A DNA stretch of 64,000 nt, from NCBI GenBank assembly GCA_030280995.1, contig JASXTE010000017.1:26499998-26563997 (forward strand). The letters run 5' to 3'. Made by a program: the position numbers and the translations under genes. The notes under the pieces were generated by a model, which was given only the letters and a program-made list of their open reading frames with translations, was not told the DNA's origin and ran no database searches. Shown here in pieces: positions 1 to 64,000 of this stretch. The DNA comes from Hemileia vastatrix. Lineage: Eukaryota; Basidiomycota; Pucciniomycetes; Pucciniales; Zaghouaniaceae. Every line of letters starts with the position of its first letter. The first letter of the stretch is position 1.

Positions 1-2
1 AG

Positions 3-1055
3 CTGAGTGCAGCTAGGAAAAAGTACAGCAAAGAGGAGCTGTACAAGATGCAGAAGGGTATGTCTGACATGGGCCCCCCTAGTTTTGGTGCATTGGACAT
101 GAATGGTGAGCCAATTCCAATGGAGGTGGATTCTGACTCTGAGGAGGATGTCCCTTTGGCTTCATTTCCAAAGCCTGCTGGAGTTAGAGGTTCTGAAGAG
201 GGATCTGGTTTGGTTCCTTTTAATGGTAAACCTGTTAATGGTGCTGGTCTTCAAGAAGCTTCTAGGACCAAGGTTGTGAAGCAAAGATCTCACTTTGAGA
301 GGCCAGTAGTTTCTGGTCAAGTTAATGTTATGGACTCTGTCCTTGAAAGGATGAATCAGGGTCAGGTTTCCCTATTTTATGGGTAATTTTATGCTATCAG
401 TCCAGGGTTGGCTGATAGACAGAAAAAGTTGTTGACCAGGAGAGGAGTTTCTTCTGGGGAGGTAGAAAACATTTGTGATTCTGCTGAAACGTTTGGTGAG
501 GGGTTGGAAACTCATTTTTCTGCTTCTCTGCGATATGTAAATGTCACTCTGAATGGCAGAGAGGCAAGGGAATTGGTGGATTCAGGTTCTCAGATAAACC
601 TGATTTCTTGGTTTGAGGCAACTCATATGGGCCTCCCCATCAAAACTGGTATTGGTGGGAATTTGAGAGGGATCGGTGGTCATGTCACTGAATTGGCTGG
701 AACTACAGAGTTTGTGAAGTTAGATGTTGGCGGAGCCTCAGGGAAGGTTCATTTTTACATTGATAAAGGTAATGTAAAAGCAGTTTTGGGTGGGCCATTC
801 TTGATGGATTTTCAGGCAAGAATTGGTTATCAATTTGATTTGGGAATCAGTTTGGAGTTGACTGGTGAAGATGAAAGGAGACTTCACATGAGGTTGTCAT
901 CCCCTGGAGAGGATGGTTGGGAGACCAGGCCTGGAATATCTTCAATGTGCCAGTGCATGGACCGCTGCAGGAGAAGGAAGGAAGTGGGTGCTGCCTCTGG
1001 ATTTTTGGAGTGCAGCTCAGGCTCTATTGAGAGTCTGTCTTTTTTAGAGCAATGA
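3..1055 (+). pseudogene. gag-PR: gag C-terminus plus aspartic protease (retropepsin), one in-frame stop
   Basis: The open frame begins at base 3. An acidic gag tail (around the DSDSEEDVPLASFP motif) leads into a retropepsin with the active-site motif ELVDSGSQINLIS at about 565-605 and the flap-side GGPFLMDF motif near 790. A cysteine-rich tail (MCQCMDRCRRRKEV) ends the frame at 1055. The protein would cut the Gag-Pol polyprotein. An in-frame TAA at 384-386 interrupts it; the parallel position in element II reads a Glu codon, so this is a nonsense mutation rather than a gene boundary. The next coding block (pol) starts after a spacer containing an intron-like repeat. Confidence 0.85.
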
Positions 1056-1331
1056 GGGCTGATCACCCTAGTGCTACAACCTCTCCCCAAGATGAGGAAA
1101 TCCCAGGTTGTAGTAGGTCAGCTCCCTTGGAGATATACCAAGTGGATTTTCAACTTTCTCATTTTAATGTTTCTCTTCTCTGAAAGTATTCATCAAGTTT
1201 TTTATCAAGTCTCTGTTCTCTCTCAAGATTCTTAATTATTTTTAATTCAAGCTCAAGGAAGAAGATTGGTTAAATATCTTTATTGAAAGATATGCGGAAA
1301 AGTTTTGGGGCAGTGAGATTGGGGTCTAAAA

Positions 1332-1438
1332 GTAAGTCCTCCCAATTGTGCACCACTAGGGTTTCTTCTACACCTTTCAAAAACATTACCTGGGCCACAC
1401 CTGTGAGCATTGGGGAAACCCCTGGTTATTTTTTTAGG
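1332..1438 (+). repeat. intron-like conserved block, first copy (GTAAGT...TTTTTTTAG)
   Basis: A 107-bp segment starts with a consensus 5' splice site (GTAAGT) and ends in a T-rich stretch plus TAG. It recurs at 1779-1883, 53413-53518, 60850-60955 and, split by element III, at 48947-49014 joined to 60468-60508. It also reads open through in one frame, so it may be an optional intron between gag-PR and RT. It could instead be a conserved cis-acting RNA element. Confidence 0.55.
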
Positions 1439-1778
1439 TCAGAAGAAAACTCAAGAAAAGAAGATAAAAATTTCAAGATAATTCAAGAAAATCAAGAAAA
1501 AAATCTGAAGATAATAAAGAAAGAAGATTCAAAATATTTTTGTGAAGATCGTCAAGATCAATTTTTGAGCCTCCAGCATGAGGTTAAACTGCAGAAAATT
1601 ATGAAGAAAGAATATCGTCAAGATCTATTTTTGGGCCTCCAGCATGAGGTTAAACTGCAAAATTTTAAAAGAGCTGATTCTGAAGATGAATTAGAATTTG
1701 AAGATTTGGAAGATGGAAGTGAAGATGAATATTTGGAATTGCGGAAAAGTTTTGGAGTGGTGAGATTGTGGTCTAAAA

Positions 1779-1883
1779 GTAATTCCTCCCAATTGTGCAC
1801 CGCTAGGGTTTCTTCTACACCTTTCAAAAACATTACTTGGCCACACATGTGAGCAATGGGGAAACCCTTGGTTTTTGTTCCAG
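1779..1883 (+). repeat. intron-like conserved block, second copy
   Basis: This is a near-identical tandem copy of the block at 1332-1438 about 450 bp downstream, together with its upstream flank (GCGGAAAAGTTTTGG). The donor has drifted to GTAATT and the acceptor is TTGTTCCAG. The two copies flank two repeats of a CATGAGGTTAAACTG motif that encodes LQHEVKLQ. Confidence 0.5.
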
Positions 1884-4800
1884 CTCTGGTGGTGAAGATT
1901 TCCTGAAGATCCCTCAAGTTGAAGGTGGAGTGGCAAAGTATAAGAAGGGAGTGCAGAAGATTAGGCCTGTCAATGAGCCTATTCCTGTGGGTTTGAATCC
2001 GCCCTTGAAGAGACCTCCTTTGTCAAGAGATCTGTACTGTACTCCATTGGTGAAGAATCCTCCAGAATTTGTAGAGACAGCTAGGGTTATTGTGAAAAGG
2101 TTGAAAGTTGTTAATTTTGGTCCTGATGGGTGGCTGTCTGAAGAAGAATAGAAGTTGTTGTTGCACGTTATTGTGCTAAGGGAAAAGGCTGTGGCATTTG
2201 TTGAGTAGGAAAGGGGTGTGTTGAAGCACTCTTATGGGGAACCTTACTTGATTCCTGTGGTTTGTCATGAACCTTGGCAAATCAAACCTATTCCGATTCC
2301 AGCTGCTATCATAGAGGATTTTGTGGAGATTTTTAGGGAAAGAGTCAGGACTGGGTTATACAAACAATCGAAATCCAGCTACTCAAGTCCGGTTTTCTGT
2401 GTAAAGAAGCAGAATGGAAAGTTGAGGGTGGTTCATGATCTTAGAGCTTTGAACAGAGTCACTATCAAGGATGCTGGTATGCCACCAAGTGCAGAGGATT
2501 TTGTTGAAGTTTTTTCTGGAAGGGTGTGTTATGGTTTGGGGGATATTATGGGTGGTTATGATGAGAGGGAACTCCATACGGATTCAAGGCCTTTCACAAC
2601 TTTTGAGACTCCTTTGGGAAGATTTCAGCTCACTAGGTTGCCTCAGGGAGCAACTAATTCAGTGGCAGTATATCAAGCACAGATGGCTTGGATTTTTCAG
2701 GATGAGGTTCCTACTCATGCTGGTATTTTTATTGATGATGGTGGAATTAAAGGACCATCCACTGATTATGATAATGAGGTGTTAGCGGAGAACCCTGGAA
2801 TAAGGAGGTTTGTTTGGTAAAATGCAATAAATCTAGAGAGAGTGTTGTTTAGGATTGAAGAGGCTGGTTTGACCAATTCAGGGTCAAAATTGTGTTGTTG
2901 TGTTCCTGCATTGGAAATTCTGGGTCATGTAATAGGTAAAGAGGGAAGAGCTATGGCAAAGAAGAAGATTAATAAAATACAGTCATGGCCAAGGCCTAAA
3001 AATACTACTGAGGTCAGGAGGTTTTTGGGTGTATGTATATATGTCAGGATTTTTATTAAGGATTTTTCTTTGTTGGCTTCACCTTTAAGGAAGTTGACCA
3101 GAAAAGATGAGGATTGGGAATGGACTTTAGAGTGTGAAGAGGCTTTTCAGATGTTGAAAAAGGTTGTTGGTGAAAATATTGTTCTTCACAAGTTGGATTA
3201 TGGTGTTGGTGCTGGAAAAATTTATCTGGAAGTGGACTCAAGTTATATTGCTGCTGGTGCTGTTTTGTCTCAGGAGGATAAGACTGGGAGGTTCAGGCCA
3301 GTAAGATATGATTCTGTGGTGTTTAATGAGGTGGAATCTAGGTATTCTCAACCTAAGTTGGAATTGTGTGGTGTAGCAAAAATTTTAAAGAAGCTACAGA
3401 TAGTTTTTGTGGGGGCAGCATTTTGAGCTTCAGGTGGATGCAAAATCTCTGGTTCAGATGATCAGTACGCCTAGTCTTCCAAATGCTCCAATGACTAGGT
3501 GGGTGGCATTTATTCAACATTTTTCTTTTGACCTGGTACACAAACCAGGCAAAACTTTTACTATGCCTGATGGATTATCAAGGAGGCCACCTACAGATGA
3601 AGATTCTGAGGCTGAAGAGTTTAATGAAGATGTTCCAGTGGTTAGGGCAAGCACAAAGGGTGCTGATGATTTTTCTGACCTCCCCCAAGATGTTAAACTG
3701 GCTGGATCTGATCTTGATTATGGTGATCGGGATATTTTTGTTGATGAAGATGGAGTTGTTGTTTGGAACAGCTCAAATTTGGAAAAAGGTGTTTTTGTTA
3801 GTGAACTAGATTCTCACAAGGTTCAGTGGAAAGAGAAGGACGTGCCAAAATTTAAGGATTGGTGTCCTGGTTGGGCTGCTCAATTGGCTCATGTTTACAT
3901 TGGTGATTTTGATGACAGAATTGTACCCATGGATGTTGTTTTGTTGGATATTGAAGATGAGACCTGGGGTCAGTCTAGGTTTTTTTTTTTTGGTGGAATA
4001 TCTGTTGACCTTGGAGAGGCCAGATAGTTGGGATGATGATACTTGGTTGGCAATCAAGAAGAAGAGTCCTGGATTTTATGTGTCAGGAAGAATGTTGATC
4101 AGGAGAAGGCATCCTAATACTCAAGTTGTGGTGACTCAGAAGAAGGGTCAATAACTTGTGTTGAAGTCTTTTCATGAAGACCTTTGTCATAGAGGCTTTG
4201 GGGAGACTTATAGAAGAGTAGCTGACAGATTTTGGTGGCCAAGTATGAAGTTGGCTGTGCAGGGTTGGGTTCAATCTTGTGAAGAATGTCAAAGAAGAAG
4301 TCACTTGAAACCTAAAGAGGTTGGCCGTGCTACTGGTGAAACAACTGTTTTTGGAAGAGTCAGTCTGGATGCTGTCCATATTTAAGAGGGCAGGTATAAA
4401 TACTTGATTGTTTCCAGGGATGATATGTCTGGTTGGGTTGAGGCAGTGCCTCTGTTTAATTTGACTGCCAAGAATGTGGCAGAGATTTTGAAGAAGGAGT
4501 GGATTTATAGGTATGGGTTGATGAAGTTGGTGACTGTTGATGGCAGGCCAGAGTTTGGTGCCGGATTTAAAGAAGCTGTGGCTAGTGTTGGTTCTAAAGT
4601 TAGAGTGGCTACACCTTACTATGCTGAAGCTGAAGGAATGGTTGAAAGAGGCCATCAAGTTATCAAGAATGCTTTTGTGAAAATGTGCAGAGATAGTGCT
4701 GAAAAGTGGAGGCATTATTTACCCTTGGTGTTATTTGCTGATAGGGTCACTGTGAAGAGGACAACTGGCTATTATCCTTATGAATTAATGTTTGGTCAGA

Positions 4801-5234
4801 AAGCTGTTCTTCCAGTAGATTTGGAAGCTGTCTCTTATCTAGGAACTGATTGGGATGAGGTGCACTCAACAGAAGAATTGCTCTGTGCCAGGATGTAACA
4901 GTTGGAATGTAGAGAGAAATGTCAAGAGAAGGCATACTCAAGAGTAATGAAGATTAGCAATCAATCAGTCAGGTACTGGGACAAGAAGTTGGCTCATAGA
5001 CTCAGGAATCCCTTGAAACCTGGTTGTTTAGTCTTGGTGTATAATAGAAGTTTGGAGAGTCAGTGGGGAAAAATGTTTGCTGACAGATGGAATGGACCTT
5101 ACAGAGTCAGATCTCAGGCGTCTGGAGGTTCTTATGTTTTGGAGGAGTTGGATGGTGTGGTCCTGAAAAAGAGAGTGGCTGCAGACCAGGTGAAGAGGTT
5201 CTATCCTAGAGGCACAAAACATGAAGAAGATTGA
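1884..5234 (+). pseudogene. pol: pol: reverse transcriptase, RNase H and integrase, multiply broken
   Basis: The domain order is RT, RNase H, integrase. RT spans about 2220-2950, with the catalytic motif FIDDGG near 2730 (FxDD instead of YxDD) and the LPQGATNS motif near 2640. The RNase H region is about 3180-3560 (LEVDSS, then HFELQVDAKSL). The integrase zinc finger is at 4170-4300 (H-x-H side HEDLCHRG, CEEC side CEECQRR). Its DDE core has Asp in SLDAVH (4370), Asp in TVDGRPEF (4540) and Glu in EGMVERGH (4636). The C-terminus has a GPY module (WNGPYRV, 5090). Lesions are stops near 2149, 2206, 2818, 4152, 4384 and 4896 and frameshifts near 3410 and 3990. It would copy and integrate the element's RNA, but this copy is inactive. 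Confidence 0.92.
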
Positions 5235-6321
5235 CTCTGCAATGAGGATAAACTATGGAACGTTCTTTAAATTTTGGATTTTGGTGTTTCAGAGCAACTT
5301 TTGTGTTGGAAACTTTTGTTAGAGGGTACCCATGGGCAGAGCCTCTAGATTTTGCCTTGGAAAGTGTGGGGGTAACTGATGGGCTGGCTTCTTTATCAAC
5401 ATTTACCCCAGATTGTCTGTTTCCAACCCTTTCTCTTAATTTGGTTGAACCCTAGCATTGGTTTCTTTTCACAGGTTTTTAGTCCTCTATGACTTTAAAC
5501 TGGAATTTCTTTGGTCTACAAGTGCCAGACTCTTCACTTTTATTGGTTTTGGTTGATTGTGTTGGATGTTGTGTTTTGTTGGTTAGAAGGTACCCAGGGG
5601 GGGGCTTCTATATTTTATTTTGGCAAGTGCGGGGGTAACTGATGAGCTGGCTGCTCTGTAGAACAGTTACCTTAGAATATCTGTCTCAAGTCTTTTGTTT
5701 GTTCCAGTTAAATTCTAGTTCTGTTTTTTATTATTCAGGTTTCTAGTCCACTATGACTTTAAACTGGTTTGGGACTGGCTTCTTTATCTTTGTTTTTTTT
5801 GGATTGGCAGTGGATCACCGGTGGTCTCCCATCATTTTTACTTATTGGAGGGAGCCCACCCAGTGATCATTTCTATGGACCGGACATTCTCTTATTTGAC
5901 TATCTATGGAGCTGGACTGTCTTTGATTTTATAGTTATGTTTTTGCTAGATAGTAGTTTCAGATTATTTTCTTTTTTCTCTTTTTTTCTTTAATTTTTTT
6001 ATGGGGGTTGTTAAAATTAGAAAATCAAAAATATAGGGTGTTACCACATCAGGGTCACCTGGATGTGGGCAAGCATTGGTGGGGAAAGGTTCATCAATTG
6101 GCCAGGAAATGCTATTTTCTTTTTTATTTATTTCATTATATTCTATTTTATTTCATTTATTTTTATTTCATTTTATTTATCAATTTTTAATTTCAGTATT
6201 TTAGTAGATCATAAAAAAAAAAAAATTAAAAAAAAAAATTCATTATTATTAGAATTTATAATTATTAATTTTTATTTATTTATTTATTATTATTCTTTTT
6301 TTTAATTTTTTTTGCAGGAGC
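5235..6321 (+). repeat. 3' noncoding region of element I with two repeated modules
   Basis: No sense gene is visible here. Two degenerate copies of an approximately 190-bp module (about 5320-5502 and 5588-5772) each contain a GGGGGTAA...TTACC inverted repeat and finish with TAGTCC-N-CTATGACTTTAAACTG. A conserved hairpin at about 5805-5872 has arms around GGATCACCGGTGG and CCCACCCAGTGATCAT and also occurs in element III at about 57898-57962. Bases 6110-6310 are an A/T-rich low-complexity run. Confidence 0.6.
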
Positions 6322-7983
6322 TCATTGTCTGGATGATGAAGCTTCTGGAGGCTGGTCTGGATTGTGATGTTGTTTTTGTTTTTTGTTGGGATTGTGGGAA
6401 GCACTTTGTTCTTTGAAGTGCATCCTCCTGGAGAGATTATATGGATTGTAATGGGCAGGAATAGGATTAGAGGGAAGTTCAGAGGAGGAAGAAGAAGAGG
6501 CAGGAATGGAGTGCTGGAAGGTGTGCTTAATGATCCTAGACATCTTCCAGTGGTCGTCCAACAGGCACTTTCTCAGGGATTTTTTAAAGTCATTCAAAGG
6601 TCCATGGAGGGCAAAGGCTTTTAGCATGTTAGAACATATGGTGCTTAGGTGTTTTTTCATGTCTCCATAATCCAGGGTCAAAGAAGTTTCTAGAGGTTGG
6701 CCAACTCCAATAGTATATTCAGGAGGAGGGGTGCCAACTAGACAAGAAGAATTGGATCAGTAATTATTTTTGTTGAAGAAATGGGATGAATTAATTTGGT
6801 ACTTAAAGATTGGAAGCTCATCAAATTTGTAAGCAGCCGGAATTTGGATCTCTGACAATTTTGTAATGGTCATAGTGGGTGGATCAATCAGGGAAATATA
6901 TGGATTCTCTTGGTCTTCCTCTGAAAGATTTGAGAAGGTGAACTAGGAGGCTGATGTTACTGGGGCCTAGTTAGAGCAGTGGGATTGTTGTTGTTGTTGT
7001 GGTTGATATTTCTGTTGCATTCAGCTGGAGGAGGTGCTAGTGATGGAGTACTAGGGTTGTTAAAAGATGGAGCAGGAGAGGGTGATATGGAAGCAGATTG
7101 ATCTCTTCTGAATGGGGCTTTTGAGGGAATGGAACTGTCAGAAGAATATTTAACTGACAGAGGAGAGGTGTAGTTTTGTTGTCTTGAATGGGGACAAAGT
7201 TGTTGCTTTGGTGCAGTGTTGGGTGCTCTGGTTTCTTCTTGGGGTCCTCTGGCAGGTCTCCTAGAAGTTTGGGAAAATTTGGAGTTTTTGGATCTTGGAA
7301 GGGTTGGCTGCATTGCTCTGGGAGCAGTGGGAGGTAATTGCGTGGAGTTTTTTCGTTGATTGGTTGAATTTGGCTGTTTTTTGGCTGTTTTTGGAGGTTT
7401 TGAGCCTGATTTTCACTGTCTAGTGAGGCGGGCGGGCTGCCTGGACGCGGTCTAGAAGCCTAGGAGCTAATTTAGCAGAGATAAAAGCAGTTTCTTGGGA
7501 TGCTAAGGCTGGTCTTTTGGGAAGAGTTCTGGAAGCTGAGCTTCTGGATCTTCTAGAAGGTGCTGAAGATAAAGAGGAAGAGGAAGGACCAAGCTCTGGG
7601 GATCTGGAGATATATTTATGAGAAGGTGAAGGAGAAGGAATAGGGTAGTTGGCATCTCTGTCAAATTTTTTCTTTTTGGAGTAGCAAGAATCACAAGCCC
7701 TGTTGTAGAATTTGGATTCAGGAGCTGGAAGAGTGAATGTGCAAGGTCTGCACATGTGGATGTACTGTTTGCAGGCATAGTCCTTGGGAGTAGTGAAGTA
7801 AGGAAGATTAGAAGGGTTAACATCAGGAGATCCAGCTATGATCTGTGGTGAGAAAAGATGATGGAAAGAGATAGGAAGGAGATTTTTTGTCAGTGATGGG
7901 TAGATGATGAAGTGAAGGTGGAAGTTCAGCAGGTTGGCTGTAGAGGTATTTTGTATGAAATCGGCTGCGTCTATTTTATGCAA
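6322..7983 (-). pseudogene. antisense cysteine-cluster gene 1 inside the retrotransposon (decayed)
   Basis: Read on the minus strand, coding-like sequence runs from an ATG at 7983 to a stop at 6322 in three pieces (7983-7420, 7313-6957, about 6925-6322). They are separated by frame changes or introns, and an in-frame TGA lies near 6770. The N-terminal piece has a cysteine cluster (CKQYIHMCRPC, then CDSCYSKKKKFD) followed by a Ser/Arg/Pro-rich stretch. The middle is Pro/Ser/Asn-rich. The C-terminal piece reads as ordinary folded protein (KFDELPIFKYQINSSHF, then LNDFKKSLRKCLLDDHW). A paired-CxxC basic cluster suggests nucleic-acid binding, but I do not recognise the family. It lies opposite to gag-pol, between integrase and the 3' LTR, and resembles the gene at 8517-9277. 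Confidence 0.6.
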
Positions 7984-8516
7984 AATTCTGGCAGTCCATC
8001 AAGACTTTAAACTGAAATCTGGTTTCTGGTAGTCCTCCAAGACTTTAAACTGGCTGGTTACAAGACTTTATCAAGATTAGTCTGTCAAGATTTTATACTT
8101 AACACTGTGTAAGTCCCCCAAGACTTTAAACTGAGGATTGTTGTTGGTTCAGTCCCCCAAGACTATAATCTGAGGAATGGGTTTTGTTGTTGGAGTTGGT
8201 TTTGAAAGATTGGTGGAGGGTATCCACAGGGGTTGCCTCCGAATTTAGCAAAGGCAAGTTTGAGGGTAATTTATGGGCTGGAAGCTCTATTCACAATTAC
8301 CCCAGAATGTTAGTTTTTTCTCTGTGTCTTAATGTGGTTGATCTCTGGTTCTGGGTTTATGATTTAGGTTTTGAGTCCCCCAATACTTTAAACTGAGGGT
8401 TTTTGAGTCCCCCAAGACTATAAAATGAGGATGGTCCCCCAAGAATTAAAACTAAGGTTTGTTTTGTGGTTACATCCTATAGAGGGTGTGGTCAATTTTT
8501 CTTTTCTGATTCAAAC
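7984..8516. repeat. spacer between antisense genes with clustered CAAGACTTTAAACTG motifs
   Basis: At least seven copies of a motif close to GTCCCCCAAGACTTTAAACTG lie between about 7998 and 8460 (for example near 8000, 8033, 8112, 8152, 8374, 8408 and 8435). The stretch also holds a third copy of the 190-bp module (about 8215-8395) seen at 5320 and 5588. No gene is visible. Confidence 0.6.
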
Positions 8517-9277
8517 TCAAGTACTAGTGGAATTACAGAGGGAATCAAGAGATGAAATGAAGTGTTCAGAATTAGCCTTGAACTGGTGAATGAGGTGTCT
8601 TCTGTTCTCAATTTCCTGTGGATCTCTAGCAGGAATGGGTTGTAAGTAGTGAAGCAGAAGTTGTTTCTGTTGAGATGTGTGTTGTTGGATCTTGGCCTTG
8701 ATAGTGGGCAAGTGGTTTGGTGCTGGTGGTGCAATGGATCCTACATTGTTATCGTCACTATCGGAAGATGGAGGAACTGAGAAGTCATCAGTTTTAAAGT
8801 TGAAGGAAGAAATGAAAGTTCTTTACCATCAGATCGACCAGGGATGGTGGAACTTGTTGTTTTATGGGTTGTGGCACTCTTCTGGGAAGGGTGAAGCTTT
8901 TCGATTAATCTGGGTATAAGGATGGATGGCCTAGATCTTTTGGTGCTGGTAGAAGATTGACCAGGTTGAGGTGGAGGTGAATCTGTTGCAGAAGATAATG
9001 GACCAGGTCTGTAGCAGGTCTTCTTTCTGGATTGGCAGACATCACAGGACGTTCTGTATGGATGGACAGGAGGTGTGATGGTGCAGATTAGATTATTGTC
9101 AATGCAGTATTGGCAAGGACCCATTTCAGAGGCAGATTTGGGAAGAAGGTTGAACATGGTGGTTTGATGAAGAAAGAATTTGGACATTCTCAATTGGATG
9201 GAGGATGTGATCTTCCAACATTGGAAGGGTCCTTTGTTGTGCAAATTGGCGCTGTTTGTGCATGTCTTAATTGACAT
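8517..9277 (-). pseudogene. antisense cysteine-cluster gene 2 (frameshifted)
   Basis: A minus-strand ORF starts at 9277 and runs to about 8800, where the reading frame must shift. The continuation (FKTDDFSVPPSSDSDDNN..., then PTIKAKIQQHTSQQKQLL) ends at a stop at 8517. The N-terminus carries CQYCIDNNLIC followed by CDVCQSRKKTC, two CxxC-x6-C clusters resembling half a Zn2Cys6 or a small zinc ribbon. A Ser/Thr/Pro-rich basic segment follows, then a Gln/Leu-rich, probably helical C-terminus. The layout matches the gene at 6322-7983, so they are probably diverged paralogues. Its 5' end lies inside the 3' LTR, so transcription from the LTR in the antisense direction is plausible. Confidence 0.6.
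9194..9205 (+). other. polypurine tract
   Basis: TTGGATGGAGGA lies directly before the TGTGATCTTCC start of the 3' LTR, the expected position of the plus-strand primer. Element III has TTGGAGGGAGGA at the same place (about 59165). Confidence 0.7.
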
Positions 9278-10292
9278 CTGTTAAGGAAATGGGTATTTTT
9301 TTGGTTTTATTCCATGGATATTGGGTCTGGGGGTATGTGGTTACTATCATTGGATAGCCCCAGTTTTTCTTTATATTTTATGTCTTGTAGACATTTTTCA
9401 TATTCTAAGTTTTAAGGGGTCATTTCCTCATTTTTCATTTATAAAAGATAGCTGTTTAATTTTTTCGTGTTTTATGGGCTAACCTTAATTCTTAGGGTTA
9501 AGTGCCTAGCACCATTGGATAGGTCTAATTTTTCTCTATATTTCATGTCTCAAAGTTGTTATAGTGAAAGTCCGTGTTTTAAAGGTTTTAGTAGTTGTAG
9601 CTAATTTTTCTAAGTAGATTAGTGGTTTTTATTGGTTTTCTGGCTTCAGGGAGGCCAGGCTGCTTCAGGTGGCACATCTGACGTCGGGCGGCCTGCCTGC
9701 CTCTGTTTTAGAAGGTTGGGGAGCGCTTCAGGAGGGTTTTTTATTTAATTTGGCGGGTACAGGCGTCAGATTGGTGGGTGTGCATGGGCTCTTAGATAGT
9801 GGTCTGTGTGTACATAGTGAATAAGACAGTTTGGGGCAACTTTAATTATCGTACAACCATCCGGAGGTGATCTCTTGTTCCTCACTTAGTTTTCACTGTT
9901 TTCTGGCCACAATTTGGCTGTGTTTGTTTCAAGTGAGTTCTTCATTTAACTTAACTTTGGCAACTGTTTCTCTGTTATAGTCTTGCAAGTTATACCAAGT
10001 ATTATTGCTGTCTCTGGTGTGAATTTTCAGCCTACATCAAGTATCTTTTCTGTATCTGGTGTGGACATTGTTCTACATTTCAGTTCTTTGGTCTGGTAGT
10101 CTGTCTGGTGACTACTTTCTTGGCTCATCAAGCAGTCAAGTGTGTTGAAAAGGGCTTTAGCAAAACAGGAACCAACTTACTTTAGCAAGTAAATCTCACT
10201 CTATTTTTCTAAAGGGACAGGGGATTTTCTCTCTGGTTTTTCTCCAACTCCCTTGGCCAAGGCCTATAGCTAGTACTATAGGATTGTCTACA
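9206..10292 (+). repeat. 3' LTR of element I (about 1087 bp)
   Basis: It begins TGTGATCTTCCAACATTGG and ends GGATTGTCTACA, so it is bounded by TG...CA. It is alignable along its length with the 5' LTR of element II (45161-46259), and its last part appears inverted at 63601. The first 70 bp overlap the start of the antisense gene at 8517-9277. Confidence 0.85.
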
Positions 10293-10657
10293 GTGCTTAT
10301 TTAGTGTATTAGCTTAGTTATAAATGCATTTACCCTATTTATATGCACTAATTTCATTAATAACCTCAATCTTGGTGCTTTAATTCACTACCACACTTAA
10401 ATTTGCCTAAATTAGTCAAGGACTTACCCGTGCAAGCACCTGCCAAGGAATGCATGTAGTTACCCCACATCTCACGCCCTTTTTGGGGTTTTTAGATGGT
10501 TTCTCAGTCAATTTTGGTTATTTTTGAATGGAAATTTTACTTAGTATAATGTCACGATTAGCCACAACATTTCTACTGTTAATCCCCCTTATTATTAAGT
10601 AATAATTAGTCTTAATTTTCCCTTTTTAGTCTTTTATTTTAATGTATAGTATGCATA
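10293..10657. other. short flank between element I and element A, no gene seen
   Basis: AT-rich unique-looking DNA without an ORF. It continues on the far side of element A at 37557; both junctions share the ATA duplication. Confidence 0.5.
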
Positions 10658-10698
10658 CACCACAGAAAATTTGGGGGGGTATTGCTAGCAATGCCCCT
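10658..10698 (+). repeat. left terminal inverted repeat of element A
   Basis: Starts CACCACAG, followed by A/T, seven G and a near-perfect palindrome at 10676-10697 centred on TTGCTAGCAA with GGGG/CCCC arms. One arm base differs from the right copy (G at 10693). Confidence 0.9.
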
Positions 10699-11552
10699 CA
10701 TTTAAAAATGTTGGGAAGTGGTTGGAAAGCTGTTGGAAGGCTGTTGGGAGTTCATTGTGAAACCAGATTTAAATTAATTGGACAAAGATTTGGTAATCAG
10801 TTAGACCTAGGTTCAACCAAACTCAATCACAGGTTTCTTGGAGCTTGGTGATTACTTTGATTTTGAGCTGAGCACAGATTGAGCAAAGCTTGAACATATC
10901 ACTTAACATATCATAATATTCACTTTCCCATCTTGTGGAAAGCAAAATTTGATATTCGTTCTAAGAATATCTACATATATTTTCTTGCCAAGTTGGTAAG
11001 AGAAGGTTAAACTGTAGTATCTCAATTATTACACTAGACTACATAGATATTTGATAAAACATACAATTCAAATCAATTTTAATATTATTGAGATCACCAT
11101 AAGTGTCTGTCCAAAGACTTACAAAAAGTATGTTAGTATCAAGACATCGTTCTAGGTAGTAGTTTCAATTTGGATTTTGAACTGACATCTAAAGCATTTT
11201 ACTATTAGACAGAAACATAAATAAGTGTAATAAGAGTGAAATCATTCTATTTTGTGATTATAATGTAACAATAAAGCACATTTTTATTGAGAAAATTTTT
11301 CTTCCTCCACAAACCAAAATTTACTCTATAGGCTCAAGATTTATTTTTAAGCCATATTATTCATTTCAGTTATCATTGATTTACTTCCAATATTTATTAA
11401 AAAGATAATAATAATACATGTGAAAGAATTATGAGCTTAGCATAGCATATGCTAAAAAGTTATTTTGTTGTTTTATTCAAAACTGATTATTCATTTTTTG
11501 CTTCAATTCATCTTTTAACAACCACTATCTTCAGATACTATTCTTACTTAAT

Positions 11553-13980
11553 ATGTCAAGTCTCAGATATGTTGGACAGTTCTCAATAACAATTGATCAA
11601 ATTTATATGAATGTAATTTCAAGATTTCAAAACTCACCAACCCCCACAATTTTACAGCGAGGCCATTCGAATGTTCATATTTTTGGACTATTTGAAGAAA
11701 GAAAACCAACCCTTGTCGGTAATCTTTCTCAAGTGCAGAGTCAGCACATTGGACCACTATTGGGTGACATTGGCTCTGGATCTCACCATTTAAACCAAAG
11801 AAGTGCCTTGAATCCTATGAAGCCTTTCTATTTTCATGCTTACTTGGTTCCAGTTTTTGGTAATCAGTATCAACTTTGGGGATGCCTCTTTTCTTCAAGT
11901 ACACTAATCAGTCTTGCTAAAGAAGCATTTTCTTCTGCTCAAATCGATTTATGTCCAATCCTGAAATACGACTCCACTATCTTTTTTAATATTCCGCATG
12001 TAATTTTTGAAGGCTCTTTCCAAATATCTCACAGTACTCAAGATTGGAAAGCTGATCAACTTATCCGAGGAATCAAAACAGTTCTCAAAACACATCAAAT
12101 TCAAGCAATAAATTTTATGATTGACAATGAACGAATGTTAAAGGAAAAGTTGGATATCATGTGGAGGCACCAGGACAACCATTGGCTTAGAACTGGATTC
12201 GATGACTATAAAGATCAGTTTCCTAACAATCAATTAACGCCTGAAGGAAACGGGTCAATACTTGCTGATGATATGGGTTTGGGAAAGACACTTCAACTCT
12301 TTCTCTTATAAGTGCAACTCAAGGTGAAGCAAGACAATTCCAGGTATCAGAAAATCAAGAAGGTATTAATCGGAGTTCAGCCACACTGATTATATGCCCC
12401 CTGGCAACACTATCGAATCGGATCAATGAAATAAGTGTGCACTTTGAAGATAATGCGCTTCCTTTCAAGGTTCTTTATGGGACAGATTGTCAAAATACTA
12501 ATGTCAATGAGCTACAGGACACTGCTATTGTTTTAACGACCTATGAAACAGCTAGCCCAACGATGTCAAAAAATCAAAGCCAAAAAAAGATACCGGTGAC
12601 TCAAATGCTCTTTTGGTATAGAGTTGTTTTAGATGAAGCTCAGTTAGTGCCCATTTCTATATCTAAAACTTAAAACTTAATTTTTATAATCAATTTTTAT
12701 AAATATTCTTCTAGTTACATTAAAAATCCTTACTCGCAGAGGGCTCAAACAATATTTGACTTGGAATCCCAACACCGACTATGCTTGACTGGAACTCCAC
12801 TTCAGAACAGGCCCACTGACCTTCAAAGTCTCATATTTTTTCTTAGAATCGAAAAGTGGCAAGAAGACTGGTTATGGAAGAATTTCCTTTTTCCAGGTTT
12901 GCAAAAAAGAAAGGCTAATTCTATTAAATCAATCAATCACTTAATGAAAGTCATAAGCCTATGTAGAACAAAGGATGCAATTTTGTCTCTTCCAAAAAAG
13001 ATTCAAAGGGGGATATTGGTTCAATTAGCAGATCCATGGAGGTCTAAACTTGATGTGATTCAAGAAGGATTCACTGAGCGATATGGGCCCTCCAGAAGCA
13101 CTGACTTCCCTTGGGACTCATCTGAGTTTCTAAGAGAGCTGATGATTTTAAGAAAATTCTGCAACCATCCAATCTACGAAAATCTGGATGAAACTCCAAC
13201 TTTTAATTTCACCTGGCAGCATTCCGCAAAGATTTGTCATCTTATAGGCCACTTAAAAAACTTTTTGTCTGGTGAAAGGGGTATAAGTTTTCCAAAAGCT
13301 GTTATATTCTCCAACTTTGCAGACTTTTTGCAGATGTAAGTGATTCTATAATGAATTGTTTTACAAAATTGTGTTGGCTTATTAAAAACAATTTTCTAAT
13401 ATTTCAAAATAGAATAAAAATGGCTTTAGATGACCACAATATTAGGTATACCCAGCTTACGGGTGAACTCAGCAGGACAAAGCAAGACAAAAATATGCAT
13501 GAATTCCATTTTAATAAAAATTGCCAAGTTTTGGTTGGAACGATTCAGGCTGCAGGAGTGGGTATAGATCTCAGGTGTGCTCAAAATGTATATATAATGG
13601 TGAGCTCAATGTCTTTTATTTCATATTAAGAACAAAAATATTAAATTTTTTATATGTTCAATGTTGAAATAGGAGCCAAATTGGAATCCAGCAGTTGAGC
13701 AACAGGCTGTTGATTGGCTGTATAGAATGGGGCAGCAAAATGAAGTAAATGTTTTGAATTATTTTGTACAAGGAAGTATAGAATTCAGCATGTATAAGAT
13801 TCAAAGGAAAAAAATGGAGCTAACAATGTAAGCCAAATTTCATTTCTATAAATTTTAATGATAATAGTAATCATTAAAATTATGTTTTTGTTTTCAAGGC
13901 TACGTGTCCCAAAAAGTGGAAATGAGGAGTATGAGTGTGCAAACCTATTATTAAGGGAGTTTGTCAATCACTCACATTAG
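11553..13980 (+). pseudogene. SNF2-family ATPase (Rad5/HLTF-like), one-base frameshift
   Basis: Five exons (11553-12642, 12715-13335, 13413-13599, 13673-13827, 13899-13980) with GT...AG introns of 71-77 nt encode about 711 residues. Motif I is DDMGLGKT (near 12268). The DEAH box is created by splicing: GATGAAGCTCA joins T at the first intron, giving DEAH then YIKNPYSQRAQ. LTGTPLQNR is at about 12785, FCNHP near 13155 and motif VI (YRMGQQNEV) near 13720. Splice phases agree across all five exons only if one base is missing at about 12296, where LQLFLL runs into a TAA instead of LQTLSLISAT. The lesion is therefore a single-base deletion or a sequencing error. SNF2 proteins remodel chromatin or DNA-protein complexes using ATP. 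No RING finger is visible. Confidence 0.9.
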
Positions 13981-15085
13981 AGGAAGAAAGAATTTCAAGG
14001 AGAGCAGGTAAATTTATGGGATTTTGAGGATTTAAAAGTCTGAGTTGTTGAGGATTTAGAGATGCAAGATATAAGGGAGAATAACAGTCATTCGGCAAAA
14101 CCCGGGGGACATGAGAAGGATTAAGGTTAGGGGATAATGTTGAAACCAAACTGATTCTTTTGTACAAGGCCAAGTCCTTTAGCACACTTCCAGAGTAGGT
14201 TGAATTATCTCGAATATCAAAGTGTTCTTGGTCAAGATATTGTGCAACTTTAGAAAAATCTTCAGACCTCCATTGCATTAAGATACGTCTTAACAATCCA
14301 TCATTATCGATTTCGGTGTCTGAACAACACTTGATGTTTGTGAAAAGGTTGTGATAAGTTTCACAATGTGGAAGTTGTTTAAGAAGTTTAGTTCGGTTAA
14401 CTGAATTCTAAGAATCTTTGTTATTTGAAATAAAGGTCATAAATAAAAATGGTTGAAAAAATGGGGATTTTCATACTTTTTTTTTTATTCTATATTTATG
14501 CTTTCTCACTTTGATTATTTCTTGAGAGCTATGAGAATCCTTCCCAAGTCTTAATCTATCAGCATGACCTAAAAACCAACGGTGAAGAACTCCTATTTGA
14601 TTTGAGAAGCTAATTTGATTTGAGTCAATTGGATATGCAATCAAATTATTGGTTTTTAAGGCATTGTCCCAGTGTTTAATGAGAATATTTGCCAAGACCT
14701 GGTTCCATTTGTCAAACCAATCTAGGTTCCAAGCGAAAGTTGATCCTGGGAAACCACACATGCGAAGGTGCTCAATAAAAGATTCACGGAAAATTGGTGG
14801 AAACTTTACCAAAACCGCTGAATTTGATTCTGGATGAGGTAGTTCAAAGGCAATGTTGCAAGAATTCATGTCGAATGATGAAAATCTGTCTAATTGCTCT
14901 TCAGTAGGCTTTTGTTTCCATCCATTTGATTCTGGTGACATATCCAAAAGTGAACGACAAAAATTGTGTATAGATCTACAAAAGTGAGAATTGAATGGAG
15001 GCAAAGTCTCATTAAAAATTCTATTAAGTGTTCTTGTGTTTGTGGGCAGGTTTCCATGAGGAAAGTAAGAGCTACTAGGGTTCAT
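13964..15085 (-). CDS. unknown protein, two exons, convergent with the SNF2 gene
   Basis: Exon 1 is 15085-14510, the intron is 14509-14408 (GTGAGA...TTAG, 102 nt) and exon 2 is 14407-13964. This gives 339 residues with correct phase and no internal stop, so it is the only cargo gene of element A that looks intact. Features visible: PPFNSHFCRSIHNFCRSLLDMSP near the N-terminus, an aromatic segment (FPGSTFAWNLDWFDKWNQVL), a cysteine pair (KCCSD) and a hydrophilic C-terminus. I recognise no domain or motif. Its stop codon overlaps the end of the SNF2 gene by 17 bp tail to tail. A role in transposition or its regulation is inferred from location only. Confidence 0.65.
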
Positions 15086-16160
15086 AAATAATTAGATTAA
15101 GAAAGTGTTCAATTAAATTAAACAAAGAGGAAGGATAAATTGTTGAGCTCCAAAACTTTATGATCAAAGTTGATTTAAGGAGAAATATCACAAAAATTAA
15201 GAATAAGAAATATTTCAACTTTATGGAATTATAATATGCATAAATTATATTTTTATATGCAACTTGAACTCAAAAGGAATGGTATAAAATAAAGAGAATG
15301 ATTATGTGATAAAAGCAGACTCATTTAAGAAACAGATTTTTTTTCTTTTCAAAAAATTCTTCCACAAAAATAATTTGTTAAATGTGAGGCTATGTTCATT
15401 TTTTGATTACCAAAAAATTATTTTTGGTCCAATATGATAGTAATACATATTCTATTGAGTAATTTTTGTTCAACCTGAATAAATAGACTAGAGTGTCACT
15501 TCATCACATTTATGTATGAAAAGTTATACAAGGTTTCAGCTTTTATGTAATTCTTTAAGGTTTACACTTTTGTAGCATCTATTATTTGAGTATTTTTGAT
15601 TTTTTCTTTATAGAAAATTCTACCTAGTACAGACCAATTTTCAAAGTGAAAGAAATATGTTTGTGATTGTTTTTTACAAAATATTAACCTTATTTTTGGG
15701 TTTAACTTTGATTTTTGGGGTAATTTTTTAAATAATTATGTTAAAAATATGGATTACTTTTCTTATAGTCCATAACTAAGAATTTTTATCAAAATCAAAT
15801 AATTATAGGGTAGTTAGATATAACTCAGAAGGCATTTGATAGAAAAATAATTAAGATGCTTGTGCGTACAACAGAATTTTTTCTATGATAGAAAATATTC
15901 TGATAAACATGCATGCATTGTTGTACAAATGCAGAGAGTATACAGAATACAAATAAAGTAGACTGCATAACTTTAAATTAATATATAATTTATCTAATTA
16001 AAAATTAAACATTTAAACTTAAATAATTTCAACACATATTCCATCATATTCTTTTGATAAAAAAATGTAGCTTATATTAGCTAGTGCCTTTCAAAAAAAG
16101 GAATACCTTCAATCAGTAACTTCGAATAGCTAACTTATTCCTACAATTATCACAATTACA
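15086..16160. other. intergenic region between divergent genes, nothing recognised
   Basis: AT-rich DNA with no convincing ORF or repeat. It separates the divergent starts of the unknown gene (minus) and the transposase (plus), so both promoters probably lie here. Confidence 0.5.
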
Positions 16161-19100
16161 ATGCCTCCATTTTTTCATGTATGTCAATGTCAAGATCTTG
16201 GATGTGTCAATAGAAAGTATCAAACTTCTTCTGGGTCCTTTGAAGTTGGTATGGCTTTCAAAAGCTCTAATTCTTATGCAAAACATCAAGAGGAAAGAAA
16301 TAGGAAGGCCCAGATGGTTATTTCTTCCAACAATCCACTTAACATTGGAAGTTCCAGCTCCACAGAAACAGTAAGCTGTATATCTATTGTTTAATGTGAG
16401 AATAAAAGTCTTTATGATGTTTTAATGATTTATTACATAGGGGCAGTTGCTATTGGGGGCAAAAGTATCTTCAACAGTCTCTAGAAACTCAAATCTTGGG
16501 GAACGGTATAGCCAAACAATTATGTGGCAGGCAGCAAAGCTTTCTCTTATTCATCATTTGAGCAAAGAAGGTTGTACTCAATTTTTGGATGAAGAAATTA
16601 AGAAGATCAAACTTCTAGGTGATAGTGGAAGACTGGATTCTGATAGCATTGCCCGCCTGGTCCCACGCTCGATAGATACAGTTTTTAGTCGATTAAAGCT
16701 CAATCAATCATTTTTCACTAAAACATGCTGTCCTAAATGCTTTGCTCTTTACAAGTATAACTCTGAATCTCAACCATCTATACTATGTTGCAATCAACCG
16801 TTTCTTTCATCATCAAAGCGCTATTTAAAAATGTTTTGAGCAGGACAAATTTCAGTTAAATGTGATGAAAGGCTGTATTTGATGGAGGAACATCAAGAAC
16901 ATGTAAAATACTTATCTCTTAAAACATTTCATCACCATTCTTTTATCGACTGGCTTAAGGAAAAGATCAAACTGTTCAAATTTGAGCTTCTGATTGAGAA
17001 GAAAACCCCTGTGGCAGAATGTGTAGAGTGTGATTTGATGAAGGATGTTTGTGATGGTTCAATTTGGAAAAAATTTCCCATAACCACTCCAGCTCTGGAT
17101 AGCAATGATGATGAATATACGATAACTTCAGGAAAATTAATGTTTACTTTATATGTCGACTGGTTTAGGCCTGGTGGCAATAGGATTGGAGGTCATCAGA
17201 AGTCTGTAGGCAATATTATGATGGTGTGTATGAACCTACCTCAAGAAGATAGATACAAAATGGAAAATCTTTTTTTCTATGCTATTATACCTGGACCAAC
17301 AGAACCCACAAGTGAACAGCTTAATCACCTTCTAAAACCACTGGTTAATGATCTACAAACTCTATGGGATGGTATATTGATTGAAAAGACACATCTTTAT
17401 CCACGAGGCCGGAAATTAAGAGTTGCATTGTTTTCTTTGATAGGTGACATTCCTGCAATACGAAAATTGGCTGGCTTTTCAAGTCACTCTGCAAAAATGT
17501 TCTGCTCTTTCTGTAATATCTATAAAGATGAAATTAGTGAAAAGAATGTGGGAAATTTTTCATTACGGAATCATGAGGATCATATGTGCTGGGCAACAAA
17601 GTGGAAAAATTCTAAGTCACATTGGGAACGTGTATCAATTGTTCAAAATCATGGGGTACGATGAAGTGAGCTGAATAACCTTGAATATTGGCGTCCAACT
17701 GAATATTGCTCAATTGATGTTATGCATTCACATATGCTTGGCAACATAAAAGATCACAGTCTAAGCTATTTTCAAATCCAAAATGCAGCAAAAGATCTAG
17801 AAAGAAAGCTGGAAAAGGATAAAAATTGGCATTTAAGAGAAGAAGAAGATGATTTCTTTTCTGATACTTCACTGCACAAACATTTGAAAAAACGTAGAAG
17901 TAGCTTAAGCACCACGAATAATGATGATGATGATACAGGACACACGAGACAGCACAAGTGGCAAAGACGTACAAGTTCAAGACAGTCATCAAGTCATCAT
18001 GGACTAGATAATGAAGGATTGGGAACAAATCAATCAAGAAGCCAGAGTAGGTCATCCAGCTCCAAATTTATTCCTCCATATAGCGATTTGGCCTCAATAC
18101 AGTCTCACAGCAGTGAAAGTAGGAATTCATTGTATAACTTAAGGCAAAGAAGCATTAGAATATCACAGAGTGAAGGATCTCACTCATCAAATGAGACAGC
18201 TAGAGATGAAGAAAATAAAAGGAAAGGTAAGGAGAAAGAAAATGAAGGTAGTAGTAATCCACGAATCACAGCAGCAGAGCTACAGGTTGTATGGAAGATT
18301 ATTGATCAAGTAAGAAGACCTTCCTGGCTAAAATGAGTTCCAAAATCAGTAGGATCTAAAAAGGCAGTATCCCTCAAGGCAGCAGAATGGCACATGCTGT
18401 ATACTCTCTACTTCCCTTTGTCACTTATACCCCTTTGGTTTGAAAAATTTAAAGAATCTGAATCTTCAGCTTCCTCAGCTGATAAACCAAGAGAATATTA
18501 TCTTCTCAAGTCACTTGTAACATTATGCTCAATCACCAATTTTTTGACATTAAAAAATATACAGACTAATGAGCTTAAAGATCTAGATCAATTTCTGTTA
18601 GAGTATCGTGAGTGCCTTGAAGAGGGTTGGAAGAATATTAATGCAAAGCCAAATCTGCATATCACTCAACATTATCCTGAAATGATAAAGAGTCTTGGTC
18701 CACCATCAGGTACAGCTACTTGGTCTGGAGAGCGGGTGAATCATATATTATCTGAAATTCCAAACAATCACCATCCACGTATGTAATGTTTGTAAGCAAT
18801 GATTTAAAAACTCAGCTGTGCTAATTTATTAATATTTACCACAGGAGAGATACCGCTAACAATGCTCAAACATTGGTATCGGAAGTCTAGGGTATTAGAT
18901 CTTGGTGAAGCTGAAGATAATGATCAATGTGAGACTAAAAAAATCCATATTGATCTCGATAAACAAAACAAATGGATCCATCTAAGTATGGCATTATTTA
19001 CTAAATGGGTAAGGGCACGAATGGGAAAAGAAACTTCAAGACGGGCTTTGACACCATTGGAGAAAAGTGGGGATTGGGTAGTTGAAAATGTAGCAAGCAT

Positions 19101-19548
19101 ATTGATACATGGAAAGAAGTTTACTAGTTACCATCGACACATTGCTAATTCAACAATTGAATTCTACTATGGAAAAGATAGCCAGTTTGGGCAAATTGAT
19201 GATCTTTTCAGATCAAAGGAAGAGAATGATCAAATATATTTAATAGTAAGTCCTTTCAAAGAGCTCCGTCCAGAAGAAACATCAAAGGATCCCTATGAGC
19301 TTTTCCCACAAGTGCATTGTCCTTTAGTAAGAGTAGCCAAAGCAACTCAAATTGTGATTAAGAAAGATGCAATAATTGGACATGCAGCTACTGTCGAGCA
19401 CAAAAAAGGAATGTTTGGAATCAAAGACAAGGTTGTCACTGCCATTGGACTGCAGACAGTAGTGAGTGAAAAAATTAATCAAATTTATTTTCTGTTGACT
19501 AACATCTTTGTGTTAATTTGGGATTGGGGAAATTTGTAGGATTGGTGA
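16161..19548 (+). pseudogene. Plavaka/Tnp2-type (CACTA) transposase with three in-frame TGA codons
   Basis: Exons 16161-16370, 16441-18778, 18845-19461 and 19540-19548 join in phase to about 1057 residues. The N-terminus has a small Cys/His cluster (HVCQCQDLGC). A second cysteine group (CCPKCFALY...CC) lies near 16730-16795. The catalytic region reads LYVDWFRPGGN near 17150, then LIGDIPAIRKLAGFSSHSA with CSFCNIY near 17438-17520, then YCSIDVMHSHMLG near 17705, the pattern of fungal Plavaka/Tnp2 transposases. A long Ser/Arg-rich, poorly conserved insert lies at about 17880-18240. TGA codons at 16837, 17662 and 18334 interrupt it; each sits where tryptophan fits the family or context. It would cut and paste element A by binding its termini. 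Confidence 0.9.
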
Positions 19549-19950
19549 TATTTGTAAATGGTGAAAGAAATAATTCAATGCTCGATTAAAAAATGCAATG
19601 CATCCAACTTACCTTATCATAAATCAGTGAACAATTACTTTGGTTGCTTTTATTGCGAGAGAACCCATGCTTTCAATGAGTCATTTTTATCTTAAATGTA
19701 AGAATGAAAGAAATAAAATCATGATAAAATTTTTACTTAATGAATGATCTTCTTGCTCATTCATCTACTATAAATAGTTTGACCTTCCAACTTTAGCTGA
19801 TAGCTATATATTATTCACTTTATTTTTCGACGAGAGAACATACACGTTTACAAGACTATATACATAGTATCTTTTTTTACTTTAGCTTTGATAGGTATAA
19901 ATTTTAACAACTGATTATTTTTATTTTATTTTATTTTATTACAGTTCATT

Positions 19951-21625
19951 ATGGATGATAATTTTGAAGGGATGTCTGTTGACCCAACCGATTCTGATTG
20001 TTTTCTGCCTCAACATACTAATTCTGGAAATACTCCTCCACCACCCTCTGCTGATCCACCTCCAGATGCATCTCAATCTGTACCACCTAATCCTAACCCA
20101 CCACCTAATCCCAATCCAGGCGAAGAGTCTCATTCAGAACCAAGAAATTTTAATCCCAATCATCCTTCTGCTTCTGAAAGTGCTGATCAGCAAGCTGATC
20201 AGCTAGGAAGAGATTGGGCTAGTGAAGTATTGAGGGAATTTTTCGGAGACCAATCATCATCTGCTCAGCCTAACCAAGGAGAAAGAACAAGTGGAGCAGG
20301 TAAGTCAAATTTGTAGTGTATTCTTTTATTGAAAAATAACCAATTTAATTAACTTATTTGAATTGTTAGTGAATCCCTCAATCATTATGGGTATCAGTGA
20401 TTACCACAGACTCAATTCAGCAGAGTCTCATGAGCGAGAACAGGGGTTAAGGGCTGTAAGAGGCTTAGTTAGAAGGAATGATGTTCCCAGGAGCTCGGAC
20501 AGTCTAAATAGAAATATTTACCACTTTCTGAAGTATTGTCTTGGGGGACCAACACAAATAACAAAATATCCTGCCAGCCCAACACCTTTGGAGATTGAAA
20601 ATCGGAAAGCTTGGAACCAATTCAAACTAAAAACAATTAAAACTGTCCTAACCCAAGTCCAATCTTCTAAACGTGCCAATTCTGCAGCTGATTGAAAATT
20701 TCTGATAACCAATTCTATAGCCTTCTTGCGATCCAAAATTCGACTACCCAAATTTTTTCCAGCACCTGAGCCTCAAGGACTAAAAGGAGGAGCACCGATC
20801 CCACTTTCTGTCAAAAGAAACTTAAAGCGTGAATTGCAAGAAAAAGGTTTTTGGAAATTCACGTTTGATTGGACTTGCCGTGATTTTTCAGAATCAACTT
20901 GGAATCAAGTCATGGGAAGCATAGTATGCAACCACTGTACCAGATGGCTCACCACCTTGAATAAAATCGATCAGTCAAAGCTTCAGTTCACTCAATGTGT
21001 TATTGAGAAAGGGGTAGTTAATAAGGGGAAGGAGATGATAAGGTTGTTTGGGAAAGAAGAGGAAAGGGTAGCAAGAGAAAAGATTGAAAAGAGGGCAAGG
21101 GCACAAGTAAAACGTTATCGGACCAAGGTAAGTTTTTTATTTTACTTTGCTTTTTGTTATTATGAAGCTGATTTAGTTGGAATTCAGATTACTAGTGCAT
21201 GCTACAAGTTAGCAAGAGATCTCTGCAGTGATGTGCCAGGTTTTGTTGTGCTTTTTCATGATACTAGGTGCATCTCTGATATCGAGGAAGGCCCAGCACC
21301 AGCCCCAACTGCACCTATCCGAGCTATTCCTGGATGGCGAAATCCTGAACTCAATGATTTGTTTAAAAAAATGGATAAGATGACAAAGGACTTAGCCCAT
21401 ACACCAGCTCAAAAAAAATCAGCATTAAAAACATATTCACGGTCATCAGAAAGGACAGTTGCACAAAATGGTATATTCAATGTTCCCAAATACCTCCCCA
21501 AGAATTGCTATTCAGCAACATTTTTGCAAGGATTATCTGTGAATGAACGTGAGTCACTTGGGGTTGGAGCTGATATTGATCTGGTAAAGATTCGGGAATC
21601 AATTAATAGAGCATCAACATCATAA
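19951..21625 (+). pseudogene. unknown three-exon protein of element A, one in-frame TGA
   Basis: Exons 19951-20299, 20370-21127 and 21188-21625 total exactly 515 codons with consensus GTAAGT donors at both introns. The N-terminal 115 residues are acidic and Pro/Asn-rich (disordered). The middle has GISDYHRLN, an Arg-rich segment and a Lys/Arg-rich probable coiled coil (about 21030-21120). The C-terminus has MDKMTKDLAHTPAQKKSAL and YLPKNCYSATFLQGL. A TGA at 20693-20695 interrupts the frame at codon 225 in a context (AAD-stop-KFL) compatible with Trp. I do not recognise a family. It follows the transposase in the same orientation, as accessory proteins of CACTA elements often do; an accessory DNA-binding role is a guess. 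Confidence 0.65.
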
Positions 21626-21865
21626 TAACTTAGGTATAACGGTGATCTTCTGTGTAATATAGCTATCTTATATTGAATTTTATGTATTCTGTTTTTTTTC
21701 AAAGCAGCTTGGTAAATGTTATAAAGTGATATTGAGAGAGAGTAACATTTTATTTAAGAAAAACAAATAATGTATGAGATATAAAAATGTATTTTCAACA
21801 AATTGATGGTCCATACCTCTTTATGTCACATTTATGTATCCATATTAATTTCAATCGAATTTAAT

Positions 21866-22321
21866 GTTGACCAATACATAGTGAATACACGCTATACCAC
21901 TTATACTTGCCAGGCATTGCTACCATTAAGTATGCCAGTATCAAAAATTAATTTCGATCGAAATTAATGAGCATGATAATCATGAATTTCTGGAGTCAAC
22001 TGCTTATTTTTATGCATGGTGCCTTTCCAACATTAATTTCGATCAAAATTACTTTTGATACTGGCATATTGCATGGTGTCTATTCCTGGAAAGTGTAAGT
22101 GGCATAGTGTGTATTCATTACGTATTGGTCAACATTAATTTCAATAGATTATAATATTGACATTTTCATATTGAACCCAAACCAGCAAACGACCCAAAAA
22201 ATTCTTCATAAAACTGCTCATTAATTTCGATCGAAATTAGTGAGCACCATATACATATTGAATGGTAGTTATATGTGGTGTGTGTAAGTTGTAAAGCTTG
22301 TGTTCAATGTTTATTGGTCAA
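21866..22321 (+). repeat. left arm of an approximately 456-bp imperfect inverted repeat
   Basis: The sequence from GTTGACCAATACATAGTGAA to TTTATTGGTCAAC is repeated in reverse complement at 22880-23336. Non-palindrome text matches too (for example TGCCAGTATCAAAA and its complement TTTTGATACTGGCA). The arm carries four to five of the palindromes. Confidence 0.8.
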
Positions 22322-22879
22322 CATTAATTTTGATTGAAATTAATATTAATGTGTAAATGATATTTACATGCTCAATATGCATTGTAATGTGTTTACTTAA
22401 GAATAGAGTGCCCTACTTTTCATCTTACATAATAATGCTTGGTGGCATGTCAAATTCAATTTTTATTAAAATTAATGTTGACATGTTACCATGCATAACA
22501 GTAAGCAACTGACTGAATAAATTGATGATAATCATGAACCTTAATTTCGATCGAAATTAATGTTGCCAAGTGCAGATTGAAAAAAAGCTATGCCACTTAC
22601 ACTAGCCAGGCATATCTACTATTTATTATGTATTGGTCAACATTAATTTTTATAGAAATTAATATGGATATGTAAATTTTATATTTACCCTCAACATGTA
22701 TAGTAAATTTCAATACTTAAAAATACTTGCCGTCCTTTACATGTCATGCAAAAAAGCATTATATCATTTCAACATTAATTTTGATCAAAATTAATGTTGG
22801 CATGCCATTATGCATTGAAACAACTAACTGACTGAAAAAGTTCATGATCAAAATGCTCATTAATTTTGATCAAAATTAA

Positions 22880-23336
22880 TGTTGACCAATACATATTGAA
22901 TATAAGTAATCTCTGCTTACTCAGACCAGATATAACTACCATTCAATATGTATATGGTCAGAATTAATTTCGATCAAAATTAATGGGAAGTTTTATGAAG
23001 AATCTTCTGGGTTGTTTTCTGGCTTGGGTTCAATATGCAAATGTCAACATTAAATTCAATTGAAATTAATGTTGACCAATACATAATGAATACACACTAT
23101 GCCACTTACACTTTCCAGGCATATATACATGAAATATGCCAGTATCAAAAGTAATTTCGATCGAAATTAATGTTGGCAAGGCACCATGCATAAAAATAAG
23201 CAGTTGACTCCAGAAATTCATGATTATCATGCTCATTAATTTCGATCGAAATTAATTTTTGATACTGGCATATTTAATGGTAGCTATGCCTGGCAAGTGT
23301 AAGTGGAATAGCATGTATTCATTATGTATTAGTCAA
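22880..23336 (-). repeat. right arm of the approximately 456-bp inverted repeat
   Basis: Reverse-complement partner of 21866-22321. Between the arms (22322-22879) lie two direct copies of a further approximately 319-bp unit (starting near 22318 and 22637), so the array is a higher-order repeat. Confidence 0.8.
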
Positions 23337-23781
23337 CATTAATTTCGATTGAAATTAATATGGACATGGACTATGCATAAAATTCCTATAAGTATAGGTA
23401 AGCTAAGCAGTTAGATAAACTGGTTTGATCAAGTACACCATATAAAAATTGATGTTTTAATGCCTTGGTTAATTTCGATCAAAATTAATTTTAAGCCATG
23501 CATGTTGAATTTTATCTATGTCTGTGTAGTCCATGTGAAATGGCTTGTATTCAATATGCAGGGGTCTATATTAATTTCGATCGAAATTATGAGGTTCATT
23601 GCCTCATAAATTTGATGGTTTCTGTCAGTGTTTCATGCATGGTGCCATCTGATACTTGTTGATTCCTATCAAAATTAATTTCAACACCAATATATTGAAT
23701 ACAAACCATGGCACTTACAGTACTTGGTCATAGCTAAAATTCAATATGCTAGTCTCAAAATTAATTTCGATAGAAATTAAT

Positions 23782-24813
23782 CAGGATCCATGAAGTTTAT
23801 CAATAGTGTATGAGTTAAGTTTCAAGTCATATGTTTCATCATTTTCTTGCACACATTTCTAGGTTATCTCAACAATTTTTTTCAAGTTTTATTATATTAA
23901 TCAAAACTGTGGTAAGTTGTGAAAAATTAGCTAATCCAAATCTCAAATTGAATATTAATATTTTAATAATTTTGAATGTTGCTTAAGGTATTTAATTGGG
24001 TGATTCATAATAATATTTTATCAACTTAGTAGTCCTATAACTTTTGAAAAGTAACAATTTTGGTATAGTTAGGGACAACAATGCAATATCTTGTGCAGAC
24101 TAAGATATATTGCAAAATAAAACTATTCAATTTTTTTTTCCCTTAGTTGTATCCAAGTTTATCAAAGGTTTGGTCACGGTGCCCACACCCTAGCCTGACA
24201 CTCCTCCTGTCACTTAAAAAACAAATTCTTATCTTAAATTCTAATGTTACCAATTTTATATTTATAATTCATTTCTTGTTTGATGAGGCATATCAGTATA
24301 TATGTGAATCTCGCATTGTCATCTGAAAGTAAATTTAACAAATATTCATAAAGGATTATCCTTTTTTTTCATATAATATACTAATTAAGTGTATCTCCAT
24401 TGTTTAGGAGTAAATTCTAATTTAAAAAATTTTGTATTTACCCGTGGCAATTTGAATATGGGATATAAATATGTTATTATTTGTTTTTCACACTAAAAGT
24501 CCCCAAAGAATTACTAGTATTTTCTGTTAGCTACATCAAATTTCGCTTCAATATAAACAGATTGTGATTTAGCATGTTACTCAGTTTACCCCACTATGAA
24601 TAATACATGTTAAAAAAAGCTCAAATAATATAAAATCCCCCTCTTTATGTTTTCTGTTTCTTTCATCCTCACTTTAATTTTAATCTTATTCAATTTTTTA
24701 TGCTATTAAATTATCAACTTCAATTTTCTAGAATAGAGTTTCTTATAATTATTCATCATATTACATCATAATTTTTTGATATCAAATACTTTTTTTAATA
24801 TTCATTAATCAAT
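23782..24813. other. AT-rich spacer, nothing recognised
   Basis: No convincing ORF, repeat or structured element. The promoter of the downstream gene probably lies here. Confidence 0.45.
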
Positions 24814-27242
24814 ATGTCTAGTATACAAAATCCTACACCTCCACTTTGTATGTATATCATGTTCCTCTCTCTTAATTTATATATTTCACTTATGTTCTAT
24901 ATCTTTTTTTTTCAAAAATTTGATTTTCCAGCACCCAAATGTGTTTCATCCCACTCTCTGATTGATACTCGCTTTGAAGCTTTTGAGCTTGCACCATGTC
25001 TGCCACATGGCATGGAACCTAACCCTCCTGTACTTAGCAATGAGAGGCAGGAAATAACAAGAGTTCAGTATTGCAATTTACTTGAATTGGCTAGAGATAA
25101 AACAGAAGAGCTTGTCAAGATCCTTAACAATAATCCTTCTCCTTCATATTTATCTAACCCTTGTAATGACTTACTCCAATATGTGAAAAGCCTTGAAAAA
25201 TGTATGTTCATCACCTTTTTTGTCTCCTTTTAAATTAGTAGATAAGATTATTAATATTTTTTTTCTTCATATATATTTGTAGCTTATGAGGAGGGTATGA
25301 TTCCTCCTGATGAAGTCATTGTCATTAGGGATGATGATGAGACAGATGAACCATCAGCTTCAACTCATGCTTCAACTTCTAAGTAAAATCTTGAAACACC
25401 TGTTATCCGCTCCAAGAAAAAGAGATTATCCCAAGGCTCCTCTTTTGTTCGACGTATTAAACCGGCTTCTGCTAATGAATTTTCTGATGTATCAAATAAT
25501 AAATCTCAAAAAAAAAGCAAAGGTTTTGATAATGAGTATATTCTTGTTTCCTTTTTTTTTATTGTTATTCTTTTATCTTTAAAATTCTATCATATATCTC
25601 TTTTATTGCTTACATATTGTACTTTTTATCTTTCTTTTGATATTTTGTACCAGAAACTCACCTGCTGTAGATTGTTCCATCCATAAACGCCCTCTCCCTG
25701 ATGAAGATGATGAAAAGAGCGATGAAAATAGCAATGATCAACTGTCAGAATATGAAGCTATGCTTGTTCATCAAAAAAAGCAAAGTTTAAAATCTTCTTC
25801 AAGACATGTTGATATGTTTGATAAAGATGATGATTCAAACAGCTCATCACCGAATCCCTTCATTTCTAAGAAGTAATACCCATCACCTCCTAAATTACCT
25901 ACTTTGACCACTTTGAAAGCTTCTCTACCAATGAAATCAACTCCAATCAAGATATCAAAAAAACCTCTAACTTATTCACCCTCAGTTCTAAAAGAATCTG
26001 ATTTGCAGGAGGAATTCTGTAAAATTCATAATTTTTATAAAGGTAGAATCAGCATGGCAAAGGTCCTCAGGTCGAGGTTAAAAATTGTTACTCTCCTCGA
26101 ATTACGCTCTTCTACTTCTTCCCAAGAACCCATGTCAAATATTCCAATGTTTACTTTTCATTGGGAAAAATCTTGTGGAGAAGATTGGCTTTCAAATCTT
26201 ACTGAGTTATGTAAGTTACCATAATTTTTAGTCTTGACTTTTGTTCTTTTACTTATTTTTTTTTTCCTTTTGTAGCAAATATTTTTTTAGAGATTGATAG
26301 CTCACAGCTATGCGTACTCAATAATATTGATTTCAAAAAAATGGATGATTTATGTGATCCTGATGGTTTAAATACTGAAATTCTTTCCTCAACAAAGAAA
26401 ACGGATCACCCTGAATCCAATCTTATCCGAATGCTCATGAGATTAATGATCCCAAGTGACCACTGCCGTTCTTCATGGGTATCTCTTATATCATCTTCAC
26501 TTTATCTGACCGCACATGAATTCAGCCAGCTTCCATCACATCAAAACATTAACACAGATTGTCCAATTGAACGTGGTCTTCAGCTTCTAGCTCACCTTTC
26601 AAATCTGAAGAGTCCGATTTCTGATGGCTCAGAAGTTGGTCCCACTGCACTTCAAACCCGTGATATATCAATGTCAACTCTTCTTCAAATCAGCAATATT
26701 ATCATTGATATAATTATGTCAATTATCATTCTTAAATCAAAATATTGTGCTGCAACAATATCAAGTGGCAAGACTAGTGAAGCTCAACAATCAAGTGAGA
26801 AAAACGAAAATACTGAACTGACTATAATGAGAGAGAAACAAAAGGCTGCACTAAACAAAATAAATTCTGAATACTCCCACCACAGATATCAATCTTTCAC
26901 ATTCTATATAATTGATGGTGTCCGTGGTTTATTTCTGAGCTCTCAAGATCATAGATTGGCTTCAGCAGCTGATTGCTTGGAGGTAATATCAGAAGTTAAG
27001 TTTCTTAATTTACATGAAAAAAAAATCATTTTATGGAAGAAATAATTTGGAAAAATTTAAATAACTATATTTTAACATTAATAAAACCTTTTATAGGCAA
27101 GTGTGATCCATTTCCTTTAAAATTTGATACCTTAAGTCCTCCGGGAATTGCTAGGGCTATTTCTGCAGATTTTCTTAATCACTGGAGCTCCATTCAGCCA
27201 GTATCACCTTTTTTTGCTAAACATACCCTTTCAATAAATTAA
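24814..27242 (+). pseudogene. unknown multi-exon protein of element A, two in-frame TAA codons
   Basis: Exons 24814-24847, 24932-25201, 25283-25535, 25654-26210 and 26276-26982 join in phase to 607 codons. A last exon near 27097 either adds a short tail or, with one further frame change, about 48 residues to 27242. TAA stops at 25384 and 25874 interrupt exons 3 and 4. The first third has FELAPCLPHGMEPNPP and a helical segment (LLELARDKTEELVKIL). The middle is acidic and Ser/Lys-rich. The last third is more ordered (NIFLEIDSSQLC, IERGLQLLAHLSNLKS) with a hydrophobic helix (IIIDIIMSIIIL) and a probable coiled coil. No family was recognised. It lies next to the palindrome array and faces the TET/JBP-like gene tail to tail. 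Confidence 0.6.
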
Positions 27243-28041
27243 TATTCCAACATGTAAATAGATAAAGTTCTGTCTATATGATATATCTTGTATAATTCAA
27301 GTTATTTTCCTTCAAATACGTCAAAAATGTGACCATCTTTGAAATTTATTAAGTAACCTTTGACATGATTTTCTAAATTAATTATTAAAAAAAATTATTG
27401 TAAGTCCAGAAATAACAAAGATTTTAAAATCTACTTATATGATTTCAAATACTTGTGTTAAATTCTTAAATATTTTATTGTTTATATAAAAATATGATAA
27501 CTGCTCTAGTTTTGTTACTTTACCTTTAATATTATATAATCTATTAATTATTACAAATATTTTCGTTGATTGTAACATTTTTAATCAGAAGTAGAACAAT
27601 TTAAATAATTAAATGAGTACATTCTTAAAAAAATACAATTTAATCTATTATTGATTCAAAATTCTTTCTTCAACTCTTTATTATTAACTTTTTTATTAAT
27701 AAGCCTGTTTGACCTAAAATACTATACAGTTAATTTGGTAGCATTAAAAGCACATTTTTATGGCTAATATATTTCAGATTCTTTATTATAGTTTTTTTTA
27801 TTTTAGAACCTTTGCTACCAATTTAATAAAAATGACATTTAAAGATTTCACAACTTATATATTTCCTCAAAAGTAAATCAAATTTTCTTATAATATTATG
27901 AAAAAAAATTATTTTATTTCACAAATAAAAAAAATAGATAATACTATAATTATCAAAACTGAAAATGTTACAGCTACTCCCAGTATTTATCATTTTTAAA
28001 TTTGCATTAAGTTGTGTAAATATAATATAAATTTTTAATAT
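27243..28041. other. AT-rich spacer, nothing recognised
   Basis: Gene-free sequence between convergent genes with long A and T runs. Confidence 0.45.
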
Positions 28042-29249
28042 TTATATATCTAGATTTTTTAGATTTGTCTTAACATTAGATAAATAATACTTTGCTGATT
28101 CTATTTCTTCCTCTATTAAGTCATCTCTTTTCAAAAAATCTCTTAAAGCACTAATCAAATATTCTAAACTAAATTTTTCTTTTTTAATTTCTAAGTATTC
28201 TAAAATATCAATATCAAAAACATTAAGCTTTTCTATAGCATGAAAAAGTCTAGTGCTGATTTGAATAGAAGAACCTATCCTAGTGAAGCCAGGAATTTCA
28301 TGACATCTTGAGGTAAAATGCCTTAGTTGATTGGCAGGCCATAATGTCACTTTTATTCCATTAGTTGCTTCAAAGTTGATTTTACTTCAAATTTTGGGAA
28401 ACATAAGTTCTCCACCTATTTGTCGTGGTTGGGTCTTATCATACTTCATATGAATTGTGTTTTTTTCTGTATCTTTAGGAAAAAATATTCCTAAAGTATA
28501 CTCACTTGAATCCTTATCGAGATGAACCTCATTAGAGAACCCATTACCATTCCCTCCAGATGTCCAAGTTAAATTACTAGCAAACGGTACACCCTCTTCT
28601 TCACTAGAAACTTTTGAAAATCCAGGAATACCAAGTTTTGCGCAAAGATTAGTTGCCTCATTTTACTTTACATATGATATTTTTTTAAAAAAATATTCAA
28701 AGTACATTGCAATCCTCTTCATTCATTTTTTATATTCATCCGTTTTTACAATATCATCAGTGTATTCATCTGCAAGGAAAAGCATTCAAAAATTCAGTAT
28801 TTAAATTAAAAAAAGTGATACTTACGAATATATAAAGATTTCTTTCTATCTAAAATAAAGCCACCACCAAACATTTTTCCAAAACCACCAGCTCTTCGAT
28901 GATAACCATTATTTTTAATTTCATGTTCGCAGTAAGAAAGATCCTTAATGCATTGCACTGTAGCTTCTAACATATCTAGTTCTTTGAGCTCATGAATTTC
29001 AAAAGTCTGCACAAGAACATTAGGTATTAAGACACCTTTTGGTTTATAAATACTACATCCAGGAAAAAAATTGTAATAATTATTGCAATCTGTCATATTA
29101 TTTGCATAAGATTGTGCATAGAAATGTGGCTTCTTCCCGTTTGTATCCATTCCAAGAGCGTTTACAAGTTTCATTCCAGTAGCAATGTCTTTCGCCCACC
29201 TATTGTTAGAGTTCTTCCCTGGCCGTTTTTTTTTCAAATCGTTACTCAT
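28042..29249 (-). pseudogene. TET/JBP-like 2OG-Fe(II) dioxygenase, three in-frame stops
   Basis: Minus-strand exon 1 is 29249-28826, the intron is 28825-28770 (56 nt, GTAAGT...TTGCAG) and exon 2 is 28769-28042. They join in one frame of 384 codons. The C-terminal half has the double-stranded beta-helix signature: the iron ligand pair in VHLDKD (near 28525), GGELMFP (near 28405), a distal His in LRHFT (near 28330) and an Arg in TRIGSSIQ (near 28275), the expected 2-oxoglutarate-binding position. The Gly-rich GGFGKMFGGGF lies at the end of exon 1. Enzymes of this family oxidise 5-methylcytosine or related bases in DNA, and basidiomycete DNA transposons are known to carry such genes. Stops at 28723 (TGA), 28663 (TAA) and 28387 (TGA) disable it. 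Start at MSND chosen; an upstream ATG at 29303 is possible. Confidence 0.75.
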
Positions 29250-30994
29250 TGATGGTTCAATCCTAAGAGAATTCAATTTTGATTTAAAATAGAAAAAAAT
29301 CAAAAATTAGAAAATAGTAACATAATTTCAATTATCAGTCAATGATACCTTTAACTTTATCATATCTTCAATATTAGAAATACAAAAGTTAGCATATTTA
29401 CATATTAGTAAATTTATATACTTTTTCTTTATTTCAAATATTAAGAAAGCGTTTCAAAGGTATACTTTATTAAATTATACATATAAAGAGTATAGCTTTA
29501 TCCTGTATGCATTTAGCAAGTACGAGATTTGGCTCTACACTTAATATTAATAATATAATGAAAGTATAACTCCAATACACTAGTAATATTAAAAAATTTA
29601 CGGAATTATGATATCCACATATATAAAATGAAAAATCTTGCTCTGATCAATATATTGACTTAGAAAGTTATACTTCAATAAATTATTAATTTTTAAATTG
29701 TAGCATTGTCCTGTATGCTTTCAGCAAGTATGAGACTTTGAAACAACTTAAAAATCAATAAATTAAAGGTAAAGTAAAAACAATCTAATTATTATTATGA
29801 AAATCAAAACATTATCCTGTATGCTTTCAGCAAGTACGAGATGATGTTTTACTTTTCATATTAATAATATAATGGTTGAGAAAGTATTAAAGAAATATAG
29901 AAAAATGATAAGCAAAACATGAACTTACATGTCTATAAAATCTTCTTCCATTTGTAGCTGATTGATCAAAATTAATTATAAAGTTTATTTTATAATCACT
30001 GTTTTAAAAAATAAATGGTTAGATAAATAAATTGAACATTTTTGATAAGGAATAAAGAAAAGTAAATTGACAAACAAATAAAAAAACTTTAAGTTAACTG
30101 AAAAAGAATTATTTTATAATGAATCAAAAGGGTACAGTAAAAGATACCATAAAAATAAATTCAGAATTAGAATCATTAGATTAACTTGTCAAAAGTGTAA
30201 AAAAGTGTAACAAACCAAAATGATATGAAATGCAATAGCAAGAAAAATTTGCTTACCGGTAATCAGATAAGGTCAAGAAAATAGTACCAATAATTCAAAA
30301 TGATAAAGCAAAAATATGATTGATAATTTTTGAAAAAGGTAAGTGAGAAAGAGAAGGAAAAATAAATTGGGTGGCAAACAGATGTATATATCATGAATTT
30401 TCACTGATCACATTTTCAAAAAAATGCAGCTCTCCAAGTCATATGATAAACTTCATCTAAATTCCAAGAATGATGTTTCCAAGGCACTGTACACAGCATG
30501 ATCATTTTTTCCTATGCATATACTAATTCCAGCTAGAATTTACTTGGCTGCATGTTGTACAGATGCACATTTGTGGAACACTGAATTTCACATCTAAAAA
30601 AAATTGACGCCACATAATTCTAGCTACCATGTTTCACGTAGCTAAAAAACATACACTCATCACATTTAAATTTACATTGCGCCAAAATTAATTCATTTTT
30701 GAATTTTTTTAAAGGGAACTATAATGTGCACCACCTGTTTCTAAAATATGAACCTCCGCACCATATTAAATTGGGAGACTTTTAATTATGCAATTTTTTT
30801 GCCGTGACCTTTTTCCTGATCTTACTTGGTTCAAAATATTGAAACATGACCAATGTTGATGAAAGAAACATTTGATTTTGTTTCTATGTGTAACAATGGA
30901 AGGCTGTTTCTTACTGGCTGAAGAGTGTTGCATATTTTATTTGAACACATTTTTATTTTTTTATGTATTTTATTTAAAAAATTTACTTTTTATT
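29250..30994. other. AT-rich spacer with three direct repeats
   Basis: No gene is seen. Three copies of a 29-bp sequence close to TCCTGTATGCTTTCAGCAAG plus TACGAGA lie at 29500-29528, 29708-29737 and 29814-29842, upstream of the dioxygenase start. Confidence 0.6.
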
Positions 30995-31676
30995 GCAGCC
31001 AGATTTATACTGGCTGCTTTTTAGAAACCTTAATTTATGACCCAAGCCTTTGAAATTGGCTTGGGTCCCTTACATTGCAATTTAGTACTTCCAGCCAGGT
31101 TTCCCCTGGCTGGAAGTGTCTCTTTCAAGCAATCGAAGTCGCTAAAAGCAACTTCGATTGCTTGCTGTAATGTTTGCCACCCTCCCAGCTAATTTACTAG
31201 GCTGGGAGGTGGCCAAAGCAGTGTGCAACGCGCGTTGCTGCTGCAAGTAACGCGCGTTGCACAATCGCTACCATATCTCATGCAGCTGATATCAATTCAG
31301 CTGCATGAGATATGCGCAGCACATGCAACGCGCATTACTTGCAGCAGCGATGCGTGTTGCATGTGCTGCATGCAGTGCATTGCACAGCCAGTTTTTTTCT
31401 GGCTGTGCAATGCACACAGAGAAACCAAAGTCCCTGCAAGGGACTTTGGTCTCTAAAATGGAAGCGACTTTCCCTACCAGGTGCAATCTGGTGGGAAAGT
31501 GAGAGAAACGTTAGACCGAAGTTGTTTGAAAGCAACTTCGGTCTTAAAAACATTAAAAATCATAAAAAAAAATGAGAAATGTAGAAAAAAAAAAAATTAA
31601 AAATTAAAATGTGAGTATAAGAAAAAAAATAAGTTCTAGTGATACCAAAAATCCAAGCCAATTTCATTTGGCTTGG
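30995..31676. repeat. cluster of 13 consecutive, mutually different hairpins
   Basis: Perfect or near-perfect inverted repeats follow each other: 30995-31017 (8-bp stem), 31039-31067 (10), 31087-31117 (13), 31126-31164 (14), about 31173-31219 (14 with bulges), 31222-31263 (15), 31272-31314 (18), 31316-31369 (20, one G:T), 31375-31415 (17, loop of seven T), 31418-31454 (12 plus 4), 31467-31500 (13, one bulge), 31513-31544 (12) and 31653-31676 (10). The stems are GC-rich islands in very AT-rich DNA. Their sequences mostly differ, so this is not a tandem repeat. Short ORFs in the cluster are by-products of the palindromes. Confidence 0.95.
31222..31369. repeat. nested palindrome: two hairpins that are reverse complements flank a third
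   Basis: The hairpins at 31222-31263 and 31316-31369 are near reverse complements of each other including their loops (GCTGCTGCAAGT versus ACTTGCAGCAGC). The 18-bp hairpin 31272-31314 is at the centre. The approximately 148-bp block can thus fold as one long arm or as three separate hairpins. Confidence 0.9.
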
Positions 31677-33832
31677 TTATTTAATAATTATTTTTTAATA
31701 CATTAAATTTAAAATTCAAACACCATAAAATGTATGAATTTTTTTTATATGAATATTATAAATTTAATCTACCTCTTTCTCATAATTATATTTATAATTT
31801 TGTTTTTTTAATTTTTGACATTTAAGTTTATTTTTTGGAAATACAAAATTAAATTTTCAACTAAATTTTTTAGTAAGGTAAAATAAATTATAAATTTGAC
31901 ATTTTGTAATTGAATAATGAAAAAAATTTTAAATTTATTTAAAAAATATTTTTGTTAGAAGAATACAAATATTTTAAGGGTAGAAATATGGTGCAAATTG
32001 TAAGTAAAAAAAATTATATTTTTTTTTGTGAGGGGTTATTTCTATTTTTAAAAATATTTTTTAAAAACATTCATTAAATACTGAATTAAATTACTTTGAA
32101 ACTCAAATTTTTTGTAAAATAATTAAAAATGAAATAATAATATTGTTGTATTTGATATAAAATTTGAATTGGTAATATTAATGTCTCTTTAAGTAAATTT
32201 GAAAATCATTTAAAAAGACCATGTTGATAAGTACTTCATTTTTGATATACAATGGTTATATATGTATCTTATATATATTTCTTGAGTGTTATTTTTATAT
32301 ACATTCAATAAAATTTGTAATATAAAATGCCATTTAATCATTAATTATTGTTCATTTTAGTTATAACAACTTCATATTTAATACCAGCCACTAGTATTTA
32401 CTTTTTAATTTAAAACTCCAATATAATATGAGAGTATCCTTATTTTGTCTGTATGTAATGAACAACAATAACAGACCATAAATGAGTGGGTAATTAATTA
32501 CAATAAATAGTTGAAGAATAACCTATAAGAAATGATAAGTTTATCAAAAAGAGTACATTAAAAAAATATACTTTTGAATTTTTTTTGATATAATTTGGGT
32601 AGTTAAATGAAAATTTAAATTATCAGACATCAAAATGGATAAAATCTAAAAGTGGTGTTTATATAATAAGCCTCATATAAAAAAAAGGATAAAAAATCTA
32701 CTATGTAACTAAATTATTAAATATTAAGGTATTATTAAAATTATTGAAAAACTTATTTTACAGTTATAATGAAATCTAAATGTGAAAATAATGGTGGGAT
32801 AATAGTAAGACTATGTGGAAACACTTTAATTTATACATACTTTCAACTATGTTCAGATAAAAAAATTGTTAAAATTGTATAATAACATCTAGTTAATAGT
32901 GATGCAATTTTATTTAGATCAAGAATAAATTTTTCTGAGGAAAAACTAATTAAATTGAGATATGGCCATCTCCTTTCAAGAGATAGAATAATAATAAAAA
33001 TTTAAAAAATAATAATAAGTATTCTTAATCACCATTTTTGAAAAGTCTCTAGTAAAATTCATTATAATATATCATTCATTTATTACATTATATGGAGTTT
33101 CATCTTGAAGTAGTGATGTGCAGCTTTGAACTTATGTTATGAAAAACAAAAAAGTTAAAAAATATATAGTTATACTAATGAAAAATTAAAAAATAAAAAT
33201 ACTATTATAAATTAAAAAAATAAAACTACATAAATTTTATTCTGCTCTAATGATGGAAGGGTACTATGTATGAATTTCCACATGTTAAATCCAAACCTGC
33301 TTTAAGGCTAGTTTACAGGTAGAGCTATTAAGTTTCCTTAAATTCTAAAAATAACTTATGCATTTTACTAATTATTTTTTTCTTGTTTTCTTTCCAAAGT
33401 TGTTAGAGTTGCTTAATTAATACTGTTATCTTGATTGTAAGATATATAATTTTTTTTGAATACATGATTTATTGTTTCAAAAATTATATTATAAATTTAA
33501 ATTATTTATTTCATTTTCTAAAGCTTCATTGTCAAAGACACAACTCCATTTTCTATTACTTAACAAATATATAAAATGTGATAGTAAAATTTGAAGAATT
33601 TTCTTTTTGAGAGGGTCAAACTCTATTGTGAAGATTTTTATCTAGAAATTCTTGTACTCTAAAACCAAATAATTTTCTCCCTTAAGTAAGCCATTTCAAA
33701 AATATGAGAATATAAACAAGAATATTAACTTATCTTATTTTTATTTTCTTTACTGAAAGTTTTAGTTCAATCCCTTTTTTTATATGACATTAGTATAAAA
33801 ACATGGTTAAATGCTACTATATAATTAATCTT

Positions 33833-33835
<3 letters not shown>

Positions 33836-33863
<28 letters not shown>
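33836..33863. repeat. (TA)n microsatellite
   Basis: Fourteen TA units. Confidence 0.9.
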
Positions 33864-35578
33864 AGAAATATTTAGAAGGTCATCCTTTTTTATTTACTTG
33901 AATAAATGGCTCAATTATAATACCCAACACTTATTAATGTTTCCCAAACTCAATAACAAATTTCTCATATGAAATATTAGCTTCTAATATAAGAAGTTTA
34001 TCTATAGATGATATTCAACATGTGATTTTACTTTTTAGATTCAGCTAAAATTAAACAAAAGGAGAAATCATGCATATGTGTATAAATGGTCACCATATGT
34101 TACTTAGAGGATTGTGAAATTCACTCATCAGAATGGTTTAAGTATTAAAATAAATTGAGGTCATTATTTTCTAGTATTTGAAACTAATTAGGAAATTATT
34201 CTAAAAATATATTTGAATGTGTATCATGTTTATTAAGTTGGAAATATGATTTTTGAAAATTGTGAGTTTCTTATGAGATACCAAGCTTTAGTTTACATTG
34301 TTTCAAGTAGAATAGAATTTTAGTATTAGAAATTGAAAGCAATGTACCATTATCAGATTTTAACTGTGTTTTACTTATAGAATGATTACATAACATTAAA
34401 CATTATTTAAATCAAAAAGGTTTAAAAGATATTTAGAATTTTACCAAATTTCACCATTTATTAATCTTTTATTTGAAAACAAACTATGATGTACACTCAC
34501 TAGAAATAAGCAATCACAATTTTAACATAATTTATCAATCCAAAAATAATGAGTCAATTAACATGAAAATATATATTATTTCAAAACCAATTCTCTAGAT
34601 TTAAAATATGATGCTTTAATGAAAAATTATTACAAAACTTTAATGCAATGAACTCTCTTAAAAAATTCAAAAATAGAATATCAAAACAAGTAATTTCTGC
34701 AAAAAAAACTACTAACTATTGTAGATAAAGCATAAAAATAAGTCATATTTTTTAAAAAAATGATCTAACAAGATTTATTTTTGTTAAAAAAATCAAAACA
34801 TTGTTAAGTTTGCTTGTTATAATAATGTTAAAATCCACTAAACATTATCTAAAGGTGGTAAAATATGTTAAAAATATGTTGAATTTTGTGAGATAAAAAT
34901 CAACAATTTTGTATCATTTCCTGTTGTGCTATGACTTTATTCCACCCTTTTTATCTGATTCTTCCAGTATTACTTTGCTATGATCACTAGTTTTCAAGTT
35001 AAAATTTACAAATGTTCATTATACTTGATAATATGAAAAATAACTCAAACTTTTATAACTACAAAATAAGATTTTGTAACTCCTTCTTTCAATCAATATT
35101 TGAAGAAATTTTTAGTTTATTTGAGTAATGATTTTAAGAATAACAAAAAATTTGAAATTCACAAGGAATTATTTCCAGAGACTATAATTATTTACTTGTG
35201 TAATGCATGAGCTACTTATCAATGATGTAAAACATCAGAAAAGTAAGTTATAGTTTTAAATCTACAGATTATACTGTTTCTGGTATATATATCTTCAATA
35301 AATCTTTTAAACTTATCTTAGCCTACATACCACACAATAGAAAATCATTATATTAAAAAAGGAAAAAATTCTATGATAATATCATAAAGAATGATAACCA
35401 TGGATTAATATTCCATAAAAATGGTTAATAAAATTTTAAGAACCTAAATCAGTATTCTTTCATCAAAATATATCCTTTTTGTCTTTGTAATTTATTCCAA
35501 ACAAATTTTTTGAAAGTTGAATCTATATATCTAATGCCAAAACCACTATTAAGTTCCCTCTTAGACTTTTTAAGAAAT

Positions 35579-35611
<33 letters not shown>

Positions 35612-35612
35612 T
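35579..35612. repeat. (TA)n microsatellite with one interruption
   Basis: TA run interrupted by a single G. Confidence 0.9.
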
Positions 35613-37318
35613 ATTTATCAAAAATTGAAATAAAGAATAAAAACATAATTTTATTTACCTTTAATTATTTAAATATAGAGTATTTTCAGAATGCATTGTT
35701 GTTACTTGTGAAGGTTAGAAGATTTGAAGTTGGATTTATGAGTTTTTAGAAGGGCAAATATTGTAAAATTCTTTCATAAATATTTATTTCATAGTTTCAA
35801 ATGTTGAAATCTACAAACTAATGGGATTTAAAATTATATTGAGATTTAAAATCTGTTTTCTACTCAAGTAAAATAAAATAAAATGATGATATCAAAATTG
35901 AAATTAAGTTTAAACTTTTAATATGCTCTATCTTCAATTTTATTGATAGTGCATCAAAAATTTAATAATATTTTTTTCCTTCATCACTTTTTACATAAAA
36001 GATAGTTTTATCATTTTATGAATTAAAGATTGCTTATATAAATTTAACATCTATGTCAACTATTTATGACTATTAATCTATATAATAAATTTTTTAGAAG
36101 AAAAAATAACATCAGTATATACTGACTTTGAAATTATTCAATTTAAAATAGTTTACAGGTAGATAATGAAGGGTGATTTCATTTTTGAATATGAATTATA
36201 GAAGTCTTATTTTGTCAATTTTAATTCTTTTTGAGCTCAAATGTATCCACCGCAACTTATGTAAGAATAAAAATTATTTTTATTGAAATTTACATGAGAA
36301 AGTATGCCTATTATTAAAAATCAAACTTGCTCTAATAGTGTTTTTCAATCATTATTTCGATTCATAACAATAAAAAACATTTCAATTTGCTGATGTTTTA
36401 GTTTTTGATATCCCCAAGTTTATATCTCAGGTGTACTATTCACAAAATTATTAAAAATATAATTTTCGAAATACATGATAAACTTGAAAGTGAGGGGGCA
36501 TTAAATTTTTAAAAATGAATTCTAAATTCAGGATGGATAGTATTTTTTCTATTTTCACAAATGAACAATTTTTTGTTTCAATTAATCCAGAAAGAAAATT
36601 TTGTTGTAAGCATATTATATTATATTTATTATGATTTTAAATACTATATTTTCAAGATTTGTGTTTAATATTTCCTGTGAAAGTTAATGTTAATGTGAAT
36701 TTAAAGTAAGCTTGAAGAAATTTAATCAATAGGCATATTGGATATTTAAAATAATATTTTGCTCCAATCTTGAATCATCCTGGGCATAAAAATATCCCAA
36801 ATAAGGTTTTTGTGGGTCAATTTCGATTTAAGTAGGATTAAGTGAGGTTTAATAAAGGACAGATAAAAGGCTAAATTCATTACTAGTGACTTTTTCCTCA
36901 AAATAGTTATAAAATATGTATCATTCTGGAATCAAGCTTCAATAAAGTTGAATTGAAACAGAGATAATTTCTAGCAGCACAACACCATATTTACAAAGGT
37001 GTAAAATACCTCAAATATTACTCATAATATAGGAAGGCAAGGAATCTACAAAATTCACATTTCAAACGAGGATTTATATTTTAAATTTGAAATTGAGAAA
37101 TGGAATATTATTTTCCAATTTAAATATCTTTTAGTCATTTTACCAAAAGTTTTCAGTAATCAGATTGAATTTTGATGGTATTTTGTTGTAGATTAATCAT
37201 TTTGATGAGCCATTTACTCAAAATTACTGGTTTCGTTTCTAATATTCCATGTGAAATTCATTACGAATCTTTTAGAAAGTGAATAGTTGACATATTAGAT
37301 ATGCAAAAGCTTATGTTA

Positions 37319-37434
37319 GATCAAATTGAGATCAAAGGGAGTTCAACTGATGATCAAATTAGGATTTTACAAGATCAAACGGTGATCAATGTAGGTTCAT
37401 CTTGAGCTCAATTTGTGACAAATCTCTGACTAAA
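37319..37434 (+). repeat. 11-bp-phased subterminal repeats of element A
   Basis: GATCAAA or close variants begin at 37319, 37330, 37341 (GTTCAAC), 37352, 37363 (GATTTTA), 37373, 37384, 37395 (GTTCATC), 37406 (GCTCAA), 37417 (GACAAA) and 37428 (GACTAAA), that is about every 11 bp. This places them on one face of the helix just inside the terminal repeat. CACTA-type transposases bind subterminal repeats, so this is a candidate binding array. Confidence 0.65.
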
Positions 37435-37515
37435 TGTAAGGCCAAACAATTTCCTACATGGTGATGATGTGTGCATAATTCAAGCATAGATTTGTGGCTT
37501 AACGGAGTTCAAGCA

Positions 37516-37556
37516 AGGGGTATTGCTAGCAATACCCCCCCATTTTTTCTGTGGTG
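37516..37556 (-). repeat. right terminal inverted repeat of element A
   Basis: Inverted copy of the left end, finishing CTGTGGTG. It contains a perfect 22-bp palindrome at 37517-37538 (GGGG, TATTGCTAGCAATA, CCCC). The adjacent inner sequence is GAGTTCAAG, matching the phased repeats further in. Confidence 0.9.
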
Positions 37557-40129
37557 ATATACTCTCTTTTTTACTTATTCTTTATTTTTGATGGATTATT
37601 CCTATTACTACAGGATTTTGGCAGGTGATATCATTCTAATTATAATAATTGTCACTATTTTTGTTTCTGGACATGTCTATTAGCTGGAATGAGGCGTCAT
37701 CAACTGGGTATAGAGCTGGTAAATCAAGGGGGTTATTGGGGAAGTAATTGTGTATAAAAGGAGGGGGTTTTTGGTCTTGTTTTCTACATTATTTATCATT
37801 ACAATTAAACATATAAACAATAAAATTACAATACATATCAATAGTACTTATAAAGTCTTTAAATAGTATCTGAATTTATTAAATCTATTTTCTACCAACT
37901 ATAAGATTGTAAGCCATATATAATTGGTGAAATTAAAATTACTGAGACCCTTATATTAAGTTTTATTTTAATACTTATTGGATTTGTTCTACAGTATTCA
38001 TATAGGAACATTATCATCTTCTAGAAAACTGACCATTCAAGCTAGTTCAGATCTTTGTACTTGACCTTAGCCCAGTGATAAGTACAAATTAAGAATCAAA
38101 TTTAGAAAATATTATATTCAAGATAGTTTTAAGTTGATTATATATTATTATGATATTATTTCTTTCTATATAACAGATTTAAAAACTATGTAAAAATCAA
38201 TTTTATACAAATATATTTTATAAAATAGATATCTTCTCTTCTGCTTAGCTTTGAAGTACTTCAAAAAAACATTATTTTTGCCTTAGGTACAAATTATATA
38301 GAGTATTCAAAGCATCATATTAATTTTTTTGACTTATACTTGTAATTTGAAGGGAAGCCTCACAGGATAGAATTGGTCATTTTGTAAAAAAAAATAAGTA
38401 AATATCTTTTAAATCAATATATATTTTTATAAAAAGTCAATTTTTAATATTTATATTTTGTTATAAATCTGTTATGAAGATTTGAAATTTTGCTATTTAA
38501 ATTAATTTTAATAACAATATACTCAGTCCAGTATTGCTTTGTGATAAGGCTGATTTCAAGAAAATTTTTAAATTCTTCTGTTTAAATAAAATATCAAAGG
38601 GATTGTTTTTCATACACTTAGAAATTGAATAGAAACATCATATTAGATCTACCAATCAGCATGAATATCATAATTTCAATAAATCATTGATAAATCTTGA
38701 ACCCATATATTAAATTTTACAATTGTGTGTAAGTGTTCAGTTGTGAATTACTCCTATCAAAACTTTTATTCTAATGATTAAAAAAGCGTACCTCCAATGT
38801 TTCATTTAATTTATTTTTCAACACCATAGAATTAAAATATTTTTTATTTTCATTTAAAACATAGAATAATATTATTTTTAATTAAAAGATGATAGCCTTT
38901 CCAGCTGCTTTTTAACATGGGTATAATCTAAAGTACCTATTGTATCTTTTTTAAAAAATGAATATCATATAATAATTTTTCAATTTGAAACTGATAGAAT
39001 TATGAAAAAATACCACTTTTACCTGTTTAACTCAGTTCTTGAACAATAATACAATCAAAATATTTAGCTGAAGCTCATTTTTCAAAATGAAAACACTTTT
39101 CCAATAATATGGTTCTTATTCCCATGTTGACACTGAAATTATCCCACAATACAGCATTGAAGCAAAATCAAGCCCTAAAATTAAAGTTTAAATAAATTTA
39201 TACTTTTTTTTTATATTATCTTTAAATTTTAACATCTAAATTGAATTTTGGTCATTCATATGGAAAATTAACTAAGTAGTGATAAATTATTTCAACTCAT
39301 GAGATTACTCTACCAAATAACAATATTTACATGGAATTTTGATGAAATACATCATGAATAGTTCAAGAATATCATATATGTATTTCATTAAATAAATTTA
39401 TATTGCAAAAATTCTTAGTAGTTGAATATTCAATAGAAGAAAAAAGAGCAAAAAGATATTTCCTCTTAATTTTAATCATCATCTTGAATACAAAAATGTA
39501 GAAAGCTGGATTAAAATTCTCTGGTATCAGAATTACACTTCTTTCTAGACATATAATTAAAAAATTTATCAATTATTAGTGCTTAGTGTAACGAAGCTAT
39601 TAGAGGACTCCATTGAAACAGAATTCAGGAAAAGATATTTCTATCTTTTATTTTTTTTTAATTATGAGTCTTTTCACAGTATTCTGGAATAAAAACTTGA
39701 GAATTTTGATGAATCAATATGTTTCTTAAATAAATCCATTGAATTGAAAATAATTATATTTCATAATCAGAAAAAATAAAAATACAAAAAAAAATCAGGT
39801 AATATGGTTTAAATTAAAAAATAAAAGCTTCAAATTCTTGGTTGAAAGGAGTAATAAATAATAAGAACCACTGATCTTATTTTATATTTTTTCAAAAAAA
39901 AATTGAGAAAAATCATTAGAGAGGCTAAAAGTGATGTTTTTGAAATAAATAGTATAATTTACAGTCTTTTTAATGATCAAGTGAGATTCAATTTGAAAAT
40001 GAAAATGAGTTTTATTAAAAACATTCTGTGAATGGATCAGATTATTAATCTTCCCTTGTTATTATTTCTATAAATTATTCATTTAACTTTTACTACTATT
40101 CCAGAACTGACTCATCCATTCTTGGTTAA
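37557..40129. other. AT-rich DNA between element A and the orphan terminus, no gene seen
   Basis: Starts with the ATA duplication. A possible promoter (GTGTATAAAAGGAGGGGG) lies near 37753. No coding-like ORF. Much of it may be interior of element B, whose right end is at 40236. Confidence 0.45.
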
Positions 40130-40236
40130 GAGCTCAAGATGAGTTCAAAGTAAAGTTCAGTCTGAATCCAGTCTGAGTTTCATCTGACTTCAAGTTGGGG
40201 ACTTGCTAGCAAGTCCCCCCCAAATATTGTGTGGTG
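40130..40236 (-). repeat. right terminus of a second related transposon (element B)
   Basis: Read from 40236 on the complement it begins CACCACACAATATTTGGGGG and contains a perfect palindrome at 40197-40218 (GGGG, ACTTGCTAGCAAGT, CCCC). Subterminal GAGCTCAA (40130), GAGTTCAA (40141), GAGTTTC (40175) and GACTTCAAG (40186) repeat 11 bp apart in pairs, as in element A. No matching left end was found in the window, so the element is truncated or extends outside it. Confidence 0.75.
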
Positions 40237-42560
40237 TTATCATTGAGGATGACTACTCTACCTCTGAAGACGAATAGACCTGATTTGATACTGAATCTTT
40301 TGGACCCTTGACTCAAGAGTATTTTGTCTTTAATACCCACACAATAATCATCTTTTTCTTGAACTTCTTGAATGTTGGATAGTGGATTTTGAATTGTTTG
40401 AGTTGTCATCATATTGAGTTGATGAGTCGTTAACATTGATTTGTTGAAAATTGATTTGACATTTGCTGAATTTTTTTAGAAAATGCCTCCCCCTGCTCTG
40501 GGAAGAAGTTTTCCCAACTTGAGAATATGTCTGGAACTACACAATTTCTCCCAGGAAAATAGGTAATAGTAAAAAATAATTCAGATAAGAGCTCAGCCCT
40601 CTGGCTTGACATCACATCAAGACTTTGGACAACATAAAGTATTTTAAAGCATTATGATCCATTAAAATTTGAAAAGAACTATTAAGACTGAGAAGAAATG
40701 AACACCATTTTTTCAGACAATGAATAACAGAAAGTAACTCTTTATCATGAATTTTTTAATTTAACTCTGCTACAATCAATTTTCATGATTTGAAGGCAAC
40801 AGGATGAAAAAAAATTGTTTCAGGATTTAATTGGGATATAACTCCTTAAATTGCATAATCACCAGTATCTGTCTTGACAATTATCAAAGCAGAAGGATCA
40901 AAATGTCAAAGAATTGGAGCTGTGGTGAGCGCAAACTTCAATGCTTCAAATTTCTTTTGTGCTGTATCAGTGAAAACAAAGGTAATATCTTTTCTAAGAA
41001 GAGAAGTGAGATTTGTAATAGTTTCAGAGTAATCTTTATTAAATTGTCTATAGAAATTAGCAAAACCTAAAAACCCTTGTAAGGATTTCACAGATTTAGG
41101 CTCCGCCCATTCCAATATTTTATAAACTTTTCTATCATCCATGAAAAGGCCATCAGTGGATAATGTAAAACCTTAAAATTTAATAGATTTAGGATAAATT
41201 TGAACTTTGTGTGCTTGGAATAGAGCCCATGCACTCAAAGACAATTGAGAACCTGTCGGACATGTTCAATATGTTCCTCGAGGGTCTTTGAAAAAATTAA
41301 AATATCATCGAAATAGACAACAACAAGTTGTTCAAAAACATCATGAAAGATATAATTGACAAAAGTTTGAAAAGTTGAGGGTACATTACATAGCCCAAAA
41401 GGCATAACTAAATATTCAAAACTACCAAACCTAGTGCGCATTGCTGTTAAAGGTTCATGGCCTTCAGCAATACGTATAAGGTTTTAAGCACCTCTTAGGT
41501 TAATTTTAGAAATGAAATTAACACCACTAAGCAAAAAAAGGAGTAAAGACATAGGAAGAACTGGATATGTGTTCCTCTTAGTCACTACATTGAGTTTTCT
41601 ATAATCAATGCACAAAGTAACACTTCCATCTTTTTTCTTGACCAAAAGAGCTGGAGAGCTGGTTGGGGATTTACTGGCTCAAATGAAACCTTTTTCCACA
41701 TTCTCTGAAATGATTTCTTGAAGAATTTGAGATTAATCCCTTGATAGGGAGTAGACTGGACCTACTAACTATTTTTGATGATTGTAGGGTCAATGAGGTG
41801 GTAGCTTGTTGGCCTTACAGACTGAAAATACATCAAGGAAGTCATGATAGACTTCTGTTAGAGTCAATTAAATGGAATTAATATTGATTTAGTCATCCTC
41901 TTCATCATCCAAGGAGTCTGTCAAGAGTTGAACTGAATTTAAAGAGAAAGTATTATTTACTTCAAGTCTATTGAAAACCTCTTCAAGTGAAGTAACTGAG
42001 CTATAAACATTAGCCGAATGCTCATCTAGAGAGAAATCAGATGGTTGAAAGTAATCTGGAAGAGATATGCCCTCTATCAGGACAGGGTAAGAGGAGTTTT
42101 TTAGCTCCCTGTTGAACTGAATTGAAGAATTAGAAATATACTTAAAACAAGGGGTCATCAATCCCTCTGACAAATTAATGTCAGGATTACAATGAGTTAA
42201 AAAGTCATGACCAAGAATGGTATCGTCCATCCTTGGGGCATCCAAGACTGTTAATTCCCACTCAAATGAAGGAACATTTGAAAAGTTGAAAACTCATAAA
42301 ACTTTCTTACTAGCCCAATACTTGGGTTCCTCTAATTTGACCATATAAATTGGAATTCAGTTGTTATCTACAAATTTCAGCTTAATTTTTTTAGCAAAAG
42401 ACAAACTGATAAATGAAATTGAAGCTCCAGAGTCAATGAGACAACTGAAGGGTGTATCCTCCTTAAAAAGAATAAATCTCAAATGGTTAATGGAAAATCC
42501 AGTCCTTCAGACATGGAGGTTCTCTGCACTGGGAGAAGTAAAATAGTTTGCTTTGCACAC
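40237..42560 (-). pseudogene. pol: protease, RT and partial RNase H of element IV
   Basis: The retropepsin motif CLIDSGASISFIS lies near 42455, and the protease C-terminal GHDFLTHCNPDI near 42200. RT has [14 protein letters not shown] near 41420 and the catalytic YFDD near 41320, then KSLQGFLGFANFYRQF near 41080. RNase H and tether remnants (AELLSELFFTITYFPGR near 40590) lead to the break at 40237. Several frameshifts and stops are present, and integrase is missing. Confidence 0.85.
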
Positions 42561-42699
42561 AAGTAAACTATTCTTTAGTTTTTTAACTTTGAGCTTTTAC
42601 CTTCCCTTTCCTTCAATTTTGCACAACCTTCCAGCTTTTGTTTACCCCAAAAATACATACATAACCCATTATCTGCCCGTCTTTTCCTATCAGCTGCTT

Positions 42700-43577
42700 T
42701 AGTTCCAATTTTAAATCAAATAACTTACTGATATCTCAGGAGTAGAGCTTTTGGGTTCAGACTTTTCTTTCCCTTGTGACTGGGTTTGAATTGGGTTGAT
42801 TGGGTTGGTGGGGAATGATTTTTTGAAGGTGGCCCAGATTTGAAATTTGAGCCATGAGATTTTTGCATGGGACACCTTTGTTGAAGTCATCCTTGATGTG
42901 CATCATCAAGTTAAAGGGTCCTATCAATTAATTCTGTAAAAATCTCCATTTTGCGCCAGTGAAGATTCAATTGGTCAAGAATCCTCAAACTTCTCCAAAT
43001 CATTAATGAGTAAGTGAGGTTTTCTCAAAGAGAGCATGAGTAGATAAGGCTCAAACCACTGTGACCCCTTTCCTGATAAGTAAGACAAAGCATAAATGAC
43101 CTTGGAGCAATCTGTACTAAAGGCTTGAGAGCCATTATGGAATAGTAGCTTAAATTTCTGCAAGAAGGGATGCAATCTGTCAGGATGCTCTCCATCAAAC
43201 TTATCTGGAGCTTTCATAGAAAGATTTTTGAATTTTGATTTTTCAGATGAGGCAGGATTAGTGAGGGTTTTAACCAGGAGTTTCATGATGTCTTCCAATG
43301 AAGCAGTTTGGCCAGGGCTTGAAGATTGGCCCAAAGGTCCGGAATCTGGGGCTGATGGTGCCTTGTGCATAGTATCCTTACCTTCATCTTCTTCACTGGA
43401 ATCCTCAAAATCCAGAGGGATGTCTTCTACAGATTGAATTGAATGTTTGTGCTACCTTACATCAAGAGGTTTGAGGGAGTGAGTGCAAGAAACAGGAAGT
43501 AAGAAGGTCAGCCTATGCCTAGTGTGAGCTCTAGTAGTAGCACCAATGGGAGGAAGAGTATGTTGAACAGGCGCCAT
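42700..43577 (-). pseudogene. gag: gag of element IV
   Basis: It reads from an ATG at 43577 (MAPVQHTLPPIG), interrupted by a TAG, and continues with the best part at 43370-42975. That part contains SMKAPDKFDGEHPDRLHPFL, a region typical of fungal Ty3/gypsy capsids, and KVIYALSYLSGKGSQWFEPYL. The protein would form the particle shell. Its 3' end is not well defined because of frameshifts. Confidence 0.75.
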
Positions 43578-45160
43578 TTAGATTTAGCACCTGAAAATCA
43601 TAGTAGTGAAATGAATAAGAACTATGGAGAATTAAATTATTCTGTCACCAGACAACCTACCCACAAGGTCAAGAATGATCCCAAAGTAAGTGAGATAAAA
43701 GGATTAGGGGGACTACAACTTTGAAGCACAGAGAATTACTTTGAGGAAGTGATTTGAAGATAAAACTGAGTAATAAGACTGGTTTCTAATATTCTTTGAG
43801 GAATAGTTTAATGTGTAATGTAGGAGCATTAACTATTGTGGTAATCTCACAAAGGATTGTAAATTAATAATCAAAGGGAAGATTTAAGTATTTAAAATTT
43901 TAATAAAATTGATTATTAAGAAATAAAAGGACAAATATAATAATAGCCTAACAAGAGTTTAACTACTATCACAAATATGTTTTAAAATTTAATTCTAGAG
44001 AAAGTTGAACCAAAGTAATCCTCTATAAATATCCTATTCCTCCTTGCACTGACCCATTAAACAACAAGCCACCATATTACTCACAGACCCATTTACTCCA
44101 CCGGAGTTCCCAATTACGAATTAATCTAACCTTATAATCCTTCTTTCCTGTTCCAACTTCCCAGAACACTTAAGTACCCTCAGACCCATAATTACCCCTT
44201 TTGGATACTGCCTTGACTTTATCTGTCAGCCAGGATACTAGACTTACCCAGTGAAATAATTAATTATTTACTGGATGAAGCCACACCTTATCATTTTAAT
44301 TATTTGATTATAAATTCGTTACATTAAAATTACTTATAATGAATTAACTAATTACAGAATGATAAAATTAAATGAATAATTAAAATTAAATATAAATTTG
44401 TCCCTTATATTTTTTCTCTAACACCGTGCTCATTTGACAGGTTGGAAGAAATAAAGATTTATATTAAAAATAGATTTTAAATTAAAATAAGATTTTAATA
44501 TTCAAATAATATTAAATATATACAAAAATTCAAATTTCTTATTTAGAATTGACTTCTACAGTAAATATTAAATAAATTGATGTATTTCTGACATACTCTG
44601 TAAATACATCTTTTTGACACCTTCTTTTTAGAACAACTTTATTATTTGAAAATACTCCTTCTGGAATATTCTTTTTCTCTCTCTCTCATACTACTGTTTT
44701 CAGAATTCGATTGCCGTGCTTTGTCCCTCCTTTGCCTATATAAGGCCTCTCTTTTGGTTGTTTTTGATTCATTCCTTTACTACATTATTATATTACAATT
44801 ACAAACATCAAACTTATTCTTATATTCTATAACATTAGTATTTACAATAACGTAACTCTGATATATAAATTATATCAATATTTTAAACCTACCTCTTTTA
44901 TTTGAGTAATTAAATCACTTAGATTAAGAAATATGTACCAAATTGTTGAGAATCCATTTTAACCCTTAAAATCCTCGTAAAACTTCATACCAAATCTTCT
45001 AGACCAAAAGCGTACCTTGACATTAGCGCTATAGCTTGTGTAGATAGCTTATGTTTGAAAAGTATAAGCGTATTAAAATTTAGGATACTTTATAGTTTGA
45101 ATAGCACAGCTAGATCGAGAACACAATAGAATGTAATCTTTTCAATATCACTTTTTACGT
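43578..45160. other. noncoding DNA, probably leader/LTR remains of element IV and host flank
   Basis: No coding-like ORF. A possible TATA motif (CCTATATAAGGCC) lies near 44735 in plus orientation. LTR borders of element IV could not be placed. Confidence 0.4.
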
Positions 45161-46259
45161 TGTGGTCTTCCAACATTGGTGGAGCCCATTGTTGGTCTAT
45201 TTGGCGTTGTTTTGATATGTCTTAAATGACATTATTTAATAATTGGGTGTTTTTCTGGATTTATTCAGCAAATATTGGGAATGCAGGGGGGTGGGTAATA
45301 CCATAAGATAGCCATGGTTTTTCTCTATATTTTATGTCTTGTTGACATTTTTCAGATTTTAAGTATTAAAGGAATAATTTCCCATTTTTCATTTAAAAGG
45401 ATAGCAAATAAATTTTGTTTTTTGTATTTTACGGGCTAACCTTAAGTCTTAGGGTTAAGTGCCTAGTACCATACGAATGAGCTAATTATTCTCCACATTT
45501 TATGTTTCAATGATGTTATAGCCTAATTATGTGTTTTAAAGGTTTTAGTAGTTGTAATATATTTTTTTAAGTATTTTGGGTATTTTTGGGGGTTTTTTGG
45601 TGGTATTCTGGCTTCAGGGTGGTCCAGTCACCTTAGGCGGACCTCCCAATGTCTGACAGACTGCCCTCCTTGGTTGTAGAAGGCTGGTAAGCTTTTCTAG
45701 AGGGGTTATATGCAATTTGGTGCTCAAGAACACCAAATTTGTTGGTGTGCATGGGATTTTAGATAGTGGTCTGTGTGTATATTGTGAATAAGACAGTTTG
45801 GGGCAACATTAATTATAATACAACCATCCGGAGGTGGTATCCTTGCTCCTCACTCAGTTATCACAGTTTTTTGGCCACAATTGGGTGTGTTTGTTGCAAG
45901 GTGAGTTCTTCATTTAACTTAACTTAGAAACTGGTTTCTATGGTATAGTCTTGAATGCTATATCAAGTACTATTGCTGTTTCTGGTGTTGCTTTGGAACC
46001 TACATCAAGTATCATTGCTTTCTCTGGTGTGGATTAGTCTACCTTTCAGTTCTTTGGTTTGGTAATCCGTCTGGAGACTACTTTCTTGGCTGATCAGGCA
46101 GGCAAGTGTGTTGGAAAAGGGGCTTTAGCAAACAGGAACCAATTTAATGTAGCAGGTAAATATCACTTTATTTTTCTAAAGGGACATGGGATTTTCTCTC
46201 TGGGTTTTCTCCAACTCCCTTGGTAAAGGCCTATAGCTAGTACTATAGGATTGTCTACA
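45161..46259 (+). repeat. 5' LTR of element II (1099 bp)
   Basis: Begins TGTGGTCTTCCAACATTGG and ends GGATTGTCTACA. Alignable with 9206-10292. Confidence 0.85.
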
Positions 46260-46263
46260 TTTC

Positions 46264-46281
46264 TGGGGCACAATGTGGCGT
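46264..46281 (+). other. candidate primer binding site of element II
   Basis: TGGGGCACAATGTGGCGT lies 4 nt after the LTR. Element III has TGGCGCCCAAAATGGGGT at the same place. The TGG start fits a tRNA CCA end, but the tRNA was not identified. Confidence 0.5.
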
Positions 46282-46320
46282 GTGAACCTCCTAGTTCTTT
46301 GGAATCTCTGTTGTCTTTGA

Positions 46321-47551
46321 ATGGCTTCTGGGTCTTCTATTCATGTGGTGACTGTCACTGGGGGGGAAGGTCCTCCAACTGTGATGGTTAGGGAGTGTGT
46401 TATAATCAAAACTTGAAATGGTACCGAGTTTAATGGTGAAGATGTGAAGTGGTTTCTGGAGAAGCATGAAACTGCTCCTGGTGTGGATGGTGCTTCTTAC
46501 CTGGACATGGTGAAGCAGATTATTTTCTTCATTCGTGATAGTGCAGTGGAGAAGGAGGTTGTGGCCATGTCTGGCTACAAGAAGAGGGACAGGAAGTTAT
46601 TGTGTAGCGAGATGGTGGATAGATGGGGTGTCAGTTTCACTATGGTGGATCTGAACAAGGTTGTCAGTGAATGGCAGTTTTATGGTGGTTTTGGTAACTT
46701 GCACAGTTACAGGAAGTCTCTGATACAGTTTGATCCTGTGGTGGAATATTTGGTGGAAGTGGAGGAGCTGGCACATAAAAATGCTGCCAAGGATGTTTTT
46801 TGGTCTTCCTTGGCTAGAGATTTCAGGATGGATGTGTTGAAGGAGCTATCAAAGAAGGACATGATGAAGACTCTTTCCGATGGGGATCAGAAGTTGCCTG
46901 CCTTGGACAAAGTGAACGAGGCTGTGCAGGCCCATTTGAAGTTATTTGCTGTGGACACCTATCAAGAGGGTTGTGCCAAATATGTCAGCAAAGTCAGTGA
47001 GGCTTTGGCTGATAAGGAGAATAGAGTGAAGAAGGAAGAGAAGAATATAATGGAGGTTCCCCAACAGGAGAGGGACCCAGCGCTGCAGCAGTTGGCTGAT
47101 CTGACAAAACAGATACAAATTTTTGTTCAGGAGGCTAAGAAAGCCAATAAGGCTCCTTCTCAGCCTAGAAATTTTGATAGGAGGGCATGTAGGAGTGATC
47201 CTTGGGTCTGCTCTTATTGCAGCAGGAGGGTCACAAGTCCAAAGATTGTTGGGCTCTGAAAAGAGATGTGTCAAAGCGAAAGGTGGAGTTTGATGGCAGG
47301 GTGTTCAAGTTCCCTGATGGTTCATTTGTGAAGCCCAGTGAGGGGCATGCTCCTGTTGATTTGGTCAGGAGAAGGAGTGGTCCCAATCAGGGGAGGCCAA
47401 GGTTTGAGGAGATTCCCAATCAGGGGAAGTCTTCTGCTAAGGTAGATGATAATTTCAAGGGAAAAGGGAAGGAGATTAATAAGGTCTCTTTTTCTAGTTC
47501 CTTTGGTGGATTGGAGTTGTATTCTTGTGGTGGAAAGTCAAGTGGTGAATG
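46321..47551 (+). pseudogene. gag: gag of element II (capsid and zinc knuckle)
   Basis: The start is at 46321 (MASGSSIHVVTVTGGEG). An in-frame TGA at 46414 replaces the Trp present in element III (QTWDG). The main capsid-like part is 46444-47200 with DVKWFLEKHETAPGVDGA and MVDRWGVSFTMVDLNKVV. A CCHC zinc knuckle (SYC...GHKSKDC) near 47210-47250 is split by a frameshift at about 47217. The frame continues to a TGA at 47549. The protein packages the element RNA. Confidence 0.85.
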
Positions 47552-47585
47552 ATTAACTGGTGTTTATGATGTTGAATATGGAAAG

Positions 47586-48664
47586 GTGGGAGGGCCTAAG
47601 ATCAGTTCTCAGGCCCAACTAAAGCCTAAGGCTTCAAAGGTGGATCCTAAGCTGAATGCAGCTAGGAAGAAGTACAGCAAAGACAAGCTGTACAAGATGC
47701 AGAATGGGATTGCTGTTATGGGCCCCCCTGGTTTTGGTGCATTGGAAATGAATGGTGAACCAATGCATATGGATGTTGATTCTGACTCTGAGGAGGATGT
47801 CCCTTTGGCTTCATTGCCGAAGCCTGTTAGAGTTATAGGTTCTGGTGAGGGATCTGGTTTGATTTCTGTTGATGGTAAATCTGTTGGTGGCTCTGGTCCT
47901 CAGGAGACTTCTTGGACCAAGGTAGTGAAGCCAAGTGCTCACTTCGAGAACCCAGTAGTTTCTGGCCAATCTAATTTTATGAAATCTGTTCTGGAAAGGA
48001 TTCATCAGGGTCAGGTGTCCCTTTCTTATTGGGAGTTGTATGCTATCAGTCCTGGGTTGGCTGATAGACAGAAAAAGTTGTTGACCAGGAGAAGGGTTTC
48101 TTCTGGGGAGGTAGAATACATTTGTGATTCTGCTGAGAAGTTTGATAGGGGTTTGAAGCCTCATTTTTCTTCACCTCTGGGATATTTCAATGTCACTCTG
48201 AATGGCAGGTAGGCTAGGGAGTTAGTGGATTCAGGTTCTCAGATAAACCTGATTTTTTTGTTTGAGGCTACTCATCTGGGCCTCCCCATCAAGACAGGAA
48301 TTGGTGGAAATTTAAGAGGGATTGGCAGCCATGTCACTGAATTTATTGGGGAGCCTCAGAAAAGGCTCTTTTTTACATTTCAAAAGGTAATGTAAAAGCT
48401 GCTATGGGTGGACCATTCTTGATGGACTTTCATGCAAGAATTGGTTATCAGTTTGATATGTGAATCAGTTTGGAGTTTACCAGTGAAGATGAAAGGAGGA
48501 TTCACATGAGGTTGTCATCTCCTGGAGATGATGGTTGGGAGACCAGGCCAGGCTTGTCTTCAATGTGCCAGTGCATGGATTGTTGTAGGAGAAGAAAGGA
48601 AGTCGGTTCTGCCTCTGTTTTTTGGAGTGTGGCTCAGGCTCTAGTGAGAGTCTGTCTTTTTTAG
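47586..48664 (+). pseudogene. PR: gag tail and aspartic protease of element II
   Basis: Parallel to 3-1055: the acidic DSDSEEDVPLASLP segment, then SPGLADRQKKLLTRR, then VDSGSQINLI at about 48223. A TAG at 48210 (Glu in element I) and at least one frameshift near 48350 break the protease. It ends at a TAG at 48662 after MCQCMDCCRRRKEV. Confidence 0.85.
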
Positions 48665-48946
48665 AGTGATGAGGGCTGATCTCCCTAGTGCTACAATCTC
48701 TCCCCAAGATGAGGAAATCTCAGGTTGTAGTAGGTCAGCTCCCTTGAAGATATACCAAGTGGATTTTCAACTTTCTCTTTATAATATTCTCTTCTCTGCA
48801 AGTATTCTTCATATTTTTCATCAAGTATCTGTTCTCTCTGAATATTTTCAATTATTTTCAATTCAATTTAAAAAAGAAGATTGGAAATATATCTTTATTG
48901 AAAGGTATGGTGAAAAGCTGTGGAGTGGTGAGATTGAGGTCTAAAA

Positions 48947-49014
48947 GTAAGTCCTCACAATTGTGCACCGCTAGGGTTTATTCTAGGCCTTTCAAAAACA
49001 TTACCTTGGCCACG
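48947..49014 (+). repeat. first half of an intron-like block, split by element III
   Basis: Starts AAAAGTAAGTCCTCACAATT and stops at GGCCACG, where the LTR of element III begins. It resumes at 60468 (ACGTCTGTGAGC) and ends TTTTGTAG at 60508. Confidence 0.75.
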
Positions 49015-50358
49015 TGGCATTCCCAATCTGAGTAGGCTACTTAGGTGAAAATTTGATTGGACCTTGGTTGGAAGAAAATCATGGTGTTAGCGGGTGTTAA
49101 TTTGGTTGAAGGGAGTTAACTGGATTTTTTTTGGGTGAATTTATAGTAATTTTTTGAAGGATTTATGGTGATTTTTTTGGACAATTAATGGTGTTTTGGA
49201 ATGGATATATGTTGGTATTCCTATTGTTATTTGATGGTTTCATGGATTGGGTATTGGTTTTACTGGATTTTCTAGGGCTCTCTTGGTATTTTTGGTCGAT
49301 GCAGTGTGCTCATGGAGTAGCCATTTTTTCCGGTTCGCTCTGGTGATTTTCCGGTGCAAAAGAGAAGTCATTGTGGCAAAGTTGGTAAATGTGGCAAAGT
49401 TTGGTCAATGGTGCAAAAAGTCTGGGCACTGTGGAAAAGTTTGGTCACTGCAGAAAAGTCTGGGCACTGTGGGAAAGTTTGGTCACTGTAGAAAAGTCTG
49501 ATCACCAGTGCAAAGTTTGGTCACTGCAGAAAAGTCTGGGCACTGTGGCAAAGTTTGGTCACTGTAGAAAAGTCTGATCACCAGTGCAAAGTTTGGTCAC
49601 TGTGCCAAAATTTTGGCTATTGTGGCAAAATTTGGTTAGAAAGTTATTATGCTTACTAGATCAATAGTTTATCGTAGATCATATGCATGTAGGGTATTGT
49701 TGGAAAGGTCTGGAGGAGGAGAATCATATGGGGAGGGGAGAATTTTAGTCATATACATGTTTTATGTCTTTTAGTTTCGATAATAAGTGTTTTTTTGATA
49801 ATCAACAATATTTAACATATAACAACAATTATAATAAAAAATATCAACATATAGGGTACCATTTGATAGCTCTCATCCTTGGTGACTCAAATTTATTTCT
49901 TTTCTTATAAAATTTATAAAATAAAAATATAATAAAGAACACTCTTTAATTTTGGTGGGAAACTGGGTAAATCTGGGGCAGACCTTAAATAAGGCACCTT
50001 TGAACAGATCATCCCAAGGGTGGTTTCTGGGGTACTTTACTGTACTTTTCAGTCTCTGGGGCAAGTGTTGCGGCTTTTTCTAAGTATTTTCTGTGACTTG
50101 TATCAGTGTAATCTTGTATTAGGTATTTGTTTTGGGGGTGTAATCATTTATTGCACTTATTTTTTATTCCATATTATAGGTTTCCAACACTTTCAAAGTC
50201 TTTCTCTCAGATTTTCACCTTATCCAACTCTTCAAGCAGATCTTCAAGCTTAGTTAATTGAATCTTACATTTACTTAGAGGGACAGGGATTTCTTTTTGT
50301 TTTTGCAACTCCCTTTGATTCTGCCTGCAGCAAGATGACTGTAGGAGTCTACTCTACA
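49015..50358 (+). repeat. 5' LTR of element III (about 1344 bp)
   Basis: Begins TGGCATTCCCAATCTGAG and ends GGAGTCTACTCTACA. It is matched by 59179-60467. An internal tandem array at 49369-49636 repeats AAAGTTTGGTCACTG and AAAAGTCTGGGCACTGTGG units. Confidence 0.88.
49369..49636 (+). repeat. tandem array inside the 5' LTR
   Basis: About nine units of 20-27 bp alternate GCAAAGTTTGGTCACTG with GAAAAGTCTGGGCACTG. The 3' LTR copy (59556-59747) has fewer units. Confidence 0.8.
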
Positions 50359-50362
50359 TTTT

Positions 50363-50380
50363 TGGCGCCCAAAATGGGGT
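50363..50380 (+). other. candidate primer binding site of element III
   Basis: TGGCGCCCAAAATGGGGT follows the LTR end by 4 nt. This is the usual place for first-strand priming. Confidence 0.6.
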
Positions 50381-50526
50381 TTGAATTCTATAGTTTCTGA
50401 AGAAACCTACTTGTTGGACTTCTGGATTTTGGTTTTCTGGTTGTTGGACTTTGATTGGTTGGTTATTTGGTGATTCTGGTAACTGGCTGAACCAGTACAG
50501 GATCTGTGGTAGTAGGTGTCTAGGTA

Positions 50527-50641
50527 TAGGGCTGAACCCTTTCTAGATCTGATGTTTTTGCTTTTGTTTGTTGTTTTATCCTAGTAAAGGGCTGAACCCT
50601 TGTAGGATATTGTTGGTTGTCTGGTAAAGGGCTGAACCCTT
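50527..50641 (+). repeat. three identical small hairpins in the leader of element III
   Basis: AGGGCTGAACCCTT recurs at 50528, 50588 and 50628. Each folds as AGGG-CTGAA-CCCT, and they lie between the primer site and the gag start, so they are candidate packaging signals. Confidence 0.65.
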
Positions 50642-50673
50642 GCAGATTTCATTGGTTTCTGGTGCTATTTGGG

Positions 50674-53145
50674 ATGTCTTCTCCATCTGTTGCTGGTGTT
50701 ATTGCTGCTGCTGATGAGTGTGTTAGGCCTTCAGTAAGGATTCAAACTTGGGATGGGCCCAAGTTTGTTGGTGATGATGTAAAGTGGTTTTTATGCAGAT
50801 ATGAGGCTGCTGCTGGAATCAATGGGGCTACTCATTTAGATATGGTGAAGCAGGTAATCCTTTTTCATTTGTGATAGGGAAGTTGAGAAGTAGATTACTG
50901 GTATGGAGGGTTATAAGACTAGGGATTGGAAAAGGCTTAGTAGGGAAATGGTGGACAGATGGGGAGTCAGCTATTCAATGGTGGATTTAAATAAGGTTGT
51001 TGGAGAATGACAAGTGCAGGGTGCAATAACTTCTTTGGTGAGTTATAGGAAATTTGTTGGTAGTTTTGAAACTGTGGTGGAATATCTGGTGGAGGTAGAA
51101 GAATCGGCTCATTAAAATGCAGTCAAAGATTTATTTTGGTCACCTTTTGGGAGGGATGTTAGGATGGATGTGTTAAAGGAGTTGTCTAGAAAGGGTTTGA
51201 TGAAAACCTTACCTAATGGGGAGCAGAAGTTGCCTGCTCTCAAGGTGGTTAAAGAATCGGTGGAGTCTCCCCTCAAGCTTTTGGCTGTTGACAGTTATCA
51301 AGAAACCTGTACACAGTATATCAGCAAAATTAATGAAGTTTTGGCTGATAATAACGATATTATGAAGAAGGCTCAGGAGGCAAGAAAATCTCAGTTGGGG
51401 AAACCGGTTCTTAAGCTGGATGAGAATGTGGATAAGGAGATGGTGGATCAATTGGCTGACTTAACGAAGCAATTGAAAATTTTTGTTCAAGAAACTCAGA
51501 GGGCCAGCAGGGTTTCAGCTTCTTCTTCATCATCTTATTCAAGTAGAGGTTATGATAGGAGGAATGGTGGTACTGTTGATGTTTGTATTTTTTCCTACTG
51601 TAACTGGAAGGGACATAAGTCTAATGATTGTTGGACTTTGAATAGGGATCAGGCTGCTGGTAGAGTAAAATTTGATGGAAAGTTTTTAGGTTTCCTGATA
51701 GATCTTTTATCAAGCCCAGTGAAGGTCAGGCTCCTTTGGATTTGGTGAGGAGGAATAGTATGGGTGAAAAGAGAGCTAGGCTTGAGGAATTGCCTACTGA
51801 GGCTTCTTCTGGTACTGGAAATAATTCTGGAGATAAGGGGAAGTAAAAAGAGGTTAGTAAGGCTACTTTTTCTATTTCATATGGTAATTTGGAGTTAGTA
51901 AAGGTTGTTAAGGCGGATGGTGAGTGTATGGCTGGTGTATATGATGTGGAGGCTGCTAGGAGGGCGGCTGCTTCTAAAGATAGAAGAAGTATTTATAATC
52001 AGTTAAGGTCAAGAGGTGGAAAGGCAGATTCTAAGAAGGATGAAGATCCCAAGAAGATTTATACGCCTGAAGATATTTGTCAGATGAAGAAGGGGATAGC
52101 TCATATGGGTCCCCCTAGTTTTGGTGCTTTTGATCTTAATGGTGATCCTATGCCTTTGGATGATGGTTCAGATACAGAGGAGGATGTGCCTTTGGCTTCT
52201 TTTCCTAGGCCAAGTTCTAGTGGGCCAATGGAGGGAATTAGAGCTACTGTTGATGGTTCTGGTTTGGTCTCAGTGGATGGAAAGGTTTATGGGGATAATT
52301 CTGATGTGGAGATGTGTGATGTTGTTGGTAATGTGGGACCTCAGGAGTCTTCTAGGGCAAAGGTTGCTAGGAGTAAGGCTCATTATGAGAGGCCAGTTGT
52401 TTCTGGTCAAGAGAATGCTATGGATGTTGTTTTGTGAAGGATGAATAAGCTTCAGATTACATTATCTTTGGTTGAATTGCTCACTATTAGTCCAGCCCTT
52501 GCTGAAAAGCAGAAGAAGCATTTGACTAGGAGAAGAGTGGCTACTGGTGAGGTGGAGTATATGTTTGAAAATGTGGAGATGTTTGGTAATGAGGTGGAGA
52601 CTCATTTTTCTGCTCCTTTTGGATATTTGGTGGTTTCTTTGATTGGCAAAGACGTGAACGCATTGGTTGATTCAGGCTCACAAATAAATTTAATTTCATT
52701 GGATCAAGAAACTAGTCTGGATTTTCCAATTAAAGCTGGTGTTGGAAGAAATCTCAGAGGGATAGGTGTGCATGCTACTGAGTTGATTGGTACAGTGGAG
52801 CATGTAAAGTTAGGTGTAGGTGGATCTGTTGAAAAAGTTCATTTTTATGTGGCTAGAGGAGCTGTGAAGACAGTTTTAGGAGGGCCATTTTTGATGGATT
52901 TTGAGGCCAAGATTGGTTATCATTGTGGTGTTGGGATTAGTTTGGAGACTACTGGGGAGGATATGAGGCGGCTACATATGAGGTTGGCACCCCCAGCTGA
53001 TGAATGTTGGGAAACAAGGTCTGGTGTTTCTGCATCTTGTCAGTGTTGCACTTGCACTAGGAAGAGAAAAGAATTGAAGTCCCCTTCTGGTGTATTTGAG
53101 GATAGTGGTGATCATTTTGTTGGTGACCCTTCCTTTTTAGGGTAG
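50674..53145 (+). pseudogene. gag-PR: gag and aspartic protease of element III
   Basis: The start is at 50674 (MSSPSVAGVIAAADE). Capsid-like sequence includes RIQTWDGPKFVGDDVKWF. A frameshift near 50860 and stops near 50893, 51008 (TGA at a Trp position) and 51114 break the capsid. A knuckle (SYCNWKGHKSNDC) lies near 51595. After a frame change the acidic SDTEEDVPLASFP tail follows. A TGA at 52435 precedes the protease, which has ALVDSGSQINLIS near 52660 and LGGPFLMDF near 52885. It ends at 53145. Confidence 0.88.
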
Positions 53146-53412
53146 ATAGGGCTGATCAGTCTAGTTCTGTAATCTCTCCTCAAGAAGAAATTCTGTATTG
53201 CAGTAGGTCAGCTCAAATGGAGATATATATAGTGGAACCTCAACTTTTTGTAGATAATATTACTTTATTATGTCAATTTTCGTCAAATTATTTGTCTGGT
53301 TTCAGTTTTTCTTCAAGTTTTTCTCTCAACTTTATTTCAAGTTCTGAAGATGTTTTAGGGAAAATTTTGTTGGAGCGGAAAAGTTTTGGAGTGGTAGCAA
53401 ATGGGTCTAAAA

Positions 53413-53518
53413 GTAAGTCCTCCCAATTGTGCACCGCTAGAGTTTCTTCTACACCTTTCAAAAACATTACCATGGCCACACATGTGAGCATTCCGGACAC
53501 CCCTGGTTGTTTTTCTAG
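53413..53518 (+). repeat. intron-like conserved block of element III
   Basis: A single 106-bp copy, GTAAGT to TTTTTCTAG, with only about nine to ten differences from the copy at 1332-1438. Neighbouring coding sequence of elements I and III is much more diverged. Confidence 0.6.
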
Positions 53519-53754
53519 ATATAGCAAGAAAACATTAGACAAAAATCAAGAAAAAAATCTCAAGTTTACTGAAAATCAGCAAAAAAATATTTATGTAAAG
53601 ATTTTGTCAGTAGGAAGGAGTCTACTTGGTTTACTGGTGGCCTCCAGCATGAGTATAAACTGCAAAATAATTCTCAACTAATTTCTCATTCTGATTTCTC
53701 TCAAGAAAAGTTTAAAATGCAAAAAAATTGTCTGAATAAAAAAAGCAAGAAAAG

Positions 53755-56700
53755 GTGTTTGTTGATTTGGGTTCTGTGAAGTGTGGTGATGATTTGGCTG
53801 GTGGTTTTGTTGGTAACACTGGTGTGTCTGTGTCCAGTTGCAGAAGAGAGTTACTCCTGCATGAGGATAGACAGACAACTTTTCATACTTTTGATTATTC
53901 TTTTCTTATTTCTAAAAATAATAATCAAATAAAAAATTGTCTGCATAATGAAAAACTAGATAACAATATTTTTGAAAATTCCAATAATTCTGTTTCTAAA
54001 AACTTTAATAATTCTTTTTCAAAAAAAAAAAATAAAATAAAAACTGAAAAAATTTCTTTATCTAATTCTAATAATTCTTTTTGTAAAAATTCTGTTACTC
54101 TTAATTCTGATGAAGATAAAGATTCTGTTGATGAAAGGAGCTCAAATCCTCAAGTACATGTGGAAGTGGAGGCGGCAAAATATAAGAAGGTTGCTGTGAA
54201 AGATAAACCAATCAATGAAGCGCTGCCAACTGGATTGAATCCGCCGTTGAAGAGACCACTTTTGTCAAGAGATCCATATAAAACTCCTTTAAGAAAGAAT
54301 CCGCCTGAATTTTCTGAAAAGTCAAGAATTACTTTTGATAGGATTGGTGTTGTAAATTTTGGGCCAGAGGGTTGGTTATCTTGTGAGGAGATGAATTTGT
54401 TGTTGGATGTGATGGTGTTGAGGGAGAAGGCTATTGTATTTGTGGAAGAAGAGAGGGGTGTTTTAAAGCATTCTTATGGTGAATTTTACAAGATTCCAGT
54501 TGTTTGTCATGAACCTTGGCAACTCAAGTGAATTCCAATTCCTGCTGCTCTTAAAGATGATTATATTGAAGTTGTTAGGGAAAGGATAAGAACTGGACTT
54601 AATGAACAACTGTCATCAAGTTATTCAAGTCCAGTTTTCTGTATCAAGAAGCCTAATGGAAAGCTTAGAGTGGTTCATGATCTTAGGGAATTGAATAGGG
54701 TGACTATAAAAGATGCTTGTATTCCTCCAAGTGCAGAGGAATTTGTTGATGCTTTTTCTGGAAGGGTATGTTATGGTTTGGGTGATATTATGGGGGTCTA
54801 TGATGAAAGAGAATTACATCTGGATTCAAGACCTCTGACAACTTTTGATACTCCTCTTGGATGGTTACAGCTGACTAGATTACCTCAGGGTGCTACTGAT
54901 TCTGTTGCTGTAAATTAAACACAAATGGCTTGGATTCTTAAAGATGAAATTTCACAGTATGCTGGTATATTTATTGATGATGGTGGAATTAAAGGTCCTT
55001 CAACTGATTATGATAATGAAGTGTTGGAGGAGAATCTAGGTATTAGGAGGTTTATTTGGGAGTATGCAGTAACTTTGGAAAAGATGTTGTTTAGGATTGA
55101 GGAAGCTGGTTAAACTCTTTCCGGCTCTAAATTTTTTTGTTGTGTTCCAGCTTTAGAGATTCTTGGTCATGTGGTGTGTAGGGAAGGCCAAATTATGTCA
55201 AAGAAGAAAGTCAACAAAATTCAATCTTGGCCAAGACCTAGAAACACTACTGGAGATAGAGGATTTTTGGAAGTATGTGTTTATGTTAGGATGTTTATTA
55301 GGGATTTCTCATTATTGGCTTCTCCATTGAGAAGCTTAACTAGGAAGGATGATGATTGGGATTGGGATTAAGCTTTTGAAGAAGCTTTTGTTAAGTTGAA
55401 GAAGGTGGTTGGTGAAGATATTATTCTTCATAAGTTGAATTATGGTGAAGGAGCTGGTAGGATTTATTTAGCTGTTGATTCTAGTCAGCTGGCTGCTTGT
55501 GCAGTGCTTTCTCAGATGGATAAGGTTGGTTATATTAGACCAGTTAGGTATGAATCTGTAGTTTTTACTGAGGTGGAATCAATATATTTACAACCAAAGT
55601 TAGAAATCTGTGGTGTGGCTGAAAATTTAAAGAAACTTCAAAATATCTTATGTGGTCAACATTTTGAACTTCAAGTGGATGCTAAATCTTTAATTCAGAT
55701 GATTAATTCACCTAGTTTACCTTATGCTCCAATGACTATGTTGGTAGCTTTTATTCAACATTTTTCATTCAATTTAGTGCACAGGCCTGGAAAATCTTTC
55801 ACTATGCCTGATGGATTGTCAAGAAGACCACCTACAGTAGATGATTCCAATTCAGAAGATTTTGATGAAGATATACCTATAATCAAGGCCAGTACCAAGG
55901 GTTCTGAGGACTTTCCATACCTCCCCCATGAGGTTAAACTGGCTGGTTCTATTTTTGTTGAATTTGATGAAGTTGATTATCTAGTTGATCATGAGGTTTT
56001 TGTAGATGAGGATGGTGTGGTTGTTTGGGATAATTGGAAGTTGGTTAATGGTGTTTATGTTTGGGATCTGAAGGAGGATAGTGGTATCATGGAAAAATGT
56101 TTGAATGAGGTGGATTATGTGAGTTTCAGCAAACGGCCGAATGCTCAGAGGATGATTGCTCATTCACAAGTGCAAGATATTGGGGAAAGGGAGGTTCCTT
56201 TGGATGCTATATTATTGGATTTTTCTGATGAAATTTGGGGCCAGACTGGGTTTTATTTTTTAATGGTGAAATATTTGTTGTCTCTGGGAAAACCAGAAGA
56301 ATGTGATGATGCTGAATGGGTAGCTATCAAAAAGAAGTCACCTGGTTTTTATTTTCCTGGTAGAAGGTGGATGAAAAGAAGACATCCGAATCCTCAAGTT
56401 GTTGTATCTCAAAGAAAAGTTCAAGAATTGGTGATTAAATCTCTTCATGAAGATTTAGGGCATAGGGGCTTTGGAGAAACTTATAAGCAGATTGCTGATA
56501 GATTTTGGTGGCCTGGAATGAAGATGGCTGTTAGATCTTGGGTTCAGTCATGTGAAGAATGTCAGAGAAGAAGTTATTTAAGGCCAAAAGAACCTGGAAA
56601 TGCTACTGGTGAAAATAATATTTTTGGATGGGTTAGTTTGGATGCTGTTCACATCAAGGAAGGTAAATATAAGTACTTGATTGTGGCAAGGGATGATTTG

Positions 56701-57506
56701 TCTGGTTGGGTTGAGGCTTTCCCTCTTATTAGTTTATCTGCTAAAAATGTAGCAGAATTTTTGATGAAGGATTGGGTGTATAGGTATGGTGTTATGAAGT
56801 TGGTAACTGTTGATGGCGGCTCCGAGTTTGGTGCAGACTTCAAGGAAGCTGTTTCAAAAATTGGCTCAAAGGTTAGGGTGGGGACCCCATATTATCCTGA
56901 AGCAGAAGGAATGGTTGAAAGGGGGCATCAAGTTATTAAGGATGCTTTGGTTAAAATGTGTGGAAAAAGTGCTGAAAAGTGGAGGCATTATTTACCCCTT
57001 ATTTTATTTGCTGACAGGATTACCACCAAAAGGACAACTAGTTATTCTCCTTATGAATTAGTTTTTGGTCAGAAAGCTGTTTTACCGGTTGATCTTGAAG
57101 CTGAATCTTATCTTGGTGTTGATTAGGATGTAGTCAAACTACTGAAGAATTGCTCTGTGCTAGAATGCAACAGTTAGAAAAAAAAGAGGGATATTTGGAG
57201 AAGGCATACAATAGGATGATCAAGATCAGGGATCAGTCTGTCAGGTATTGGGATCAAAGGTTGGCTCATAGACTCAGGAAGCCTTTGAGGCCTGGTGATA
57301 TGGTGTTGGTGTATCATAGGAGTTTGGAAAGTCAGTGGGGGAAAATGTTTGCTGATAGATGGAATGGACCATATATGATTAGAGAAATGGTTTCTGGTGG
57401 TTCATATGTTTTGGAAGAACTGGATGGTGTTGTCTTAAAGAAGAGGGTAGCTTCTGATCAAGTGAAGAAGTTTCCCCTTCAGGGAACAAAGAGTGCTGAA
57501 GTTTGA
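53755..57506 (+). pseudogene. pol: pol of element III: RT, RNase H, integrase
   Basis: The N-terminal part has an Asn/Lys-rich low-complexity stretch (53905-54100), then the PLKRPLLSRDPY motif shared with element I. RT has FIDDGG at about 54975 and LPQGATDS near 54885. RNase H spans about 55400-55800. Integrase has HEDLGHRG and CEECQRR (56450-56570), catalytic Asp in SLDAVH (56640), Asp in TVDGGSEF (56810) and Glu in EGMVERGH (56910), and a GPY module (57365). Stops at 54529 (TGA), 54916 (TAA), 55111 (TAA), 55369 (TAA) and 57124 (TAG) inactivate it; the longest open piece is 55396-57126 (576 residues). Confidence 0.93.
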
Positions 57507-59178
57507 CTCCAAAATGAGGATAAACTACAACATCAATCTTTTAGGAAATCTCACAGTCTTTTGAAAAATCAATCATTACTTCAATTTTAAAATTTTATTG
57601 TGCGGTGAAAATATGAGGGGGAAACAAATTTTTTTAGCAGTGTTCACAGGGGAACCTTCTAGATTTTATATTGGAAAGTTTGGGGGTAATTGATGAGTTG
57701 GCAGCTCTATTCACAATTACCCCATAGTGTTTGTTTTCAACCCTTCTCTGTTTCTAGTTGAATCCTGGCTTTGTTTTTTTTATATAGGTAGTCCTCTATG
57801 ACTATAAACTGTAACCTAACGTGGACACAGCACAATCTTTTGGAAGTCTGGATTCAAGAATTTTGTTTTGTTTAATTTTTTTTTTGTTGTATTGAAGTGG
57901 ATGATCACTTGTGGTCTCCAATCATTTTTACAAATTGGAGGGAGCCCACCCAGTGATCATTAGTTTGTTACCTTGATTTTCATTAAATTATCATTTTTCA
58001 AATCTTCAAATTTTTAAAATTTAATTTTTTTTTTTTTAAAAAAAAAAATTATTTTCAAAAAAAAAAAATTATTATTATTTTCAAAAATAATTTGTTTTCA
58101 AAAATTTCATTTTATGTTATATTTTTAATTTTTCTTGCCTGTGTATCCACAATCAAGGTGCACTTGGATGTGGGTATGATGTCAGGGGTTTGGCTCATCC
58201 AAATGGCTGGGGGACATCTTTTATTTTTTTATTTATCTTTAATTTTATTTCTCTTTTTCTTTTATTATATATTTATTTTATTTATTCTGCTATTCCATCA
58301 AGACTTAAAACTGAAATTTTTTTCAAGATCATTTTTTATTGGTCCTAAACTTTAAGACCGTGGAAAACTGAAGATGTCAATAAAACTAGGAATTATAATG
58401 GTCAAGATTTGAGGAGGATTTCTTTTAGTTAGACGTGTTCTATGGTGAACCTTCTAGATTTTTTATTGGCAAGTTTGGGGGTAATTGATGAGTTGGAAAC
58501 TCTATACACAATTACGTCACAAAGTTTGTTTATATGCTTTATTGTTTATAGATTGATCTCTAGCATTAGTTTTGTGATGCTGGTGGAATTCCTCTAAGAC
58601 TATAAACTGGTGATTTTGCGCTTGATGACTCAAGAAAATTCAAGTGGATGTAGATTTTGTAAATTGGAGGACCTTATGGCAATGTCCAGATCATTGCAGT
58701 TCTGGCTCAGTGGAGATGAAAGCCCACTCTCTGATTTTTCTTTTCTGTAGTTGGTAATTTTGGAAATTGGAGAACCTCATTGCCATGTCCAGATCATTGC
58801 AGTTCTGGCTCAGTGGAGAAGAAAGCCCACTCTCTAAATTTTCTTTTCTGTAGTTGGTGATTTTGGAAATCTGAGGACCTCATGGCAATGTCCAGATCAT
58901 TGCAGTTCTGGCTCAGTGGAGATGAAAGCCCACTCTCTTAATTTTTTTTTGTTTGAGGTGAATGGTAGAGGAGTTTGGGGGACCTCATGGCGGTGTCTAG
59001 ATCATTTCAGTTCTAGCTCAGTAGGATTTAAAGCCTACTCTTTCATACTCAGCGGGTTGAAGCATCAAAAATCAAGTGGAGTCAACTTTAGAAGCAAAAA
59101 TTTTATTGAAATGATGGTGGAAAAGTTTTTTATGTGATTCAGAATGGAATGGGGAAATTTCATATTGGAGGGAGGATG
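57507..59178 (+). repeat. 3' noncoding region of element III
   Basis: No antisense gene is seen here, unlike element I. It holds two copies of the 190-bp module with a GGGGGTAATTG...CAATTACCCC hairpin (57685-57725; degraded at 58476-58515). It also has the conserved AGTGATCATT hairpin near 57898-57962 and a tandem repeat at 58660-59045. The polypurine tract TTGGAGGGAGGA (59165-59176) ends it. Confidence 0.7.
58660..59045 (+). repeat. tandem repeat, about four units of 103 bp
   Basis: Units start near 58661, 58764, 58867 and 58970. Each contains GTCCAGATCATTGCAGTTCT and GCTCAGTGGAG; the fourth is degenerate. Confidence 0.85.
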
Positions 59179-60467
59179 TGGCATTCCGAATCTGGGTAGG
59201 CTAATTAGGTGAAAATTTGATTGGACCTTGGTTGGAAGAAAATCATGGTGTTAGCAGGTGTTAATTTGGTTGAAGGGAGTTAACTGGATTTTTTTTGGGT
59301 GGATTTATGGTGATTTTTTGGAGGATTTATGGTGATTTTTTTGGAGGATTTATTGTGTTTTTGGAATGGATATATGTTTGTATTCCTATTGTTATTTGAT
59401 GGCTTCATGGATTGGGTATTGGTTTTACTGGATTTTCCAGGGCTCTCTTGGTATTTTTGGTGGATGCAGTGTGCTCATGGAGTAGCCATTTTTTTCCAGT
59501 GCGCTCCGGTGCACTCCAGCTTGCTCCAGTGTTTTTCCAGTGCAAAAGTGAAGTCACTGTGGCAAAGTTAATCATTGTGGCAAAGTTTTGTCATTGGTGC
59601 AAAAAGTCTGGGAACTGTGGCAAAGTTTTGTCACTGCAGAAAAGTCTGGGCACTGTGGCAAAGTTTAGTCACTGTAGAAAAGTCTGATCACCAGTGCATA
59701 GTTTGGTCACTGTGCCAAAAGTTTGGCTATTGTGGCAAAATTTGGTTAGAAAGTTATTATGCTTACTAGATCAATAGTTTATCGTAGATCATATGCATGT
59801 AGGGTATTGTTGGAAAGGTCTGGAGGAGGAGAATTATATGGGGAGGGGAGAATCTTACTTTTCTATATGTTTTATTTCTTTTAGTTTTGATAATAAGTGT
59901 CTTTTTGATAATTAACAATATTTAACATATAACAACAATTATAATAAAAAATATCAACATATAGGGTACCATTGGATAGCTCTCATCCTTGGTGACACAA
60001 ATTTATTTCTTTTCTTATAAAATTTATAAAATAAAAATATAATAAAGAACACTCTTTAGTTTTGGTGGGAAACCGGGAAAATCTGGGGCAGACCTTAAAT
60101 AAGGCACCTTTGAACAAATCATCCCAAGGGTAGTTTCTGGGGTACTTTACTGTACTTTTCAGTCTCTGGGGCAAGTGTTGCGGCTTGTTCTAAGTATTTT
60201 CTGTGACTTGTATCAGTGTAATCTGGTATTAGGTATTTGTTTTGGGGGTGTAATCATTTAATGCACTTATTTTTTTTCTATAATATAGGTTTCCAACACT
60301 TTCAAAGTCTTTCTCTCGTATTTTCAACTTATCCAACTCTTCAAGCAGATCTTAAAGCTTAGTTAATTGAATCTTAAGTTTACTTAGAGGGACAGGGATT
60401 TCTTTTTGTTTTTCCAACTCCCTTGGATTCTGCCTGTAGCAAGGTGACTGAAGGAGTCTACTCTACA
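59179..60467 (+). repeat. 3' LTR of element III (about 1289 bp)
   Basis: Starts TGGCATTCCGAATCTGGG after the polypurine tract and ends GGAGTCTACTCTACA, followed by the ACG duplication. Confidence 0.88.
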
Positions 60468-63400
60468 ACGTCTGTGAGCATTGGGGAAACCCCTGGTTTT
60501 TTTTGTAGGATTGAAAAAAACTCAAGAAAATAAAATGAAAATTTCAAGATAACTGAAAAAAAGCAAGAAAAAAATCTGAAGATAATCAAAAAAGAAGAAA
60601 AGAATTATTTTTGTAAAAATCATCAAGATCAATTTTTGGGCCTCCAGAATGAGGTTAAACTGCACAAAAATTTGAAGAAAGAAGATCAGCAAGATCACTT
60701 TTTGGGCCTCCGGCATGAGGATAAACTGCACAATTTTAGATGATTTGATTCAGAAGATGAATAAAGATTTGAAGATTTGGAAGATGGGAGTGAGGATGAA
60801 GATGTGGAATTACAGAAAAGTTTTGGAGTGGTGAGATTGGGGTCTAAAAGTAAGTCCTCCCAATTGTGCACCGCTAGGGTTTCTTCTACACCTTTTAAAA
60901 ACATTACCTTGGCCGCACATGTGAGCAATGGGGAAACCCTTGGTTTTTGTTCCAGGTCTGGTGGTGAAGACGTACTGAAGATCCCTCAAGTTGAAGGTGG
61001 AGTTGAAAAGTATAAGAACGTAACGCAGAAGAATAGGCCTGTCAATGAACCTATTCCTGTAGGTTTGAATCCCTCTTTGAAGAGACCTCCCTTGTCAAGA
61101 GATCTGTACTGAACTCCTCTGGTGAAGAATACTCCTGATTTCATGGAAACCACTTGGGTGACTGTGGAAAGGTTGAAGGTTGTAAATTTTGGTCCTGATG
61201 GGTGGTTGTCTGATTAGGAAAAGAAGTTGTTGTTGCATGTTGTTGTGCTCAGGGAGAAAGAGGTGGTATTTGTTGAAGAGGAAAGGAGTGTGTTGAAACA
61301 CTCTTATGGGGAACCTTACTTGATTCCTGTGTTTTGTCACAAACCTTGGCAAATCAAAACTATTCCAATTCCAGCTGCTATCAGGGATGATTTTATAGAG
61401 ATTCTTAGGGAAAGATTCAGGACTGGTTTATACAAACAATTTACATCTAGTTACTTAAGTCCAGTGTTCTGTTTAAAGAAGCAGAATGGGAAGCTGAGGG
61501 TGGAGCATGTTCTTAGGGCCAATCTTAGGGCCTAGAATAGAGTCACTATCAAGGATGTGGGAATTCTTCCAGTGCAAAAGACTTTGTGGAAGCTTTTGCT
61601 GGAAGGGTGTGTTATGTTTTGGGTTATATTAAGGTTTTTTATGATGAAAGGGAGCTTCACACAGATTCACGGCCACTTAAAATGTTTGAGACTCCTCTTG
61701 GAAGATTTCAGCACACTAGGTTGCCTCAAGGAGCAACTAATTCAGTAGCAGTATATCAAGCACAAATGGCTTGGATTTTACAGGATGAGGTTCCTACTCA
61801 TGCTGGTTATTTTATTGATTATGGGGGAATCAAAGGACCCTCCACTGATTATTAAAATGTGGTGCTGAAGGAGAACCCTGGTATAAGGAGATTTGTTTGG
61901 GAATATGCAATTACTCTAGAGAGAGTATTGTTTAGGATTGAAGAGACTGGTCTGATCATTTTTGGGTCAAAGTTTTGTTGTTGTGTTCCTGCTCAGGAAA
62001 TTCTGAGTCATTTTGTATGTAAGGAGGGATGGATTATGGAAATGAAGAGTCAATAAAATTCAGTCATGGCCAAGGCCTAAAAATACTACTGAAGTCATGG
62101 GAATTTTGGGGGTTTGTGCATACATCAGGATTTTTATTAAAGATTTTTCATTGTTGGATTCACCTTTGAGGAATTTGAACAGGAAAGACGTGGAGTGGGT
62201 ATGGAACGAAGAGTGTGAAGAGGCTTTTCAGAAGTTGAAAAAGGTGGTAGGTGAAGATATTATTCTTCATAAGTTGGATTATGGAGTTGGTGCTGGAAAA
62301 ATTTATCTGGAAGTGGACTCAAGTTATATTGCTGCTGGTGCTGTGTTGTCTCAGGAAGATAATACTGGGAGGGTAAGGCCAGTAAGGTATGAGTCTGTGG
62401 TGTTTAATGAGGTTGAATCTAGATATTCTCAACCTAAGTTGGAATTGTGTGGTGTAGTAAAAATTTTGAAGAAGCTGAAAGCTGTTTTGTGGGAACAGCA
62501 TTTCAAGCTGCAGGTGGATGCGAGATCTCTGGTTCAAATGATCAATACACCTAGTCTTCCAAATGCTCCAATGACTAGGTGGGTGGCATTTATTCAGCAT
62601 TTCTCTTTTGACCTGGTACACAAACCTGGGAAAACTTTTACAATTCCAGATATATTATCAAGGAGACCACCCACAGATAAAGATTCAGACTATGAAGAAC
62701 TTGATGAAGATGTCCTAGTGGTTTGGGCCAGCAAAAAGGGTGCTGAAGATTTTTCTCTCCTTTCCCATGAGGCTAAACTGGATGATCATTTTCTCCTCCC
62801 CCATGAGACTAAACTGAATGATTGTTTTCTCCTCCACCAAGAGGTTAAACTGGCTGGTCCTGATCTTGATTCTGGTGATCAGGATGTTTTTGTTGATGAA
62901 GATGGGACTGTCATTTGTGATGGCTCAAAATTGAAGAATGGTGTTTTTGTTGGTGAACTGGATTCTCTAAGAATTCAGTGGAAGGAAAAGGATATACCAA
63001 AATTTAGGGATTGGTGTCCTGGATGGGCTGGTTGTGTTGCTCATGTGTACACTGGAGATTTTGATGATAGGGTTGTACCCTTGAATAATGTTTTGTTGAA
63101 TTATTGAAGATTAGAACCAGGGTCAGATGGGTTTTATTTTATTATGGTAGAATATCTGTTAACCTTGGAGAGGCCAGATATTTGTGATGATAATACTTGG
63201 GTGGAAATGAAGAAGAAGAGTTCTGGATTCTATGTGTCAGGAAGGAGGTTGATGAGGAAGAGAAATCAAAATTCTCAAGTAGTGGTGACTCAGAAGAATG
63301 GTCAAGAGTTGGTGTTGAAGTCTTCACATGAAGATCTTGGTCATAGAGGCTTTGGGGAGACTTATAGAAGAGTAGCAGATTGATTTTGGTGGACAGGTAT

Positions 63401-63600
63401 GAAGTTGGCTGTGCAGGGTTGGGTTCAATCTTGTGAATAATGTCAAAGAAGAAGTCACTTGAAACCTAAAGAGGTTGGCCATGCTACTGGTAAAATAACT
63501 GTGATTGGAAAAGTCAGTCTGCATGCTGACCATATCAAAGAGGGCAGGTATAAATACTTGATTGATGCCAGGGATGATTTGTCTGGTTGGGTTGAGACGG
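60468..63600 (+). pseudogene. pol: pol of element II after the insertion: RT, RNase H, integrase start
   Basis: It resumes inside the intron-like block, repeats two NEVKLH/HEDKLH motifs and a second intron-like copy (60850-60955), then enters RT. The RT active site is FIDYGG (near 61815), where elements I and III have FIDDGG, so a catalytic Asp is replaced. RNase H and tether (62097-63107) are the best-preserved part. Three adjacent HE(A/T/V)KL motifs lie at 62765-62860. The integrase zinc finger is broken by a TGA (63382) and a TAA (63437), and the core ends at 63600 in GWVET where the next LTR starts. Confidence 0.9.
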
Positions 63601-64000
63601 TGTGGACAATCCTATAGTACTAGCTATAGGCCTTGACCAAGGGAGTTGGAGAAAACCAGAGAGAAAATCCCCTGTCCCTTTAAAAAAATAGAGTGAGATT
63701 TACTTGCTAAAGTAAGTTGGTTCCTGTTTTGCTAAACCCCTTTTTCAACATATTTAACTGCTTGATTAGCCAAGAAAGTAGTCCCCAGACAGACTACCAG
63801 ACCAAAGAACTGAAATGTAGACCAATGTCCACACCAGAGACAGCAAAGATACTTGATGTAGGCTGCAAATCCACACCAGAGGCAGCAATAAAACTTGCTA
63901 TAGCTTGCGAGACTATAACAGAGAAAACAGTTGCCAAAGTTAAGTTAAATAAAGAACTCACTTGCAACAAACACAGGTAAATTGTGGCCAGAAAACGGTG
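63601..64000 (-). repeat. inverted LTR of element V (partial, element I/II family)
   Basis: Begins TGTGGACAATCCTATAGTAC, the reverse complement of the LTR end at 10292. It continues as the complement of about 9890-10290. The element runs out of the window, and its insertion truncates element II. Confidence 0.85.

Follow-up and report, generated by a model that had tools for sequence, protein, structure and literature searches.

Small inversions in chloroplast genomes concern a short loop between perfect arms, which occurs in both orientations, and they usually affect single hairpins in organelle spacers. The double-hairpin or repetitive hairpin-forming elements of mitochondria are compact, GC-rich hairpins found in non-coding DNA as dispersed copies of one unit, and the subterminal repeat arrays of CACTA transposons, which are also non-coding, are bound by a TnpA-like protein. 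On the side of mutation, published work reports that template switching between inverted repeats leads to spacer inversion and arm homogenisation in yeast (PMC8604942), and that it makes and keeps hairpins in RNA genes, loop inversion included (PMC8794818). On the side of mobile elements, the main text of Kojima (2025; PMC12730594) presents the TET+ EnSpm transposons of rust fungi, which have CAC..GTG termini, 3-bp duplications, an EnSpm/Plavaka-like transposase and a Tet/JBP gene.

The hairpin cluster described here lies in a 64,000-nucleotide stretch of DNA from Hemileia vastatrix (hereafter “the window”, meaning the whole stretch analysed). Like the chloroplast inversions, it has short loops between perfect arms that are found in both orientations; unlike them, it is an array in a nuclear transposon and not a single hairpin of an organelle spacer. 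It resembles the mitochondrial double-hairpin elements in consisting of compact GC-rich hairpins in non-coding DNA, but its hairpins differ from one another, occupy a fixed place in a nuclear transposon and move with it. As in the CACTA subterminal arrays, the repeats belong to non-coding stretches of a CACTA transposon; in contrast to these, they stand 5.9 kb from the nearer end, and the stems are without one common motif. With the template-switch (quasipalindrome) mutations (PMC8794818; PMC8604942) it shares exact loop inversion with the stem kept, perfect stems and recurrent parallel events, whereas many hairpins per array and about 1,000 young copies can be compared here. The transposon type and the mutation type are known, and what is new is their combination as a thousand-copy hairpin array that flips and shuffles; no report of a hairpin array in an EnSpm/CACTA element was found in the open-licence literature searched. 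Our reading, to which we assign a probability of roughly two in three, sees the cluster as an array of non-coding hairpins belonging to a giant EnSpm transposon that carries a TET gene and was amplified recently; the form of the array would arise at the DNA level, with fold-back template switching making, mending and flipping the hairpins.

The transposon that carries the array

The cluster is internal DNA of a CACTA/EnSpm transposon of 26,899 bp (10658-37556), which bears out the placement of the hairpin series inside a DNA transposon by the first-pass annotation, a reading of the sequence that preceded this work; the cluster is thus not a separate element. The same terminal repeat, bordered by unrelated flanks, was found in 8/8 other copies at the left end and in 8/8 at the right end. 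Both ends consist of CACCACAGAAAATTTGGGGGGGTATTGCTAGCAATACCCC with small differences, inverted to each other and flanked by ATA: the left terminal inverted repeat (10658-10697, plus strand) reads CACCACAGAAAATTTGGGGGGGTATTGCTAGCAAT(A/G)CCCC, and the right one (37517-37556, minus strand) contains the internal palindrome GGGGTATTGCTAGCAATACCCC. The 5'-CAC...GTG-3' termini of EnSpm/CACTA elements are present as CACCACAG...CTGTGGTG in the window and in 8/8 other copies. The target-site duplication ATA of the window (10655-10657 and 37557-37559) has its counterpart in matching 3-bp duplications of the eight other copies, the series for the nine copies checked being ATA, TTT, TGT, AAT, CCT, AAT, TAT, ATT and TAT.

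Several open pieces on the plus strand (11553-13626) match an SNF2-type helicase (PF00176 and PF00271), and consecutive open pieces at 16840-18786, on the same strand, correspond to a tnp2/Transposase_21 transposase (PF02992, E 4.6e-15 on 16879-17661). Each of these transposase pieces ends in a stop in the window copy, and their translations contain CSFC (C(2)C), HITQH (H(3)H) and GER. A Tet-like 2OG-Fe(II) dioxygenase region lies in pieces on the minus strand at 28042-29306, an extent taken from the open frames, while the PF20515 match (E 3.7e-11) covers 28390-28662 only, i.e., one 91-aa piece. The CAC/GTG ends, the 3-bp duplications and the tnp2-type transposase together assign the element to the EnSpm/CACTA superfamily. 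With a Tet/JBP dioxygenase gene inside it, the transposon, judged from its motifs and domain matches, agrees with the TET+ EnSpm elements that PMC12730594 describes from rust fungi, sharing their termini, 3-bp duplications, C(2)C/H(3)H transposase and Tet/JBP gene. Unlike the elements presented there, it is 27 kb long, matches an SNF2 helicase, and carries two palindrome arrays as well as the hairpin cluster; the main text of that paper nowhere uses the words “hairpin”, “SNF2” or “subterminal”. Upstream of the Tet-like gene stand three repeats containing CCTGTATGCWTTYAGCAAGTAYGAGA (29473-29874), which are putative binding sites.

The right end of the transposon is 5.9 kb away from the hairpin cluster and the left end 20.3 kb, a position that makes a transposition end signal unlikely. 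The array stands at the edge of 4.5 kb of transposon without one CpG (31658-36157), where nine 500-base bins contain 0 CpG and about 50 are expected from base content by our estimate. Around the transposon, Gypsy-type retrotransposon sequence occupies both window ends, as recognized by Pfam matches on the right and by similarity to the right side on the left; a minisatellite with a 19/38-bp unit (GTCACTGTGGCAAAGTTTG) occurs inside this flanking sequence at 49367-49636 and 59552-59743. The right end of a related EnSpm family is situated at 40197-40236 (GGGGACTTGCTAGCAAGTCCCC palindrome, CACCACACAATATTTGGGG end), and nested pieces with similar ends occur in the cluster of one copy of our transposon (L074). 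A transposase protein search of the genome (747.6 Mb, 791 contigs) returned 93 scored matches, indicating many other EnSpm-like copies, none of which was tied to a sister family.

Anatomy and occurrence of the hairpin array

The count of thirteen hairpins in about 680 bp made at first reading was confirmed: thirteen short, mostly GC-rich hairpins occupy 30995-31676 (682 bp). In the majority sequence of 21 copies (the window and 20 others), 11 non-overlapping perfect stems of 8-18 bp enclose loops of 3-12 nt, and two imperfect hairpins, number 8 (31316-31369) and number 11 (31467-31500), bring the total to 13. From left to right, hairpins 1 (30995-31017; stem 8, loop 7), 2 (31039-31067; stem 10, loop 9) and 3 (31087-31117; stem 13, with the 5-nt loop TTTCC) are followed by hairpin 4 (31126-31164), whose stem of 18 around the loop AAA is perfect in the 21-copy majority and imperfect in the window copy, and by hairpin 5 (31173-31217; perfect core stem 9, loop 11). 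Hairpins 6 (31222-31263; perfect stem 15, loop 12), 7 (31272-31314; stem 18, loop 7) and 8 (arms of 20, 95% complementary) constitute a hypervariable palindromic core (31218-31374), whose modules are inverted, lost or gained among copies. On its right stand hairpins 9 (31375-31415; stem 17, loop T7), 10 (31424-31450; stem 12, loop GCA), 11 (13 pairs with a one-base bulge), 12 (31513-31544; perfect stem 12, loop 8) and 13 (31653-31676; stem 9, loop 6).

That the stems are not copies of one another holds in the main, although some motifs recur in the window copy: CAGCCAG/CTGGCTG is common to the stems of hairpins 1, 3 and 9, CCAAGCC to hairpins 2 and 13, GCAACGCGC to hairpins 6 and 8, and CAACTTCG to hairpins 4 and 12. 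The picture of a back-to-back row is likewise right as regards the close packing of the series, but the arms of hairpins 6 and 8 (31224-31261 and 31324-31361) pair with each other over 38 nt at 89%, so that the array is nested and not a plain row. The exclusion of a tandem repeat and of a normal gene stands, since a tandem-repeat scan of the cluster lists only the A-rich stretch 31546-31593, and a long coding gene is rejected by 0 ORFs of at least 150 aa, the open frames of up to 88 aa being of chance size.

The window copy contains 11 perfect stems that are 8 bp or longer, whereas 300 dinucleotide shuffles yield 0.27 on average and never more than 3, and the folding suggested at first reading gave -361.8 kcal/mol for the segment as RNA vs. 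-184.1 (sd 5.5) in 20 shuffles (z -32); stem counts and folding together rule out a chance origin. Eighteen stems in the 64-kb window reach 40% GC or more, and the cluster accounts for 11 of them. So strong a fold would suit a functional RNA, i.e., a plus-strand hairpin chain acting as a Dicer substrate, as a silencing decoy or as a structural element of a transcript made close to the dioxygenase gene, whose stems are kept by selection. Against this, an Rfam search of the cluster gave no match near threshold (the six best hits reach 26-29 bits, the thresholds being 56-90), and a known RNA family was rejected on this basis.

With the cluster as query, 40/40 scored places were full-length at 97-100% identity, the window included (40 of 1,522 candidates were scored). 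As such a sample is biased by likeness, further copies were taken via the right end of the element. This second sample comprised 38 copies; the cluster position was fetched for 36 of them, the other two being already in the first 20. Two of the 36 were uninformative, L045 being shifted by about 850 bases and L064 being unrelated sequence. Absence from other copies was named at first reading as a refutation; the cluster was present in 34/34 informative copies and altered in two of them: in L048 the cluster part 31322-31640 is tandemly repeated (positions 1-951 of that copy), and L074 contains small nested transposon pieces. Of the genome search for the stems that had been proposed, exact counts were obtained for two hairpins: hairpin 3 with any 5-nt loop occurs at 992 exact places and hairpin 9 with any 7-nt loop at 997, the backward-read control giving 0 for both, which puts the family at about 1,000 cluster-bearing copies or fragments. 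The listed places of both hairpins are mainly on large contigs. An assembly artefact or a nested series of MITE insertions, also considered at first reading, can practically be dismissed: nothing was found in its favour for the array, L074 alone holding small nested CACTA pieces, while the 992 and 997 places with controls of 0 and the occurrence of the cluster at the same place in 34/34 informative copies contradict it.

Inversions, module exchange and point changes among copies

Variation was followed in an alignment of 53 copies (the window, 20 picked by cluster likeness and 32 of the 36 picked by the right end). In hairpins 3, 4 and 10, loops become exact reverse complements, with the length kept and the stem unchanged: TTTCC turns into GGAAA in 3/53 aligned copies, AAA into TTT in 3/53 and GCA into TGC in 1/53. 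Genome-wide, the loop of hairpin 3 is flipped in 102 of the 992 places. The three aligned flips of hairpin 3 stand in differing core structures, and two of these copies share flank states. No inversion was seen among the 53 aligned copies in the loops of hairpins 1, 2, 5, 7, 9, 12 and 13; loops of up to 5 nt were flipped in 7/159 cases vs. 0/371 for the longer loops of these seven hairpins, with p=0.0002 on the assumption of independent copies, hairpins 6, 8 and 11 being unscored and one copy lacking hairpin 7. Among 82 listed places of hairpin 9 with letters, 4 are of the flipped type (three A7, one of which mirrors another listed place, and one AAAGAAA); as orientation here rests on one base, a few per cent of hairpin 9 loops may be flipped, and longer loops are thus not immune.

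Between hairpins 5 and 9, the core is a mosaic of palindromic modules, with TGCATGCA and GCGCGC as short palindromes, and its length, 95-242 bp, takes 16 values among the 53 copies. For another set, core length was implied by how far apart hairpins 3 and 9 lie in the coordinates. At 67 hairpin-3 places (contigs C2, C11, C18 and C19, the rows of C26 being left out), hairpin 9 lies within 3 kb downstream in 55 among the matches listed, a proximity at variance with the dispersed two-hairpin unit of double-hairpin elements; for the remaining 12 there is no hairpin-9 match among the matches listed. The 55 places give 18 values, 106-322 bp in 54 of them and 1,618 in one, and the length of the window's core, 151, is found in 7/55. 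A 20-bp core segment reads either GCAGCAGCAATGCAGGCTGC or its complement, the two orientations being equally frequent (6:6) in the 12 of 53 copies that carry it, and a core octamer reads GCACATGC or GCATGTGC at 23:23, with 7/53 copies unscored. A 22-bp core segment is present in 34 copies, absent in 18 and unscored in one.

The equal use of both orientations by the 20-bp module, beside palindromes of the TGCATGCA type, is what a dedicated site-specific inversion system could produce, i.e., a shufflon-like system that acts on the palindromic core, possibly via a transposon protein. We consider this highly improbable, since the ORF pieces scanned (7 and 10, some overlapping, in a transposon with 47 open frames of at least 70 aa) contain no site-specific recombinase domain, and loops of different hairpins also flip, for which no common site is needed.

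Point changes bear on the RNA reading introduced above. Over 30002-32998, substitution among copies amounts to 6.5-9.2% at CpG, 1.05-1.64% at other G/C sites and 0.32-0.57% at A/T sites. The change at CpG, about 6-9 times that of other G/C sites, is such as cytosine methylation would give. Divergence is 1.75% in 30995-31545 vs. 0.95-1.12% in three flanking stretches, the excess in the cluster going along with its richness in CpG. At A/T sites, too, change is slightly more frequent in the cluster (0.57% vs. 0.32-0.40%), partly because of loop flips. By site, 19 C-to-T and 17 G-to-A changes were counted. A count of G-U against A-C of 55:22 was dropped as a sign of RNA strand bias, shared changes having been counted many times in it.

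In favour of selection on an RNA, the cores, however scrambled, retain their folding in 53/53 copies (69-80% of bases paired, z from -2.9 to -16.3), the majority sequence of 21 copies has a perfect hairpin 4 where the window copy does not, and non-Watson-Crick positions common to many copies, few and partly linked, are by our reading more often G-U on the plus than on the minus strand. Nevertheless, non-CpG G/C substitution in the cluster (1.05%) is like that of the flanks (1.05-1.64%), and the stems show no visible protection from change in these mostly dead copies. Paired stem changes number 7 vs. 3.4 expected if independent, in a young family, and all 7 fall at hypermutable CpG, with no covariation other than these CpG doubles; moreover, the inversion of loops and core takes no account of the RNA sequence. 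We consider a functional RNA unlikely. Of the check proposed by the first-pass annotation, conservation of the cluster held in 34/34 informative copies, while paired changes, confined to CpG, give no clear support in so young a family; among the roles it listed, a fold-back structure at the DNA level is backed by the loop and module inversions, and a structured RNA or small-RNA precursor gets no clear support.

Probable fold-back template switching and the meaning of the array

In the mechanism that we favour, a strand that becomes single, during replication or during gap repair after excision, would let the inverted repeats fold back, and a polymerase jumping to the opposite arm as template would invert a short loop while keeping the stem. 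Such a switch could also perfect a stem, or make a new hairpin in one event. In the core, the same switching, together with deletion and duplication between repeats (TGCATGCA, GCGCGC), would leave modules inverted, dropped or added. Gap repair may be the occasion, as a long cut-and-paste element copied in this way would expose ample single-stranded DNA, and an array formed in this manner would need no selected function. Template switching is favoured by the exact inversion of loops with stems kept, the flips of hairpin 3 in differing core structures, the core segments found in both orientations, the spread of core lengths and the preference for short loops in the aligned sample. On the other side, arm-homogenising paired changes are few and all at CpG, longer loops are not exempt (hairpin 9, 4/82 listed), and the other palindrome array of the transposon (21839-23790) shows no inversion in 8/8 copies, all chosen for likeness to the window's cluster.

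This second array, AT-rich and of the TTAATTTCGATCGAAATTAA type, is collinear in the same 8/8 copies, one of them with a 17-bp deletion. Its palindromes contain CpG and recur many times, and in the window its 506-bp arms are mutually inverted at 90%. One arm of the array matches at 95% in copy L081, as if converted.

Recombination, homologous or ectopic, could give the same products by acting between arms and between copies of the element, with no polymerase switching involved. Many near-identical copies are available for it, and core states are found among them with flanking markers in each of the four possible combinations; as markers have recombined among copies, crossing-over in the arms or exchange between copies would be feasible. 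However, with 12-18 bp the arms offer little length for homologous crossing-over, and the flips concentrate in the shortest-loop hairpins of the aligned sample, so we hold recombination to be a doubtful, though not negligible, source of the inversions.

Whether through template switching or otherwise, a benefit of the array to the transposon is putative at most, and nothing here shows one. A distinctly speculative proposal, which we think improbable, is that the array is a dedicated, recombination-active and ever-renewed hairpin cassette, its structure kept while its sequence changes. Such a moving source of double-stranded RNA or of single-stranded DNA structure might aid escape from sequence-based, methylation-linked silencing, alongside the Tet-like dioxygenase and the SNF2 remodeller.

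For the family, the hairpin array is an added structural feature of a large and very numerous TET-carrying EnSpm transposon, one on which the main text of PMC12730594 is silent. Beyond it, RNA genes, microRNAs and organelle repeats all raise the question of how perfect hairpins originate and are kept perfect. The roughly 1,000 young copies of the array within one genome form a natural record in which flipped loops and inverted modules can be counted, so that the influence of stem length, loop length and sequence on template switching becomes directly measurable.
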